Source: Ignavibacterium sp. (GTDB lineage Bacteria > Bacteroidota > Ignavibacteria > Ignavibacteriales > Ignavibacteriaceae). From it: a DNA stretch of 64,000 nt. The translations under genes were made by a program, and so were the position numbers. The notes beneath the pieces are model-generated. The model was not told the DNA's origin, searched no databases, and saw nothing but the letters and a program-made list of their open reading frames with translations. Shown one piece after another: positions 1 through 64,000 of this stretch; positions within the stretch are counted from its first letter, which is position 1, and each line of letters begins with the position of its first letter. Location of the stretch: the NCBI GenBank assembly GCA_032027145.1, contig JAVSMP010000001.1:2485116-2549115 (forward strand). The letters run 5' to 3'.

Positions 1-1
1 T

Positions 2-3000
2 ATTGTGAAATACAGATCCTTTAAACTTTCATTAAAAAAGGAATATTATAAAAAGAGTCTGGTTCTTAAATTTGATGATAAAACAGGCGATACTGTTATG
101 GTGCTTTCATCAGCTTCGGGCGGATTTTCACCCGATGCAATATTTGGTTCGGATATGCACAAAAGCGGAACTATAGTAAGAGGATTTACTGTAGGAACAA
201 CAAAGGATTTTTCACTTACCAGTGGATTGCGTTTACAGCTTTCTGGCAAAATTTCTGATGACATTGAAATTGTTGCTGCCCTTACTGATGAAAACACTCC
301 AATCCAACCTGAAGGGAATACTGAGAGATTGGAAGAGCTTGATAAAGTTTTTATTCAGATGAAGCATAAAAATGTTACAGGAACATTTGGTGACTATCAG
401 CTAAAGCAAAGGTATGGTGAGTTTGGAGTTATTGATAGAAAGCTTCAGGGCTTGATGGGAGATTTCAATTACGGTAATGTTTCAGGTTATGTATCAATTG
501 CAAACTCAAGAGGTAAGTTTAACACTAACAGTTTTAATGGCTCGGATGGTGTGCAGGGTCCATACAGATTAAGTGGACTGAATAATGAAAGAGATATAAT
601 CATTATTGCCGGCACCGAAAAAGTATTTCTTGATGGTGTTGAAATGAAACGAGGTGACAATAATGATTATGCAATCGAATACTCAAATGCAACAATTACT
701 TTTACCCCAAACAAATTAATAACATCTGCCAGCAGGATAAGTGTGGACTTTGAATATACTGACAGACAATTTGCAAGAAGTTTTTTTGGCGCAGGAACTT
801 CGGTTAAGCTATTTAATGAAAAAGCAAATCTTAAAGTTCAATATTTACGTGAAGGGGATGATCAGGATTCACCTATTGATTTATCACTTAGTGAAGATGA
901 TAAAAATATTTTATCACTTGCAGGTGATGATCGTGATAAGGCAGTTAAATCCGGTGTAAAACTTGCTGAACCTGATTCACTTGGGCAAATAAAAGGTATT
1001 TATACAAAGGTTGATACTATAATTAATGGAAACCAGTTTTCATATTATGTTTACAATCCGGGTGATTCAGCTTCACTGTATAATGTCAGCTTTAGTTTTG
1101 TCGGCGATGGTAACGGAGATTATTCAAGACAGAGTATTGGTTATTATAATTTTACCGGCATAGGAAAAGGAAGCTATCTGCCAATAATTTATTTGCCGCT
1201 TCCACAGCTAAAACAACTTGGCAGCGTAGCAATTGATATTCTTCCTTTTGAAAATATTTCATTAAGCCTTGAGTATTCAGGAAGCCTTTGGGATAAGAAT
1301 AGATTATCTTCTTACGATGATGGTGATAATTATGGTTATGCAAGAAATGTTTTATTAAAAGTTTCACCTTCACAAATAACGATCGGGGAATTGAATCTTG
1401 GCAGAGCTGGATTTTCATACAAAGACCGATACAAACAAGGTAAGTTTACATCTTTAGATAGATTTGATGAAGTTGAGTTTAACAGAAATTACAATACATC
1501 AGCACAAACAAAACAACAAGATGAATCTTTAAGAGAAATAGGATTGCTGCTTCAGCCAATAAATGAGCTAACAGTAAATTCATCTGCCGGATTTCTGAGG
1601 AAAGGTAATGATTTTTCATCTGACCGCTTTAATAATATAATCAGATTTTCTGATATGAAATCTTATAATGTTGAATACAATCTGGATATTGTTAATTCAA
1701 AAACTTCATTGCTAAAAAGCAATTGGTTAAGGCATAAAGGAAATACATATTATTCAGTCTGGTTTCTAAAACCCGGTTTTGAGTTTATGGCTGAAGATAA
1801 ACAAGATAAACAGACTGCAAAAGATTCTTTACTAAATGGAAGTTTGAAGTATTTCGAATATTCACCTTTCATTGAACTAATAGAAATTTCGGGTATTAAA
1901 GCTTTAACAAAGTTTACCCTCAGAGATGATCATTTACCTTTAAATGGCAAAATGATAAAAGAATCCAGATCAAAAACATTTACACTCGAAATTAATTACA
2001 GCGGAATAAAAGAAGTAAATACAAATCTTGTACTTACTTTCAGAAATAAGAGATATCAGGAACAGCTTAAACAAAAAGGTTTTCTTGATAACGAAACAAT
2101 ACTAATACGATCCAGAACAAAATTTAACTTTTGGCAGCGGCTTCTAAATGGTGATTTGTATTATGAAGTATCAACACAAAAATCTGCCCGTTTACAAAAA
2201 GTATTCGTAAGAGTAGAACAGGGAACAGGCAACTTTGCTTATCTTGGAGATATTAACAACAATGGAATTGCTGATGAGAATGAATTTGAACCCGCATTGT
2301 TTGATGGAGATTTTATTCAGGTTACTCTGCCGACAGATGAATTGTTTCCAGTCATTGATCTGAAAACAAGCACCCGGTGGAAAGTAAATTTTTCTGAACT
2401 GGTTGATAAAAATACTTTTATCGGAAAAGTAATTAGTCCGTTATCTTCAGAAACTATATTCAGGATCGAAGAGAACAGTCGTGATTTAAATTATGCTAAT
2501 ATTTATTTGTTAAAACTCTCAACATTTCAAAATGAAAATACAACTATTCGTGGATCAAATTATATTCAACAGGATATTTTTATTTTTGAGAATGATCAGG
2601 AATTATCTTTAAGATTGAGATTTACTCAAAGGAAGGCGTTAAATGAATTCAGTTCCGGTTTTGAAAGATATTACAATCGCGAACAAAGCATCAGAATAAA
2701 ATTCAGAATGGTAAAAGAAATTTCAAATCAAACAGACTTTATTAACCAGATAGATAACGTCAGTGCCCCGGTTAATTCAAACAGGATTAGAGAGATTAAT
2801 AGCAATAATATAATTTCTGAATTTTCATACCGCCCTGATAAAAACATTGAGGTCGGTTTTAGAATAAAAGCAGGAAGAAGTGAGGATACTCATCCAAAAA
2901 CACCAACAGTAATTGATCTTAACTCACAGTTGTTAAGATTTAATATTTCATTTCTTGGTACTGGCAGACTAAGAATTGAAATTGAAAGGAATGAGCTTTT

Positions 3001-3199
3001 ATCAAATACTACTGAAAATTTAATTCCTTATGAACTTACCAATGGCAATCAGATTGGGAAAAATTATTACTGGAGATTAAATTTTGATTACCGTCTCTCA
3101 TCATTTTTGCAAACAACAATCAGTTACGATGGAAGAGTGCAGGGCAGTGGAAGCAGGGTTATACATACTGCACGGGCTGAAGCAAGAGCATATTTTTAA
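2..3199 (+). CDS. Large surface/outer-membrane protein, 5' partial
   Basis: At least 1064 residues. The frame is open to the left edge, and the GTG at position 5 has no signal peptide after it, so the true start is probably outside the window. I do not recognise a named family. The N-terminal third contains a stretch like those before barrels in Bacteroidota surface proteins (FLDGVEMKRGDNNDYAIEYS, then a TITF strand). The rest is rich in alternating aromatic/polar beta strands, and the protein ends in phenylalanine (ARAYF), as outer-membrane barrels often do. A Dx(N)xDxxG-like calcium loop (GDINNNGIADENEFE) lies near residue 750. I infer an outer-membrane beta-barrel or cell-surface protein. 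The function is unknown. Confidence 0.6.
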   Translation: MVKYRSFKLSLKKEYYKKSLVLKFDDKTGDTVMVLSSASGGFSPDAIFGSDMHKSGTIVRGFTVGTTKDFSLTSGLRLQLSGKISDDIEIVAALTDENTPIQPEGNTERLEELDKVFIQMKHKNVTGTFGDYQLKQRYGEFGVIDRKLQGLMGDFNYGNVSGYVSIANSRGKFNTNSFNGSDGVQGPYRLSGLNNERDIIIIAGTEKVFLDGVEMKRGDNNDYAIEYSNATITFTPNKLITSASRISVDFEYTDRQFARSFFGAGTSVKLFNEKANLKVQYLREGDDQDSPIDLSLSEDDKNILSLAGDDRDKAVKSGVKLAEPDSLGQIKGIYTKVDTIINGNQFSYYVYNPGDSASLYNVSFSFVGDGNGDYSRQSIGYYNFTGIGKGSYLPIIYLPLPQLKQLGSVAIDILPFENISLSLEYSGSLWDKNRLSSYDDGDNYGYARNVLLKVSPSQITIGELNLGRAGFSYKDRYKQGKFTSLDRFDEVEFNRNYNTSAQTKQQDESLREIGLLLQPINELTVNSSAGFLRKGNDFSSDRFNNIIRFSDMKSYNVEYNLDIVNSKTSLLKSNWLRHKGNTYYSVWFLKPGFEFMAEDKQDKQTAKDSLLNGSLKYFEYSPFIELIEISGIKALTKFTLRDDHLPLNGKMIKESRSKTFTLEINYSGIKEVNTNLVLTFRNKRYQEQLKQKGFLDNETILIRSRTKFNFWQRLLNGDLYYEVSTQKSARLQKVFVRVEQGTGNFAYLGDINNNGIADENEFEPALFDGDFIQVTLPTDELFPVIDLKTSTRWKVNFSELVDKNTFIGKVISPLSSETIFRIEENSRDLNYANIYLLKLSTFQNENTTIRGSNYIQQDIFIFENDQELSLRLRFTQRKALNEFSSGFERYYNREQSIRIKFRMVKEISNQTDFINQIDNVSAPVNSNRIREINSNNIISEFSYRPDKNIEVGFRIKAGRSEDTHPKTPTVIDLNSQLLRFNISFLGTGRLRIEIERNELLSNTTENLIPYELTNGNQIGKNYYWRLNFDYRLSSFLQTTISYDGRVQGSGSRVIHTARAEARAYF

Positions 3200-3252
3200 C
3201 AACAATTTGTCATGCTGTACATAATCAATGTATGACATCATTAAAGGTAATT

Positions 3253-3714
3253 ATGAAGATTATATCAAACTTAATTGAAGCACATATTTTCAGAGTTAAT
3301 AAAGGTAAACTTGAATTTCTTGCGCTTAAAAGATCACCGGAACAAAACTATCCTAATTTGTGGCAAATGGTTTCCGGAAAGATCAAAAAAAACGAAACTG
3401 CATATCAATCTGCACTTAGGGAAATAAAAGAAGAAACAGGATTAAGACCAGAGAAACTTTGGATTGCCCCAACTGTAAATTCTTTTTACTCACCGGATAA
3501 TGATTATATCTGTTTGCTGCCTGTTTTTGCTGCTAAAGTTAAATATAACAGCAAAGTTAAAATAAGTAATGAACATACTGAATATAAATGGGTCAGCCCT
3601 GAGCAAGCTAAAAAATTATATGCCTGGGAAGGTCAAAGAAAATCTATTGATGTAATTGTTGATTATCTGCTTAATAGAAATTCGTTTCTGAACTTTATTG
3701 AGATTACTCTTTAG
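3253..3714 (+). CDS. Nudix hydrolase
   Basis: A 153-residue MutT/Nudix-fold pyrophosphohydrolase that would cleave nucleoside diphosphate-X compounds. The full Nudix box G-x5-E-x7-REUxEExGU is visible at about residues 42-64 (G..KKNE...REIKEETGL), including the metal-binding REIKEE glutamates. Length and layout resemble the NudB-like dihydroneopterin triphosphate/dATP pyrophosphatases, but substrate cannot be read from sequence. An in-frame ATG lies 21 nt upstream at 3232. I chose 3253 because AAAGG sits five bases before it. The gene stands alone, about 50 nt after the surface protein. Confidence 0.85.
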   Translation: MKIISNLIEAHIFRVNKGKLEFLALKRSPEQNYPNLWQMVSGKIKKNETAYQSALREIKEETGLRPEKLWIAPTVNSFYSPDNDYICLLPVFAAKVKYNSKVKISNEHTEYKWVSPEQAKKLYAWEGQRKSIDVIVDYLLNRNSFLNFIEITL

Positions 3715-3827
3715 ATTGTGCATTCATCAAGTATTTTTCTATTTTGCTTATGATATTTGTAAAAAAAATTACAATTTTTTTCCTTTAGATTACTGAATCA
3801 ATTAAAATAAAATATATAGGAGATGTT

Positions 3828-4745
3828 TTGGGCTTATTAGTAGTTGGGTCACTCGGTTTAGATACTGTAATAACACCGTTCGATAAAATTGAAGAAGCTT
3901 TGGGCGGATCAGCTTCTTATATTTCTCTTGCTGCAAGTTATTTTGGCGGACCTATTGAGTTCGTTGGCGTTGTTGGCAGTGATTTTCCTAAAGAGTACAT
4001 AAAAATCATTGAAGACCATGATGTGGATACTGAAGGATTACAGATTGTAGAAGGCGGTAAAACTTTTCGGTGGACTGGGAAATATCATTACGATTTAAAT
4101 GTACGCGATACTCTTTTAACCGAGTTGAATGTATTTGAGAAATTTGATCCGGTTATACCAGACAATTTTAAAAAATCTAAATTTATATGTCTTGGCAATA
4201 TTGATCCCGTATTACAATCAAGAGTTTTAGATCAAATGGAAGATCCGCAGTTTGTTGTTTGTGATACAATGAATTTTTGGATCGAAGGGAAAAAGGATGA
4301 CTTATTAAAGCTTTTAAAAAGAGTTGATGTACTGATTATTAATGACAGTGAAGCAAGATTGCTCGCTCACGAACCAAATTTAATTCGTGCAGCAAGAATG
4401 ATCAGAGGACTCGGTCCAAAAATTTTAATTATTAAAAAAGGTGAACACGGTGCACTTCTGTTTGTTGAAGACATAGTTTTTTCTGCTCCTGCTTATCCTA
4501 TGGAAACTATTTTTGATCCAACTGGTGCAGGAGATTCGTTTGCAGGCGGATTCATTGGTTACCTCTATAAAACACGCAGTCTCTCACCTGATAGCTTAAA
4601 GCGTGCTGTTATTTACGGAAGTACTATGGCATCTTTCTGTGTAGAGAAATTCAGTACAAAAGGTCTCGAAGAATTATCTAACTTGCAAATACAAGATCGC
4701 TTTAGAGAATTTATGACTCTTTCCAGATTTGATGAACAAGAATAG
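3828..4745 (+). CDS. PfkB-family sugar/nucleoside kinase
   Basis: A 305-residue ribokinase-fold kinase that phosphorylates a sugar or nucleoside. The N-terminal strand VVGSLGLDTV is followed by the substrate-contacting GGSASY segment. The PfkB signature 2, DPTGAGDSFAGG, is at residues 230-241, with D236 as the expected catalytic base and anion hole GAGD. The start is TTG, supported by an AGGAGA Shine-Dalgarno at 3818-3823. The gene is followed by mtnA in the same direction, about 140 nt away with a possible hairpin between. The substrate is not deducible. An association with 5-methylthioribose or deoxysugar salvage is inferred from the neighbour only. Confidence 0.85.
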   Translation: MGLLVVGSLGLDTVITPFDKIEEALGGSASYISLAASYFGGPIEFVGVVGSDFPKEYIKIIEDHDVDTEGLQIVEGGKTFRWTGKYHYDLNVRDTLLTELNVFEKFDPVIPDNFKKSKFICLGNIDPVLQSRVLDQMEDPQFVVCDTMNFWIEGKKDDLLKLLKRVDVLIINDSEARLLAHEPNLIRAARMIRGLGPKILIIKKGEHGALLFVEDIVFSAPAYPMETIFDPTGAGDSFAGGFIGYLYKTRSLSPDSLKRAVIYGSTMASFCVEKFSTKGLEELSNLQIQDRFREFMTLSRFDEQE

Positions 4746-4778
4746 CAATTAAATTATTTAGAATAGTTTTTCCGAAAA

Positions 4779-4815
4779 GCCCCTTTCTTTATAAGAGAAG
4801 GGGTTCTTTAGTTTT
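4779..4815 (+). terminator. Possible hairpin terminator after the PfkB kinase
   Basis: CCCCTTTCT at 4780-4788 pairs with AGAAGGGG at 4796-4803, with one bulged base and a short loop. It is followed by a broken T-rich stretch (TTCTTTAGTTTT). The T run is imperfect, so termination is only plausible. Confidence 0.4.
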
Positions 4816-4885
4816 GAGCTTATTGTTCTATTTACTTAATCATAAAGTGTATTAAACTCAATTAATAAATCAGAGTGATTTATAA

Positions 4886-5896
4886 ATGATGAATAATTAT
4901 TATGCAATAAAATTTTCAGAAGAAAGTTTTTCATATTTGGATCAAACAAAACTCCCGCTGCAGGAAGTTTATATTAAAACTGACGATTATGAAAGAATTG
5001 CAACAGCAATCGAAAGATTAGAATTACGAGGTGCACCTTTAATCGGAATTTCTGCAGCATTTGCATTAGCACTTTCATTCAAAGGAATTACTTCTAATCA
5101 TAAAAACCATTTTGAAAAAGTTTATAATAGATTAGCCTCAACAAGACCGACAGCAGTTAATCTTTTTTATGCATTGGATAGAATGAGAAAAACTTTTGAA
5201 ATTATTTCTGATTATTCAAATGTATATCAAATACTGATTAAGGAAGCAAAAGCAATTTTTGATTATGAAGAACATTGCTCTAAAAGAATATCTGAGATTG
5301 GTGCTAATATTTTCATTAAAAAATCCAATATACTGACGCATTGCAATACAGGTTCGCTTGCAGCTGCCGGATTTGGAACAGCATTCGCAATTATTAAAAA
5401 AGGATTTGATGATGGATTTATCAAACATGTCTTTGTTGATGAAACAAGACCTTTGCTGCAGGGTTTGCGCTTAACAACTTATGAGCTTATAAAAAACGGA
5501 ATTCCATTTACGGTTCAGACTGATTCAATGGCTGCGGTTTTAATGCAGCAGGGTAAGGTTGATTTGGTTTTGACAGGAGCTGATAGAATTGCGCTTAATG
5601 GTGATAGTGCTAACAAAATAGGTACCTACAATCTGGCAGTGCTATGTAATTTTCATAATATTCCGTTTTATATTGCTGCCCCTTCAACTACAATTGATAG
5701 AAATATTGCAACTGGAAATGAAATAGAAATTGAATACAGAAACGGATCTGAAATATTGTCTTTAGATGGTAAGCAAATTACTGATCCGGGTTTGCAGACT
5801 TTTTCACCTGCATTTGATGTAACTCCGGCACATCTTATAAATGGAATTATTACCGAAGAAGATTTTTATTCCTTCCCATATAATTTTATACGATGA
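4886..5896 (+). CDS. mtnA: S-methyl-5-thioribose-1-phosphate isomerase
   Basis: A 336-residue aldose-ketose isomerase of the methionine salvage pathway, converting 5-methylthioribose-1-phosphate to the ribulose form. Family motifs are intact: RGAPLIGISAA, THCNTGSLAAAGFGTA with the catalytic cysteine (C153), VDETRPLLQG, and GADRIALNGDSANKIGTY with the catalytic aspartate (D233). The homologous initiation factor eIF2B-like and ribose-1,5-bisphosphate isomerases are less likely because the full MtnA motif set is present. Two tandem ATG codons occur at 4886 and 4889. The stop overlaps the recO start by four bases. No other methionine salvage gene is in the window except possibly the upstream kinase. 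Confidence 0.93.
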   Translation: MMNNYYAIKFSEESFSYLDQTKLPLQEVYIKTDDYERIATAIERLELRGAPLIGISAAFALALSFKGITSNHKNHFEKVYNRLASTRPTAVNLFYALDRMRKTFEIISDYSNVYQILIKEAKAIFDYEEHCSKRISEIGANIFIKKSNILTHCNTGSLAAAGFGTAFAIIKKGFDDGFIKHVFVDETRPLLQGLRLTTYELIKNGIPFTVQTDSMAAVLMQQGKVDLVLTGADRIALNGDSANKIGTYNLAVLCNFHNIPFYIAAPSTTIDRNIATGNEIEIEYRNGSEILSLDGKQITDPGLQTFSPAFDVTPAHLINGIITEEDFYSFPYNFIR

Positions 5897-6633
5897 GCGA
5901 GATAATTAAAACTGATGCGGTTGTACTTTCAAAACTAAGCTACGGAGATACAAGCAGCATAGTTACACTTTACACCGAAACTGATGGTAAATTATCTGCT
6001 ATTGTTAAAGGCGGCAGAAGTTCAAAATCAAAAATTGGAAAAATCATTGATCCGATTAATTATCTTCAAATTATCATTTACAAAAAAAATACGCGCGATA
6101 TACAGATACTTTCAGATGCTAACCTGATTTCACATTTTATAAATCTTAAAGAAGATCTTAATTCGGCAAAATATGGTTTTGCAGTAATTGAACTTATAAA
6201 AAATCTAACAGTCGAGCACGAGGTTAACCAAAAATTATTTAAAGGGTTAGTAAAGATCTTAAATCTTATCAATGACAAAAAAGAAAATCCTGCTTTTTTA
6301 TTTGGGAGATTTTTACTTTTCTTCCTGTCAGAATTAGGTTATGAGTTATCAACCGATAAATGTTCTGTTTGTGGGAACAAATTAATTACCGGGACGACTC
6401 TCGGTTTCGATTTTAATACCGGTATATTATGTTCTGATTGTTTTAAGTCACATTCAGGTGTTGAAACAATCTCTGCGGAACTTTTTGATTTAATCTTTTG
6501 TCTAAAAACCAATAGATTAACAGAGAAATTTAATGTTGGAATAATGGATAAGTTCATTTTTTTAATGGAACAATATTTAAGATTTCATATAACAGGGTTT
6601 AAAGGAATACAATCATTCAGAATTTATAAATAA
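5893..6633 (+). CDS. recO: DNA repair protein RecO
   Basis: A 246-residue recombination mediator of the RecFOR pathway, which helps load RecA on SSB-coated single-stranded DNA and anneals complementary strands. The N-terminal OB fold begins KTDAVVLSKLSYGDTSSIVTLYT, and the KGGRSSKSK segment is typical. A zinc finger of the CxxC...CxxC type is present (C157/C160 and C180/C183). The length is normal for the family. The start overlaps the mtnA stop (ATGA), indicating translational coupling. Confidence 0.92.
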   Translation: MSEIIKTDAVVLSKLSYGDTSSIVTLYTETDGKLSAIVKGGRSSKSKIGKIIDPINYLQIIIYKKNTRDIQILSDANLISHFINLKEDLNSAKYGFAVIELIKNLTVEHEVNQKLFKGLVKILNLINDKKENPAFLFGRFLLFFLSELGYELSTDKCSVCGNKLITGTTLGFDFNTGILCSDCFKSHSGVETISAELFDLIFCLKTNRLTEKFNVGIMDKFIFLMEQYLRFHITGFKGIQSFRIYK

Positions 6634-6720
6634 AAAGTAGAGGTAATTATCAGCATTTGCGATACCAATGAATAAAGTGTGAATCTAATAATACAAAAAA
6701 AAAATAATAGGAGAATAAAA

Positions 6721-8208
6721 ATGAAAACTAAAGGTGTTTTAGGTGCGGCTGCCCTTGTAGTAGTAGGAATTTTATTTGGAGCTTTACTCGTTTCAGGTTT
6801 TGGTTTAGTAAGACCAGGATGGGCAGATATTAATTTAGGTGCAAATCATCCTCCGGTTAATCTTGATGCAGATGCTACTTCTTTTTCAAAAGCATTCATT
6901 GAAGTTGCTGAAAAAGTTACTCCGGCAATCGTACAGATTAACGTAGTGGCTGAGAGGGAAAACCCGCATAAAGATTTTTTCTTTTTTCCGTTCGATGATC
7001 AAATACCTAAAGAGCAGCAGGGATCGGGGAGCGGAATAATAATTTCTGATGATGGTTATATATTAACAAATAATCATGTTGTTGATAATGCAACAAAAGT
7101 AAGTGTCGGATTAGCAGATAAAAGAACATTTAGTGCAAAGGTTGTTGGTACTGATCCATTAACTGATTTAGCTGTTATAAAAATTGATGCTGATAATTTA
7201 ACATCAGCATATCTTGGTGATTCCGATAATCTAAAAGTAGGACAGTGGGTAATGGCAATTGGTAATCCTCTTTCACTCTCCTCTACTGTAACTGCTGGTA
7301 TTGTTAGTGCAATTGGAAGAGGGCAATTGGGATTGATTAATGATAGTTATGGTATTGAGGATTTTATTCAAACAGATGCGGTGATAAATCCAGGAAACAG
7401 CGGCGGTGCCTTAGTTGATCTTTCAGGTGCAGTTGTTGGTATTAACTCTGCAATTGCTACCCGTGGTACCGGTACTTATATTGGATATGGATTTGCAATA
7501 CCAATCAATCTGGTTAAGACAGTTGCTAAAGAAATTATTGCCTATGGAAAAGTAAATCGTGGATATATCGGCATAAATATTGGAGAAGTTAATGATGCTC
7601 TGGCAAAGTCAGTTGGTCTTGATAAACCGAAAGGAATAATTATTCAAGGTATTGTTGAAGGTGGTGCTGCGTCTGAAACTGATCTTAAGTCAGGAGATAT
7701 AATTCTGTCAGTTGATGGGCGTGAGTTAAATAAGCCAAATGAATTACAAGGATATATTGCTTCCAAAACTGCCGGCACTTCAGTTAATCTTAAAATTTTC
7801 AGAGACGGAAAGGAACTTGATAGAAAAGTAACACTAAAAGCACGTGATGAAGATGCTAAAAATAAACCGGTTGTGATGAAAGGTGAGAATAATTCAAAAA
7901 GTGAAACTAAATCAAATACTGTCAGTTTTGAAAGTATTGGAATGACTGTTAAAAATCTTAGCGAAAAGGATAAAGAAAACTATAACATTAACTCAGGTAT
8001 AATTATTACTAAAGTTGAAAACTTTAGTAAAGCAGCAGAACAAAAACTTGGAAGCGGTTTAGTTATTGTTGAAGCTGATAAGAAAAAGATTAATGATGTT
8101 GCTGCATTTGAAAAAATAGTTGACAGTAAAAAAGGTAAAGCAGTGTTATTAAAAGTTCAGGATAAAGATGGTAACTCAAAATTTATCGGTCTGGAAATAC
8201 CTGAATAA
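6721..8208 (+). CDS. HtrA/DegP-family periplasmic serine protease
   Basis: A 495-residue Do-family protease for quality control of misfolded envelope proteins. A hydrophobic N-terminal segment (residues 5-27) acts as a signal peptide or anchor. The trypsin-like domain has the triad H119 (TNNHVVDN), D149 (DPLTDLAVIKID) and S227 (NPGNSGGAL). A first PDZ domain follows at about residues 275-375, and a second, more divergent PDZ-like domain occupies the C-terminus after a polar linker. An upstream in-frame start at 6679 exists. I chose the ATG at 6721 because AGGAG precedes it and it opens the signal sequence. A strong terminator follows. Confidence 0.92.
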   Translation: MKTKGVLGAAALVVVGILFGALLVSGFGLVRPGWADINLGANHPPVNLDADATSFSKAFIEVAEKVTPAIVQINVVAERENPHKDFFFFPFDDQIPKEQQGSGSGIIISDDGYILTNNHVVDNATKVSVGLADKRTFSAKVVGTDPLTDLAVIKIDADNLTSAYLGDSDNLKVGQWVMAIGNPLSLSSTVTAGIVSAIGRGQLGLINDSYGIEDFIQTDAVINPGNSGGALVDLSGAVVGINSAIATRGTGTYIGYGFAIPINLVKTVAKEIIAYGKVNRGYIGINIGEVNDALAKSVGLDKPKGIIIQGIVEGGAASETDLKSGDIILSVDGRELNKPNELQGYIASKTAGTSVNLKIFRDGKELDRKVTLKARDEDAKNKPVVMKGENNSKSETKSNTVSFESIGMTVKNLSEKDKENYNINSGIIITKVENFSKAAEQKLGSGLVIVEADKKKINDVAAFEKIVDSKKGKAVLLKVQDKDGNSKFIGLEIPE

Positions 8209-8230
8209 AAAACGATAAATAATTTCTGTG

Positions 8231-8260
8231 AACGTCCCGATTATTCGGGACGTTTTTTTT
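8231..8260 (+). terminator. Intrinsic terminator after htrA
   Basis: A perfect 10-bp stem (8231-8240 with 8245-8254) around a TTAT loop is followed by a run of T. It lies 22 nt after the protease stop codon. Confidence 0.92.
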
Positions 8261-8267
8261 ATATTTG
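8260..8267 (+). promoter_or_regulatory. Candidate Bacteroidota-type -7 box for aroC
   Basis: TATATTTG matches the TAnnTTTG -7 consensus of Bacteroidota housekeeping promoters. It lies 20 nt before the aroC ATG, directly at the end of the upstream terminator T run. No clear -33 TTTG is visible because that position is occupied by the terminator stem. Confidence 0.45.
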
Positions 8268-8287
8268 CTGCAAATATTGGAAAGTAA

Positions 8288-9499
8288 ATGATAAGATTTC
8301 TGACAGCAGGAGAATCGCACGGAAAAGCATTAACTACTATAGTTGACGGCTTTCCTTCTAACTTAAAAATATCAAAAGAATATATTAATCTTCAGCTTAA
8401 GCGAAGACAATCAGGCTATGGTCGTGGATTAAGGATGAAAATCGAATCCGACAATGTGGAAATTATTTCCGGGCTTAGATTTGGGAAGACACTTGGTTCA
8501 CCGGTTTCGATGTTAATCAGAAATAATGATTGGGAAAACTGGCAAACTATTATGTCAGTTGAGCCGGTTGATGATAAAATTCAGAAAGTGACTATTCCAC
8601 GCCCTGGTCATGCTGATCTGGTTGGCATTTCAAAATATAATTTTGATGATATACGAAACTCGATTGAAAGATCCTCTGCAAGAGAAACTGCTGCTCGTGT
8701 TGCGGCTGGCTGCTTTGCAAGAAAATTACTTGAAGAATTCGGGATAACCATCGGAAGTTTTGTTGAAAGTATCGGCGGGGTTTATCCTGAAAAACCATTC
8801 ACAGAAAAATTATTTCAAAACAGATTGCAAAAAAACTTTACTGCAAAAACTATATCAGATAAAGCTGATAAAAGTGTAGTTCGCGTTTTAGAGAATACAC
8901 AGGAAGAAAAAATTATCAATAAAATAAAAAATGCTAAAAAAAAGGGAGATACTTTAGGCGGTACTTTTGTAACTGTTGCAACCGGAGTTCCTGTTGGTCT
9001 TGGAAGTTTTATGAATCATGATACAAAACTTGATGCTGAGATTGCTTATTCAATAATGTCTGTAAATGCTGTTAAAGCTGTTGAAGTAGGTGAAGGTTTT
9101 TTATTAGCTGATAAATATGGCTCAAATTCGCATGACGAGATTATTTTAGATAAAGAATTATTTTCACGAAATACAAATCGTGCTGGTGGTATTGAAGGAG
9201 GAATTTCCACAGGTCTTCCAATAATTGTTAGAGCAGCAATGAAACCTATTGCAACTTTGATGTCTCCTATTGAAAGTGTAAATCTCTCTAATATGAAGAA
9301 AGTTGACGCAAGAAGAGAACGCAGTGATTTTGTTGCTGTACCTGCTTGTGCTGTAATTGCTGAGTCAATGATTGCATGGGTTATTGCTAAATATTTTATT
9401 CAGAAGTTTGGCGGAGATTCCCTGGAAGAAATCAGGGATAATTACAATTCCTACAATAAGAAGCTCTTTTCGAGAATAAAAAATAATTTTAAAAGATAA
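8288..9499 (+). CDS. aroC: Chorismate synthase
   Basis: A 403-residue FMN-dependent enzyme that makes chorismate from 5-enolpyruvylshikimate-3-phosphate, the last step of the shikimate pathway. Signatures are clear: TAGESHGKALTTIVDGFPS at the N-terminus, RPGHADLVG, the DIRNSIERSSARETAARVA helix with its phosphate-binding residues, and NRAGGIEGGISTG. The length is slightly above the typical 360-390 because of an inserted stretch around residues 175-215. No other aro genes are adjacent. The next gene starts 2 nt after the stop. Confidence 0.95.
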   Translation: MIRFLTAGESHGKALTTIVDGFPSNLKISKEYINLQLKRRQSGYGRGLRMKIESDNVEIISGLRFGKTLGSPVSMLIRNNDWENWQTIMSVEPVDDKIQKVTIPRPGHADLVGISKYNFDDIRNSIERSSARETAARVAAGCFARKLLEEFGITIGSFVESIGGVYPEKPFTEKLFQNRLQKNFTAKTISDKADKSVVRVLENTQEEKIINKIKNAKKKGDTLGGTFVTVATGVPVGLGSFMNHDTKLDAEIAYSIMSVNAVKAVEVGEGFLLADKYGSNSHDEIILDKELFSRNTNRAGGIEGGISTGLPIIVRAAMKPIATLMSPIESVNLSNMKKVDARRERSDFVAVPACAVIAESMIAWVIAKYFIQKFGGDSLEEIRDNYNSYNKKLFSRIKNNFKR

Positions 9500-9501
9500 A
9501 T

Positions 9502-10152
9502 ATGATTCAGATAAAGATATTTACATTCAATTTATTTTCTGAAAATACAATTGTTATTTGGGATGATAAATTATTAGAAAGCGCTGTTGTTGATCCGGGC
9601 TGCAGTAATCCTGTAGAAGAAAATATACTGGCAGATTTTATTGATGGGAAAAATCTTAAAGTAAAATATCTTATCAATACACATTGTCATATAGATCATA
9701 TCTTCGGATGTGAGTTTATTAAGAAAAGATATAATCCTAAATATTTAGCACCTGAATTGGATTTGCCTTTAATTGAAAACGCTTCTATGCAGGCTGGTAT
9801 GCTTGGAATTGATTTTTCAATAAATATCAGACCCGATGATTTTCTATCAGAAGATAAAAAACTTAGTATAGGTGGATTTGAGATAGAGTTTTTATTCACT
9901 CCAGGACATACTGCCGGCGAGTTTTGCATTTATATTCCTGATATAAAATCTTGTATAACAGGTGATGTTCTTTTTAGTGAAAGTATTGGAAGAACAGATC
10001 TTTGGGGTGGTAATTACGATACTTTAATACAAAGCATTCAGGATAAACTACTGACTCTTCCGGATGAAACAATTATCTTTCCTGGTCATGGTCAATCCAG
10101 TACAATTGGAAAAGAAAGAATATTTAATCCATTTCTAAATCACACTGTTTAA
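9502..10152 (+). CDS. MBL-fold metallohydrolase, glyoxalase II-like
   Basis: A 216-residue metallo-beta-lactamase-fold hydrolase. The metal-binding motif THCHIDH is at residues 60-66. Further ligands lie in TPGHTAGE (histidine), the TGDVLF segment (bridging aspartate) and FPGHG near the C-terminus. This layout matches the stand-alone glyoxalase II/YcbL group, which hydrolyses S-lactoylglutathione or related thioesters. The C-terminal glutathione-binding domain of true GloB is absent, so the substrate is uncertain. The gene is tightly linked to aroC (2 nt) and to the downstream carboxylase (16 nt), so the three are probably co-transcribed. Confidence 0.85.
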
Positions 10153-10168
10153 TTATTACAGGGTTGTT

Positions 10169-11713
10169 ATGAAAAACAAACTTTACGAGTTATCTCAAAA
10201 AAAAGAGGATGCTAAACTTGGCGGTGGTGAACAAAAAATTAAAAGTCAGCATGATAAGGGGAAACTAACTGCTCGTGAAAGGATAGAACTCTTAGTTGAT
10301 GAAGGCAGTTTTGAAGAAATCGGGATGTTTGTAAAACACCGGACAAAAGATTTTGGATTGGATAAACAAAATTATCCTGGTGATGGCGTTGTTACCGGAT
10401 TTGCTAAAATTAGTGGAAGACCGGTTGCTTTGTTTTCACAAGACTTTACTGTTTTCGGCGGTTCACTGTCTGAAACACACGCTGAAAAAATTGTGAAAAT
10501 TATGAAGCTTGCTATGAAAGCCGGCATTCCTATTATTGGATTAAATGATTCCGGTGGTGCAAGAATACAGGAAGGTGTAAATAGCTTAGGAGGATATGCT
10601 GATATTTTTCTTCTTAACACATTAGCTTCAGGTGTAGTGCCGCAAATATCTGTTATTCTTGGTCCTTGCGCTGGCGGAGCTGTTTATTCACCGGCAATTA
10701 CTGATTTTATTTTTATGACCAGAAAAACCAGTCATATGTTTGTAACCGGTCCAAATGTTGTTAAAACTGTTACACACGAAGATGTTACCTTTGAAGAACT
10801 TGGAGGGGCTGATACTCACAGTCAAAAAAGTGGTGTTGCTCATTTTGTTTATGATAATGAAATAGAAACATTGTTAAATGTTAGAAAACTTTTAAGTTTT
10901 ATTCCTTCAAACTTTAAGGAAAAACCAATTCAGGTTGAATTTAATTTCGGTTTATCTGCTGAGAATGATAAACTAAAGCACATATTACCAGATAATCCAA
11001 ATAAACCCTATGATATGAAAGAAGTAATTCTCAATATTGTTGATGAAGAAAGTTTTTTTGAAGTTCATAAAAATTATGCTGAAAACATAATATGCGGTTT
11101 CGCCAGATTAGGAGGAATGAGTGTCGGAATTGTCGCAAATCAGCCGCAAGTTTTGGCGGGAGTTTTGGATATTAATGCATCGGTAAAAAGTGCAAGGTTT
11201 GTCAGATTTTGTGATGCGTTTAACATTCCTTTGCTTGTTTTAGTTGATGTTCCTGGGTTTTTACCTGGCACAGAACAGGAATGGAATGGAATAATAAGAC
11301 ATGGAGCCAAATTGTTATTTGCTTTTAGCGAAGCCACTGTACCAAAAGTTACTTTAATTATAAGAAAAGCCTATGGCGGAGCTTATGATGTAATGAATTC
11401 AAAACACATCAGAGGCGATTACAATTTTGCATGGCCTACTGCTGAAATTGCAGTGATGGGTCCAAAAGGAGCCGTTGAGATAATTTTCAAGAAGGAGATT
11501 GAATCATCAGCAAATCCTGAACAAGAACTTGAACTTAAACTGAACGAATACATCGAAAAGTTTGCTAATCCATATATCGCGGCTGAAAGAGGTTTTTTGG
11601 ATGATATTATAGATCCTGAAGAAACAAAGAAGATACTAATAAATGCTTTTGATCTATTAAGAAATAAGGTAGATAATAATCCTAGAAAAAAACATAATAA
11701 TATTCCACTTTGA
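10169..11713 (+). CDS. Acyl-CoA carboxylase carboxyltransferase (beta) subunit
   Basis: A 514-residue carboxyltransferase that moves carboxyl from biotin to an acyl-CoA, usually propionyl-CoA, or serves as the alpha subunit of methylmalonyl-CoA decarboxylase. Conserved segments include [19 protein letters not shown], the oxyanion-hole motifs [14 protein letters not shown] and [12 protein letters not shown] in the N-terminal half, and [22 protein letters not shown] and [11 protein letters not shown] in the C-terminal half. The length matches PccB. No biotin carboxylase or biotin carrier gene lies in this window, so partner subunits must be encoded elsewhere. That leaves carboxylase versus sodium-pumping decarboxylase unresolved. 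Confidence 0.9.
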
Positions 11714-11823
11714 TTTTATAAGCCATTGTTATTATTGATGTTATCTGATTTGGTTAAAATATTACTTGTAAAAAGAATAATGAAAACTTATATTAACAAC
11801 CATAATTTTATTTCGGAGTGCTG

Positions 11824-14463
11824 ATGAATAAATACATACTAATTCCAATAGCGATGTTAACAATGCTTTTACTTGCAGCTTGTTCATCCACATCAGAAAT
11901 TACAAATCATTATCATTCAGATACAATTGAAAATACAAAAAGAGTTGGTATAGTTTCCGAAATGTTAGAGGAAGCAAGACAATATTACGTTCTTGCATTA
12001 AAAAAGCAGGAATTAAACAGCACTAAGGAAACAGTTGAAAATTATGAAGCTGCTTTAAGGATAATTAATAATCTTAGCTACTATCCGGGCATAGATGATA
12101 ACGCTGCCTATGTTGAGTTAGAAAACTCAATTATTGACGACTATAAAAGTTTTATTGATGGATTAAGTGAACTGCCGGAATCAATTTCATTTGCTGCTTA
12201 TGAAGAATGGATGAAAACATCGGTACCTGAGCTTGTTCTGACAAATAATGAATTTGAAAAAACAGAGCGGATAGTTATTCCATCTGATATTCCATTGGAA
12301 TTAAATTCATACGTTGAGCAATGGCTGAGTTATTTTACAGGAAAAGGCAGTACAGCAATGAGAAGATGGCTTGAGCGCTCAGGCAGATATTTTCCGATGA
12401 TGACCAAAGTTTTCGAAGAAGTCGGTACACCGAAACAATTGGTTTATTTAAGTATGATGGAAAGCGGCTTAAATCCAACTGCAAGATCTTGGGCTAGTGC
12501 TGTTGGTTTATGGCAGTTCATCAAATCCACTGGTAAGCTATATGGGCTTGAAACCGGTTTTTATTATGATGAAAGAAGGGATCCAGTTAAATCTACTTAT
12601 GCTGCTGCCAGACATCTTAAAGATCTTTATACAAATCTGGGTGATTGGTACCTTGCACTTGCCGCGTATAATTGCGGTGAAGGAAGAGTTACGCGTGCAT
12701 TGAGAAAATCAAAAGGTAATACTTTTTGGTCAGTCAGACCTCATTTACCAAAAGAAACAAGAAACTATGTCCCGATTTATATTGCAGTAAGTATGATTGC
12801 AATGGAACCAGAAAAATACGGTTTTACTGATATCAATTATCAAAAACCTTTTGAGTATGATGTCTATACTGTTGATGGTGCAATTGATTTGCAATTCCTT
12901 TCAGCATGTGCCAATACTGAATTACAATTGCTTCAGGAAATGAATCCTGAATTAACTCAGCTTTCAACCCCATCAAATTTTCAGGGCGGATATCCATTGA
13001 AAATACCAAAGGGATCATTGAACAGCTTTGTATTAAAGATGCAGAATATTCCTGAGTCTGCAAGAAGAACCTATTTGGTTCATACAGTTAAAAAGGGAGA
13101 GACTGTTACTAAGATCGCAAACAGATATGGTATATCTAAATTAGATCTTGCAGATGCAAATAATATTACCGTCAAATCTAAGTTATATTCCGGAGTCAAA
13201 TTAAAAATTCCGGTTCTAACCAGTCTTAATGTAAATGATTTTTCTGATAACACCGATACACAGATCGCACAAGATATAAATTCACAAAATCAAAATGAAG
13301 ATTATATCTCGCCTTATGCAAATCTTAATGGTAATAATACATTAGCCTTAAATGAAACTCAGGAAATTGATGAGGAGGATGAAGTAATATCGAATGGTCA
13401 AACAACAGCAAACGAAAACATTGATAACATCGAAACTTTAATTGAGGAATCTACTGCTTCAATGATTCCGGAAGGTTTTGTTGCAGTAACTTATAAAGTA
13501 AAAAATGATGATAGTTTATTAGGTATTGCTGATTTGTTTAATTCAAGAGTAAGTGATATTAGAAACTGGAATAATATTCCATACACAACTACAATTAAAA
13601 TTGGTCAAACATTAAATATCTACGTTCCTGAAACAATGAAAGATTATTATGCTTCTCTTGATAAATCTACAGAAATTGAAAAGAATAAAAATATTGTTTC
13701 GAAAAATTCAAATAAAAATTCCGGAATCCTTTACCATAAAATAAAAAGAGGTGAAACTTTAGGTTTAATTGCTGCTAAATATGGTGTAAGTGTAAATCAA
13801 TTAAGAGATTGGAATAATATTTCCGGGAATAAAATTGTTGCTGGAAAGAATTTGAGAGTTTATTCCGAAGGAAATTTCAATTATACCTCTAATAATGAAA
13901 AGACAAATACTGTTACTAAGAATAACATTTTTAAATACAAAGTTAAAAGAGGTGATAACCTCGGTAAAATTGCAGAAGAATTTGGAGTATCAATCAACCA
14001 GATTAAAAAATGGAATGGTCTGTCAGATAATAAAGTAATTGCCGGCAGCACTTTAAAAATTTACAGCGGAACTTCAAGCTCAACATACGGTGATAATACA
14101 ACCAAGAATACATCAAATGTAAACTATTATAAAGTTAGAACTGGTGATTCTATCGGACAGATTGCTGATAAATATGGTGTAAAGATTTCAGATATTCAAA
14201 ACTGGAATAATATATCAGGCAATAAAATTTTAGCTGGCAGTACTCTTAAAATTTATTCTGATGCAAACATTAATGATATTCCAACTGAAACAAAGACAAC
14301 TGTTAAGAATTCAAAAACCAATAATCAGGTTTACACTGTTAAAAAAGGTGAATCGTTATTCTCAATTGCACAACGCTATAATACTTCAGTTGCAAAGATA
14401 AAATCACTAAACAACTTAAAATCAAATAATATTCAAGCAGGACAAAAACTTTTAGTTAACTAA
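11824..14463 (+). CDS. Membrane-bound lytic transglycosylase with six LysM repeats
   Basis: An 879-residue lipoprotein of the MltD type, cleaving peptidoglycan glycan strands to 1,6-anhydro products. The signal ends in a lipobox LAAC with C20 as the lipidated residue. The SLT domain is at about residues 195-320, with catalytic E213 in SMMESGLNP and the downstream AVGLWQF and [12 protein letters not shown] motifs. Six LysM peptidoglycan-binding repeats follow at roughly 417, 556, 636, 703, 767 and 835 to the end. Repeats 3 to 5 are closely alike ([11 protein letters not shown] style), suggesting internal duplication; E. coli MltD has two. I prefer ATG 11824 over GTG 11818 because GGAG overlaps the GTG. 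Confidence 0.92.
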
Positions 14464-14484
14464 AAACAATATTTATTTACTGAG

Positions 14485-14573
14485 CCGTTAGGGGTGTTAT
14501 CCCGCCTACCCGTGGGATATCTGAGATAATACCCTAAAAACCTGATCTGGATAATGCCAGCGTAGGAAAACGG
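14485..14573 (+). promoter_or_regulatory. TPP riboswitch (thi-box) aptamer
   Basis: The conserved thi-box core is present: GGGGTG at 14491-14495, the P3 stem TATCCC/GGGATA, CTGAGA at 14521-14526, ACCC, and the P4/P5 segment CTGATCTGGATAATGCCAGC followed by GTAGGAAA. Outer helix P1 forms between CCGTT (14485-14489) and AACGG (14569-14573). It lies upstream of an intrinsic terminator and a TonB receptor/thiamine pyrophosphokinase/symporter operon, so it should turn that operon off when thiamine pyrophosphate is abundant. Confidence 0.96.
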
Positions 14574-14594
14574 GTGAAAGAATGATTTTTTAAG

Positions 14595-14625
14595 TAGCCG
14601 TTTTTCCAGAACGGCTATTTTTTTT
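14595..14625 (+). terminator. Riboswitch-controlled intrinsic terminator
   Basis: An 8-bp stem (TAGCCGTT at 14595-14602 with AACGGCTA at 14610-14617) is followed by eight T residues, ending just before the GGAG ribosome-binding site. The left arm GCCGTT repeats the left arm of aptamer P1, so the 3' strand of P1 (AACGG, 14569-14573) can pair with it as an antiterminator when TPP is absent. Confidence 0.93.
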
Positions 14626-14634
14626 GGAGTAATT

Positions 14635-17103
14635 ATGAAAAAAATAATCATTCTTTTTTTATTCTTTTGTTTTGAGATATTTCCGCAAATCAAATCTGTA
14701 AAAGGAATCGTCTTTGATTCTGATTCCAAAGTACCTCTGCAAGCAGCTAATATTCTGATAAAAGGAACAAGTGTTGGAACAATTACTGATGGAAACGGTT
14801 TGTTTTCTCTTGATTTTAATTTTACTGATACAAGTATTATCATAATCAGTTTTGTTGGCTATAAAACTAAAGAAGTTTTGATAGCAAAAAATAATACGGA
14901 AGAAATTCAAATCCCGCTTGAAAGTAAAATCTTATCTTCACAAACTATTCTTATTGAAGCAAGTGTTGGAAAAAAGGGTGTTACTCCAATTTCTTTTGAC
15001 AAAATCCTAAGAGAAAAAATTAGCAGAGATTATGTCGTTCAGGATGTGCCCGGTTATTTGTCACAACTTCCATCAACAACATTCTATTCAGAAAACGGAA
15101 ATGGAATAGGTTACAATTATTTAAGTATTCGTGGATTTGATCAGAGAAGAATTTCAGTTTCAATTAACGGTATTCCACAAAACGATCCTGAAGATCACAA
15201 TGTGTATTGGCTGGATTTTCCTGATCTGCTAGCAAGCACAGAATTGCTTCAGGTTCAGAGAGGTTCAGGCTCAGGAGTTATCGGCTTTCCATCTGTAGGC
15301 GGTTCAATAAACATAATTACATCGCCCTTTTCTGATAGAACAAGGTTTGATTTGCTTGTCTCAGCAGGTTCATATAATACAAAAAAATATAGTGCTTCAT
15401 TTGCAAGCGGATTAATAGATAATCGTTATTCGGTTTATGCAAAGCTTTCTCAGATATTTAGTTCAGGTTATAGAAATTTATCCTGGTCAAAGCTAAATGC
15501 ATATCATCTGTCATTTGTAAGATATGATGATAACTTTACAACTCAGCTAAATCTTTACGGCGGTCCGATATCTGATGGATTAGCTTACACCGGCATTGCT
15601 AAGTTTGCTGTAAAAGATCCTGTAGAAAGAAAAGCTAATTATTCTTATTGGGAAGCAGCTGAAAACAAATACAGCTATGTGTTAAACAGAAGACCTGAAG
15701 AAATTGAAAACTTCTCCCAGCCGCATTTTGAATTGTTGAATGAATTTTATCTTAAAGATAATCTTAAGTTTAATTCTGCTTTGTTTTATGTTTATGGCTC
15801 GGGCTTTTTTGATTATGATGGTTCGTGGTCTGTTTATTATGATGATTATTTCAGACTTAAATCTAATGGATTTGATTCGACTCAAATTCCTGTTAATGCT
15901 TTGATTCGTGCGCAGGTTGAAAACAAACAATTTGGCTGGATTCCTAAAGTAAGTCTTAATCATCTCAATGGTCAGTTGATTATCGGAGGTGAATTCAGAT
16001 TTCATCAATCAGAACATTGGGGCAGTATAAATTATGCTGAAAATATTCCCGAAGGAGTTAATAAAGACTATAAATACTATTATTACAATGGTGCGAAAAA
16101 TATATTTTCCGGCTTTATTCACGAACTCTATAATCTGAATGATAATATAAATTTACTTGGCGAGATACAGGTTACATATCACAAATATCATTTATTTAAT
16201 GAAAGATATCTCGGAAATGAATTTACAATTGATAATTTATTTGTTAATCCAAGAGTAGGATTTAATTATAAGTTTTCAAAAACAATCAGTTCATTTATAT
16301 CATTTGCCAGAGTTACGAGAGAACCAAGGTTGAAGAATTATTACGACGCAGCAGAATCAAGCGGTGGAGAGCAGCCGCAATTTGCACTAAATGCAAACGG
16401 CACTTATAATTTTGCGGAGCCAAATGTTCAACCGGAAACCATGAATGATATCGAGATAGGATTATCTTTTCAATCAGAAGATTTATCACTTAATGTTAAT
16501 TTCTATTATATGATTTTTGAAAACGAAATTGTTAAAAGCGGAAAACTTGATAGATTCGGGCAGCCGGTTACAGGCAATGTTGATCAAACAACACATGCAG
16601 GAACAGAAATTAGTTTTATTTACAAACCAGTCAGAGCATTAGAGTTTTTTGGTAATACTACTTTTAGCTCGAATAAAATTAATAATGGAAAATATTTTAT
16701 TAGTGATTTGGATTGGATTGATCTTAGTGGTAATAAAATAGGTGGTTTTCCGGAAATGCTGGCAAATGCCGGGATACAATTTCATTCGAACAATTTATAT
16801 GTTAAACTAAGTGCTAAATATGTCAGCAGTTTTTACTCAGATAATTTTGATTCTCAAATAATTAAGTATCTGTCCAAATTTCCGGGATTTATTGATTATA
16901 ACGACAATGTTAATGATTCATATTTTACAGCAGATTTTTATTGCAGCTATGATTTTAATTTTTTTGGCGGTATAAACAGTTCAAAATTATTTTTACAGGT
17001 AAATAATATCTTTAATAATTTATATTCTGCTTATGCTATTGGTAAAGAGTTTTTTCCTGCCGCTGACAGAAACTTTATTGCAGGTATTCAATTAGGATTA
17101 TAA
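14635..17103 (+). CDS. TonB-dependent receptor, predicted thiamine uptake
   Basis: An 822-residue outer-membrane receptor that would import a substrate using TonB energy. After a signal peptide (about residues 1-18) comes a carboxypeptidase-regulatory-like domain (about 20-105, with VKGIVFDSDSKVPLQAANI and TDGNGLFSLDF). The plug domain follows, with YLSIRGFDQRRISVSINGIP and the QRGSGSGVIGFPSVGGSINI segment, then a long beta-barrel. The gene starts 10 nt after the terminator of a TPP riboswitch and leads an operon with thiamine pyrophosphokinase, so the ligand is most probably thiamine or a phosphate ester or precursor. Riboswitch-linked TonB receptors of this kind (Omr1) are known in Bacteroidota. 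Confidence 0.9.
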   Translation: MKKIIILFLFFCFEIFPQIKSVKGIVFDSDSKVPLQAANILIKGTSVGTITDGNGLFSLDFNFTDTSIIIISFVGYKTKEVLIAKNNTEEIQIPLESKILSSQTILIEASVGKKGVTPISFDKILREKISRDYVVQDVPGYLSQLPSTTFYSENGNGIGYNYLSIRGFDQRRISVSINGIPQNDPEDHNVYWLDFPDLLASTELLQVQRGSGSGVIGFPSVGGSINIITSPFSDRTRFDLLVSAGSYNTKKYSASFASGLIDNRYSVYAKLSQIFSSGYRNLSWSKLNAYHLSFVRYDDNFTTQLNLYGGPISDGLAYTGIAKFAVKDPVERKANYSYWEAAENKYSYVLNRRPEEIENFSQPHFELLNEFYLKDNLKFNSALFYVYGSGFFDYDGSWSVYYDDYFRLKSNGFDSTQIPVNALIRAQVENKQFGWIPKVSLNHLNGQLIIGGEFRFHQSEHWGSINYAENIPEGVNKDYKYYYYNGAKNIFSGFIHELYNLNDNINLLGEIQVTYHKYHLFNERYLGNEFTIDNLFVNPRVGFNYKFSKTISSFISFARVTREPRLKNYYDAAESSGGEQPQFALNANGTYNFAEPNVQPETMNDIEIGLSFQSEDLSLNVNFYYMIFENEIVKSGKLDRFGQPVTGNVDQTTHAGTEISFIYKPVRALEFFGNTTFSSNKINNGKYFISDLDWIDLSGNKIGGFPEMLANAGIQFHSNNLYVKLSAKYVSSFYSDNFDSQIIKYLSKFPGFIDYNDNVNDSYFTADFYCSYDFNFFGGINSSKLFLQVNNIFNNLYSAYAIGKEFFPAADRNFIAGIQLGL

Positions 17104-17188
17104 AACAATTTCGGATTCTGATAAATAGCTATCGCTTTATTTATTAGAAGTCAACTTACTATAAACTATATACTATTTAAAATAAATT

Positions 17189-17851
17189 ATGAAGCGTTGT
17201 TTAATTTTAGCAAATGGCAAATCTCCGGCAAAAAAAACTATAGAATATTTTCACAAAAAAGGTTTCACTACAATTATATGTGCTGACGGCGGGGCAAACT
17301 CTGCACGAAAATTAAATTTAATACCTGATTTTATTATAGGTGACTTAGATTCTATAACTGATTCAAATCTGAAATATTATTCCAAGAGAGTTAAAGTAAT
17401 AAGATATAATAGACAAGACGATACTGATGTTGATAAGAGCATAAAGTTCGCAATTAAAAATAAATTCTCTCAGGTTGTCTTATCAGGTGTTACAGGTGAC
17501 AGATTAGACCACACAATTTGCAATTTAGGAATAGTTATCAAGTATCTTTCACGTATCAATATTTATACTGCTGCAGAAAAATCTTTTCTTATTCCTGTTA
17601 ATAATACAATCAGATTCCCTTCAATTCCTGGTGAAATTATTTCTATCTATGCATTTGATAAAAAAACAAAAGTCACTTCAGCAGGGCTGAAGTATAAATT
17701 AAATAACAGTTCACTGGCTTTTGGTGTTAATGAAAGCACTTCAAATGTTAGTGTAGATAGTAATGTAACAATCGAAGTTAAAAATGGTGTTGCTTTTGTT
17801 ATAAGAGAATTACAAAGCCTGATAAAGTATGATCTCTTTCAGTTTGTTTGA
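17189..17851 (+). CDS. thiN: Thiamine diphosphokinase
   Basis: A 220-residue enzyme that transfers pyrophosphate from ATP to thiamine, giving thiamine diphosphate. Characteristic motifs are ADGGANSARKL, PDFIIGDLDSI, the acidic RQDDTDVDKSIKFA and SGVTGDRLDHTICNLG, which bind ATP-Mg and thiamine. It is the second gene of the TPP-riboswitch operon, so imported thiamine would be trapped as TPP. The ATG of the symporter lies 23 nt inside its 3' end, indicating translational coupling. Confidence 0.93.
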   Translation: MKRCLILANGKSPAKKTIEYFHKKGFTTIICADGGANSARKLNLIPDFIIGDLDSITDSNLKYYSKRVKVIRYNRQDDTDVDKSIKFAIKNKFSQVVLSGVTGDRLDHTICNLGIVIKYLSRINIYTAAEKSFLIPVNNTIRFPSIPGEIISIYAFDKKTKVTSAGLKYKLNNSSLAFGVNESTSNVSVDSNVTIEVKNGVAFVIRELQSLIKYDLFQFV

Positions 17852-19235
17852 TATAACAATTATCGTCCTGTTCTTTTCAGCATTATTGATAATAGGATTT
17901 TTATCTTCACGTAAAGTAAAATCAGATGCAGAAAGCTTTTTACTTTCAGGCAGAAATATGGGATTGTTTTTATTTGTTCTTGTTAATGTATCTACATGGT
18001 ATGGTGGGATAATCGGAGTTGGGGAGTTTACTTATCGTTACGGATTAGTAAGCTGGTTTACACAAGGTTTGCCTTATTATTTTTTCGCTTTTTTATTCGC
18101 ACTGTTTTTCGCAAAAAAAATTCGTGAAGCAGCATTATTTACAATTCCAGAAAAACTTGAACAGGTTTATGGAAAAAATACTGCACTTCTTTCTGCAGTT
18201 GTTGTTTTCATACTTGTTTCGCCAGCACCTTATTTACTGATGAGTGCAAATTTAATATCGCTTGTGTTTGATACCGGTAATTTATTATCACTTATTATCG
18301 CTACAATACTTTCTGCTTCATATCTGATTAAAGGCGGATTCAAATCGAATATTTTTACCGATGCGTTTCAGTTTTTTATAATGTTTACCGGATTTATTAT
18401 AATAGTTTTAGTTGCAGTATTAAACTTTGGTAGTATCGATTACCTCAAATCAAATTTGCCTCAATCACACCTTTCTTTAACCGGTGACGCTTCGATTACA
18501 TTTTTAATTGTCTGGTTTCTTATTGCTTTATGGACTTTTGCTGATCCCGGCTTTCATCAACGATCTTATTCAGCCAAGACTGGTAATGTTGCTAAATACG
18601 GAATTTTAATTTCTATAATATTTTGGGCTGTATTTGATTTTCTTACCACTTCAACCGGTTTATATGCAAAGGCGATAATTCCAAATCTGGAAAATCCAAT
18701 GATGGCGTATCCATTATTAGCTGAAAAAATTCTTGCTCCGGGATTAAAGGGAATATTTTATGCTGCTATGTTTGCTACAATAATTTCTACTCTAAACAGT
18801 TTTATGTTTTTAAGTGCTACAACTATTGGTAATGATTTTATTTATCGAATCAGCAACCGAAAAAGAATTGATAAAATTAAATTCTATACCATAATTGGTA
18901 TAATTGTTACTTCAGTTCTGTCAGTAATCATTGCTTATGCTGTCCCATCTGTTGTGCAAATCTGGTATATCATTGGGTCTTTGTTTATTCCCGGAATTAT
19001 TTTACCTGTAATAAGTGCCTATTATCCCAGAATTATTATTTCAAATAAAATTATTCTGCTTGAGATAATACTTGCTATTTTATCTGGAACGGTTTGGTTG
19101 ATAATCCGGAATTATTTACATGGGTTTATATATGAAATTGAGCCAATGCTGGTAGGGGTTTCAGTTGCTTTATTAATTCATTTGATAGGTTTAATTAGAA
19201 AATCTTTTTCGTTTAATAAGAGAAAGCAAAATTGA
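17829..19235 (+). CDS. Sodium:solute symporter, predicted thiamine permease
   Basis: A 468-residue inner-membrane protein of the SSS family (LeuT-like fold), with about 12-13 hydrophobic helices. Typical features are the SGRNMGLF stretch, the STWYGGIIGVGEF region and the ADPGFHQRSYSAK loop. It overlaps thiamine pyrophosphokinase by 23 nt and lies under the TPP riboswitch. From context I infer that it moves thiamine across the inner membrane after TonB-dependent entry, replacing PnuT or ThiT. As I recall, a PanF-like thiamine-regulated SSS protein (ThiV) has been proposed in other lineages. The 3' end overlaps the convergent TerC gene by 45 nt. Confidence 0.85.
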   Translation: MISFSLFDITIIVLFFSALLIIGFLSSRKVKSDAESFLLSGRNMGLFLFVLVNVSTWYGGIIGVGEFTYRYGLVSWFTQGLPYYFFAFLFALFFAKKIREAALFTIPEKLEQVYGKNTALLSAVVVFILVSPAPYLLMSANLISLVFDTGNLLSLIIATILSASYLIKGGFKSNIFTDAFQFFIMFTGFIIIVLVAVLNFGSIDYLKSNLPQSHLSLTGDASITFLIVWFLIALWTFADPGFHQRSYSAKTGNVAKYGILISIIFWAVFDFLTTSTGLYAKAIIPNLENPMMAYPLLAEKILAPGLKGIFYAAMFATIISTLNSFMFLSATTIGNDFIYRISNRKRIDKIKFYTIIGIIVTSVLSVIIAYAVPSVVQIWYIIGSLFIPGIILPVISAYYPRIIISNKIILLEIILAILSGTVWLIIRNYLHGFIYEIEPMLVGVSVALLIHLIGLIRKSFSFNKRKQN

Positions 19236-20117
19236 CCCGCCAAGCACAACTACAATTATGAAAAGTGATATCTCAGTTGGGATTTTATAAAAATCAGTAA
19301 CTAACATTTTGATACCAACATAAAACAACACAACGGATACTCCATATTTAAGATAAACGAAAAGATCAATAAGACCAGCCAAAGCAAAATACAGCGCTCT
19401 TAAACCAAGTATAGCAAAAATATTTGAAGATATAATTATAAAAGTGTCCTTTGTTATTGCAATGATTGCAGGAATTGAATCAACTGCAAATACTATATCT
19501 GATGATTCAATTAAAAGCAGAGCAAGAAAAGTTGTTGTAACGTAAATCTTGTGATTATCTTTTATAAATAACTTTTTGCCCTTATAAGTTGTGTTCAGCT
19601 TAAAATATTTTCGTGCTATTTTTAACAGCCAGTTATTTTCAACATCTATTTTTTGATTGCCGCCAAAAGCCATCTTATAAGCAGCAAGCAATAAGATTAC
19701 AGCAAACACATAAATAACCGGTTCAAAAAGATTTATTAAAGTTACACCAGCTAAAATAAAGATAACTCGGAAAACTACTGCGCTGATAATACCCCATTTT
19801 AACACATGCGGTTGATTTTCCGGTTTTACATCCATTATACTGAAGATCATCAGGAATACAAAAAGATTATCAACCGAAAGCGATTTTTCGATTATATAAC
19901 CTGTCAAAAATTCAATCGCTTTTTGATGACCATCTTCCATGTAAATAAAAATAAATAGATTGAAAAGAAGAGCGGTTAATATCCAAACACCGCTCCAAAT
20001 AAGACTTGCTTTTAAAGTTATTTTTCCGCGTCTATGATCTGTTACATATAAATCAATAAACAGAAGCAATGCAACTATGACAGAAAAAAAATACCAATAA
20101 GAAGATTCAGCTATCAA
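19191..20117 (-). CDS. TerC-family integral membrane protein
   Basis: A 308-residue membrane protein with about eight or nine hydrophobic helices. Both family signature segments are present: SLSVDNLFVFLMIF and ESSDIVFAVDSIPAI, each carrying the acidic residues conserved in TerC/Alx proteins. Family members export manganese or help metalate secreted enzymes, and some confer tellurite resistance; which applies here is unknown. The only plausible start is TTG. The gene is convergent with, and overlaps by 45 nt, the symporter on the plus strand. The arginine decarboxylase gene lies 15 nt upstream, so the two may be co-transcribed. Confidence 0.88.
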   Translation of the reverse strand: MIAESSYWYFFSVIVALLLFIDLYVTDHRRGKITLKASLIWSGVWILTALLFNLFIFIYMEDGHQKAIEFLTGYIIEKSLSVDNLFVFLMIFSIMDVKPENQPHVLKWGIISAVVFRVIFILAGVTLINLFEPVIYVFAVILLLAAYKMAFGGNQKIDVENNWLLKIARKYFKLNTTYKGKKLFIKDNHKIYVTTTFLALLLIESSDIVFAVDSIPAIIAITKDTFIIISSNIFAILGLRALYFALAGLIDLFVYLKYGVSVVLFYVGIKMLVTDFYKIPTEISLFIIVVVLGGSILLSLIKRKRFSN

Positions 20118-20132
20118 GGCAGGGTAATCTTT

Positions 20133-20678
20133 CTATGGAAGAAAAACTGCTATTGCTAGTACGGTAGTCCACAAACCGTTTTTATCTCCTTCAGCAGACT
20201 GTGTAACATTAAATGAACGGACAATCTTGCCGGACATTTTGTAAATGTTTTCTCTTTCACTCCAATCCTTTTCAGAATCAAATTCAACGCCCAAAGTAGT
20301 AGCAAGCATTGTAGCAGCAAGATCTTCTGCATACTCTCCGCATACTTTTTCAGTCTGACCAAATGGATGATGTTCTGAAAGATATCCGTAGGCATTATTA
20401 TCTGCAGGAATTGCTACACCTAACGAAGCTGCAATTAATCTATTTGGCTCATTAGTAGAGTTTCTTGCCATAACACAATGTGTAATCTGACCGGGTGTAA
20501 TAAGTTTTACTCCTTCATCTACAGAGATGCGTTTGCATCCAACAGGAAAGATACTGCTTACAGTTACAAGGTTACAGATTTCTATTTTTGCATTTCTTAG
20601 TGCAAGTTCAAAAGAGCTTAAGTACTCTTTGTGTCTTCCAACACCTTTGGTAAAAAAAACTTTTGTTGGTAGATACAA
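20133..20678 (-). CDS. pdaD: Pyruvoyl-dependent arginine decarboxylase
   Basis: A 181-residue PvlArgDC proenzyme producing agmatine, the first step of polyamine synthesis from arginine. It self-cleaves at a Ser-Ser bond to make the pyruvoyl group, and the expected site is visible at S41-S42 in [10 protein letters not shown]. Other family segments include [28 protein letters not shown] and [21 protein letters not shown]. The start is TTG, preceded by a purine-rich AGGGAAG ribosome-binding site. The tyrS gene lies upstream on the same strand, 23 nt away. Confidence 0.92.
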
Positions 20679-20701
20679 TTTTCTTCCCTTTCTATTCTAA
20701 G

Positions 20702-21922
20702 TTAATTGAATTTAATGAATTTCCGTTTTCCAACTTTTAAAATCATTCCTGATTTTACATAAATGATCTGATGCAGATCGCTGATTTTATCACCATCTAT
20801 TGAAACACCGCCTTGTTGAACTAATCTTCGTGCCTCACCTTTTGAAGGCGCAAAGTTTACTAAAACAATCAGATCTAAAATATTAATTTCTTTGTTATTC
20901 CCAATACTGAATTCTTCTATTTCATCAGGTAAGCCTTTGTTTATAAAAATATTATCAAACTCTTTTTGAGCAGACTCAGCAGCTTCCTGATTATGATACA
21001 TTTTAACGATGGTTCTTGCTAGTTCACGCTTTAAATCCCTTGGATTAATACTTTTATCTTTTAGCTGAGTTTTTAATTCTTCAAGCTTATTACTTGATAC
21101 ATCTGTTGCTAATTCAAAATATGTGTAAATAAGATTATCTGGAATTGATAAAGTCCTTCCGAAAATTTGTGATGGCTCATCAGTAATACCGATATAATTA
21201 TCAAGCGATTTGCTCATCTTTTCCACACCATCAGTTCCAACAAGTAAAGGCATTGTAAGAATAATCTGAGGCTCTAATCCAAATTCTCTTTGAATATCAC
21301 GCCCAACTAATAGATTAAATTTCTGATCAGTTCCGCCAAGCTCTACATCACTTTCAATTGCAACTGAATCCATCGCTTGAGCAAGCGGATATAAAAATTC
21401 ATGAATACTAATTGGCTCGCCGGATTTAAATCTTTTAGTAAAATCATCTCGTTCAATCATCCTTGCAACAGTATATTTTGAAGAAAGTTTAATTACATCT
21501 TCAAATGACATTTTACTGAGCCATTCAGAGTTGTAAACGATTTTGGTTTTTGCCTTATTCAGAATTTTAGAAGCTTGCTCAAAATAACTTTCTCCGTTTA
21601 TTCTGGTTTGCTCCAGTGAAAGGGCAGGGCGGGTTGCATTTCTTCCTGATGGATCGCCGATCATTCCTGTAAAATCACCAACAATTAATATTGCCTGATG
21701 TCCAAGTTCCTGAAATTGAGCAAGTTTTCTAATCACTACTGAATGACCAATATGAAGATCAGGTCTGCTTGGATCGCATCCAAGCTTTACATTTAATGGT
21801 TTATTAGTCTTTAATGATTTCTCTAGTTTTTTTACAAGTTCTTCTTCAGGAATTATCTCAACAGTTCCCCGTTTGATGACATCCATTTGTTCATTTAATG
21901 ACGGAAATTTAACTATGCTCAT
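20702..21922 (-). CDS. tyrS: Tyrosine-tRNA ligase
   Basis: A 406-residue class I aminoacyl-tRNA synthetase that charges tRNA-Tyr. The HIGH signature is at residues 57-60 (PDLHIGHS) and the KMSKS loop at 235-239 (EKMSKSLDN). The nucleotide-binding segment VGDFTGMIGDPSGRNATRP and the tyrosine-pocket region ELGGTDQKFN are present. An S4 RNA-binding domain fills the last 65 residues. The layout is that of the TyrZ-like subgroup. The gene is followed closely by pdaD. Confidence 0.95.
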   Translation of the reverse strand: MSIVKFPSLNEQMDVIKRGTVEIIPEEELVKKLEKSLKTNKPLNVKLGCDPSRPDLHIGHSVVIRKLAQFQELGHQAILIVGDFTGMIGDPSGRNATRPALSLEQTRINGESYFEQASKILNKAKTKIVYNSEWLSKMSFEDVIKLSSKYTVARMIERDDFTKRFKSGEPISIHEFLYPLAQAMDSVAIESDVELGGTDQKFNLLVGRDIQREFGLEPQIILTMPLLVGTDGVEKMSKSLDNYIGITDEPSQIFGRTLSIPDNLIYTYFELATDVSSNKLEELKTQLKDKSINPRDLKRELARTIVKMYHNQEAAESAQKEFDNIFINKGLPDEIEEFSIGNNKEINILDLIVLVNFAPSKGEARRLVQQGGVSIDGDKISDLHQIIYVKSGMILKVGKRKFIKFN

Positions 21923-21946
21923 CTTTAATTTTTAATTCTTCTTCAA

Positions 21947-22405
21947 TTAGTATTTAATTTTTCTTTCCTGTTCTCTCTGAAAATCCTTTTTGGCTATATC
22001 GTGTCGTTTATCATATACTTTCTTGCCTTTAGCCAAAGCTAATTCAACTTTAACTCTGCCGCTTTTGAAATATAATCTTAATGGAATTAAAGTTAGCCCT
22101 TTTTCTTTCGTTTTACCGATTAGCTTTCTTATTTCAGATCTGTTCATCAATAATTTTCTATCACGGGTTGGTATGTGATTATTGATGTTGCCTTGTTTAT
22201 ACTCGCTAATGTGTAAACTTAAAAGCCAGATTTCATTATTCTTAATCAGAGCATAACTATCAACAAGGTTTGCTTTACCTTCTCGAAGAGATTTTACCTC
22301 TGTACCCGCAAGAACAATCCCAGCTTCAAATGTCTGCAAAATTGCATATTCGTGTCTGGCTTTCCTGTTAACTGCAATATTTTTCTCTTCTTCTTGTTGT
22401 TTCAT
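21947..22405 (-). CDS. smpB: SsrA-binding protein SmpB
   Basis: A 152-residue partner of tmRNA in trans-translation, which rescues stalled ribosomes. Typical segments are [35 protein letters not shown], the LLSLHIS(E)Y strand and the basic C-terminal tail with [20 protein letters not shown] at 22426 would add seven residues. I prefer the ATG at 22405 because family members start close to this point. tyrS follows 24 nt downstream. Confidence 0.95.
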
Positions 22406-22473
22406 TTTCTTCAAAACGAAAAGCAAAAATCAAACTAAATGTATTAAAATGCAAGGAATCCTGATTAAAGTTT

Positions 22474-22950
22474 TTATTTACTGATACTCAGATTGTTATT
22501 GCTGTTTTGTTTCGCTCTGAATTTGAGCCAATTAAATACCACAATAAAAATAATGAATGGACTAAAAAGATTAATTATAAGTATGTTTATAAATACAAAA
22601 CCATAAATAAATAGAAATGAAAAAAGGATGAACGCAGTGTTTAAATAGAACGTTAAAAGAAAAGATTTTATCCTAAGTTCCTGCAGTATTTCAGTTTCAT
22701 CTTTTTCTTTAGAAAAGCAAATAAAAAACAGCCCGGTTATTAAAAACAAGGCTGTCAATTCCTCTGATACATGATTTGATATTATACTTAAATAATTAGT
22801 TTCAAAATACTTGGAGTAAACTGCAAATACTTTGACATCAAAAATCTTTAGTTTTATATCAAAGTAAAAACGAATAACACCAAGAACAATTCCAATAAAA
22901 GCAAGAATAAATCCTGCTAATCTAAACTTCCTTGGCAGAAGAATATTCAT
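22474..22950 (-). CDS. Hypothetical membrane protein
   Basis: 158 residues with four predicted membrane helices: about 12-30, 63-80, 93-113 and 117-138. A short charged KEKDETEILQELR loop lies between helices 2 and 3, and the tail is polar. I do not recognise a family. It lies 12 nt downstream of a lipoprotein gene on the same strand, so the two probably form a small operon, and about 70 nt upstream of smpB. Confidence 0.65.
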   Translation of the reverse strand: MNILLPRKFRLAGFILAFIGIVLGVIRFYFDIKLKIFDVKVFAVYSKYFETNYLSIISNHVSEELTALFLITGLFFICFSKEKDETEILQELRIKSFLLTFYLNTAFILFSFLFIYGFVFINILIINLFSPFIIFIVVFNWLKFRAKQNSNNNLSISK

Positions 22951-22962
22951 CGTGATCAGAAT

Positions 22963-23640
22963 TTAGTTTGTATAATTAGCATAGATATAAGAACTGGCTT
23001 TTGAACCATCTTCCATCTCGATTTCAAACCATACTAAACCAAATTTGTGATTAACTCTGTAAACTTTCTTTTTAATACCCGGAATCTTAGGGTCTTCTTC
23101 AACTTTTATAGTTTTGATAGAATAAAAGCCATAAGGGAAATCATCCTGATTTGTTCTTTCCGTTACAGTTCTTACTATTTCTGTTCCATCATCTTTCTTC
23201 ATAGGATAAGTATCACCAACAACTGCATCATACTTTGCTATTGTATGGTATTTCCCAGTTTTATTGAAAAGTCCATAATCCTGTATTCCTTCTGAGGTAC
23301 TTTTAAAAGTAACACTTGCGTCTATTTTTCCACTTTGATCCTTATAAACATCAGGAATTGCAGCATTGATTGATGAAAGTGCCGGCGATTTTGTTAAATC
23401 CGCTTTAACTTTTAAAGTTATTATACCATTATTATTACTTACTATGTAAACTGAATCCCAAATATTGGTATTTGTATTACCCACTTTTACTGAAGCCCCA
23501 AACGAATTTCCAACTGTATTTATACCAATATTGGTTTCACCATTTATAATGTTTGGATCTTTTGAATCTTCTTCTTTATCGCAGGCAAAAAAAAGAATTG
23601 ACAGGACAAGTATTAAAGAAATGAAAGATTTGTTTTTCAC
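22963..23640 (-). CDS. Hypothetical lipoprotein
   Basis: 225 residues with a lipoprotein signal peptide (lipobox FFAC, cysteine at about residue 20) followed by an acidic linker DKEEDSKDP. The mature part looks like an all-beta periplasmic or surface domain with no recognised motif. It uses a GTG start with a good AGGGAG ribosome-binding site. It precedes the small membrane protein gene and is divergent from the cyclomaltodextrinase gene across a 200-nt gap. Confidence 0.65.
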   Translation of the reverse strand: MKNKSFISLILVLSILFFACDKEEDSKDPNIINGETNIGINTVGNSFGASVKVGNTNTNIWDSVYIVSNNNGIITLKVKADLTKSPALSSINAAIPDVYKDQSGKIDASVTFKSTSEGIQDYGLFNKTGKYHTIAKYDAVVGDTYPMKKDDGTEIVRTVTERTNQDDFPYGFYSIKTIKVEEDPKIPGIKKKVYRVNHKFGLVWFEIEMEDGSKASSYIYANYTN

Positions 23641-23808
23641 GATTTTTCTCCCTTGATTTTGTTTATTACTAGAACTTCACTCTTTTTAAAAAATATTAAA
23701 AAGAACATTATAAAATTACGCTTTATATATAAACTGAACAAACCAATAAATCCGAAGAAAACTGTAAAAATCCTGATAACATATACTGTAATCAAAACAA
23801 ATATTAAC

Positions 23809-23816
23809 TAATTTTG
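23809..23816 (+). promoter_or_regulatory. Candidate -7 box upstream of the GH13 gene
   Basis: TAATTTTG fits the TAnnTTTG Bacteroidota -7 consensus and ends 22 nt before the cyclomaltodextrinase ATG. No convincing -33 TTTG is visible at the right spacing. Confidence 0.35.
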
Positions 23817-23838
23817 TTTCAGTAAAAATCGGAATTAA

Positions 23839-25674
23839 ATGAGTAAAAAGTTATTTATCTGGAATTTGATTTTTTCAATCTCAGTTGTTGCGCAGCATTT
23901 TAACATTGAAAGAATTGAACCGCCAAACTGGTGGACAGGATTGAAACATGATACAGTTCAGATAATGGTTTATGGTAATAATATTTCAGAAGTTGAAATC
24001 TATCCGCAGCACGGTCCTGTTGAAATTGTAAAGGTTCATAAAGCAGATAACTCAAATTACATTTTTCTTGACGTGTTTATTCCTGAAAATTTAAAACCCA
24101 ACTATAACTTTGAAATTGGATTCAGCTTAGGTGAACAAGATACTGTAATTAAATATCCAATCCAGCATAGAGAAAATAGTAAAGACAGATATAATGGCTT
24201 TAATCAAAATGATGTTGTATATCTGATAATGGCAGATAGATTTTGTGATGGTAATCCTGCAAATAACAAGATAGATGACAGCTTGGAACAATTTACTTCA
24301 AATGATTTGGACGGAAGAAAGGGCGGAGATATTGAAGGGATAATTTCCAAATTGGATTATCTGAAAACCCTTGGCGTTACTGCAATCTGGATAACTCCCA
24401 TGCTCGAAAACAATATGTGGATGAGTTATCACGGTTATGCAGCGACTGATCTTTATAAAATTGATTCAAGGTTTGGAAGTAATAAACTATACAAGGAACT
24501 TGTTAGTAAAGCACACCAAAAAGGTTTAAAAATCATTGTTGATCACGTTTCAAATCATATCGGAATAAATCATTGGTGGATGAAAGATCTTCCATTTAAA
24601 GATTGGATTAACGGAACTGTAGAAAATCATCTCCCTGCAAATCATAATAAAATGACTTTTCCCGATCTTTATAGTCCGGATGAAGCTGTAAACAAAACCT
24701 GGAATGGATGGTTTGAAGATTATATGCCGGATTTGAACCAGTCCAATTCTTTCTTAAAAAAATATCTTATTCAAAACACAATCTGGTGGATAGAATACGC
24801 AGGCATAGATGGGATCCGGGAGGATACATATCCATATTGCAATCAGTATGCGATGAGTGATTGGACAAAAGAAATTTTAATGGAGTATCCGACTTTAAAT
24901 ATTGTTGGAGAAATCTGGACAGGTGAACCTGCTTTCCTTGCAGCTTATCAACAGAAGAATAAATTTGGTATTAAACCGGATTCACATTTACCGTGTATTA
25001 CAGATTTTGCTTTATCTGATGCTCTGAGAGATTATCTGAGCGGCAAAAAAAATCTTGAGGGAGTGTTTAACACTATCGCTAAAGATTATTTATATCACGA
25101 TGCAAGCAGTTTGTTAACATTTATTGATAACCACGATATAGCAAGAGGTTTATTTGTTGCAAACAATGATGTTGATAAATACAAAACTGCATTAACGATA
25201 TTGCTAACAACACGAGGAATACCAAAAATATTATATGGATCAGAAATTGGAATAATTGGTGATAACAGACATGGTACAATAAGATCAAGTTTCCCAGGTG
25301 GATTTGAAGATGATAAACAAAATGCTTTTACTGAAAGCGGAAGAAATAATTATCAAAACGATATTTTTTACTTTACAAAGAATTTAATTGAAATCAGAAA
25401 AAGTTACAGATCACTTTCAGAAGGCAGACTGATTCATTTTTATCCGTTCAATAACGTATATGTTTATTTCAGAATATCAGAAAATGAAAAAACTATGATT
25501 GTTATTAATGGAAATGATGCGGATACAGAAGTTGATTTGCAGAATTATAAAGAAACACTTGGCTTAACTAAAAAGATTAAAAACATTAAAACAAATGAAG
25601 AGCTTGAGATTACAGAGAAAAGAAAAATAAATATTAAAAGAAAAACTGCAGAAATATTTTTGCTCGAAATGTAG
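23839..25674 (+). CDS. GH13 cyclomaltodextrinase/neopullulanase-type alpha-amylase
   Basis: A 611-residue exported glycoside hydrolase of family 13, hydrolysing cyclodextrins and maltodextrins. A signal-like N-terminus precedes a beta-sandwich domain (about 20-115) resembling the N-terminal domain of Bacteroidota cyclomaltodextrinases, beginning RIEPPNWWTGL. The catalytic barrel has region I VDHVSNH, nucleophile D329 (GIREDTYPY), acid/base E358 (VGEIW) and D433 (FIDNHD). A C-terminal beta domain follows. Note GIRED in place of the more usual GFRxD. A sugar MFS transporter follows 24 nt downstream, consistent with maltodextrin use. Neopullulanase or maltogenic amylase activity is also possible. 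Confidence 0.9.
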   Translation: MSKKLFIWNLIFSISVVAQHFNIERIEPPNWWTGLKHDTVQIMVYGNNISEVEIYPQHGPVEIVKVHKADNSNYIFLDVFIPENLKPNYNFEIGFSLGEQDTVIKYPIQHRENSKDRYNGFNQNDVVYLIMADRFCDGNPANNKIDDSLEQFTSNDLDGRKGGDIEGIISKLDYLKTLGVTAIWITPMLENNMWMSYHGYAATDLYKIDSRFGSNKLYKELVSKAHQKGLKIIVDHVSNHIGINHWWMKDLPFKDWINGTVENHLPANHNKMTFPDLYSPDEAVNKTWNGWFEDYMPDLNQSNSFLKKYLIQNTIWWIEYAGIDGIREDTYPYCNQYAMSDWTKEILMEYPTLNIVGEIWTGEPAFLAAYQQKNKFGIKPDSHLPCITDFALSDALRDYLSGKKNLEGVFNTIAKDYLYHDASSLLTFIDNHDIARGLFVANNDVDKYKTALTILLTTRGIPKILYGSEIGIIGDNRHGTIRSSFPGGFEDDKQNAFTESGRNNYQNDIFYFTKNLIEIRKSYRSLSEGRLIHFYPFNNVYVYFRISENEKTMIVINGNDADTEVDLQNYKETLGLTKKIKNIKTNEELEITEKRKINIKRKTAEIFLLEM

Positions 25675-25697
25675 AAAAAAATCCAAGGTAAAAATTT

Positions 25698-27203
25698 ATG
25701 TTAGAAATTCAGAAAAAACTTACAAACACTTTTTATGCAATACTTGCATTACCGGCTACAGCAGTTGGATTTGCACTTTCAACACAGATTGCGGCTTTAA
25801 GCTGGATATTAAATAAAAAATTCGGTTTAAACATTCATGAAGTTGCCTTTGTTTGGCTTGCTGGTCCGCTCGCAGGAATATTTGGACAAGTTATTGTTGG
25901 AATGATAAGCGATAACGTTTGGTTTATGAAAGGAAGACGCAGACCCTTTATAATTATAGGGGGGATTATTGGTGCATTAATGTTTTTAGCTTTACCACAA
26001 ATTGGTGTTATCTCTGAAGCAACTGGAATTACTAATATAATTTTAATTGCTTCTGTAATAGCTTTGATGCTGGATTTGTCTATCAACGTTACATTCAATC
26101 CAGCCAGATCTATTATTGCAGACCTTACGCCAGAAGGGAAGAAGAGAACTGCAGGTTATGTGTGGATGCAGGTTATATCAGGTACTTTTGGTGTATTGGC
26201 ATATTTTCTTTCTATGGTATTTGGTAATGAAACTCTCTTATTAATTGCCGCAGTATTTGTATTGGTTTGTTCTGTCTTTCCAATCTTGTTGATTGAAGAA
26301 CCAAAAGAATTAGAAGGTCTTAAAGAATCAAAAGAAGATGCTCATACTGTGATGGATATTTTTAAATCAATTTTTCCCCTTTATGGATTTTTAGTTTTTG
26401 GTGTGTTCAGTTTGATTTTTCATTTCTATCAAATTGAATTAAGAACAATTCACAATCCGCTTTTGATTTTAGCATTGATCTATACAGTCATAATCGGAAT
26501 ATATATTATATACAAAAGTAAAACAGATAAATCTGATAACATTGAGTTTCAAAAAATAATGCTTGCCCACACTTTTACCTGGATAGCATTTCAAAGTATG
26601 TTTGTGATGACGGGCTTTTTTATTGACAAGCAGATCATTCCAAATCTTGATCTTACAAATGTGTTTGCTAATAAATTTGCCGAATTCTTAACCGGTGTTG
26701 AACAAACAAAAGATACAACAACCGGTAATATTATTTCTTTGGGTTTTTTAATCCTCAATGCTGTTGGTGCAGTATTTCCAATGGCATTATCTGCAATAGC
26801 AAAAAAGATAGGAAGAGTAAGAACATATACAGCAGCTTTAGTCTTTAGTGCAGTCGGATATTTTTATATCGCATTTTTTGGAAGACAGGAACTTAATTTT
26901 TATTCTGGAATGTTTTTAACCGGCATAGGTTGGTCGGCAGTAATCTCTATAGTATTTTCAATTGTTACTGAAAGAATAAATCAGAATAAAATGGGATTGT
27001 TTATGGGAATATTTAATCTTGCCGTTGTTTTACCGCAAATGATGAGTCAGGGAGTAGCAAATATTATTTCAGAAACACAAAATTATCAATTGCTTTATAT
27101 TCTTTGTGGGGTCTTTGTTTGTTTTTCAGTTGTCTTCTGGTTGTTCATTAAAGAACCAAGGTCAACTGCTGATCTCGTATCACATCAAAAAGGTGGACAT
27201 TGA
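25698..27203 (+). CDS. MFS sugar transporter (SLC45/GPH-like)
   Basis: A 501-residue, roughly 12-helix transporter. The motif between helices 2 and 3 is GMISDNVWFMKGRRRPFI, with the RRRPF run characteristic of SLC45-like and maltose/sucrose-type permeases. A long central hydrophilic loop (about 210-225) divides the halves. The position directly behind the cyclomaltodextrinase suggests uptake of maltose or maltodextrins. A second, diverged homologue lies at 28618-30120 on the other strand. Confidence 0.85.
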   Translation: MLEIQKKLTNTFYAILALPATAVGFALSTQIAALSWILNKKFGLNIHEVAFVWLAGPLAGIFGQVIVGMISDNVWFMKGRRRPFIIIGGIIGALMFLALPQIGVISEATGITNIILIASVIALMLDLSINVTFNPARSIIADLTPEGKKRTAGYVWMQVISGTFGVLAYFLSMVFGNETLLLIAAVFVLVCSVFPILLIEEPKELEGLKESKEDAHTVMDIFKSIFPLYGFLVFGVFSLIFHFYQIELRTIHNPLLILALIYTVIIGIYIIYKSKTDKSDNIEFQKIMLAHTFTWIAFQSMFVMTGFFIDKQIIPNLDLTNVFANKFAEFLTGVEQTKDTTTGNIISLGFLILNAVGAVFPMALSAIAKKIGRVRTYTAALVFSAVGYFYIAFFGRQELNFYSGMFLTGIGWSAVISIVFSIVTERINQNKMGLFMGIFNLAVVLPQMMSQGVANIISETQNYQLLYILCGVFVCFSVVFWLFIKEPRSTADLVSHQKGGH

Positions 27204-27271
27204 TTTTAGAAAATGTGGTGATTGATCTCCTGATCAATCCAAATTATAAACAATAATAAAAATAATTAATT

Positions 27272-27297
27272 GGAATGGACAGGAGTCCATTCCCTAC
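27272..27297. repeat. REP-like palindrome, copy 1
   Basis: A perfect 9-bp inverted repeat (GGAATGGAC / GTCCATTCC) with an AGGA loop is followed by CTAC. On the minus strand this reads GTAG then the palindrome, the layout of repetitive extragenic palindromes recognised by RAYT (Y1 REP) transposases. The second copy 85 bp downstream keeps the stem but changes paired bases. Confidence 0.75.
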
Positions 27298-27356
27298 GAT
27301 GAAATGAATTGTGTTGTAATTTATGTTCATTATCAGTCAAAATTAAAAAATTTATA

Positions 27357-27382
27357 GGAACGAACAGGAGTTCGTTCCCTAC
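27357..27382. repeat. REP-like palindrome, copy 2
   Basis: A 9-bp perfect stem GGAACGAAC / GTTCGTTCC has the same AGGA loop and the same CTACGATG flank as copy 1. Relative to copy 1, stem positions 5 and 7 are changed on both arms so that pairing is kept. It ends 12 nt before the ATG of the downstream DMT permease. Confidence 0.75.
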
Positions 27383-27394
27383 GATGGATTTAAA

Positions 27395-28237
27395 ATGATA
27401 TATTTAATTTTAACAATTATCTGCTCATCAAGTTTAGCTCTTATCCTTAAATACGGAAGCGTAAGAAAAACAAATACAATGCTATTAATAAATGGTAATT
27501 ATCTTACTGCTTCTGTTTTTGCTTTAGGTATTATAATATTTAAAGGCGGATTTAATTTTTCATTAAATACTGCATTGTTTGCAGCAATCTTAGGGGTAAT
27601 ATTTGCAGAAACTTTTGTGATATATTCAAAAGCGATCAGTTTTGCAGGAACAGCACTTGCTACTGTTAGTGCGAGATTATCTATAATCATTCCGGTTATT
27701 TTTTCAATCGTATTGTTTGATGAAAAACCAAATCAAAATATGATTGCAGGATTTATTCTGGTTCTGTTGACACTCTTTCTGTTTTATTTATCACTTAAAA
27801 ATCACGATAGTGTTGCAAACTCCGTAAAAAAATATTTTTATCTTTTCTTGTTGTTAATTGGAATTGGTGTTGTTGATTTTTCAATGAAAATATTTGAAAG
27901 GACTTTTGATATTGCTGAGAAAGAAACATTTGTCTTCCTGATCTTTTTCTTTGCATTCCTTTATACTTTAACAAGAATATTATCAGCGAAAGTAAAATTT
28001 GATAAACAAACCTATACGATTGGTTTAGTTCTTGGTCTTCCAAATGTTTTAACAATACATTTTCTATTAGCCGCATTATTAACTTTACCAGCTATTATTG
28101 TTTTTCCTGTTCAAAACATTGGCGTAATACTGCTGACAGCAATCGGAGCATATATTTTCTGGAAAGAAAAAATTAACCTGTTTGGCAAAATTGCTTTAAT
28201 AGTTGGTATTGCCGCGATAATATTGTTGAAGTTGTGA
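27395..28237 (+). CDS. EamA/DMT-family transporter
   Basis: A 280-residue inner-membrane protein with ten hydrophobic segments in two EamA-like halves (about 1-135 and 145-280), the layout of drug/metabolite exporters. Typical stretches are the FAETFVIYSKAISFAGTALA region in the first half and FPVQNIGVILLTAIGAYIFW in the second. The substrate is unknown. The gene is separated from the sugar transporter by 190 nt holding two REP-like palindromes, the second just before its start codon. Confidence 0.82.
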   Translation: MIYLILTIICSSSLALILKYGSVRKTNTMLLINGNYLTASVFALGIIIFKGGFNFSLNTALFAAILGVIFAETFVIYSKAISFAGTALATVSARLSIIIPVIFSIVLFDEKPNQNMIAGFILVLLTLFLFYLSLKNHDSVANSVKKYFYLFLLLIGIGVVDFSMKIFERTFDIAEKETFVFLIFFFAFLYTLTRILSAKVKFDKQTYTIGLVLGLPNVLTIHFLLAALLTLPAIIVFPVQNIGVILLTAIGAYIFWKEKINLFGKIALIVGIAAIILLKL

Positions 28238-28268
28238 AGAGTAGAAGAAGAGTTACTTTTTCAAATAA

Positions 28269-28379
28269 ACGAAAGAGCAAAGACAAGGAAGCATAGCAGT
28301 TCACCGTCATTTTGATGATGCTGATTTGCCTTCATTTATTAATATAAGATTTCTCAGAGAAGAACAAATATCATTATGA
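28269..28379 (+). pseudogene. HicB-like antitoxin remnant (C-terminal part)
   Basis: The frame encodes a fragment with VHRHFDDADLPSFINIRFL and then REEQISL before a TGA stop. This resembles the C-terminal end of small HicB-type antitoxins found next to HicA (pattern A-V-x-x-HFD(D/E)xxxPxxIxxxFVR(E/D)E). The N-terminal half is missing: an in-frame TAA stands just upstream, and no start codon with the expected DUF1902-like region is seen. Its stop overlaps the ATG of the hicA remnant in an ATGA, the usual arrangement of intact pairs. Assignment is by pattern recognition only. Confidence 0.65.
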
Positions 28380-28621
28380 AAATTCTTCGAGATATTAATA
28401 CTAAAGATCTTATTTGTAATTTAAATAAGATCCGCTATCATCAATCGATACAAGTAGGAAGTAATATTGCCTATCTATAAAGATAAAAGAAAGAAAATCA
28501 ATTTTACATTACTATTCCAAAATATAATCTTATCAAGATTGAAACTCTCAATAATATTTTAAAGGAGATTATTAATCAATTATCAATTACAAAAGATGAA
28601 CTGATTCAGAAATTATTCTAA
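28376..28621 (+). pseudogene. HicA-like toxin pseudogene with two in-frame stops
   Basis: Reading from ATG 28376 gives a HicA-like start (MKILRDINTKDLICNLNKI) and, in the same frame, the typical HicA end (ITIPKYNLIKIETLNNIL, then KEII and DELIQKLF). Two TAA codons at 28478-28480 and 28484-28486 break it. Without them the product would be about 81 residues, the normal HicA size. The catalytic GSH motif reads GSN, so the RNase histidine is also lost. The stop overlaps the end of the convergent MFS gene by four bases. This is a nonsense-inactivated toxin, not a frameshift. Confidence 0.75.
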
Positions 28622-30120
28622 TCAACATCATCGACAAACAATGTAAAGATTCCGGCAAATATCATTGAGACGCCGCCAAGTAAAAGTGCATAAATTGCTT
28701 CACCATTAAAAATTGATCTGACGAAAAATCCCAGTATCGCCGCTGCAGTTATTTGCGGAATTACAATAAAAAAATTAAAGATCCCCATGTAAACTCCCAT
28801 CTTTTCAGCAGGAAGTGAGCCGGCAAGAATGGCATAAGGCATTGCAAGTATTGATGCCCAGGCTAATCCGATTCCAAGTTCTGAAATTAAGAGTAGGTTT
28901 GGATCTTTAATTACATAAAAAGAAGCAAATGAAATTCCTCCGATAATTAACGATATCATATGCACAGTTTTACGATTTGTAAATTTTGCGATCCACATAA
29001 TTGCAAAAGCCATAATGGCGGCAAAGCCATTATATACTGCCATTAACACACCAACCCAATCTGCTCCCTGATTATATAATTCCGAAGCAGGATCAGTTGC
29101 ACCATAAATATGATGAGTTACTGCCGGCGTTGTGTAAATCCACATTGCAAATAAAGCGAACCAAGTAAAAAACTGAACTACAGCAAGCTGTTTCATTGTT
29201 TTAGGCATTTTGTAAAGATCATTTAGAATAGAAACTAAGCCAGATGAAGTTTTATTTTGATTAGTGATAACCCCCGCAATCAATTGCAGTAAACCAAAAA
29301 TTACAGAACCCATAAATAGAACATAAAGTCCGTAATCATTTTCTTTAAGAATAAAATATAGAATTGCTGAACCTATTAGTCCGGTTATAATCCAAATCAA
29401 TCCGTATTTATTAAATGCTGATGCAGAGATTGGTTTATCGGAAACAGGTTTTCTTATATCTGATTTATTTTCATGCTCACTGAAATTTTTTAATTCTTCG
29501 GGTGAATATTCTTTAGTTGAGAAAACAGTGTAAAGGACTGCGAGTAAAAAAACAGCACCGCCGATATAGAATGAGAATTTTACAGAATCCGGAATTTCAC
29601 CGGAAGCAGCAGTGTTAGAAATACCGAACCAATTTGTCATCATATATGGCAATGCAGATGCAACAATTGCTCCGATACCGATAAAAAAACTCTGCATAGA
29701 AAAACCAACTGTTCGCTGTTCAGAAGGCAGCATATCGCCTACAAATGCTCTGAATGGTTCCATAGAAATATTTATTGAAGCATCCATAATCCACAGCATT
29801 CCGGCAGCAACCCATAACACAGGTGAGTTAGGCATAATAACAATAGCAGCCGATGCAAGTAGTGCGCCTGCTAAAAAGAAAGGTCTTCGTCTTCCAAGTT
29901 TATTCCAGGTTTTATCGCTTATATGACCAATAATCGGCTGAACTATTAATCCGGTTACAGGTGCGGCAATCCATAAAACCGGGATTGCATCTATATTAGC
30001 TCCAAGCGTTTCAAAGATTCTGCTGACGTTTGCATTCTGCAGAGCAAAACCAAACTGGATTCCAAGAAACCCAAAAGACATATTCCAGATTTGCCAGAAA
30101 GATAGACGCGGTTTATTCAT
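28618..30120 (-). CDS. MFS sugar transporter (SLC45/GPH-like), second copy
   Basis: A 500-residue transporter with about 12 helices. The conserved loop GHISDKTWNKLGRRRPFF carries the same RRRPF motif as the protein at 25698-27203. The FRAFVGDMLPSEQRTVGFSMQ segment parallels FNPARSIIADLTPEGKKRT in the other copy. The two are clearly paralogous but diverged well beyond recent duplication. The likely substrate is a disaccharide or maltodextrin, from family and context. It is convergent with the hicA remnant and transcribed away from fni. Confidence 0.84.
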   Translation of the reverse strand: MNKPRLSFWQIWNMSFGFLGIQFGFALQNANVSRIFETLGANIDAIPVLWIAAPVTGLIVQPIIGHISDKTWNKLGRRRPFFLAGALLASAAIVIMPNSPVLWVAAGMLWIMDASINISMEPFRAFVGDMLPSEQRTVGFSMQSFFIGIGAIVASALPYMMTNWFGISNTAASGEIPDSVKFSFYIGGAVFLLAVLYTVFSTKEYSPEELKNFSEHENKSDIRKPVSDKPISASAFNKYGLIWIITGLIGSAILYFILKENDYGLYVLFMGSVIFGLLQLIAGVITNQNKTSSGLVSILNDLYKMPKTMKQLAVVQFFTWFALFAMWIYTTPAVTHHIYGATDPASELYNQGADWVGVLMAVYNGFAAIMAFAIMWIAKFTNRKTVHMISLIIGGISFASFYVIKDPNLLLISELGIGLAWASILAMPYAILAGSLPAEKMGVYMGIFNFFIVIPQITAAAILGFFVRSIFNGEAIYALLLGGVSMIFAGIFTLFVDDVD

Positions 30121-30294
30121 TATTATTCCTTAGAATGATTAATTTATCAACAATGAAAAATAAAGAATGAATTTTAATTTAGATAACAGGTTTCAGGAAA
30201 AACAAATATTCAAAATCATTCATATCTTTTAAGTGCAACTGCAACTTTATTTTATTTTATATATTTTGCACCTAAAGTTTATAGCAATTCATAA

Positions 30295-31338
30295 ATGACA
30301 GAATCCATAACAGATATATCTAAAAGAAAAAAGGAGCACATTGATCTTTGTCTGACTGATGATGTTTCATTCAAAACCAAAACAAATGGATTTGAAAAAT
30401 ATGAGTTTATCCATAATGCAATAACTGAAGTTGATCTTTCCAAAATTTCTTTTAGAACTAAATTATTTTCTTACCACATCGAGTATCCGTTTATAATTTC
30501 TTGTATGACTGGCGGTACCAGTGAAGCAGAGCTTATAAATGAAAGACTTGCTAATGTTGCACAGTACCTAAAAATTCCTATTGGAGTCGGAAGCCAAAGA
30601 CAAGCGTTAGAAGATGAAAAATTTCATAATAGCTATAAGATAATAAGGAAGAATTCTTCTGCTGTTCCTGTTTTTGGTAATATTGGCGCAGCTCAATTAG
30701 TGCAATCAAAAGATTTAAAATCAGTTCTTAAACTTATTGATATGCTTGAGGCAGATGCTTTCTATATTCATTTAAATCCATTGCAGGAATTGCTTCAGAA
30801 GGAAGGTGAACCAAATTTTACCGGATTGTTAAAAAAACTTGAAAGGTTAATAAGTAAATCAAAAGTTCCAATCTTTATTAAAGAAGTTGGTGCAGGTATA
30901 AGTAAAAATGCTGCAATTAAACTGCTTGAAACGGGAGTAAAAGGGATTGATGTGGCTGGTGCCGGTGGAACAAGCTGGGCAGGTGTTGAAATTTTGAGAA
31001 ACAAAAAAAATGAAAATACTTTTTGGGACTGGGGATTACCGACTGCTTATTGTTTGAAAGAAATTTATCCTCTTAAAAAGAAATTTGATTTTCATCTTAT
31101 CGGCTCAGGCGGTATAAATTCTGCATACGATCTTGCTGCTGCATTTGCACTTGGTTCTGATTTAGCTGCTTCCGCAAGAATAATACTGCAGACACTTATA
31201 AATAATGGTGAAGAAAGTGTTAATACTCTTATAATCAGCTGGTTTGATTATCTTAAAAATGTAATGTTTTTAACTGGTTCTAAAAATCTAAGCGAATTAA
31301 AAAAAGATAAAATCATCAGGAAGGAATTTTTGTTTTGA
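30295..31338 (+). CDS. fni: Type 2 isopentenyl-diphosphate delta-isomerase
   Basis: A 347-residue FMN/NADPH-dependent enzyme interconverting isopentenyl and dimethylallyl diphosphate. Family segments include the N-terminal RKKEHIDLCL, ISCMTGGTSEA, IGVGSQRQALED, FGNIGAAQL, the HLNPLQE motif with its Mg-binding glutamate region, KEVGAGIS, DVAGAGGTSWAGVE and the flavin phosphate site GSGGINSAYD. It heads a gene run with the polyprenyl synthase, whose TTG start overlaps its stop (TTGA). Together they supply and elongate isoprenoid diphosphates. Confidence 0.94.
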   Translation: MTESITDISKRKKEHIDLCLTDDVSFKTKTNGFEKYEFIHNAITEVDLSKISFRTKLFSYHIEYPFIISCMTGGTSEAELINERLANVAQYLKIPIGVGSQRQALEDEKFHNSYKIIRKNSSAVPVFGNIGAAQLVQSKDLKSVLKLIDMLEADAFYIHLNPLQELLQKEGEPNFTGLLKKLERLISKSKVPIFIKEVGAGISKNAAIKLLETGVKGIDVAGAGGTSWAGVEILRNKKNENTFWDWGLPTAYCLKEIYPLKKKFDFHLIGSGGINSAYDLAAAFALGSDLAASARIILQTLINNGEESVNTLIISWFDYLKNVMFLTGSKNLSELKKDKIIRKEFLF

Positions 31339-32330
31339 AAGATTCTGATTATAATAAATTCAATAAGTTTTACGGGCAGCAGAGAGCTGTAATTGACAAA
31401 AAACTTGCGAATGCTTTAAAGAAAAGGAAACCTGAATCTTTATATGGTCCATCATCTTATATTTTGGAAAGCTGCGGAAAGAGATTAAGACCTCTGCTGG
31501 TTATCTTATCTGCAATGGCTGTTGGCGCTAAACCACAGAAGGTTTACAATGCTTCTTTGTCTGTTGAGATGCTGCATAATTTTACTTTAGTTCATGATGA
31601 TATAATGGATAATGCCGACCTTAGAAGAGGTAATCTGACATTACATAAAAAATATAATTTAAACACTGCTATTCTTGCTGGTGATTCTCTTTTAGCAGTT
31701 GCGTACGAGTATTTGTTAAAAGACTGCGATATAAATGCCCAACAGGTAATTAGTTCTTTTACAAATGGATTAGTTAAAGTTTGCGAGGGACAAAGTCTTG
31801 ATACTGAATTTGAAAGAAAAGCAAATGTTACACTTGATGAATACATTGATATGATATCCAAGAAAACCGCTGCTTTGCTTCAAACCTGCTGCGAAATCGG
31901 TGCTTATCTTGGAAACGGAAATTATGATGACATAAAATCATTGGCTGATTACGGAAACCATTTAGGAATTGCTTTTCAGATTCAGGATGATCTGCTTGAT
32001 ATCACCGCAGATAAAGCTGAATTTGGGAAAAGAATCGGCGGAGATCTGCTTGAAGGGAAAAAAACATTTTTGTTCATTGTTGCTTTAGATAGAGCAGTTG
32101 GTAAAGATAAAGAAGACTTATTGAAAGTTATTAAGAATAAAGGTATTCGCTCAAATCAGATTGAAAAATATAAAAGACTTTATGAAAGATTAGGTGTATT
32201 GGATGAAGCTAAGAAAGCTATAAAAAAGCGTACTGAAAATGCTTTAAGATCAATTGATAATTTATCAGATAAATTAAGTATAGATATTTTCTATTGGCTT
32301 GCAGATTTATTAATCAAAAGAAATAAATAA
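31335..32330 (+). CDS. Polyprenyl diphosphate synthase
   Basis: A 331-residue trans-prenyltransferase chaining isopentenyl units for quinone side chains or C20/C40 lipids. The two aspartate-rich Mg sites are DDIMD at residues 88-92 and DDLLD at 218-222. The FARM region upstream of the first motif and the GKRLRPLLV segment are typical of the family. It starts with TTG overlapping the fni stop, preceded by AGGAAGGA. Chain length cannot be fixed here; geranylgeranyl or octaprenyl synthase are the main options. ptsH follows with TAATG overlap. Confidence 0.9.
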   Translation: MKDSDYNKFNKFYGQQRAVIDKKLANALKKRKPESLYGPSSYILESCGKRLRPLLVILSAMAVGAKPQKVYNASLSVEMLHNFTLVHDDIMDNADLRRGNLTLHKKYNLNTAILAGDSLLAVAYEYLLKDCDINAQQVISSFTNGLVKVCEGQSLDTEFERKANVTLDEYIDMISKKTAALLQTCCEIGAYLGNGNYDDIKSLADYGNHLGIAFQIQDDLLDITADKAEFGKRIGGDLLEGKKTFLFIVALDRAVGKDKEDLLKVIKNKGIRSNQIEKYKRLYERLGVLDEAKKAIKKRTENALRSIDNLSDKLSIDIFYWLADLLIKRNK

Positions 32331-32596
32331 TGATTGAAAAAATAGTAAAAATTGTTAATAAAGCCGGGCTGCATACAAGACCTGCAGCAACTATCGTTAA
32401 GCTTGCTGCTAAATACAAAAGTGATTTTTTTATTTACAGAGATGGAATGAACATTAATGGTAAAAGCATTATTGGCGTAATGACTTTAGCTGCTGATATA
32501 GGTTCAGAGCTAAAACTGACTTTTGACGGACCTGATGAACAACAAGCTTGTGAAGAAATTTCAGCTTACTTTGAAAGGGGATTTGATGAATTATGA
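32330..32596 (+). CDS. ptsH: Phosphocarrier protein HPr
   Basis: An 88-residue phosphotransferase-system carrier. The phosphorylatable H15 lies in GLHTRPAA, and a regulatory serine S46 lies in NGKSIIGVM, the site used by HPr kinase in many bacteria. It is translationally coupled to ptsI (ATGA overlap) and starts one base inside the stop of the polyprenyl synthase. No EII permease gene is nearby, so a regulatory rather than sugar-transport role is plausible. Confidence 0.94.
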   Translation: MIEKIVKIVNKAGLHTRPAATIVKLAAKYKSDFFIYRDGMNINGKSIIGVMTLAADIGSELKLTFDGPDEQQACEEISAYFERGFDEL

Positions 32597-34359
32597 AATC
32601 TTTTAGAGAAATTTATAAAAGCTCAGATAATAAAATAATTGGTATTGCCGCTGCTCCTGGAATTGTAATTGGAAAAGCTTTTTTATTTTCCAAAGAAAAG
32701 CTTGAAATAAGTAAAACCCCGATTACAAATGCTGATGAAGCAATTAATAATTTTCAGGAAGCGATAAAACATTCAAAAAAAGAACTGAACAAAATATTTG
32801 GGTTTGCCCGAGAAAAAATGGATGGAGTGCGTGCTGCAATATTCGAAGCTCAGTTAATGATTCTTGATGATCCGATTCTTTTGGAACATATTAAGAAAAG
32901 AATCCAGAATGAAATGGTGCAGCCAGAGTTTGTTGTAGCTGATGAGATTTCTAAATATCAGGAGTTGATGATTATTTCACACGAATCCTATATGAAAGAG
33001 CGCGCACATGATATTGAAGATATAAAACAAAGAATAATCCGTAATCTGCAGAAGAAACGATGGCAGTCAAAAATTGAAAAAAACCTTATTGTTGTTAGTG
33101 AATCATTAACTCCTGCTGATACTTTATTATTCTCACGGAGAGAAGCATTAGCATTTGTTACTGATCACGGCGGATTAACTTCGCACGCTGCCATTATTTC
33201 CAGATCACTTAATCTGCCGGCAGTTGTAGGAACACAAAAAGCAACTCAGCTTATAAAAGATGGTGAGCAGATCGTGGTTGATGGTTTTCATGGCTATGTA
33301 ATTATCAATCCAACCGAAGTGCAGTTAGAGTTTTTCCGTGAGAAACAAGAAAGACTTTTGATACTTCAAAAAGGTTTGGAAGAATTAAAAAATTTGCCGG
33401 CTAAAACTTTAGATGGAAAGGAAATTAATATTGAAGCTAATGTTGATGTTACCGGCGAAATTGATCTGGTGCTTACAACTGGTGCAAATGGAATCGGGCT
33501 TTACCGTACAGAACAAATCTTAAATGAGCTTGGCTCATTTCCAGATGAAAAAGAGCAGACTGATATTTATTCTAAACTTGCTTCAAGAATGTATCCGAAA
33601 ATTTTAACTATCCGGGCTTATGATATTGGCGGTGATAAATTCAGAATAAACGAATACAAAGAACCTAATCCTTTTCTTGGTTTACGGGGAATAAGATTTC
33701 TGCTGGAAAATGAAAATTTATTTAAAGCTCAGATCCGTGCAGTTTTAAAAGCAAGCGAAAATAAAAATGTTAAATTCATGATTCCGATGATTACAACACT
33801 TGAAGAGATTTGGCAGTCTATAAAACTGATTCAGGAATGTAAAAGCGAACTTAGAAAAGAAAAAATTAAATTCGATAATCAGATGAAAATCGGTATAATG
33901 GTAGAGGTGCCGTCTGCTGCGGTTATGGCTAAAGAATTTTCAGATGAAATTGATTTCGTTAGCATTGGAACAAATGATTTAATTCAATATTTAATGGCAG
34001 TTGACAGAGGTAATGATCTGGTTTCAAATCTGTATCAGGAATTCAGCCCTGTTGTAATTAGAACGATTGCACATATTGTAAGAGAAGCAAAAAAAGGTAA
34101 AGTTCCGGTGAGCATTTGCGGTGAAATGGCAGCCGATACACTTGCAATTCCTTTATTAGTCGGGCTGGGCTTAGATTCTTTAAGTATGAGCCCTGCTACA
34201 ATTCTAAATGCTAAGAGGATTATCAGAAGTTTTGAATTTAAAAAAGCAAAAGTTCTTGCTAATGAATGTTTACAATGTAAAACTGAAATAGATATCCAAA
34301 AGAAAGTGCAGAAATTTTTTGAAGAGAATGAAATTTCAAGAACAAGGAATATTATATAA
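32593..34359 (+). CDS. ptsI: Phosphoenolpyruvate-protein phosphotransferase (Enzyme I)
   Basis: A 588-residue Enzyme I that takes phosphate from phosphoenolpyruvate and passes it to HPr. The N-terminal domain holds the active-site histidine H198 in GGLTSHAAIISRSL. The C-terminal PEP-binding barrel shows GIGLYRTEQI, NPFLGLRGIRF, GIMVEVPSAAVMA, the FVSIGTNDLIQYLMAVDRG signature and the CGEMAAD segment with its catalytic cysteine. The length is normal, and no GAF (PtsP) or EII fusion is present. It forms a unit with ptsH; the sugar isomerase follows 2 nt later. Confidence 0.95.
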   Translation: MKSFREIYKSSDNKIIGIAAAPGIVIGKAFLFSKEKLEISKTPITNADEAINNFQEAIKHSKKELNKIFGFAREKMDGVRAAIFEAQLMILDDPILLEHIKKRIQNEMVQPEFVVADEISKYQELMIISHESYMKERAHDIEDIKQRIIRNLQKKRWQSKIEKNLIVVSESLTPADTLLFSRREALAFVTDHGGLTSHAAIISRSLNLPAVVGTQKATQLIKDGEQIVVDGFHGYVIINPTEVQLEFFREKQERLLILQKGLEELKNLPAKTLDGKEINIEANVDVTGEIDLVLTTGANGIGLYRTEQILNELGSFPDEKEQTDIYSKLASRMYPKILTIRAYDIGGDKFRINEYKEPNPFLGLRGIRFLLENENLFKAQIRAVLKASENKNVKFMIPMITTLEEIWQSIKLIQECKSELRKEKIKFDNQMKIGIMVEVPSAAVMAKEFSDEIDFVSIGTNDLIQYLMAVDRGNDLVSNLYQEFSPVVIRTIAHIVREAKKGKVPVSICGEMAADTLAIPLLVGLGLDSLSMSPATILNAKRIIRSFEFKKAKVLANECLQCKTEIDIQKKVQKFFEENEISRTRNII

Positions 34360-34361
34360 TT

Positions 34362-35396
34362 ATGAAAATTAAAGAATATGTTCAAAAGTACGATCCCCAA
34401 AATCAATTTGATGTTTTAATTAATTCTTATCAGCAAATTGAATATGCATGGAAGAATGAATTAAGCATAACCGGAATTGATATAAAAGATATAAACAATA
34501 TTATCGTAAGCGGTTTAGGAGGCTCAGCAATAAGTGCAGATCTTTTAAGAAATTTTATTGCTGATGAATTGACTGTACCTTATGCGGTTAACAGAAATTA
34601 TAATCTGCCAAAATATGCTGATGAGAAAACACTGTTTATTGCTTCTTCTTATTCAGGGAATACTGAGGAGACTATCTCAGCCTTGAACGAAGCAATAAAA
34701 TCCAATTGTAAAATTATTTGTATTTCTACAGGCGGAAAAATTACAGAGATTGCTGAAGCTAACAGCATTTATAATATAAAACTGCTAAAAGGTTTTCAGC
34801 CAAGATATGCACTTGGATTAAGTTTCTTTTCACTTCTCAAATTATTTCAGCATTTAAAACTAATCAGCGATCAGTCAGATTTAGTAGAAAAAATCAGACT
34901 AATCTGGCAGCAAAAAGGATTACTATACTCAGCTGAAGATAATCATGCTGTTGCAATTTCTAAATCACTTATCGGATTTATTCCGGTTATCTATTCTGTA
35001 TCAGATTCTACAAACTCAGTTGGCTACAGGTTTAAATGTCAGCTTAACGAGAATTCTAAACTGCATGCTTTTCATCACGAAGTGCCTGAAATGAATCACA
35101 ACGAAATCATTGGTTGGGAGTCTTATCAGGAAAAGATATTTCATGCAAAGGTTATCAACATAAAAGATGATAGTTATCATCCTCAGACCAAAAAAAGATT
35201 TTCCATCCTTAAAGAGTTATTTGAAAAAGCCGGTGTAGAAATCATTGATCTGAAAAGCAATGAAGATAATTTTAAGGTCAGGCTATTGGATTTGATTTAT
35301 CTTTCGGATTGGATAAGTTATTACACAGGCGTATTAAGAGGATATGATCCAAGTGAAATTGATAATATCCACACGCTTAAAGAAAAACTAAGCTGA
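34362..35396 (+). CDS. Bifunctional phosphoglucose/phosphomannose isomerase
   Basis: A 344-residue SIS-domain isomerase interconverting glucose-6-phosphate or mannose-6-phosphate with fructose-6-phosphate. The first SIS domain has VSGLGGSAISADLLRNF and the phosphate-binding SSYSGNTEETISAL. The C-terminal half has LNENSKLHAFHHEVPEMNHN, which matches the active-site glutamate/histidine region of the archaeal-type dual-specificity enzyme. It is coupled to ptsI by a 2-nt gap. Confidence 0.92.
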   Translation: MKIKEYVQKYDPQNQFDVLINSYQQIEYAWKNELSITGIDIKDINNIIVSGLGGSAISADLLRNFIADELTVPYAVNRNYNLPKYADEKTLFIASSYSGNTEETISALNEAIKSNCKIICISTGGKITEIAEANSIYNIKLLKGFQPRYALGLSFFSLLKLFQHLKLISDQSDLVEKIRLIWQQKGLLYSAEDNHAVAISKSLIGFIPVIYSVSDSTNSVGYRFKCQLNENSKLHAFHHEVPEMNHNEIIGWESYQEKIFHAKVINIKDDSYHPQTKKRFSILKELFEKAGVEIIDLKSNEDNFKVRLLDLIYLSDWISYYTGVLRGYDPSEIDNIHTLKEKLS

Positions 35397-35416
35397 CAAA
35401 AACAAATTATTTTTTT

Positions 35417-38230
35417 TTGAAAAGCACACTGAAATATTCACTGCTGCTGTGTCTGATGTTTTATCAGATTTCAAATGCGCAGTTTTATTACTTCGGCAGA
35501 AATAAAGTTCAATACGAAGATTTTGACTGGAAGATTCTGCGGACTGAACATTTTAATGTTTACTACTATGGAGAAAATGTAGGCATTGCAGAGATTGGTG
35601 CAGGTATTGCAGAAGAAATATTTGATGAGCTGAAAGTTAAAACAAACAATATAATTACCAGGAAAATTCCGCTTATATTTTACAACACTTCAAATCATTT
35701 TCAGCAAACCAATGTTACACCGGGTTTTATACCTGAGGGTGTTGGTGGATTTTTTGAGTTTATGAAAGGAAGGGTTGTTATACCATCAACCGGTTCTTTG
35801 ACAGATTTCAGACATGTAATCAGACATGAACTTGTTCATGTTTTTATGACAAATAAAATATTCAGAGTGCTGCGTGACCATAGATTATCAACAGACCGGA
35901 TGCCGCCTCTATGGTTTGTAGAAGGTCTTGCCGAGTATTATTCCACAAAACCCGATGCTCAAGCAGAGATGGTTATGCGTGATGCTGTATTAAATAACTA
36001 TCATTTCGGAATTGAAAATATCTGGAGAATTTCCGGAACTTATCTGATGTATAAAGAAGGACAGAGTTTTCTTGAGTTTGTAGGTGAACAATATGGAACT
36101 GATAAAATCGAATTGATGTTAGAAAATTTCTGGATGTATTCATCTTTTAATGATGTAATAGAAAATATACTGGGAATGAAGATAGAGCAAATTGATATTG
36201 AATGGCAGTATTATCTCAGAAAAAAATATTTTCCGCTTTATCAATCAGAAATGCCGATTAATGTCGGAGCAAAGCAATTAACTGATTTTGGTTTCAATTT
36301 TTCACCTGTTCATTATAAACAGGATAAAAAAGATTTTATTTACTTTGTTGCAAACAGAACGGGATACTCTTCAATCTACAGGATTGAGCTAAATGAAGAT
36401 ATGGTTCCTGCTGAAGATCCGGAATTAGTTATTTCTGCTGAGCAGACATCTGAACTTGAAGCATTTCATTTACTTCAATCTGCAATAGATATTTCCAGAG
36501 ATGGATTGCTGGTATTTGCAGCAAAAAGTGATGCAACTGATGCAATTCATTTTTTTTCAGTTAAAGAAAACAAGATTATTAATTCCCTGCAAAAAGATTA
36601 TCTCATTTATATAACATCACCAAAGTTTTCACCAAATGGAAACAGAATTGTTTTTCAGGCTGTTGATCAAAAAGGTTATAGCGATATTTATGTTTACGAT
36701 ATTATTCAGGATTCTTTATCAAGATTGACTAATGATTATTATGACGACAGAGATCCAAGCTTCGGTTTGAATGAAGAAGTTTATTTTTCATCTGACAGAA
36801 CTTCCGGCGCTTTTGAAAAAAATTATAATATATTCAGCTACAACCTTACAACAAATGAAATTAAATATCTGACATACAACCAATTCAATAATTATAATCC
36901 GGTTTTATCTGATAACAAGCAGGAATTATTTATTACTTCGGATGCTGATGGAATAAGGAATGTGTGGAGTATGAAACTTGCACAGGATTCTGATTTAAAA
37001 GTGATGAATAAAGTAACTTACTTTTTGACCAGTGCCTTTGATCCGCGTTTGATGAATGATTCTATCTTAATTTTTGCAGGCTTTCAGAATTTTTCATTCC
37101 ATCTTTACAGTATGTATTTAAATAATGAAAATATTGACTCAACAGAATTTTTAACGATGGACCTAAGTAAAGCGTATGGTAAATGGACAGCAGGTTTTGA
37201 TGGGAATACTTATGATATTAAAAGGGTTGAATATGAAAATGAATACTCACTTGATATTGCAACAGGGGTTGTTTCAACAAATCCTGTTTTTGGGACGAGC
37301 GGCGGAGCTATACTAGGTCTTAGTGATATGCTTGGCGATGATAAATATTTATTCCTGCTTTATAACACAGCAACAATTCAAAGTGATATATTAAAGAGTT
37401 TTAATGTTGCACTGCAGAAAATCAATCTCTCCAAAAGAGTTAATTACGGATTCGGTGTTTTTAATTTCAGCGGTAACAGATATGATATAAGGGAATCAGA
37501 TGAGTTCTTTTTTGAAAGAAGTTTTGGCGGATCAGTATTTCTTGCCTATCCTATATCTAAGTTTAACAGACTTGAGTACACAGTAACACTTATAAATTCT
37601 GATCGCGGAATTATCGAAGGCATAACATCACGAAAATCCCTGATGCTAAGTAATTCCGTTGCTTATATTCAAGACAATTCATTGTGGGGTCCTAGCGGTC
37701 CGATTGACGGTTCAAGAGTAATGCTGCTTCTCGGATATACAAGCGATATAAAATACAGTAATATTAATTATTTCAGTATAATAGCTGATTACAGGATTTA
37801 TCAGAGATTAAGTTATCAAACAGCATTAGCATTAAGATTAGGTTTATTTTATAACGAAGGAAAAGAAGCACGCAGATATTTTATGGGCGGAAGCTGGGAT
37901 TTAAGAGGCTGGCCTCGCTGGTCTATCAGAGGTGAAAAAATGTGGTTGTCTTCACTGGAATTCAGATTTCCACTTATTGATCAGATAGTTATTAAGTTCC
38001 CGATTCTTGATATAGGTTTTTTCGGAATACGCGGTGCGGCATTCTTTGATATGGGAAGTGCGTGGGATACAGAATATAAAACTACTTATGGAAGTATAGG
38101 CGCAGGTATAAGATTTAACCTGTTTAATGTTTTAGTTTTGAGATATGATATCGGAAAGAAAATTGAAAAAGATTTTACTCAGTTTCAGCCGGGTCTGTTC
38201 TATCAGTTTTTCTTCGGATGGGATTTCTGA
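35417..38230 (+). CDS. Peptidase MA / TolB-propeller / outer-membrane barrel protein
   Basis: A 937-residue secreted protein with three recognisable parts. A signal peptide (about 1-22) leads into a gluzincin-like domain with HELVH at residues 137-141 and a downstream WFVEGLAEY giving the third zinc ligand, as in the peptidase MA family. A middle region (about 290-600) contains TolB/PD40-like beta-propeller repeats (SPNGNRIVFQA, DRDPSFGLNEEVYFSSD). The last 300 residues form a BamA-like surface-antigen barrel with GSWDLRGWPR and a terminal phenylalanine. It starts with TTG and no strong ribosome-binding site. I infer a surface-anchored metalloprotease; the substrate is unknown. Confidence 0.82.
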   Translation: MKSTLKYSLLLCLMFYQISNAQFYYFGRNKVQYEDFDWKILRTEHFNVYYYGENVGIAEIGAGIAEEIFDELKVKTNNIITRKIPLIFYNTSNHFQQTNVTPGFIPEGVGGFFEFMKGRVVIPSTGSLTDFRHVIRHELVHVFMTNKIFRVLRDHRLSTDRMPPLWFVEGLAEYYSTKPDAQAEMVMRDAVLNNYHFGIENIWRISGTYLMYKEGQSFLEFVGEQYGTDKIELMLENFWMYSSFNDVIENILGMKIEQIDIEWQYYLRKKYFPLYQSEMPINVGAKQLTDFGFNFSPVHYKQDKKDFIYFVANRTGYSSIYRIELNEDMVPAEDPELVISAEQTSELEAFHLLQSAIDISRDGLLVFAAKSDATDAIHFFSVKENKIINSLQKDYLIYITSPKFSPNGNRIVFQAVDQKGYSDIYVYDIIQDSLSRLTNDYYDDRDPSFGLNEEVYFSSDRTSGAFEKNYNIFSYNLTTNEIKYLTYNQFNNYNPVLSDNKQELFITSDADGIRNVWSMKLAQDSDLKVMNKVTYFLTSAFDPRLMNDSILIFAGFQNFSFHLYSMYLNNENIDSTEFLTMDLSKAYGKWTAGFDGNTYDIKRVEYENEYSLDIATGVVSTNPVFGTSGGAILGLSDMLGDDKYLFLLYNTATIQSDILKSFNVALQKINLSKRVNYGFGVFNFSGNRYDIRESDEFFFERSFGGSVFLAYPISKFNRLEYTVTLINSDRGIIEGITSRKSLMLSNSVAYIQDNSLWGPSGPIDGSRVMLLLGYTSDIKYSNINYFSIIADYRIYQRLSYQTALALRLGLFYNEGKEARRYFMGGSWDLRGWPRWSIRGEKMWLSSLEFRFPLIDQIVIKFPILDIGFFGIRGAAFFDMGSAWDTEYKTTYGSIGAGIRFNLFNVLVLRYDIGKKIEKDFTQFQPGLFYQFFFGWDF

Positions 38231-39372
38231 TGAGACAGCCTTTATATTTAATAATACTGATTTCAATTATCTTCTTTTATGGATGCGCTAAATCATTGAT
38301 AAAAATTTCCTTTGATAAAGATGAAAACCAGCATTTAATGTTTGGAGGCAGCTCCGGCAGAAATTTCTATAATCCGGTCGAAGTATCCGATTCATTGATC
38401 GAGGTATGGAATCAGGATGTTTATGGCGGTTTCAATAATTCATCGGTTGTGGTTAAAGATTCATTAATTTTTACAAGCGATCTTGGCGGAAGAATTTTTT
38501 GTTTTGATGTTTATTCAGGCAGACAAATTGGAGTTCTAAGATCAAAAGGTTCAGTCTTTTCTGCTCCGCTTATAAGAAATTACAATCTGGTTTATGCACT
38601 TGTAATTGATAACGAAAATAAAACAGAGCTGATAATTTATGATTTATTCAGGGGTTTGGAGTTGTTTAATATAGAGATTAAAGGCAGAGTTCTTTCAGAA
38701 ATGATTTTGGAAAATGATAATATTATTCTTTGCACTGAAAGAGGTGAAGTTCAAAAAATTACTATCGCTGCTAAAGAAATCTGGAGCACCAAAACAAACT
38801 CAAAGAATTATTCTAATCCTGCATTAGCAGATAATAAAATACTTCTTTCGGATATAAATGGTAACTTTATCGCACTTGATTATCAGACTGGAAAAATAAT
38901 TTATAAAAATAAAATTGCCGGTCCGGTTTTTTCAGGAATCACAACTAAAGATGACAAAGCATTTTTTGCTGATAATAATGGGGTTGTGTATTGTGTGGAT
39001 ATATTGTCAGGAAAGTTAATTTGGAATTATGATACTGGTGATAGGATAATATCAAATCCTGCTTTGGATGATAATAATCTTTATATAGGAAATCTGAGAG
39101 GAAACTTGTATTCAATTAATCAAAATAACGGCTCGTTAAACTGGGTAACAAAACTTGATGGTTTAATTCAAAGTACACCGTTGATTACAAGTAGTAAAAT
39201 AATCGCAGTAAACCTGAACAGATCATTCAGTATTTTAAATAAGTTAGATGGAAGTATCAGAAAAACAATCGAGTTAAATGGAAGAGGCAAGCTTTCACCC
39301 GTGCTGTATGATAATATTTTAATAATTGGTTATGATGATGGAAAGTTATCAGCGTATGAATTTATTTATTAA
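38230..39372 (+). CDS. PQQ-type beta-propeller lipoprotein, BamB-like
   Basis: 380 residues with lipobox FYGC (cysteine near residue 19) and a series of PQQ-like blades: SALxDNxxxxxxxxGxxxALDxxTGK patterns such as NGNFIALDYQTGKIIY, NGVVYCVDILSGKLIWNYD and RGNLYSINQNNGSLNWV. This matches BamB-type outer-membrane lipoproteins that help barrel assembly. The ATG at 38230 overlaps the stop of the upstream barrel gene by one base (TGATG), so I prefer it to the upstream in-frame ATG at 38218. Adjacency to a barrel protein supports an envelope role. Confidence 0.82.
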   Translation: MRQPLYLIILISIIFFYGCAKSLIKISFDKDENQHLMFGGSSGRNFYNPVEVSDSLIEVWNQDVYGGFNNSSVVVKDSLIFTSDLGGRIFCFDVYSGRQIGVLRSKGSVFSAPLIRNYNLVYALVIDNENKTELIIYDLFRGLELFNIEIKGRVLSEMILENDNIILCTERGEVQKITIAAKEIWSTKTNSKNYSNPALADNKILLSDINGNFIALDYQTGKIIYKNKIAGPVFSGITTKDDKAFFADNNGVVYCVDILSGKLIWNYDTGDRIISNPALDDNNLYIGNLRGNLYSINQNNGSLNWVTKLDGLIQSTPLITSSKIIAVNLNRSFSILNKLDGSIRKTIELNGRGKLSPVLYDNILIIGYDDGKLSAYEFIY

Positions 39373-40078
39373 GATTATTTTCCTGTCTCTGATTATAATT
39401 CCTGAAATAATTTCTCAGGATTGTAAATCAAGATTGATAATCGAAACAGATTTAGATTCTGCAAATATTTTTGTTAATGATTCTCTCGTTTCTGTATCAA
39501 ATAAATTTGACTCGGAATTTGAGGATGGCTGGTATAAGATCTTAGTTGTAAAAAATAGCAATAACTGGGACAAAACATTTTTTAAAGATTCAGTATTTCT
39601 GTCAGGATGTATAACTAAAAATCTCAGTTTCAAAACTGAAGAAAAAGTTTATCTTAACACATCTCCGCAGGACGCATACGTTTTATATGGTGATTCACTG
39701 CTTGGTAATACTCCTTTATTTATTGAACGCAGCAAAAAAATATTAACAATAACCAAGCCCGGCTATTCAGTTGAAAGTTTAATAGCTGATGATCTTGCAA
39801 AACAAAACATAGTTACACTTAATTCTTTACAGCTTCCAAAAGAGGAATCATTCTTTTATTCATCTGGATTTCATATTCTGGCAGCTACTGCAGTAGTACT
39901 TGGGGCAGTAAGCGCTTATTATAAATTAAAAGCAGATAATACTTATGATAAATATCAATCTAATGGTGATCCGAATTTGCTCAATGAAACAAACAGATAT
40001 GATGTTGTAAGCGGAATTACATTTACTGCTCTCCAGATTAATTTTGGATACATTCTTTACAGGTTTTTATCAGAATAA
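39356..40078 (+). CDS. PEGA-domain envelope protein
   Basis: About 240 residues. An N-terminal signal peptide precedes two beta-rich segments. The second, around residues 95-145 (SPQDAYVLYGDSLLGNTPL then a KPGYS turn), is a PEGA-type surface domain. A hydrophobic helix (FHILAATAVVLGAVSAYY) and a short C-terminal tail follow. The ATG at 39356 lies 17 nt inside the upstream lipoprotein gene; in-frame ATGs further upstream lack a signal sequence context. It probably belongs with the two preceding envelope genes. Confidence 0.72.
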   Translation: MNLFIKIIFLSLIIIPEIISQDCKSRLIIETDLDSANIFVNDSLVSVSNKFDSEFEDGWYKILVVKNSNNWDKTFFKDSVFLSGCITKNLSFKTEEKVYLNTSPQDAYVLYGDSLLGNTPLFIERSKKILTITKPGYSVESLIADDLAKQNIVTLNSLQLPKEESFFYSSGFHILAATAVVLGAVSAYYKLKADNTYDKYQSNGDPNLLNETNRYDVVSGITFTALQINFGYILYRFLSE

Positions 40079-40118
40079 TTGATTGACTGTAGCGATTCTT
40101 TTTTTTTCAAATAAAAAT

Positions 40119-40973
40119 ATGTTAACCGTTTTAGAAGCAATTAAACTTTCAACAGCATACCTCGAACAAAAGGGAGTTGAATCAGCAAGAATTAATGCTG
40201 AATTATTATTAGCTGAAATCCTTAAATGCAAAAGACTTGAGCTATACTTAGCGTTTGATAAACCATTGAGTGAGAATGAAGTAAAAACTTATCGTGAATT
40301 TTTAAAAAAGAGAGGAATGAGAATTCCTCTTCAATACATTCTGGGTTATGTTGATTTTTACGGGTATAAATTATTTGTTGACCAAAGTGTATTAATACCA
40401 AGACCTGAAACAGAATTATTGGTTGAACAAATTATTAAAAATAATTCAGGCGCAGGCAAATTAAGAATTCTTGATATCGGCAGCGGGTGCGGAAATATTT
40501 CAATTGTTATTGCTGACAAATTGCCTGACTCGGATGTAACTGGAATTGATATCAGTGAAGAAGCAATTGCTATTTCCGAGAAAAACAGAAATACATTACT
40601 TAAGAAAAACAATCTTAATTTTTTAAAGTTCGATATACTGAATGATAACATTGAAACTCTTGGCAGGTTTGATTTGGCTGTTTCAAATCCGCCATATATT
40701 TCTCTGGAAGATTATAATGAACTTGAACCGGAATTAAAAAATTATGAACCGAAAATATCTTTAACCGATAATTCAGATGGTTTGACATTTTATAAAAAGA
40801 TTATTTTCATTTCAAAACATTTATTAAACTCAGGCGGACAGATTTATTTTGAAATCGGAAAAGGGCAGCATAAGTTTATTACTGAAATGATGATCGAAAA
40901 TGGATTTTCAAATCTGCAGATAATAAAAGACTATTCAGGTATTGAGAGAATAATTAAAGGAGAACTTTTATGA
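40119..40973 (+). CDS. prmC: Peptide chain release factor N5-glutamine methyltransferase
   Basis: A 284-residue SAM-dependent enzyme methylating the GGQ glutamine of release factors RF1/RF2. The N-terminal helical domain is followed by IPLQYILGYVDFYG and LIPRPETELLVE, then SAM-binding LDIGSGCGNISI and the NPPY motif at residues 190-193 (SNPPYISLEDY). A TTG at 40083 would add 12 residues; the ATG fits family starts better. Its stop overlaps the dtd start (ATGA). Confidence 0.92.
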   Translation: MLTVLEAIKLSTAYLEQKGVESARINAELLLAEILKCKRLELYLAFDKPLSENEVKTYREFLKKRGMRIPLQYILGYVDFYGYKLFVDQSVLIPRPETELLVEQIIKNNSGAGKLRILDIGSGCGNISIVIADKLPDSDVTGIDISEEAIAISEKNRNTLLKKNNLNFLKFDILNDNIETLGRFDLAVSNPPYISLEDYNELEPELKNYEPKISLTDNSDGLTFYKKIIFISKHLLNSGGQIYFEIGKGQHKFITEMMIENGFSNLQIIKDYSGIERIIKGELL

Positions 40974-41434
40974 GAGCAGTGATTCAAAGGGTTTCAGAAG
41001 GCGGAGTTTATATCCAAAAAGAAAATTATAGTGCCGAAATTTCAAAAGGTATGGTTATACTGCTGGGGATTAAATCAGATGACAACTTAGCCGATACAGA
41101 ATTTGTTGCTGATAAATGTTCATCACTTAGGATATTTGAAGATGAAAACGAAAAGATGAATTTGTCAATAAAAGATATTGGTGGTGAAGCTCTGATTATT
41201 TCACAATTCACACTCTATGGAGATGCTCAAAAAGGAAACAGACCAAGCTTTATTGATGCAGCCCGACCTGAAGCTGCAATTCCTCTTTACGAAAAATTTA
41301 TTGAACGGATGAAAAATAATATAGGTGAAGAAAAAGTTAAGGCTGGTGTGTTTGGTGCGATGATGAATGTGAAAATATTAAACGATGGACCTGTTACAAT
41401 AATTATTGAATCAAAAAATAACAGAGCAAAATGA
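40970..41434 (+). CDS. dtd: D-aminoacyl-tRNA deacylase
   Basis: A 154-residue editing enzyme hydrolysing D-aminoacyl-tRNAs. It begins MRAVIQRVSEGGV and has the SQFTLYGDAQKGNRPSF motif and, near the C-terminus, the NDGPVT segment with the cross-subunit Gly-cisPro-type region. The length is standard. It overlaps prmC upstream and the metalloenzyme gene downstream, each by four bases, so all three are translationally coupled. Confidence 0.95.
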   Translation: MRAVIQRVSEGGVYIQKENYSAEISKGMVILLGIKSDDNLADTEFVADKCSSLRIFEDENEKMNLSIKDIGGEALIISQFTLYGDAQKGNRPSFIDAARPEAAIPLYEKFIERMKNNIGEEKVKAGVFGAMMNVKILNDGPVTIIIESKNNRAK

Positions 41435-42336
41435 ATCCTGTCTTAATGATATTTATTGATGGCGTTGGTATTGGAAAGAAAGATTATCAACACAATCCTT
41501 TTTTTAAATATGGATTTAAATCATTTGAACAAATATTCGGTGAGATACCTTCTCTTGAAAATAAAAAATTAAATAAGAATGGTTGCTGCTTATTTCCAAT
41601 TGATGCAAATCTTGGTGTTGATGGATTGCCGCAAAGCGGTACCGGACAGGTTTCAATATTTTGCGGAATGAATGCTCCAAAGTTTGTTGGAAAACATTTT
41701 GGTCCGTTTCCGTATTCGACAACAATACCAATAATAGAAAGTTCAAATATTTTTAAAGATTATATTGAAACACATAAAAAAGCCTTTTTTGCTAATGCAT
41801 ATCCGCAGGTATTTTTTGATTACCTGAATTCAGGTAAAACGAGACTAAATGTAACTGCACTTTCTGCTAAGTCGAGCGGACTAAAATTAAATGATGTAAA
41901 TGATGTAATTGATGGAAGAGCACTAACAGCTGAAATTACTAATGAAAGATGGAATAAAAATTTAAATTATAAACTTGATGTGATTTCTCCTGAAAGTGCT
42001 GCTGAGAGATTGATCAACATTGCATTAAAAAATGATTTTACACTGTATGAGTTTTTCCTAACTGATCATTTAGGGCATGGCAGAATTCAGGATGAGTTTA
42101 ATCAGATATATTATAACCTTGATATTTTTCTCTTTACACTTTTGAATAAAATTAGGAATTCAGATTTATCTTTAATTATTTGTTCTGATCATGGAAACTT
42201 TGAAGACTTTTCAGTTAAAACTCATACCAATAATCCTGCATTAGGAATATCATCCGGTAAGTATGCTGAAAAATTTGCCGGAGAGATAATTGATCTGACT
42301 GATATCAAACCAACAATTCTTAAGCATTGCTTGTGA
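41431..42336 (+). CDS. Alkaline-phosphatase-superfamily metalloenzyme
   Basis: A 301-residue protein with the scattered metal sites of the phosphopentomutase/cofactor-independent phosphoglycerate mutase superfamily. The first aspartate is in MIFIDGVGIG, a nucleophile Ser/Thr candidate in PQSGTGQVSIFCG, metal ligands in TDHLGHG and CSDHGNFED, and a final histidine in KTHTNNPAL. It is much shorter than true iPGM (about 510 residues) and lacks its inserted transferase domain, so the reaction is unknown. It is coupled to dtd and comEC. Confidence 0.75.
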   Translation: MNPVLMIFIDGVGIGKKDYQHNPFFKYGFKSFEQIFGEIPSLENKKLNKNGCCLFPIDANLGVDGLPQSGTGQVSIFCGMNAPKFVGKHFGPFPYSTTIPIIESSNIFKDYIETHKKAFFANAYPQVFFDYLNSGKTRLNVTALSAKSSGLKLNDVNDVIDGRALTAEITNERWNKNLNYKLDVISPESAAERLINIALKNDFTLYEFFLTDHLGHGRIQDEFNQIYYNLDIFLFTLLNKIRNSDLSLIICSDHGNFEDFSVKTHTNNPALGISSGKYAEKFAGEIIDLTDIKPTILKHCL

Positions 42337-44726
42337 AAGATTATCCAATAATAAAGTTTACTATTGGTTTTATTGTTGGAATTATATTACATCAGTTTAT
42401 AAACGCTGAAAGCTGGCTTTTAATCATAGTAATAATATCGTTCACTCTGATTTATTTTTTTAACAAAAAACTTTTAAGCTCGTCTTATAATTTTATCCCC
42501 TTAATTTTTCTTTATTTATCTTATATCGTTACAGGATTACTAATTGCTGAGTTACAATCAAATGAATTTACATCAGTATTTGAAAAATATTACAAAGAAA
42601 AAAACTCAAAATTATACGGTGAAGTAATTTCTGTTGAATTAGCAAAAGACTATGAAATTGAGTTTAAAGTCAGAATTGATTCTTTGACGCTTGCTGATTC
42701 ACTTTACAGAAATCAGGAGCTGCTGATTTGTAAACTAAGAAATGATTCGTCAGATAGAAAAAACTTTTACGAAAGTATAAATCCCGGTAATAAAGTTTTT
42801 CTCACTGGTAACTATCAAAAGGGCAGGGAAGACAGAAATCCTGGCGAGTTTAATTATCATAAATATTTAAAGATAAAAAGTATATCGGGGATATTTACAA
42901 TATATGATACCGATAGTGCAAAGATTGTTAATGATTCGCGGAATATTTTTAAGTCATTATTATTTTCTGTCAGAAAAAGTATTGATACAAAAATTAAGGA
43001 GTTACATAATCAGGAAACAGCTGCTCTTCTCAGGGGTTTGATACTTGCTGATCGGAGTGAGATAAGCTTTGAAACAAAAACTGAATTTATTAATACGGGT
43101 GTAATTCATGTCTTAGCTGTTTCAGGTTTGCATGTTGGCTACATATTGATAATATTAGTTTTTGCTTTCGGCAGATTTGGAATTTATACAAGAGCTACTT
43201 TAACTGTTCTTGCTTTATTATTTTTTATGATGCTTACCGGTGCATCACCTTCGGTAACCCGTGCAACTATAATGTCAATTGTTATTATTATTGCTTTCAT
43301 TACCAACAGAAGCACTAATCTTTTGAATTCTGTTTCATTAGCTGCGATTGTAATCTTGCTTATTAAACCTGATGAAATTTATAATCCTGGATTTCAATTA
43401 TCATTTTCAGCAGTGATATCAATTGGAGTCATTTATCCTGTTTTTCAAAAGTCTGTTAATAGCTTTAGAATAAAATCAAAATTGATAAAGAATATTTTTT
43501 TATTTGCTGCTGTTTCTTTAAGTGCTCAGATCGGAACTTTGCCTTTTACACTTGCCTATTTCAGCAAGCTGTCTGTTATTGCTTTATTAGCTAATCTTAT
43601 AGTCATTCCTGCAGTCGGTATCATTCTTGCGATAGGCATTATAACAATTATAACCGGATACTTTTTCAATTTTGCTGCAGTATATTTTGCAGTTGCCAAC
43701 GATCTTTTAACATTTGTTTTAACAAAGATAATCACTTTTGCGGGTAAGCTTGACTTTTCATTTTTATGGATAAGAAATTATTCATTGTTTGACTCTCTGA
43801 TCTATTATGGTTTCTTAAGTATTGTTCTGCTTGCTTATTATAATTCAAAAAAGTTTTTGTTTAAACTCAGCATAACATTAATTGCTTTTGCTTCAATCAT
43901 AATTTATTCTTCCTTTGATGATTCAGATTTTTTTGCAAAAAATAAATTAAGTGTTTTAATGATTGATGTTGGACAGGGTGATTCTTTTTTAATAAAATTT
44001 CCAAACGGTAAAACAGCTTTAATTGATGCAGGTGAAGCAAATCCATTTTTAGATAACGGTGAACGGGTTATAATGCCTTTATTAGATTATCTGGGCATAG
44101 ATAAAATTGACTATGGATTTATTTCACATTTGGATTTAGATCATTACGGCGGTTTTATCTCTTTAATTTACTCTGGCAGAATTAAAGAAGTTTATAGACC
44201 TCTGCCTGATTCTACAAAAAAATCTTTAAGGTTAGAAAAATTTCTTAAAGATATGAGATTGAAAACAAATCATTATGATAAAAGTGTTTTAGAAATAGGT
44301 AACACAAAAGTTTACATTCTCAACGATCCGTATTCAACTCAATATAAATACCTTTCAAGTAATGATAAAAGTGGAATCCTGAAAGTTGTTTATGGAAATA
44401 ATTCTTTTTTATTTGTCGGGGATTGTGAATATCAGGGAGAATACTATCTTGCAGCTAATTTTTCACGGATTCTTGATTCAGATGTATTGAAAGTCGGGCA
44501 TCACGGTAGTGAGACTGGTTCATCAGAGAATTTCTTAAAACTTGTTTTGCCCAAGATTGCATTGATAAGTGCCGGGATAAAAAATAAATTTGATCATCCT
44601 TCAGAAAAGGTAATTGACAACTTAAATAGGATTAATTCAAAAATATTAAGGACTGATCATTCTGGTGCAGTCTTATTACAATCAGATGGAAATGAAATTA
44701 AAATAATTAATTGGAGAAACAACTAA
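42333..44726 (+). CDS. ComEC/Rec2-type DNA uptake channel
   Basis: A 797-residue inner-membrane protein for transport of single-stranded DNA during natural transformation. The order is three N-terminal helices, a soluble OB-like domain (about 65-210), the multi-helix competence domain with HVLAVSGLHVGYI and TGASPSVTRATIM, then a C-terminal metallo-beta-lactamase domain from about residue 540. The latter has DVGQGDSFLI, SHLDLDHYGGF and VGHHGSETGSS. The start is GTG overlapping the previous stop (GTGA); an alternative TTG lies 6 nt upstream. No other competence gene is in the window. Confidence 0.9.
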   Translation: MKDYPIIKFTIGFIVGIILHQFINAESWLLIIVIISFTLIYFFNKKLLSSSYNFIPLIFLYLSYIVTGLLIAELQSNEFTSVFEKYYKEKNSKLYGEVISVELAKDYEIEFKVRIDSLTLADSLYRNQELLICKLRNDSSDRKNFYESINPGNKVFLTGNYQKGREDRNPGEFNYHKYLKIKSISGIFTIYDTDSAKIVNDSRNIFKSLLFSVRKSIDTKIKELHNQETAALLRGLILADRSEISFETKTEFINTGVIHVLAVSGLHVGYILIILVFAFGRFGIYTRATLTVLALLFFMMLTGASPSVTRATIMSIVIIIAFITNRSTNLLNSVSLAAIVILLIKPDEIYNPGFQLSFSAVISIGVIYPVFQKSVNSFRIKSKLIKNIFLFAAVSLSAQIGTLPFTLAYFSKLSVIALLANLIVIPAVGIILAIGIITIITGYFFNFAAVYFAVANDLLTFVLTKIITFAGKLDFSFLWIRNYSLFDSLIYYGFLSIVLLAYYNSKKFLFKLSITLIAFASIIIYSSFDDSDFFAKNKLSVLMIDVGQGDSFLIKFPNGKTALIDAGEANPFLDNGERVIMPLLDYLGIDKIDYGFISHLDLDHYGGFISLIYSGRIKEVYRPLPDSTKKSLRLEKFLKDMRLKTNHYDKSVLEIGNTKVYILNDPYSTQYKYLSSNDKSGILKVVYGNNSFLFVGDCEYQGEYYLAANFSRILDSDVLKVGHHGSETGSSENFLKLVLPKIALISAGIKNKFDHPSEKVIDNLNRINSKILRTDHSGAVLLQSDGNEIKIINWRNN

Positions 44727-44738
44727 GGAAATAATAGA

Positions 44739-45230
44739 ATGGAAAATAATGTTATAGTTGGAATAATAATGGGCAGTGATTCCGATTTACCAATTATGGA
44801 AGAAGCAATTAAAATTCTTAAAGAATTCAGCATTGGTTATGAAGTAAAAATTTTATCTGCACACCGGACTCCTGAACAACACGCGGAATATTCAAAATCT
44901 GCTGTTGACAGGGGATTGAAAGTTATTATCGCTGCTGCTGGAGGTGCAGCTCATTTGCCGGGAGTAACCGCAGCCCATACAACTCTGCCTGTAATCGGTG
45001 TGCCGATTAAAGGTAAATCTTTAGAAGGAATGGATTCACTATTATCAATCGTTCAAATGCCTCCGGGAGTTCCGGTTGCAACAGTTTCAATCAATGGAGC
45101 AAAGAATGCAGCGATACTTGCCGTTGAAATAATTGCACTTTATGATAGTACTGTTTTATCTCAATTAAAAGATTACAAGAAAAAAATTGAAATTGAATCA
45201 CTTGCAAAAAACGATAAATTAAAATTTTAA
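44739..45230 (+). CDS. purE: N5-carboxyaminoimidazole ribonucleotide mutase
   Basis: A 163-residue class I PurE converting N5-CAIR to CAIR in purine synthesis. It has MGSDSDLPIMEEA, the conserved SAHRTPEQ with the catalytic histidine, AAAGGAAHLPGVTAA and MPPGVPVATV. The length is typical. It follows comEC by 12 nt. No purK is visible here, so the partner enzyme must be encoded elsewhere. Confidence 0.95.
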   Translation: MENNVIVGIIMGSDSDLPIMEEAIKILKEFSIGYEVKILSAHRTPEQHAEYSKSAVDRGLKVIIAAAGGAAHLPGVTAAHTTLPVIGVPIKGKSLEGMDSLLSIVQMPPGVPVATVSINGAKNAAILAVEIIALYDSTVLSQLKDYKKKIEIESLAKNDKLKF

Positions 45231-45402
45231 ATATTAAAGGACTGACAATTTTTTTTATTGAAACTGTTTTTGGATTTCAAAAAAATATGTTTGTGAAAAA
45301 TCATTGCCAAATGTCCTGTTTTTTTACAGGAGAAATAGTTCATCATTAAATTCATACAGACCTTGAATTAAAAAGAAAAAAAACATATTATTGTTTAAGT
45401 TG

Positions 45403-45431
45403 TTTGCATCACATTTATGTTTAACTAATAT
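45403..45431 (+). promoter_or_regulatory. Candidate promoter of the first T9SS cargo gene
   Basis: TTTGCA, 17-bp spacer, TAATAT, ending 72 nt before the ATG. The match is modest. A separate TATGTTTG at 45286-45293 fits the TAnnTTTG -7 pattern and is an alternative. Confidence 0.3.
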
Positions 45432-45503
45432 CCGCTTACACTTAAACTTTGAAAAGATACTCTAATTAATTATTTCTTCAACACATTTATTGAGAGGTTC
45501 ATT

Positions 45504-47483
45504 ATGCTTAAATATTTTCGTTTTGCTCTATTGTGGAGTTTGGTTCTTTTCTTATCGGTTGCCGTCTTTGCACAAAAGAAAACTATATTAGACGGTAATA
45601 CATTTACTGCTGCTAATAAACATAACAACTCCTATAGTCCTAATAATACTGAAGCAACTACACTAAGATGGGACAGCGGGGTAAATGATGATGCGATTGG
45701 TCTTACCAATGGAGGTACATTTGAAGTATCTGCAAGTTTTCCTGCAAGTATGATGGCGGCATACGCAGGGCAGTCATTAACACAGGTAATAATTTATATA
45801 AATGATGTTCCAAGTCCTTGCGTGTTAAAAATTTATGACCAAGGTACACCTACTACTCCCGGAACATTATTGTATTCTGAAACTTTAAGTGTTACAGGTA
45901 CTAGTTGGAATACAATTACTTTAGCTACACCTGTTCCTATTACCGGGAATGATATTTGGGTTGGTTATGAAGTTACTCATACTGCTTCTACCTATCCAGC
46001 CGGTTGTGATGCGGGTCCTGCAGTTATTAATGGTGATTGGATTGCCCTGAGTGGAGCTTGGCAAAGACTTTATGATGCAACCGGAGGAAGTATTAATGTT
46101 AATTGGAATATCGCCGCAGTTGTTGAACAGCTTGGTCCTCCATGTCCAGTTCAAACACCTGATAATCCAACCCCTGCAAATAACTCTGTTGATCTTCCGA
46201 TTACCGGTGTAAATTTAAGCTGGTCAAATGGCGGACCCGGATCAGTTCCACCAACAAGTGTTGAAGTATTTTTCGGTCCTACTGGTAATATGGTATCAGT
46301 TTATTCAGGTGCACCAGTAACAAACTGGGCAGTACCGGGTACATTAAATTATTTTACAAATTATCAGTGGAGAGTCGTTAATAAGATAGATACTTGTAAT
46401 ATCTCTTCTTCAACCTGGGCATTCAGAACAATTCAGGATCCAAATTTAGTTGAACATTGCGAACCATTTGCTAATCTAAGCAACTGGACAATTGTTGGAC
46501 CATTGGGATTAACAAACTGGTCAGCAAATCCTTCAGCAAATGCTGGCGGCACTGCTCCTGAACTTAGAATGAGCTGGACTCCATCATTTACAGGTGTATC
46601 TTTAATTAGATCAAATGCTATTTCTTTAGTAAATAATACAGCATCAACATTTTCATTTAATTTCTTCCTTGATTATTATGCTGCCCCAAGCGGAACAGTA
46701 ACAGTAGGTATCACTTATGATGGCGGCACAACTGAAGAAGTATTATATCAGGTAGTTGACCCAACAGCAAATGTTGGTCCGGCATTGATTGAAGGTACAT
46801 TTACAACACCTGCAACAGGTTCAGAGAATGCACAACTTCAGATAACTTACAACGGTTACACATTCAACATAGATTATATCTATTGGGATAACTTATGTAT
46901 CAGACAGGTAATACCAGTAGAGTTGACATCATTTACAGCCAAATCAGATAATAATTCAGTAACCTTAAACTGGACAACTGCAACCGAATTGAATAACAGT
47001 GGTTTCCAGATTGAAAGAAGCAATGGCAGTGACTATCAGTCAGTAGGTTTTGTAGCAGGTCACGGAACTTCAACAAGTGCACACAGCTATGTATTTGTAG
47101 ATCAGAATTTAGAGACAGGTACCTATACATACAGACTAAAACAAGTAGATTTAGATGGAACATTTGAATACTCAAAAGCAGTAGAAGTGGAAGTATTAGG
47201 ATTACGTGAATATACATTAGATCAAAACTATCCAAACCCATTTAACCCAAGTACAACAATAAACTTCAGTTTAGCAGTAGATAGCAAAGTAAGTCTGAAG
47301 GTATTCAACGTATTGGGTCAGGAAGTAGCCAGCTTGTTAAATGGACAGATGTCAGCCGGCAGCCAGAAGGTTTCCTTTGATGCAAGTTCATTGAACAGCG
47401 GTGTATATTTCTACAGATTAGAAGCCAATGGTATAGACGGACAGAAATTCAGTTCCACAAAGAAGATGATATTAACCAAGTAA
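45504..47483 (+). CDS. T9SS cargo protein A: unique jelly-roll-like head plus shared module
   Basis: A 659-residue secreted protein. A signal peptide ends near residue 23 (VAVFAQ). The unique head (about 24-211) is all-beta, with segments such as YINDVPSPCVLKIYDQG resembling adhesin-like sandwich domains. Residues 212-659 are the shared module. It starts at PPCPVQTPDNPTPANNSVDL with an Fn3-like domain, then a lectin/MAM-like sandwich (about 310-470), an Fn3-like pre-sorting domain starting PVELTSFTAKSDNN, and a type A T9SS sorting domain from LDQNYPNPFNPSTT to the lysine end. The product should be exported through T9SS to the cell surface or medium. The role is unknown. The module copy has several variants (NYQWRV, TIQD, FANL) absent from the other three. 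Confidence 0.88.
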   Translation: MLKYFRFALLWSLVLFLSVAVFAQKKTILDGNTFTAANKHNNSYSPNNTEATTLRWDSGVNDDAIGLTNGGTFEVSASFPASMMAAYAGQSLTQVIIYINDVPSPCVLKIYDQGTPTTPGTLLYSETLSVTGTSWNTITLATPVPITGNDIWVGYEVTHTASTYPAGCDAGPAVINGDWIALSGAWQRLYDATGGSINVNWNIAAVVEQLGPPCPVQTPDNPTPANNSVDLPITGVNLSWSNGGPGSVPPTSVEVFFGPTGNMVSVYSGAPVTNWAVPGTLNYFTNYQWRVVNKIDTCNISSSTWAFRTIQDPNLVEHCEPFANLSNWTIVGPLGLTNWSANPSANAGGTAPELRMSWTPSFTGVSLIRSNAISLVNNTASTFSFNFFLDYYAAPSGTVTVGITYDGGTTEEVLYQVVDPTANVGPALIEGTFTTPATGSENAQLQITYNGYTFNIDYIYWDNLCIRQVIPVELTSFTAKSDNNSVTLNWTTATELNNSGFQIERSNGSDYQSVGFVAGHGTSTSAHSYVFVDQNLETGTYTYRLKQVDLDGTFEYSKAVEVEVLGLREYTLDQNYPNPFNPSTTINFSLAVDSKVSLKVFNVLGQEVASLLNGQMSAGSQKVSFDASSLNSGVYFYRLEANGIDGQKFSSTKKMILTK

Positions 47484-47547
47484 TAATTGGTTTAATAGAA
47501 CAGATCATTAACAAAAGCCGGCTCTGAAATATGAGTCGGCTTTTTTT
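46137..47547 (+). repeat. Shared C-terminal cassette, copy A (1411 bp)
   Basis: A direct repeat running from the codons for PPCPVQ through the stop codon to the end of the terminator T run. Four copies occur, all exactly 1411 bp with no indels. Homology stops abruptly on both sides: upstream sequence differs between heads, and downstream sequence differs after the T run except where duplicated. Confidence 0.92.
47515..47547 (+). terminator. Intrinsic terminator after gene A
   Basis: AAGCCGGCTC (47515-47524) pairs with GAGTCGGCTT (47533-47542), with one G-U pair and an 8-nt loop, followed by T residues to 47547. The same hairpin follows all four cargo genes. Confidence 0.9.
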
Positions 47548-47686
47548 ATTTTTAAGCTTTATTATTATTAGGATAATTCCTTAAATGATGATTATCTATA
47601 ATAAGAGTCAACGATACTTAAACTAATAATAAATTAAGTTATTATATCAGAAATTTAGTTCAGCACAAAAATTTATTAGGTTTATC

Positions 47687-47715
47687 TTGACTTATATGAA
47701 AAAAATAGTTAAAAT
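47687..47715 (+). promoter_or_regulatory. Candidate promoter of cargo gene B
   Basis: TTGACT, a 17-bp spacer and TAAAAT, a good match to sigma-70 elements, lie about 60 nt before the ATG and after the gene A terminator. This indicates independent transcription. Confidence 0.55.
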
Positions 47716-47774
47716 CTAACTGTTCTTCTAGTCAACTTAAATTTAATTAATCATTTTTGTTAAACGGAGGTACT

Positions 47775-50009
47775 ATGCACAAAAGGCTATTTACATTTTC
47801 TACTCTCTTTGTTTTGTTTATTGGGGGTACGATATTTTCTCAACAGTCTCTGCAAAACAGAGAAATAGCTCCAAATCTTTCGGGAGTAAAGATAGAATCA
47901 CCAATACCTGTTACCGAAGCTACCTGGGATGTTGAATTCGATTATGATGCTACTGTAGTTACAGGTGCGGCAGGTAATGCAGGGGCAATTTATATTCCAA
48001 CTTTAGGCAAATTTTGGACAACTCGTTGGGCAACTGCTGTTGCTCATCAGTGGAATTCTGACGGTACACTTGATGTTCAATTTAACCTTCCATTTACTGG
48101 CACAAGAGGCATGGCTTTTGACGGGCAGTTTATTTATTGTTCAATAAATACTTCAACTGTTCAGATAGTTGATCCTGTTACAAAGTCACTTATAGGCACT
48201 ATTCCAGTAAATGCAGCACCAAATGGTGCAAGATCTATTGCTTACAATCCTGATGGTGATGGCGGCTTAGGAAGCATTATAGTAGGAAACTGGACATCAC
48301 CAAATCTTAACTTTTATGAATTTAGTATGTCTGGTGCATTATTGAGAACTATCGCTAGTACAGTAACAGGTGTATATGGTATAGCTTATGATAACTGGTC
48401 AGTTGGGGGTCCATTTTTATGGGTATGGTCTCAGGGTGCAGGAGCAGGTACTGCTCAAAACATAATGCAAATGGATTATACTACAGGAACTTACACTGGT
48501 GTTCAGCACGATGTTATTTCTGATGTTGGTCTTGGTAATGCACAGGGTATTGCAGGCGGATTATTTGTTACTGATGACTTAGTACCAGGTAAAGCAATCC
48601 TTGGAGGTCTTTTACAAGGCACACCAGATAAATTATTCGGTTATGAGTTGGCTTTAACCGGACCTCCTTGTCCAGTTCAAACACCTGATAATCCAACCCC
48701 TGCAAATAACTCTGTTGATCTTCCGATTACCGGTGTAAATTTAAGCTGGTCAAATGGCGGACCCGGATCAGTTCCACCAACAAGTGTTGAAGTATTTTTC
48801 GGTCCTACTGGTAATATGGTGTCAGTTTATTCAGGTGCACCAGTAACAAACTGGGCAGTACCAGGTACATTAAATTATTTTACAAGTTATCAGTGGAAAG
48901 TAGTTAATAAGATTGATACTTGTAATATTTCTTCTTCAACCTGGGCATTCAGAACAATGCAAGATCCAAATTTAGTTGAACATTGCGAACCATTTGATAA
49001 TTTAAGCAACTGGACAATTGTAGGACCATTGGGATTAACAAACTGGTCAGCAAATCCTTCAGCAAATGCTGGCGGCACTGCTCCTGAACTTAGAATGAGC
49101 TGGACTCCATCATTTACAGGTGTATCTTTAATTAGATCAAATGCTATTTCTTTAGTAAATAATACAGCATCAACATTTTCATTTAATTTCTTCCTTGATT
49201 ATTATGCTGCCCCAAGCGGAACAGTAACAGTAGGTATCACTTATGATGGCGGCACAACTGAAGAAGTATTATATCAGGTAGTTGACCCAACAGCAAATGT
49301 TGGTCCGGCATTGATTGAAGGTACATTTACAACACCTGCAACAGGTTCAGAGAATGCACAACTTCAGATAACTTACAACGGTTACACATTCAACATAGAT
49401 TATATCTATTGGGATAACTTATGTATCAGACAGGTAATACCAGTAGAGTTGACATCATTTACAGCCAAATCAGATAATAATTCAGTAACCTTAAACTGGA
49501 CAACTGCAACCGAAACAAATAATCAGGGGTTTGAAGTTCAAAGAAATACTGATGGAGAATTCCTTACTATTGCATTTGTTCAGGGACAAGGTACATCAAC
49601 AAAAATCAATAATTATTCATTTATTGATAAAGATCTAAAAGCCGGTCACTACAGCTACAGATTAAAACAAGTAGATTACAATGGCAACATTGATTATTCT
49701 AATGTTGTGGAAGCAGATGTAACTGCACCTGAAGTATTTGCTTTAGATCAGAACTATCCAAACCCATTTAACCCAAGTACAACAATAAACTTCAGTTTAG
49801 CAGTAGATAGCAAAGTAAGTCTGAAGGTATTCAACGTATTGGGTCAGGAAGTAGCCAGCTTGTTAAATGGACAGATGTCAGCCGGCAGCCAGAAGGTTTC
49901 CTTTGATGCAAGTTCATTGAACAGCGGTGTATATTTCTACAGATTAGAAGCCAATGGTATAGACGGACAGAAATTCAGTTCCACAAAGAAGATGATATTA
50001 ACCAAGTAA
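47775..50009 (+). CDS. T9SS cargo protein B: propeller-like head plus shared module
   Basis: A 744-residue secreted protein starting at ATG 47775, chosen over 47757 because GGAGG sits four bases before it. The signal peptide is about 1-22 (IGGTIFSQ). The head (23-296) has repeated blade-like strands (GRGMAFDG-type turns, VQIVDPVTKSLIGTIPV, ARSIAYNPDGDGGLGSIIVG, YGIAYDNWS) suggesting a beta-propeller. Residues 297-744 are the shared module ending in the T9SS sorting domain. It differs from the other three copies in a 79-residue patch (TNNQGFEVQR ... PEVFALDQ) within the pre-sorting Fn3-like domain, same length but about half identical. Confidence 0.88.
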   Translation: MHKRLFTFSTLFVLFIGGTIFSQQSLQNREIAPNLSGVKIESPIPVTEATWDVEFDYDATVVTGAAGNAGAIYIPTLGKFWTTRWATAVAHQWNSDGTLDVQFNLPFTGTRGMAFDGQFIYCSINTSTVQIVDPVTKSLIGTIPVNAAPNGARSIAYNPDGDGGLGSIIVGNWTSPNLNFYEFSMSGALLRTIASTVTGVYGIAYDNWSVGGPFLWVWSQGAGAGTAQNIMQMDYTTGTYTGVQHDVISDVGLGNAQGIAGGLFVTDDLVPGKAILGGLLQGTPDKLFGYELALTGPPCPVQTPDNPTPANNSVDLPITGVNLSWSNGGPGSVPPTSVEVFFGPTGNMVSVYSGAPVTNWAVPGTLNYFTSYQWKVVNKIDTCNISSSTWAFRTMQDPNLVEHCEPFDNLSNWTIVGPLGLTNWSANPSANAGGTAPELRMSWTPSFTGVSLIRSNAISLVNNTASTFSFNFFLDYYAAPSGTVTVGITYDGGTTEEVLYQVVDPTANVGPALIEGTFTTPATGSENAQLQITYNGYTFNIDYIYWDNLCIRQVIPVELTSFTAKSDNNSVTLNWTTATETNNQGFEVQRNTDGEFLTIAFVQGQGTSTKINNYSFIDKDLKAGHYSYRLKQVDYNGNIDYSNVVEADVTAPEVFALDQNYPNPFNPSTTINFSLAVDSKVSLKVFNVLGQEVASLLNGQMSAGSQKVSFDASSLNSGVYFYRLEANGIDGQKFSSTKKMILTK

Positions 50010-50073
50010 TAATTGGTTTAATAGAACAGATCATTAACAAAAGCCGGCTCTGAAATATGAGTCGGCTTTTTTT
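48663..50073 (+). repeat. Shared C-terminal cassette, copy B (1411 bp)
   Basis: Its 5' part carries the C/D-type variants (SYQWKV, TMQD, FDNL, up to about 49018). Its 3' part carries the A-type Ser codon at about 49483 and the A-type 3' flank, a hybrid pattern. Contains the diverged patch at 49515-49751. Confidence 0.9.
50041..50073 (+). terminator. Intrinsic terminator after gene B
   Basis: The same hairpin as after gene A, at exactly +2526, followed by a run of seven T. Confidence 0.9.
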
Positions 50074-50212
50074 ATTTTTAAGCTTTATTATTATTAGGAT
50101 AATTCCTTAAATGATGATTATCTATAATAAGAGTCAACGATACTTAAACTAATAATAAATTAAGTTATTATATCAGAAATTTAGTTCAGCACAAAAATTT
50201 ATTAGGTTTATC

Positions 50213-50241
50213 TTGACTTATATGAAAAAAATAGTTAAAAT
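50213..50241 (+). promoter_or_regulatory. Candidate promoter of cargo gene C
   Basis: An identical copy of the gene B promoter (TTGACT, 17 bp, TAAAAT), carried over by the duplication. Confidence 0.55.
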
Positions 50242-50300
50242 CTAACTGTTCTTCTAGTCAACTTAAATTTAATTAATCATTTTTGTTAAACGGAGGTACT

Positions 50301-52535
50301 ATGCACAAAAGGCTATTTACATTTTCTACTCTCTTTGTTTTGTTTATTGGGGGTACGATATTTTCTCAACAGTCTCTGCAAAACAGAGAAATAGCTCCAA
50401 ATCTTTCGGGAGTAAAGATAGAATCACCAATACCTGTTACCGAAGCTACCTGGGATGTTGAATTCGATTATGATGCTACTGTAGTTACAGGTGCGGCAGG
50501 TAATGCAGGGGCAATTTATATTCCAACTTTAGGCAAATTTTGGACAACTCGTTGGGCAACTGCTGTTGCTCATCAGTGGAATTCTGACGGTACACTTGAT
50601 GTTCAATTTAACCTTCCATTTACTGGCACAAGAGGCATGGCTTTTGACGGGCAGTTTATTTATTGTTCAATAAATACTTCAACTGTTCAGATAGTTGATC
50701 CTGTTACAAAGTCACTTATAGGCACTATTCCAGTAAATGCAGCACCAAATGGTGCAAGATCTATTGCTTACAATCCTGATGGTGATGGCGGCTTAGGAAG
50801 CATTATAGTAGGAAACTGGACATCACCAAATCTTAACTTTTATGAATTTAGTATGTCTGGTGCATTATTGAGAACTATCGCTAGTACAGTAACAGGTGTA
50901 TATGGTATAGCTTATGATAACTGGTCAGTTGGGGGTCCATTTTTATGGGTATGGTCTCAGGGTGCAGGAGCAGGTACTGCTCAAAACATAATGCAAATGG
51001 ATTATACTACAGGAACTTACACTGGTGTTCAGCACGATGTTATTTCTGATGTTGGTCTTGGTAATGCACAGGGTATTGCAGGCGGATTATTTGTTACTGA
51101 TGACTTAGTACCAGGTAAAGCAATCCTTGGAGGTCTTTTACAAGGCACACCAGATAAATTATTCGGTTATGAGTTGGCTTTAACCGGACCTCCTTGTCCA
51201 GTTCAAACACCTGATAATCCAACCCCTGCAAATAACTCTGTTGATCTTCCGATTACCGGTGTAAATTTAAGCTGGTCAAATGGCGGACCCGGATCAGTTC
51301 CACCAACAAGTGTTGAAGTATTTTTCGGTCCTACTGGTAATATGGTATCAGTTTATTCAGGTGCACCAGTAACAAACTGGGCAGTACCAGGTACATTAAA
51401 TTATTTTACAAGTTATCAGTGGAAAGTAGTTAATAAGATTGATACTTGTAATATTTCTTCTTCAACCTGGGCATTCAGAACAATGCAAGATCCAAATTTA
51501 GTTGAACATTGCGAACCATTTGATAATTTAAGCAACTGGACAATTGTAGGACCATTGGGATTAACAAACTGGTCAGCAAATCCTTCAGCAAATGCTGGCG
51601 GCACTGCTCCTGAACTTAGAATGAGCTGGACTCCATCATTTACAGGTGTATCTTTAATTAGATCAAATGCTATTTCTTTAGTAAATAATACAGCATCAAC
51701 ATTTTCATTTAATTTCTTCCTTGATTATTATGCTGCCCCAAGCGGAACAGTAACAGTAGGTATCACTTATGATGGCGGCACAACTGAAGAAGTATTATAT
51801 CAGGTAGTTGACCCAACAGCAAATGTTGGTCCGGCATTGATTGAAGGTACATTTACAACACCTGCAACAGGTTCAGAGAATGCACAACTTCAGATAACTT
51901 ACAACGGTTACACATTCAACATAGATTATATCTATTGGGATAACTTATGTATCAGACAGGTAATACCAGTAGAGTTGACATCATTTACAGCCAAATCAGA
52001 TAATAATACAGTAACCTTAAACTGGACAACTGCAACCGAATTGAATAACAGTGGTTTCCAGATTGAAAGAAGCAATGGCAGTGACTATCAGTCAGTAGGT
52101 TTTGTAGCAGGTCACGGAACTTCAACAAGTGCACACAGCTATGTATTTGTAGATCAGAATTTAGAGACAGGTACCTATACATACAGACTAAAACAAGTAG
52201 ATTTAGATGGAACATTTGAATACTCAAAAGCAGTAGAAGTGGAAGTATTAGGATTACGTGAATATACATTAGATCAAAACTATCCAAACCCATTTAACCC
52301 AAGTACAACAATAAACTTCAGTTTAGCAGTAGATAGCAAAGTAAGTCTGAAGGTATTCAACGTATTGGGTCAGGAAGTAGCCAGCTTGTTAAATGGACAG
52401 ATGTCAGCCGGCAGCCAGAAGGTTTCCTTTGATGCAAGTTCATTGAACAGCGGTGTATATTTCTACAGATTAGAAGCCAATGGTATAGACGGACAGAAAT
52501 TCAGTTCCACAAAGAAGATGATATTAACCAAGTAA
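50301..52535 (+). CDS. T9SS cargo protein C: duplicate of protein B
   Basis: 744 residues, with the same signal peptide and propeller-like head as protein B without any amino-acid change that I can see. The module differs from B only in NNTVTL for NNSVTL and in the pre-sorting patch, where it has the A/D version (LNNSGFQIER ... REYTLDQ). The start at 50301 has the same GGAGG site. Near-identity of head and upstream region shows recent duplication. Expected location and secretion route are as for protein B. Confidence 0.88.
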   Translation: MHKRLFTFSTLFVLFIGGTIFSQQSLQNREIAPNLSGVKIESPIPVTEATWDVEFDYDATVVTGAAGNAGAIYIPTLGKFWTTRWATAVAHQWNSDGTLDVQFNLPFTGTRGMAFDGQFIYCSINTSTVQIVDPVTKSLIGTIPVNAAPNGARSIAYNPDGDGGLGSIIVGNWTSPNLNFYEFSMSGALLRTIASTVTGVYGIAYDNWSVGGPFLWVWSQGAGAGTAQNIMQMDYTTGTYTGVQHDVISDVGLGNAQGIAGGLFVTDDLVPGKAILGGLLQGTPDKLFGYELALTGPPCPVQTPDNPTPANNSVDLPITGVNLSWSNGGPGSVPPTSVEVFFGPTGNMVSVYSGAPVTNWAVPGTLNYFTSYQWKVVNKIDTCNISSSTWAFRTMQDPNLVEHCEPFDNLSNWTIVGPLGLTNWSANPSANAGGTAPELRMSWTPSFTGVSLIRSNAISLVNNTASTFSFNFFLDYYAAPSGTVTVGITYDGGTTEEVLYQVVDPTANVGPALIEGTFTTPATGSENAQLQITYNGYTFNIDYIYWDNLCIRQVIPVELTSFTAKSDNNTVTLNWTTATELNNSGFQIERSNGSDYQSVGFVAGHGTSTSAHSYVFVDQNLETGTYTYRLKQVDLDGTFEYSKAVEVEVLGLREYTLDQNYPNPFNPSTTINFSLAVDSKVSLKVFNVLGQEVASLLNGQMSAGSQKVSFDASSLNSGVYFYRLEANGIDGQKFSSTKKMILTK

Positions 52536-52599
52536 TAATTGGCTTAATAGCACAGATCATTAATAAAAGCCGGCTCTGAAATATGAGTCGGCTTTTTTT
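51189..52599 (+). repeat. Shared C-terminal cassette, copy C (1411 bp)
   Basis: Matches copy D in the Thr codon of NNTVTL. The 3' flank after the stop has three private changes relative to A, B and D (GGCTTAATAGCAC, and TAATAA for TAACAA). Confidence 0.9.
52567..52599 (+). terminator. Intrinsic terminator after gene C
   Basis: The same 10-bp hairpin and T run as after the other cargo genes. Confidence 0.9.
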
Positions 52600-53075
52600 A
52601 TTACATAGAATTAGCGAGTATAAAACTTATTAATAAATCATCATTTACACTATACTAGAAATTTTATATAAAAAGTAAAAGAATCTCGTTTCTGTAATGA
52701 GTGGCAAGCTCCTGAAAATAACTTAAAGAATTTTAAATGTTTAAATAATTTATTTTAACTGTATAGCTCTTCAATCATTTTTTCTTATTCAGTTTTTATT
52801 TTTCAACAATCTGTCAAAATTTGTTTTGTCTCGAAATTAAATTAGAAGAAATAAAATATCCCAACCTGTTTTAGTTTATTTGAACTCATTCCAGCCCTTC
52901 CTTGCAAAGAGAAAGGTTAATGATATTTATAGCCTAATGTAAATCTTCTATCAGAATATTCTCATAAATCGTTTTACAATTAGAAAGTTTCTCATTTTGA
53001 AAGAGAGAGTAGAGAAAGTTCTTCTTATTTGGGATAGATATGTTTTTCAATACGTCGAAAAAAAATAAAATATAT
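52600..53075. other. AT-rich intergenic region without a gene
   Basis: About 475 nt between the gene C terminator and the gene D promoter. No open reading frame with a ribosome-binding site, no RNA gene and no clear repeat is visible on either strand. It is not homologous by eye to the 290-nt spacer found before genes B and C. Confidence 0.6.
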
Positions 53076-53104
53076 TTGACTTAAATTATGAAAATTTGTA
53101 TTGT
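53076..53104 (+). promoter_or_regulatory. Candidate promoter of cargo gene D
   Basis: TTGACT, a 17-bp spacer and TATTGT, about 120 nt before the ATG. The -35 hexamer and spacing match the promoters of genes B and C. The long untranslated leader that follows is AT-rich. Confidence 0.45.
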
Positions 53105-53225
53105 AGTCCGTGCTTAAATAAATCAATTTAAGATATTATCTTATACATATCTTTAAGATAAATATTTAAATGTTTTGAGGTTTTTATCTAATTAACTTTC
53201 TTTCAACATCATTTTAGGAGGTCTT

Positions 53226-55364
53226 ATGCTAAAAAAAATCTGTACAATTTCTTTAACACTTCTTATTGCTCTGATATTTACTGGCTCAATAGCAGCTCAA
53301 TCATCATCAATCAGCAATGTTAAAGATGTTTATACCGGGCCGCAAACAAAAGTTCAAACGCCTGTTGGTCATAATATTCCAATACCTTATGATGGTACAT
53401 TGGCTTTATTATTTGACAACGGTCCGCTTGTAACAAACCCCGGTGGGGGATCTGGTGGTGCTGATTTGAGTGCACTTCAATCAGCAATTGGATTAGGTAC
53501 ATACGGCTTTGGAGCACAAATAAGCGCAGGAAATTCTGTAGCTGACGATTTTACAATCAATGGTTCTTCTTGGAATATTGAAGAATTGCAATTCTTTACA
53601 TACCAAACCGGTTCCAGTACAACTTCTACTATTAATGATGCCCGCGTCCGTATTTGGAATGGTGCACCAAATGCTGGTGGAACAATAATTTTTGGAGACC
53701 TTACTACTAACCGTTTAAGTTCAACAAGTTGGACAAATATTTATAGAGCACTAGATACTTCTCCTTCAGCAAGTGACAGACCAATTATGAGGGTTGTTGT
53801 TCAGTTTTCTCCTGCTTTAGTATTAGGACCAGGAACGTATTGGGTAGAAGTAAGTCTTGGCGGCACTTTAGCATCAGGTCCTTGGGCTCCTCCTGTTTCA
53901 ATTGTTGGTCAAACAACTACTGGTGACGCTTTGCAATTAACCAGCACAGGATGGGCTGCTGCTGTTGATGGTACTTATCCACAGGGCATTCCATTTATTG
54001 TTCTAGGAAATAGCGGACCTCCATGTCCAGTTCAAACACCTGATAATCCAACCCCTGCAAATAACTCTGTTGATCTTCCGATTACCGGTGTAAATTTAAG
54101 CTGGTCAAATGGCGGACCCGGATCAGTTCCACCAACAAGTGTTGAAGTATTTTTCGGTCCTACTGGTAATATGGTGTCAGTTTATTCAGGTGCACCAGTA
54201 ACAAACTGGGCAGTACCAGGTACATTAAATTATTTTACAAGTTATCAGTGGAAAGTAGTTAATAAGATTGATACTTGTAATATTTCTTCTTCAACCTGGG
54301 CATTCAGAACAATGCAAGATCCAAATTTAGTTGAACATTGCGAACCATTTGATAATTTAAGCAACTGGACAATTGTAGGACCATTGGGATTAACAAACTG
54401 GTCAGCAAATCCTTCAGCAAATGCTGGCGGCACTGCTCCTGAACTTAGAATGAGCTGGACTCCATCATTTACAGGTGTATCTTTAATTAGATCAAATGCT
54501 ATTTCTTTAGTAAATAATACAGCATCAACATTTTCATTTAATTTCTTCCTTGATTATTATGCTGCCCCAAGCGGAACAGTAACAGTAGGTATCACTTATG
54601 ATGGCGGCACAACTGAAGAAGTATTATATCAGGTAGTTGACCCAACAGCAAATGTTGGTCCGGCATTGATTGAAGGTACATTTACAACACCTGCAACAGG
54701 TTCAGAGAATGCACAACTTCAGATAACTTACAACGGTTACACATTCAACATAGATTATATCTATTGGGATAACTTATGTATCAGACAGGTAATACCAGTA
54801 GAGTTGACATCATTTACAGCCAAATCAGATAATAATACAGTAACCTTAAACTGGACAACTGCAACCGAATTGAATAACAGTGGTTTCCAGATTGAAAGAA
54901 GCAATGGCAGTGACTATCAGTCAGTAGGTTTTGTAGCAGGTCACGGAACTTCAACAAGTGCACACAGCTATGTATTTGTAGATCAGAATTTAGAGACAGG
55001 TACCTATACATACAGACTAAAACAAGTAGATTTAGATGGAACATTTGAATACTCAAAAGCAGTAGAAGTGGAAGTATTAGGATTACGTGAATATACATTA
55101 GATCAAAACTATCCAAACCCATTTAACCCAAGTACAACAATAAACTTCAGTTTAGCAGTAGATAGCAAAGTAAGTCTGAAGGTATTCAACGTATTGGGTC
55201 AGGAAGTAGCCAGCTTGTTAAATGGACAGATGTCAGCCGGCAGCCAGAAGGTTTCCTTTGATGCAAGTTCATTGAACAGCGGTGTATATTTCTACAGATT
55301 AGAAGCCAATGGTATAGACGGACAGAAATTCAGTTCCACAAAGAAGATGATATTAACCAAGTAA
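53226..55364 (+). CDS. T9SS cargo protein D: third unique head plus shared module
   Basis: 712 residues. The signal peptide is about 1-24 (FTGSIAAQ). The head (25-264) is all-beta, with a VADDFTINGSSWNIEELQFF segment and RVRIWNGAPNAGG, resembling extracellular sandwich domains and unrelated by eye to the heads of A and B/C. Residues 265-712 are the shared 448-residue module, nearly identical to copy C including NNTVTL. It starts at ATG 53226 with an AGGAGG ribosome-binding site. Export through T9SS is expected from the C-terminal sorting domain. Binding or enzymatic function is unknown. Confidence 0.88.
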   Translation: MLKKICTISLTLLIALIFTGSIAAQSSSISNVKDVYTGPQTKVQTPVGHNIPIPYDGTLALLFDNGPLVTNPGGGSGGADLSALQSAIGLGTYGFGAQISAGNSVADDFTINGSSWNIEELQFFTYQTGSSTTSTINDARVRIWNGAPNAGGTIIFGDLTTNRLSSTSWTNIYRALDTSPSASDRPIMRVVVQFSPALVLGPGTYWVEVSLGGTLASGPWAPPVSIVGQTTTGDALQLTSTGWAAAVDGTYPQGIPFIVLGNSGPPCPVQTPDNPTPANNSVDLPITGVNLSWSNGGPGSVPPTSVEVFFGPTGNMVSVYSGAPVTNWAVPGTLNYFTSYQWKVVNKIDTCNISSSTWAFRTMQDPNLVEHCEPFDNLSNWTIVGPLGLTNWSANPSANAGGTAPELRMSWTPSFTGVSLIRSNAISLVNNTASTFSFNFFLDYYAAPSGTVTVGITYDGGTTEEVLYQVVDPTANVGPALIEGTFTTPATGSENAQLQITYNGYTFNIDYIYWDNLCIRQVIPVELTSFTAKSDNNTVTLNWTTATELNNSGFQIERSNGSDYQSVGFVAGHGTSTSAHSYVFVDQNLETGTYTYRLKQVDLDGTFEYSKAVEVEVLGLREYTLDQNYPNPFNPSTTINFSLAVDSKVSLKVFNVLGQEVASLLNGQMSAGSQKVSFDASSLNSGVYFYRLEANGIDGQKFSSTKKMILTK

Positions 55365-55428
55365 TAATTGGTTTAATAGAACAGATCATTAACAAAAGCC
55401 GGCTCTGAAATATGAGTCGGCTTTTTTT
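54018..55428 (+). repeat. Shared C-terminal cassette, copy D (1411 bp)
   Basis: The cassette begins at the same PPCPVQ codons after a different head and ends after the same terminator. It shares the G of copy B at the 48821-equivalent site and the Thr codon of copy C. Confidence 0.92.
55396..55428 (+). terminator. Intrinsic terminator after gene D
   Basis: The same hairpin as the other three cargo terminators; the sequence after the T run is unique. Confidence 0.9.
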
Positions 55429-55505
55429 ATTTACTTATACTTGCATTGTTTGTTCAATCAGCATTTAATAACTTTGACCGGAATAATTTATAAATAAGGA
55501 CCAAA

Positions 55506-56006
55506 ATGAAATTATTATCGCTTTTTTTTCTGATTATTATTTTAATTGCCTGTTCCAAAACAAGTGAACAAGAATATTTTAACAAAGCAGATACACTATT
55601 AAAGGAAAAGAAATACACTGAAGCGATAAAAGAATTTGAGAATTTAATTAACGAATTTCCTGACAGCAAGACAGCTCCAGAATCAATAATGCGAATAGCA
55701 TCTTTGTATGAGCAGCATCTTATAAAAGGAATTAGTTTTAAAGCATCATTTATTAAGGCTGCAGAAACTTATTATACTGTTTATGAAAAATATCCTGATA
55801 GTGAAGAAGCACCACTATCATTGTTTCAGAGCGGGTTTTTATATGATAATGAACTTAAAGATTATGATAAAGCTACAAGGATCTACAATCTTTTTTTGGA
55901 AAAATATCCTGATCATAAATACTCACAGGTGGTTCAGCAATCGCTTGATATAATGGGTATAGACCCAAATGAAATAATAAATAAAAATCAGTCAGCAAAT
56001 AATTGA
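55506..56006 (+). CDS. TPR lipoprotein, BamD/YbgF-like
   Basis: 166 residues. Lipobox LIAC (cysteine at about residue 16) is followed by tetratricopeptide-like repeats: YFNKADTLLKEKKYTEAIKEF with NEFPDS, then ETYYTVYEKYPDSEEAPLSLF and ATRIYNLFLEKYPDHKYS. This resembles BamD or CpoB-type periplasmic TPR proteins but is shorter than BamD (about 240 residues). It is coupled to the DUF58 gene by a TTGA overlap. Confidence 0.78.
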   Translation: MKLLSLFFLIIILIACSKTSEQEYFNKADTLLKEKKYTEAIKEFENLINEFPDSKTAPESIMRIASLYEQHLIKGISFKASFIKAAETYYTVYEKYPDSEEAPLSLFQSGFLYDNELKDYDKATRIYNLFLEKYPDHKYSQVVQQSLDIMGIDPNEIINKNQSANN

Positions 56007-56911
56007 TTAAATCATCAACCGAATATCTCGAGTTCTTAAATCCGCAAATAATTTCTAAAATTAAAAATCTTGACCTGAGAGCAAGATTAGTTGTAGAAGG
56101 ATTTATGGTCGGATTGCATAAAAGTCCTTATCACGGTTTTAGTGTGGAGTTTTCTCAGCACCGCCCATATATGCAGGGTGATAATCTTAGGAATGTTGAC
56201 TGGCGGGTATTTGGCAAAACCGACAGATATTTTATTAAACAATACGAAGAAGAAACAAATCTAAGATGTCATATAATACTGGATAACAGCAAGTCAATGA
56301 GTTATGCTTCAGATAAACAAGTATCAAAACTTAATTATGCTGCTACATTGGCTGCTGCTTTAACTTATCTGATGATAACTCAACAAGATGCAGTAAGCCT
56401 GGCAGTTTACTCAGATAAGCTAAATACATTCCTGCCTGCAAAGTCATCATACAGTTATCTGCATTTAATCCTGAAAGAGCTTGCAGCAATTAACTCATCA
56501 TCGGGCACAAATACTGCCTCAGCATTAACCCAAGTTGCAGAAAAAATAAAACGGCGCGGATTGATAATTATTATCTCGGATTTTTTTGATGATATTGACA
56601 GTGTAATTAAAGCACTTAAGCATTTTTCTCATCAAAAAAACGAAGTGATTATTTTTCAGATATTAGACCCAATGGAAAGAACTTTTGGATTTGGTAAAGA
56701 TGCAGTATTTAAGGATTTGGAGACCAGCGAAGAACTAATAACCCAGCCATTTCATATTCAGAAAGCGTATCAGGAAGCAATGAATGAATTTATTAAAAAG
56801 ATTAAGCGGGAATGTCTGAATTCAAATTTTGATTATAATCTGATTGATACTTCAACTGCTTTCGATAAGGCATTATTCAGCTACATCCAAAAAAGATCAA
56901 AGCTTCATTAA
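56003..56911 (+). CDS. DUF58 domain protein
   Basis: 302 residues. The DUF58 core is recognisable: GFSVEFSQHRPYMQGDNLRNVDWRVFGKTDRYFIKQYEEE, given here as separate motifs QHRPYMQGD, DWRVFGKTDR and IKQYEEE. A von Willebrand-like segment follows with LDNSKSMSY (degenerate MIDAS DxSxS) and IIISDFFDD. Members usually occur with MoxR ATPases and BatA/BatB proteins in envelope stress functions, but none is adjacent here. It starts with TTG overlapping the upstream stop. Confidence 0.85.
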   Translation: MIKSSTEYLEFLNPQIISKIKNLDLRARLVVEGFMVGLHKSPYHGFSVEFSQHRPYMQGDNLRNVDWRVFGKTDRYFIKQYEEETNLRCHIILDNSKSMSYASDKQVSKLNYAATLAAALTYLMITQQDAVSLAVYSDKLNTFLPAKSSYSYLHLILKELAAINSSSGTNTASALTQVAEKIKRRGLIIIISDFFDDIDSVIKALKHFSHQKNEVIIFQILDPMERTFGFGKDAVFKDLETSEELITQPFHIQKAYQEAMNEFIKKIKRECLNSNFDYNLIDTSTAFDKALFSYIQKRSKLH

Positions 56912-58252
56912 ATTTCCAATTTCATCAAAATAGTTTTTAGATAACTCCTCTGAATAGACTTGAGATTTTGCTTCAGTTATTATTCTGATTATTGGTTCAG
57001 TATTCGATTTTCTGAAATGAACCCAGTGATCAGCAAAGTCTATCCGCAGTCCATCTTCGATATTTATTTTTTGAGATGAATATTTCTCGGCTAATTTATT
57101 TAATACAGAATCAGGTGAAGCCTTACATAAATCAATTTTCTTTTTTGAAATATAATACTGGGGTAAAATATCTTTGATCTCAGATAATTTTTTGTTTGAA
57201 TCGGTAAGATATTGAAGTACTATTGCGATACCAACTAAGGCATCCCGTCCATAATGTAATACAGGATAAATAACCCCGCCGCTTCCTTCACCCCCTATTA
57301 CTGCATTAACTTCTTTCATCTTTTTTACAACATTTGCTTCGCCAACCGGAGACCGGAAACAACTTGTATTATATTTTTTTGCAATATCATCAACAGATCT
57401 GCTGGTAGAAAGATTAACTGCTACATTACCACTTGTTTTACTCAGCACAAAATCAACTGCAATTGTAATTGTGTTTTCTTCACTAAAGGGTTCTCCTTTA
57501 TCTGTGATTAAAACAAGTCTATCAACATCTGGATCAACAACAACAGCAAAATCTGCATTATGTTTTTTTACTGCTTTCATAGTTTCAGTTAAATTTTCCG
57601 GTAACGGCTCAGGTAAACGCGGGAAGATACCTGTCTTCTCACAATTAAGTTCAATTACTTCACATCCAAATGACTTTAATAAATCAGGTATGCAATATGC
57701 TCCAGCACCATTTACACAATCAGCAACTACTTTAAATTTTTTCTTTTTGATTTTATCAACTTCAATAACCGGCAGTTTGAGAATTTCATTAACATGATTT
57801 TTTATTGCATCGAATAAAACAACCCTATTCCCGATTTTATCCCAGCTTTTGTAAGAAGGATTAGAATTAAGGTAAGTTTTCATTTTTTCGTGTTCATCGG
57901 GGGACATAAACTGTCCGGTATTATTCAGCAATTTTAAAGCATTCCATTCATTTGGATTGTGGCTTGCAGAAATAGCAATTCCGCCATTAGCGTTTAATGA
58001 TTTAACAGTAAATTGAACAGTTGGTGTCGGACAAATTCCAATATCAACTACATTGATACCGTTTGACAACAGTGTACCGGTTACAATCTGATTAACCATT
58101 TCACCCGTAATTCGTGCATCTCTTCCAACAATAACTTTACCGCTGCCAATAAATTTTGAATATGCATTTACGTAATCAACTATCACTTCAGGATCAAGTC
58201 CATCACCAATAATTCCCCTGATGCCCGAAATGCTTACCATAAGTGTTGACAT
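56897..58252 (-). CDS. glmM: Phosphohexomutase, probable phosphoglucosamine mutase
   Basis: A 451-residue alpha-D-phosphohexomutase. It begins MSTLMVSISGIRGIIG and has the phosphoserine loop at S97 (SASHNPNEWN), the Mg site DPDVDRLVLI, the sugar-binding GEGSGGVIYP and a C-terminal phosphate-binding RKSNTEPIIRI. The sequence resembles archaeal-type GlmM and phosphomannomutase/phosphoglucomutase, so the exact sugar is uncertain. The open frame extends upstream to 58546, but the start at 58252 has GGAG and avoids overlapping the divergent endonuclease gene. Its 3' end overlaps the DUF58 gene by 15 nt. Confidence 0.85.
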   Translation of the reverse strand: MSTLMVSISGIRGIIGDGLDPEVIVDYVNAYSKFIGSGKVIVGRDARITGEMVNQIVTGTLLSNGINVVDIGICPTPTVQFTVKSLNANGGIAISASHNPNEWNALKLLNNTGQFMSPDEHEKMKTYLNSNPSYKSWDKIGNRVVLFDAIKNHVNEILKLPVIEVDKIKKKKFKVVADCVNGAGAYCIPDLLKSFGCEVIELNCEKTGIFPRLPEPLPENLTETMKAVKKHNADFAVVVDPDVDRLVLITDKGEPFSEENTITIAVDFVLSKTSGNVAVNLSTSRSVDDIAKKYNTSCFRSPVGEANVVKKMKEVNAVIGGEGSGGVIYPVLHYGRDALVGIAIVLQYLTDSNKKLSEIKDILPQYYISKKKIDLCKASPDSVLNKLAEKYSSQKINIEDGLRIDFADHWVHFRKSNTEPIIRIITEAKSQVYSEELSKNYFDEIGNLMKL

Positions 58253-58297
58253 TAAAACTCCAAAATTAATTTTTACTAAAATAACAATTAAAATGAA

Positions 58298-58305
58298 TAT
58301 CTTTG
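58298..58305 (+). promoter_or_regulatory. Candidate -7 box for the endonuclease III gene
   Basis: TATCTTTG, followed by CA, matches the Bacteroidota TAnnTTTG consensus and lies 15 nt before the ATG at 58320. It supports that start over the in-frame ATG at 58293, which would lie upstream of the expected transcript start. Confidence 0.45.
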
Positions 58306-58319
58306 CAGTTAGATTTACA

Positions 58320-59030
58320 ATGACGAAGAAAATAGAAATAATAAACAAGCTTTTAATAGAGCATTTTGGGGTGCCTTCAAAAGCGAAAAAACTTCCTGAT
58401 CCGCTTGATACAATTATCGGAACCATACTTTCGCAAAATACAAATGACAATAATTCGTATAAAGCATACAGAAATCTTAAAGATAATTTTAAGACGTGGG
58501 ATGAACTTACCATTCTTAAGCCATCGCAAATTGAAAAGTATATCAAAGTTGCCGGTCTCGGTAAACAAAAATCAAAAGCTATATATGAATTGCTGAAGAA
58601 CTTAAAGAAAACTCAAGGTAAAGTTTCTTTAAGACATATTATAAATGCATCAAACGAAGATATTCTTAATGAACTGACATCTCATAAAGGAATTGGTGTA
58701 AAAACTGCAAGCTGTGTTCTGCTTTTTTCACTAGACCGAAATGTATGTCCTGTTGATACACATGTACATAGAACATTGAATCGTATAGGGCTGGTTAAAA
58801 CAAGCAGTCCGGAAAAAACATTTTTTAAGCTTTTAAATAAATTGCCCGATGGAACGGCACATTCGTTTCATACAAATTTGATAAGGCTGGGCAGAGAAAT
58901 TTGCAAAGCTCAGAAACCTATATGTTCAGTTTGCCCTTTAGTTAAAGTATGTAAATATGAGCATAAAAATTTTGAAATGGTAAAATCAAAAAGACCAAAT
59001 AACTTTATGCTGCTTGATAATCTCAGCTAA
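58320..59030 (+). CDS. Endonuclease III-family DNA glycosylase
   Basis: A 236-residue HhH-GPD base excision enzyme removing oxidised pyrimidines. The N-terminal helix has ILSQNTNDNN. The helix-hairpin-helix SHKGIGVKTASCVLL carries the catalytic lysine, and CPVDTHVHR the catalytic aspartate. A complete [4Fe-4S] loop C-x6-C-x2-C-x5-C (CKAQKPICSVCPLVKVC) is near the C-terminus. It diverges from the phosphohexomutase gene across about 70 nt. Confidence 0.92.
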   Translation: MTKKIEIINKLLIEHFGVPSKAKKLPDPLDTIIGTILSQNTNDNNSYKAYRNLKDNFKTWDELTILKPSQIEKYIKVAGLGKQKSKAIYELLKNLKKTQGKVSLRHIINASNEDILNELTSHKGIGVKTASCVLLFSLDRNVCPVDTHVHRTLNRIGLVKTSSPEKTFFKLLNKLPDGTAHSFHTNLIRLGREICKAQKPICSVCPLVKVCKYEHKNFEMVKSKRPNNFMLLDNLS

Positions 59031-59140
59031 TACAATATATCACAATTTGTGTGATACGATATGCAATTCAAATTAGAAATCCAGAATTAATTTTGTAAAT
59101 TTCAATCAGACAATTAAAAAATATTAAGGAGTAAAATATT

Positions 59141-59638
59141 ATGTTCGAAAAAAGTATTGAACTGTTAAATAAAGCAGTTGCAGACGAGCTTTATGCTGTT
59201 CACCAATATATGTATTTCCACTTTTTATTGGATGATCAGGGATATGATTTACTGGCAGGTTTATTTAAAAAAACTGCAATTGAAGAGATGATACATGTTG
59301 AAAAACTTGCCGAAAGAATTTTATTTCTAAAAGGTGAAGTTGAGATGAAAGTCGGTGGTAAAGTAGAACAGATTAAAGATCCTGAAAAGATGCTTGCCAA
59401 GGCTGCACAGATGGAGCAGGAGAGTGCACATGAATATAATCTTTGGGCAAATGAAGCTTCTGCCAATGCAGATTCGATGACCAAACAGCTATTCGAAAGT
59501 CTTGTGGCTGATGAAGAAAGACATTATGATCAATATGATGTTGAAACAGATAATCTTAAGAAATTTGGCGATAGATATCTTGCATTGCAATCTATTGAAA
59601 GAAGCAAAAACATATCACAGGGAAAAACTGTTGATTAG
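59141..59638 (+). CDS. bfr: Bacterioferritin
   Basis: A 165-residue four-helix ferritin storing and oxidising iron. Diiron ligands are visible: E16 in ADELYAVHQY, E49 and H52 in EEMIHVEK, a central glutamate in MEQESAHEYN, and the last Glu/His pair in ADEERHYDQY. M50 occupies the position of the heme-ligating methionine of bacterioferritins. A good AAGGAG ribosome-binding site precedes it. It is convergent with the rhodanese gene, with a shared terminator between. Confidence 0.88.
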   Translation: MFEKSIELLNKAVADELYAVHQYMYFHFLLDDQGYDLLAGLFKKTAIEEMIHVEKLAERILFLKGEVEMKVGGKVEQIKDPEKMLAKAAQMEQESAHEYNLWANEASANADSMTKQLFESLVADEERHYDQYDVETDNLKKFGDRYLALQSIERSKNISQGKTVD

Positions 59639-59678
59639 TCAGAAGCAATAATGTTAAGATATGATTTGATAAAAATGA

Positions 59679-59707
59679 AAAAGCCTGAAGAATCTCTTCA
59701 GGCTTTT
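59679..59707. terminator. Bidirectional terminator between bfr and rhodanese genes
   Basis: A perfect 12-bp stem (59679-59690 with 59696-59707) around AATCT has A runs on the left and T runs on the right, so it can serve both convergent transcripts. Confidence 0.88.
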
Positions 59708-59724
59708 AAGTTTTGTAATGAAAT

Positions 59725-60723
59725 TTATTGAACTACCGGATAATTCATACATTCAGTAGCTTCATCCCATTTTGAACCCGGCATAGTGTCATAAAACAAT
59801 CTGTTCGCACCAAACTGAAGCGATTTTGCATCATATCCAAGTATTCTTAAGAATGAAGCAATTTGAGCTGAAGTTTGACCAGTATAACAATAAACAACAA
59901 TAGTTTTGTTTGTTGGAAGAGTTTTTAAGAACTGAGCTAATTTTAAATCATTCTTTGGAGTATATTGGATAGCACCTTCAATATGTCCCTGATCGTACTC
60001 AGCAACAGGCCAATAATTTATAATGTAATAATTGCTAAGATTAGCGAAGATAGTTTCGCGGGTAATGCCAATTACAGAATATCCTTCGTTCAAAACTGTA
60101 GATAATCTGCTTTCAAATATTTCTGCACCCGTATTTTTGCCAGTTGATAAAGTCGGAAGGTTACCAGCAGCATTTTTTGCATTTGCAGTTGTTTGTTTTG
60201 TAATTGGATTTGTTTGACCATAGGTTTTTGCATTATTCCAGCTTGTTGGATAAGCCCAGCTGCACATTCCCCATTTTAAGCTGTACACATTAGAATATCC
60301 TGATAATCTTAAAGCTGCAACAGCTAAACCCGCTGACTGACCAGTGTAGCAGGTGATAATAACTTTAGCTTTTGTTGACAGGTTATTATTTTTATAATAA
60401 GTAACAATATCTTTTATTTCAACATTTACTGCACCCTGAATATGACCGGCAGCATAATCACTAGCGCCTCTAACATCAATAATAGTGATATTTGCACTAG
60501 CTAAAATATCTGTGTTAACTGTAGAAGCAGAAATAATAGCAGGTATTGCATTATTTATATAACCGCCGTCAGAACCTTCAAGGTATTTTACAAGTTCTTC
60601 GCTTTCAATGATTGTCGGCGGGATTACCGGATCATCTTTATCATCACTACAACTGATGTTAATGAATGCAAATGTTAGTGCGATAAAAAAGTAAAACATT
60701 AAATTGAGTTTTCTTTCTTTCAT
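59725..60723 (-). CDS. Two-rhodanese-domain lipoprotein
   Basis: 332 residues. Lipobox NISC (cysteine at about residue 25) is followed by DDKDDP and then two rhodanese domains. The first (about 60-165) has IIDVRGASDYAAGHIQGAVN and active loop CYTGQSA. The second (about 205-320) has INYWPVAEYDQGHIEGAIQY and CYTGQTS. Both active cysteines are kept, but the loops differ from classical CRKGV thiosulfate transferases. The second domain lacks the D-V-R of the first strand. It lies 42 nt downstream of the multiheme cytochrome gene and is probably co-transcribed, which suggests extracytoplasmic sulfur redox chemistry. Confidence 0.85.
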   Translation of the reverse strand: MKERKLNLMFYFFIALTFAFINISCSDDKDDPVIPPTIIESEELVKYLEGSDGGYINNAIPAIISASTVNTDILASANITIIDVRGASDYAAGHIQGAVNVEIKDIVTYYKNNNLSTKAKVIITCYTGQSAGLAVAALRLSGYSNVYSLKWGMCSWAYPTSWNNAKTYGQTNPITKQTTANAKNAAGNLPTLSTGKNTGAEIFESRLSTVLNEGYSVIGITRETIFANLSNYYIINYWPVAEYDQGHIEGAIQYTPKNDLKLAQFLKTLPTNKTIVVYCYTGQTSAQIASFLRILGYDAKSLQFGANRLFYDTMPGSKWDEATECMNYPVVQ

Positions 60724-60765
60724 TTTTTGATCTCCAGATTATTTTTTGATAATTATTTTTATTTT

Positions 60766-62151
60766 CTAATTAACTTGCCAGCTTGCTGGTAGTTTTCCAT
60801 CTACTATTATATGTCCATTAGAATTTTTTTCCCAAGTTTCAATATTATCCGAATCGAATAAGTAAAGTTCTTTATTCTTAAATGTGCCGTCATTTTGTTT
60901 TATAATATGACAGCCTTCATAACAGGTTGAGTTTGTTTGCCACTGACCATTTGTATCTTTATAACCTGTCCGGCTAGTGATCTTAATAATATTATGAGGT
61001 GTAGTATATTTATAAGTAGGAGCAACACTAAAGTTTGATAATAGTGATATTCCGTAATTCTGCCAGCTATCAGGTGCCATCAAAGATCTTCTTAACAGCG
61101 AAAATTTATACTGTGATTTTGTCTGTGGAATTGGGTTCATTCCAATCTTATAACCCTGATAAGAGTGAATTCTTGCACCTTCAAGACTTCCTACGTGACA
61201 GCTGCCGCAATTATTATAATCTTGTGAATGACAGGTATAGCAGCTAAATGTGTTTATATGAGCAGTGTGATACGCATTTGAATTCTTTACACCTGAATGA
61301 CATTTAGTACATTTTGGTAACTCAGGATATTTATATCGCATATCATACATTACTCCATCACCATGAATTTCGTGTTTTGTATGACAACTCATACAATTAT
61401 AACCTGCCTTTGTTAAGTGAACATCAGGAACTGTTCCTGCAGCAACACCAAAATAAGCGTGACCACCACGGCTTACATGACAAGTAGTACAATGATCTAC
61501 CATATTCGGGGTTTTGAAAAAACTATGTGAAGCATATAAACCGCCGCCGCCAGCTTTTGGTCTGTTTATATGACAATCACCACAAGTTGCATGACATTTT
61601 CCGCAGTTTTCTTTATATCCATCTTTCATAGTCTGAGTTAACAAATCAAATCCGCCAGGTACATTTCCCAAACCAGCTCTTTGGCAGACCATACTTTTTT
61701 GTCCCCATCCCTGATGTATATTATTAACTGATTTACTTGCTATATCAGCATGACAACTTCCGCACTTCTTAACTGCATCTAAAGAAGGTTTTACTAAAAA
61801 ATCTCCGGAGTGAGCAAGATTTTTATCAGCAGTATTATCTACTCCATTGTGGCAGGCTGTGCAAGGAATTTTTCCGTGTGGATCACTCTTAAAATCTGCA
61901 TAACCTGAACCACCCATAAATACTCTATCATAAGGTTCATAGTGTGGAGCTTCACCGCCGCAGCCACCACCACCTGAAGATGGAGGATCGGGAGTATAGA
62001 CTTCCTTTAAATGTGCATAGTTTGTATGGCAACCTTCACACGATGCCACTGATTTAAGTGAAATATCAATAGGTTGTTCTTCCTTATCTTCTGAACAACC
62101 AAAAAACAAAGAAATTGTTGGGATTAAAAGTAGTAATAGTGATTTTCTCAT
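60766..62151 (-). CDS. Multiheme cytochrome c lipoprotein (10 CXXCH)
   Basis: 461 residues. Lipobox FFGC (cysteine at about residue 19). I count ten CXXCH heme sites: CEGCH, CTACH, CGSCH, CGKCH, CGDCH, CTTCH, CMSCH, CTKCH, CYTCH and CGSCH. An eleventh, unusual CX3CH (CYEGCH) occurs near the C-terminus. A glycine-rich SSGGGGCGGE stretch follows the first heme. The protein should sit on the outer leaflet or periplasmic face of a membrane and carry electrons, possibly to extracellular or sulfur/nitrogen acceptors. I cannot match it to a named family. A rhodanese lipoprotein follows in the same operon. Confidence 0.88.
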   Translation of the reverse strand: MRKSLLLLLIPTISLFFGCSEDKEEQPIDISLKSVASCEGCHTNYAHLKEVYTPDPPSSGGGGCGGEAPHYEPYDRVFMGGSGYADFKSDPHGKIPCTACHNGVDNTADKNLAHSGDFLVKPSLDAVKKCGSCHADIASKSVNNIHQGWGQKSMVCQRAGLGNVPGGFDLLTQTMKDGYKENCGKCHATCGDCHINRPKAGGGGLYASHSFFKTPNMVDHCTTCHVSRGGHAYFGVAAGTVPDVHLTKAGYNCMSCHTKHEIHGDGVMYDMRYKYPELPKCTKCHSGVKNSNAYHTAHINTFSCYTCHSQDYNNCGSCHVGSLEGARIHSYQGYKIGMNPIPQTKSQYKFSLLRRSLMAPDSWQNYGISLLSNFSVAPTYKYTTPHNIIKITSRTGYKDTNGQWQTNSTCYEGCHIIKQNDGTFKNKELYLFDSDNIETWEKNSNGHIIVDGKLPASWQVN

Positions 62152-62755
62152 TTTTGTTACCTTAGTGGTTACTATAAATTAGATTTACTCAATATTCAAG
62201 CTTTATGCCATTGATAATTTGAAATAACAAGCATTATTTTTGACAATTATAAAGGGTTGCTACATTTGTTTTTATCAAAATTAGGAACTATGAATAATCT
62301 TCTCCATTTATGGGAATCAATAATTGTCTGTGTTAAGTATAGGTTTTTGAAGTAGATAAATGGGGAATAAATTCAAGCAAAATTATTTCTATGTCAACAT
62401 TCTGGTTTTATTAAAATCTGATTCTTAAAAATGAGATTAAGCAATAGTTATTCATCACTCTTGTGTTATAAACTTATCTGATAATGTAGCCGAAATAATT
62501 AGATTGATCTAAATTAAACTGTAAAGAAAAATTTCCGCGATCACTTGTTAATGAAATCTTAATCTTTACTATTTTAAAAAGCTGTTAAATATAGTTCTAC
62601 ATCTCAATCGAAAAAATATTTTGCAGCAAGAACAACTTGAGTGATACTTTTGCTTCTTAAACTGTAAAACGGAAAAGTGACCTATTACTTTTTATTTTCT
62701 AATCGTACTGCCTATATTTGGATTACAGATATCAACTAATCAAGGTTAAAAAAAA
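62152..62755. other. Divergent intergenic region, no gene seen
   Basis: About 600 nt separate the cytochrome operon (minus) from lpdA (plus). Only very short frames without ribosome-binding sites occur, and no RNA gene or repeat is evident. Promoters for both directions must lie here. Confidence 0.6.
62713..62720 (+). promoter_or_regulatory. Candidate -7 box for lpdA
   Basis: TATATTTG fits TAnnTTTG and ends 35 nt before the ATG at 62756. No strong -33 element is visible. Confidence 0.35.
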
Positions 62756-64000
62756 ATGTCAGATAATTATCAGATTGCTATTCTTGGTGGAGGTCCCGGA
62801 GGGTATGTTGCGGCAATCAGAGCAGCACAATTGGGATTCAAGTCGGTGATAATAGATAAAGATAACCTAGGTGGAATTTGTTTGAATTGGGGTTGTATTC
62901 CTACCAAGTCGCTTTTAAAAAATGCTGAGATTTACGATAGCATTAAAAATCATGGTAAAGATTTCGGTTTGTACACAAAGGAGCTTTCATTTAATTTTAA
63001 TGAAATTATTAAAAGAAGCCGTGACATCTCGGATAGGATTACAAAAAACGTTGAGCTATTAATCAAGAAAAACAAGATTGATTGGGTTCGTGGATTTGGT
63101 AAACTGATCAGTCAGAATCAGATACAGATATTAGATACAGAGGGAAAAAATTCTAATACTATTACTGCTGATAATATTATAATTGCAACAGGTGCCCGCC
63201 CAAAAACTCTTCCGAATATCCCAATTGATAGAAAAAAAATTATCACAAGTACTGAAGCAATGAATCTTGATGAACAGCCAAAAGAGCTGATAATTATCGG
63301 TGCCGGTGCAATTGGAATTGAGTTTGCATTTTTTTACTCTGTTCTAGGAACAAAAGTAACAGTAATTGAAATGCTCGAAAATATTCTTCCCATTGAGGAT
63401 AAAGAAGTATCTCAGGCACTTGAAAAAAGTTTTAAGAAGAGAGGTATTGAAATTTATACCAAAACAACAGTTGAGAAGGCAGAAGTTAAAGGTCAGAAAG
63501 TTAATGTTACTATAAATCAAAACGGACTGAAAAAAGAATTATCTGCTGATAAAGTTTTAAGTGCAATTGGCGTTACAGGTAATGTTGAAGGCTTTGGTTT
63601 AGAAGAGTTAGGAATTGAATTATATAGAAATCATATAAAAGTTGATAAACGAAATTACCGGACAAATATTCCAAATATTTATGCTATTGGAGATGTAATT
63701 GGTCCGCCTTGGTTAGCTCACGTAGCTTCTGCTGAGGGAATACATTGTGTAGAGATGTTAAAAGGAATTAATAAACCTGAAATTGATTATGATAACATTC
63801 CAGGTTGTACCTACTGCCAGCCGCAGGTTGCAAGTGTAGGATTAACCGAAACAAAGGCAAAGGAACTTGGTTATGAATTAAAGATTGGTAAATTTCCATT
63901 TATGGCAAGCGGAAAAGCTTTTGCAGTAGGTGAGCGGGAAGGTTTTGTAAAATTAATTTTTGATGCAAAGTATGGTGAATTGCTTGGCGGTCATATTATT
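62756..64000 (+). CDS. lpdA: Dihydrolipoyl dehydrogenase, 3' partial
   Basis: The first 415 codons of a flavoprotein that reoxidises dihydrolipoamide in 2-oxoacid dehydrogenase or glycine cleavage complexes. The FAD-binding GGGPGGYVAAIRAAQLG is followed by the redox disulfide GGICLNWGCIPTKSLL, the NAD-binding IIGAGAIGIEFAFFY, and YAIGDVIGPPWLAH near the second FAD site. The dimerisation domain begins at about residue 345, with CTYCQPQVASVGLTE. The frame is open at the right edge. It starts at ATG 62756 after an A-rich leader. Confidence 0.93.
   Translation, partial: MSDNYQIAILGGGPGGYVAAIRAAQLGFKSVIIDKDNLGGICLNWGCIPTKSLLKNAEIYDSIKNHGKDFGLYTKELSFNFNEIIKRSRDISDRITKNVELLIKKNKIDWVRGFGKLISQNQIQILDTEGKNSNTITADNIIIATGARPKTLPNIPIDRKKIITSTEAMNLDEQPKELIIIGAGAIGIEFAFFYSVLGTKVTVIEMLENILPIEDKEVSQALEKSFKKRGIEIYTKTTVEKAEVKGQKVNVTINQNGLKKELSADKVLSAIGVTGNVEGFGLEELGIELYRNHIKVDKRNYRTNIPNIYAIGDVIGPPWLAHVASAEGIHCVEMLKGINKPEIDYDNIPGCTYCQPQVASVGLTETKAKELGYELKIGKFPFMASGKAFAVGEREGFVKLIFDAKYGELLGGHII

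What the first reader, a model, noticed from the sequence alone, without database searches (positions are those of the whole stretch)
46137..55428. Four-gene array of T9SS cargo proteins with exchangeable heads on one constant cassette
Four consecutive genes encode different N-terminal heads (one duplicated) fused to the same 448-residue C-terminal module. The shared DNA is exactly 1411 bp in every copy, starts sharply at the PPCPVQ codons and continues through stop codon and terminator. Near-identical DNA over this length next to unrelated heads implies ongoing homogenisation or head replacement rather than ancient domain sharing. Inference: a recombination-driven system for diversifying or re-dosing surface proteins, with the module acting as both anchoring/secretion unit and recombination substrate.
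Basis: partly seen in the sequence, partly recalled or inferred. Interest (0 to 1): 0.8.

Follow-up and report, generated by a model that had tools for sequence, protein, structure and literature searches.

The report
Secreted proteins sharing recombining tail modules
Four neighbouring genes for secreted proteins keep different front halves but repeatedly copy the same back half from one another, and among the secretion tails examined in this genome near-identical ones occur only between close neighbours on the same strand.

Summary
The array is real: genes at 45504, 47757, 50283 and 53226 carry three heads (A, B, B, C) on a shared module of about 1414 bp ending just after a terminator hairpin. 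One correction: gene 2's module holds a 237-bp block (49515-49751) only 59% identical to its neighbours, an ancient B-type domain also found in head-B genes of two other species.

Heads A, B, C are orthologous in a second one-contig genome, G043 (dS 0.40-0.59), in order A-C-B-B. Modules are nearly identical within this genome (5' part dS 0.005-0.047) but diverged between the two (0.34-0.42); trees grouping modules by head B are rejected. This is concerted evolution by unequal crossing-over and gene conversion.

It recurs across the genome: of 121 tails compared, all 16 pairs at 95% identity or more are same-strand and within 15 kb. Between species, six heads with dS below 0.2 sit beside more diverged tails, switching near the tail or module start. 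Many arrays at this site in other genera are not homogenised.

No evidence supports a programmed diversification system; head function is unknown. 3'-segment concerted evolution is known from Helicobacter adhesins, so: new variant of a known kind.

The parts
45504..47483 (+). Gene 1, T9SS cargo protein, head A (45504-46136) plus shared module
   Evidence: head A orthologues in G043 (86% aa) and G040 (81% aa)
47757..50009 (+). Gene 2, T9SS cargo protein, head B plus shared module carrying the divergent B-type block
50283..52535 (+). Gene 3, T9SS cargo protein, head B identical to gene 2 (906 nt, 100%), module with A/C-type block
53226..55364 (+). Gene 4, T9SS cargo protein, head C (53226-54017) plus shared module
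   Evidence: head C 93% aa in G043
46137..47550 (+). Shared module copy 1 (PPCPVQ codons to just past the terminator)
48663..50076 (+). Shared module copy 2
51189..52602 (+). Shared module copy 3
54018..55431 (+). Shared module copy 4
49515..49751 (+). B-type block in gene 2 (just before the sorting tail): 59% nt to copies 1, 3, 4; 83-86% to head-B genes of G043 and G040
46337..46496 (+). Cluster of 11 gene-1-specific differences inside the module
   Evidence: offsets 203-362
47551..52602 (+). Two 2526-bp units in tandem (genes 2 and 3 with their upstream regions), as left by unequal crossing-over between modules
47513..47544 (+). Terminator hairpin after gene 1; the same hairpin at 50039-50070, 52565-52596, 55394-55425; homology ends just after it
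44739..45230 (+). AIR carboxylase (purE), left neighbour of the array, conserved in position
55506..56006 (+). TPR/YfiO-like protein, right neighbour; directly follows purE in several species without the array

Best explanation
The four genes encode type IX secretion cargo proteins: an export signal, one of three heads, then a shared module of an Fn3-like domain, a second beta domain, a third domain and the sorting tail (domain names apart from the tail are my reading of the sequence). The array is old and sits at a fixed site between purE and a YfiO-like gene. The heads descend as orthologues. The 3' module is repeatedly equalised among the neighbours by homologous recombination: unequal crossing-over, which duplicated gene 2/3 and can account for the changed order (A-B-B-C here, A-C-B-B in G043), and gene conversion. 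Exchange ends where homology ends, at the head boundary and just past the terminator. It leaves islands such as the B-type block in gene 2, where the two types are too different or are kept by selection. The same process acts on other neighbouring T9SS cargo genes of this genome and of its sister, so head and tail have partly separate histories. Shown: patterns of identity, synteny, dS and trees. Inferred: the recombination machinery, any advantage, and what the heads bind.
For: Module 5' part (codons 0-279): dS 0.005-0.047 within this genome, 0.04-0.14 within G043, 0.34-0.42 between; tail 0 within this genome, 0.23-0.25 between; heads 0.40-0.59 between. Trees: 5' part and tail group by genome; forcing head-B genes together is rejected (p-AU 7e-61; for the tail 1e-7 with one set of identical rows left free); the block groups by type with support 100/100, and forcing the four own copies together there is rejected (p-AU 1e-7). 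All three splits of four copies at offsets 8, 161, 822. Second locus, own 40600/42622 against G043 2465243/2467270: heads 87-88% between species and about 44% within, tails 99-100% within and about 86% between. Other tails: 16 of 16 pairs at 95% or more are same-strand and within 14.6 kb, 0 of 6937 pairs over 50 kb apart (121 tails); in G043, 10 of 66 same-strand pairs under 6 kb, 2 of 5017 pairs over 15 kb. Orthologue pairs: tail mismatch at least twice the head's in 18 of 65, against 3 of 64 for a control window inside heads.
Against: In 16 arrays of this family site the closest tail lies in the same array for only 23 of 47 genes, and ten arrays are not near-identical at all. Own gene 1793280- in a three-gene cluster has a tail 80% like its own neighbours and 94-95% like the G043 ones. 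Four of the 16 near-identical tail pairs have related heads too and may be plain duplicates. G043 has 2 near-identical pairs over 15 kb apart, one on opposite strands. The order of events in genes 2 and 3 is not unique. One genome per species, so no exchange within a species was seen. The tail is short (83 codons), its dS noisy; orthologue pairs come from fetched clusters, not a random sample.
Confidence: 0.9

Rival explanations
1. Recent amplification: one module was recently copied onto pre-existing heads, with no continuing exchange.
For: Identity in the array is very high, and genes 2 and 3 are a plain recent duplication.
Against: G043 (heads A, B, C) and G040 (heads A, B) have the same heads with the module already attached, and each genome has its own version of the module: attachment is older than the split, identity younger. 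The copies show incompatible sites.
Confidence: 0.05
2. Strong purifying selection on the sorting module keeps the copies alike.
For: The tail is a functional domain (Por_Secre_tail) with low dN.
Against: Tail dS is 0 within this genome and 0.23-0.25 to G043; non-coding sequence up to the terminator is shared as well.
Confidence: 0.02
3. A programmed variation system, with expression locus, silent copies and a dedicated recombinase, exchanges heads to vary the cell surface.
For: Variable heads beside a constant module; changed gene order between species; interspecies head-tail re-pairing at other loci.
Against: Four complete ORFs, each followed by a terminator hairpin, with upstream regions that go with the heads. 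No partial copies seen in the array. No recombinase among five scanned neighbours (the rest of the genome was not searched). Heads of this array evolve as ordinary orthologues.
Confidence: 0.04
4. Assembly artefact: the consensus made the copies look alike.
For: In six draft relatives (G033, G039, G040, G042, G049, G059) a contig ends inside an array ORF with head or module similarity, so such repeats do disturb assembly.
Against: This genome is one contig of 3,665,746 bp, 99.54% complete, and the copies keep private differences. A separate one-contig genome, G043, has an equivalent array. Reads were not available.
Confidence: 0.03

Closest known systems
[quoted passage not shown] Pride and Blaser 2002 only as cited there)
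   Same: Outer membrane protein paralogues whose 3' segment is alike within a strain and evolves in concert by gene conversion, while the 5' segment follows orthology.
   Different: There, pairs of homologous genes compared between strains. Here, mostly unrelated heads, tandem arrays, type IX sorting tails and several clusters in one genome; only between-species data.
Porphyromonas gingivalis surface proteins with domain rearrangement and allelic exchange (PMC5266723, abstract and passages read)
   Same: T9SS-exported proteins with a conserved C-terminal domain and a mosaic of variants that does not follow the strain phylogeny; gene conversion is discussed.
   Different: There, adhesin domains and catalytic variants vary between strains; the passages I read do not describe homogenisation of C-terminal domains among tandem neighbours.
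T9SS type A cargo proteins (Por_Secre_tail, PF18962/TIGR04183)
   Same: All four genes' tails score over the PF18962 cut-off; 150 such tails scored in the genome.
   Different: Membership concerns secretion; exchange of modules among neighbours is an added evolutionary behaviour.

Membership tests
T9SS type A cargo | C-terminal type A sorting domain above curated cut-off | tested here: met
   PF18962 42.0-44.1 bits (cut-off 27) and TIGR04183 40.5-44.2 (cut-off 23) for genes 1, 2 and 4; all four tails over the cut-off in the genome search
T9SS type A cargo | Host genome encodes the T9SS translocon | tested here: met
   SprA_N PF14349 at 2920071-2921360, 170 bits, frame of 2325 aa; other components not searched
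T9SS type A cargo | N-terminal Sec signal peptide | tested here: inconclusive
   hydrophobic N-termini by eye and an N-terminal helix in low-confidence models; no predictor was run
T9SS type A cargo | Protein is exported and surface-attached | not testable with these tools
   needs cell fractionation or proteomics
Concerted evolution of paralogues | Paralogues more alike within a genome than to orthologues in a sister genome, at synonymous sites | tested here: met
   (nucleotide identity only at the second locus)
Concerted evolution of paralogues | Other parts of the same genes follow orthology | tested here: met
   heads; the block: (gene 3's block is an exception, overwritten)
Concerted evolution of paralogues | Exchange seen within a species | not testable with these tools
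   one genome per species held
Programmed antigenic variation | Silent or partial donor copies plus an expression locus | tested here: not met
   within the array only: four complete ORFs with terminators and head-specific upstream regions
Programmed antigenic variation | Dedicated recombinase linked to the locus | tested here: inconclusive
   five flanking proteins scanned, none a recombinase; others not scanned

The most novel reading that the evidence does not exclude
Type IX sorting tails act as recombination arms across the genome. With 150 or more genes ending in related tails, incoming or neighbouring DNA can recombine tail to tail, so heads move between loci and species as cassettes and acquire the local tail. 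At own 1788529- and 2710108- the stretch almost identical to G043 starts within or just after the previous gene's tail and ends near the gene's own tail or module; at 864365+, 378070+ and 389796+ the head is alike and the tail is not. This would be an unprogrammed but effective way to keep the secreted repertoire plastic. The rival reading, transfer of whole genes followed by overwriting of tails, is not excluded.
Probability: 0.4. Interest if true: 0.65.

Novelty: new variant of a known kind. Interest (0 to 1): 0.5.

Why it matters
T9SS bacteria such as this one carry very many cargo proteins with related sorting domains. If tails are exchanged among neighbours and heads can be re-paired with tails between species, then orthologue calls and trees based on whole cargo proteins or on their C-terminal domains will mislead, and the secreted repertoire can change without a dedicated system. 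The data also give a natural test of how far homology must extend for conversion, since head, block and tail of one gene have different histories. They warn too that draft assemblies can break at such arrays.

Tried and rejected
Donor search for the gene 2 block: I first took it for a patch imported from a distant paralogue. In four genomes of the genus its best matches are head-B genes of G040 (87%) and G043 (85% and 83%); next are a G040 gene (73%) and the best other own-genome place (70%). So it is an orthologous relic.

Head function: Pfam and NCBIfam give nothing above cut-off beyond the tail. A PDB sequence search with gene 2 gave no match. The model of gene 1 is poor (pLDDT 40.6), that of head C poor to moderate (53.6); Foldseek with head C found nothing at E 0.001 or better, and I draw no function from its weak hits.

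A hotspot motif at the tail start: the first 30 nt of the tail are the most alike stretch between distant own cargo genes (0.71-0.83 against about 0.3 upstream). This marks where homology begins, so I do not claim a special signal.

Assembly artefact, purifying selection and recent amplification were considered and set aside (see rivals). Script failures: searches (wrong file name; format error), rerun. In one search one of the planned tests (head-A genes in the tail tree) could not run.

Full report
What is there. Window 45504-55364 holds four tandem genes on the + strand. Each ends in a 448-residue part whose DNA is collinear without indels among the four. From the PPCPVQ codons (46137 in copy 1) the copies stay in register for about 1414 bp, through the stop codon and an identical hairpin terminator, and lose identity just after it. 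There are three heads: A (211 aa), B (302 aa, twice, identical DNA) and C (264 aa). Genes 1, 2 and 4 were scanned and match the type IX secretion type A sorting domain above curated cut-offs; the heads match nothing in Pfam or NCBIfam above cut-off. The genome has an SprA translocon protein and many such sorting tails: 150 were scored, of 169 first-look candidates, the four of this array among them.

The module is not uniform. Gene 2 has a 237-bp block (49515-49751) 59% identical to the other copies, flanked on both sides by near-identity. Gene 1 differs from all others at 11 sites clustered at 46337-46496. Genes 2 and 3 are a 2526-bp tandem duplication including the intergenic region, and gene 2's sequence after the stop matches gene 1's, as expected from unequal crossing-over between modules. 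Three module sites (offsets 8, 161 and 822 from 46134) give the three mutually incompatible groupings of four copies.

The block is a relic. In four genomes of the genus its best matches are the head-B genes of G040 (87%) and G043 (85% and 83%); the best elsewhere in its own genome is 70%. In a tree of the block all B-type sequences form one side with support 100/100, and holding the four own copies together is rejected (p-AU 1e-7). For the module 5' part and the tail the tree groups by genome, and holding head-B genes together is rejected (p-AU 7e-61, and 1e-7 with one set of identical rows left free). So sequence on both sides of the block has been equalised within each species while the block kept its type. 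Gene 3 has lost the B type and carries the A/C type.

Rates. Between this genome and G043, heads have dS 0.40-0.59, the module 5' part 0.34-0.42 and the tail 0.23-0.25. Within this genome the 5' part has dS 0.005-0.047 and the tail 0; within G043, 0.04-0.14 and 0-0.02. In G040 the two copies have 0.37 in the 5' part and 0.02 in the tail. Upstream regions go with the heads: 64-74% identity for matching heads against 48-55% for the rest. G043 appears to be CP053447.1 (MAG, Ignavibacteriota bacterium isolate IGN3) and G040 the MAG UR.bin72 with contig JAKIZM010000059.1. I infer this from coordinates and contig lengths; the two G043 lengths differ by 100 bases.

The locus in relatives. purE was found in 69 of 80 family genomes, the own one included. 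I read the stretch downstream of it in 53 of the other 68. In 25 of the 53, one to four genes with this module or tail follow (in G032, G033 and G058 after one unrelated gene); the YfiO-like right neighbour is on the same contig in seven of these (G005, G035, G037, G041, G043, G055, G068). In eight (G013, G017, G018, G020, G021, G031, G060, G079) the right neighbour follows purE directly, and in three (G028, G029, G063) after one unrelated gene. In the remaining 17 other genes follow, or the contig ends; G019 and G065 have only weak tail matches. Gene order is A-B-B-C here, A-C-B-B in G043 and A-B-(contig end) in G040. In six drafts (G033, G039, G040, G042, G049, G059) the contig ends inside an array ORF. 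Homogenisation is not universal. From 66 array genes I kept 58 with a near-complete C-terminal part; over the 47 that lie in 16 arrays with two or more genes, the closest tail is in the same array for 23 and the closest block for 18. G000, G043, G035, two genes each of G040, G041 and G061 are homogenised; G010, G032, G033, G047, G048, G050, G051, G055, G058 and G067 are not near-identical.

Tails elsewhere in the genome. I had sequence for 121 of the 150 tails, mostly from clusters plus some singles. Pairs with 95% or more identity over at least 150 nt number 16, all on the same strand and within 14.6 kb: 8 of 52 pairs under 3 kb, 4 of 43 at 3-6 kb, 3 of 40 at 6-12 kb, 1 of 188 at 12-50 kb and 0 of 6937 beyond. 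In 12 of the 16 the heads are unrelated by blastn and identity begins sharply, at the tail start or up to about 1.1 kb upstream; in four (genes 2/3 of this array, 1830347/1838391, 3655221/3660922, 958677/960619) the heads are related too and the pair may be a plain duplicate. A repeat with a motif-based gene set (114 own, 102 in G043) gave, for own pairs, 11 of 74 under 6 kb and 2 of 37 at 6-15 kb (same strand), and 0 of 6306 beyond. G043 gave 10 of 66, 1 of 41 and 2 of 5017, one of these two on opposite strands. Opposite-strand pairs under 15 kb gave 0 of 24 and 0 of 27.

A second and a third locus. Own 40600/42622 and G043 2465243/2467270 are orthologous pairs: heads 87-88% between species and about 44% within, tails 99-100% within and about 86% between. 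At own 1788529 (a), 1790565 (b), 1793280 (c), heads a and c are 99% identical between species and head b 87%. Tails of a and b are 99.6% alike within this genome and about 77% like those of G043; against the simple pattern, own c's tail is 80% like a and b but 94-95% like the G043 tails. The 97-100% stretch of gene a runs from just after gene b's tail to within about 100 nt of the start of the module that a and b share. G043 also has about 4 kb more between two tails, and the 3' flank of own gene a matches the flank beyond that extra piece, as a tail-to-tail deletion (or the reverse insertion) would give.

Head and tail on separate tracks. Among 65 reciprocal-best-head pairs between G000 and G043, median dS is 0.45 for heads and 0.65 for tails. 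The tail mismatch rate exceeds the head's in 40 of 65 (Wilcoxon p 0.001), is at least twice the head's in 18 of 65 and at most half in 6 of 65; for a control window inside heads these are 22, 3 and 8 of 64 (p 0.058). Eleven heads have dS under 0.2. In six the tail is more diverged and the best change point lies at codon +4, -1, +8, +9, -80 or -94 relative to the tail start; the -80 and -94 cases are the two genes of the cluster above, the -94 one milder (tail dS 0.18). The +4 case (864365) has a G043 partner whose tail was flagged with an in-frame stop, and the +8 case (378070) has a partner at the edge of the fetched stretch. Four of the eleven are alike in head and tail, and one (2591166) changes at -122 with modest contrast. 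Either heads were exchanged with tails as arms, or whole genes were transferred and tails later overwritten; the data do not separate these.

Literature. Eight searches of an open-licence library: type IX secretion with gene conversion, Ignavibacteri with type IX secretion, concerted evolution with surface protein terms, Por secretion, C-terminal domain, concerted evolution (12 of 184 listed), H. pylori terms, T9SS with domain shuffling (none), T9SS with homologous recombination, tandem and paralog, and type IX secretion with concerted evolution. In the titles and abstract openings listed I saw none that describes homogenisation of T9SS tails. [quoted passage not shown] pylori (PMC2795765, passages). 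P. gingivalis domain rearrangement is in PMC5266723 (abstract and passages). Type A tails are all recognised by PorV according to the abstract of PMC12618676, so one shared tail need not be required for shared sorting. In PMC7323717 concerted evolution occurs only in a reference on rRNA.

Verdict. A well-supported case of concerted evolution of the 3' module in tandem T9SS cargo genes, one instance of a pattern seen at several places in this genome and its sister. It is not a programmed system on present evidence. The function of the heads and any benefit are unknown.

Noticed in passing
own genome C1:388221-388409 and 390297-390479 (locus L224): Tail-like fragments with in-frame stops lie just after intact cargo genes and are 87% alike; they look like leftovers of tail duplication.
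   Followed up: partly
own genome C1:2063438-2065483 and C1:3340457 (L213, L245) versus G043: Cargo genes whose heads and tails are 98-100% identical between the two species, far above the median head identity of 89%, suggesting recent transfer.
   Followed up: partly
L065 (G040 contig C6), 3949-6924: A 992-aa cargo gene beside the right-hand neighbour holds two stretches similar to the first part of the module in tandem, as if two array genes had fused.
   Followed up: no
own genome C1:3655221, 3660922 and 4061 (L240, L241): Three cargo genes with 99-100% identical tails span the start of the sequence; 4061 shares only the tail with the other two.
   Followed up: partly
window 42327-44726: A ComEC-type DNA uptake gene (Competence, PF03772) lies two genes upstream of gene 1; natural uptake could supply donor DNA, but this was not tested.
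   Followed up: partly
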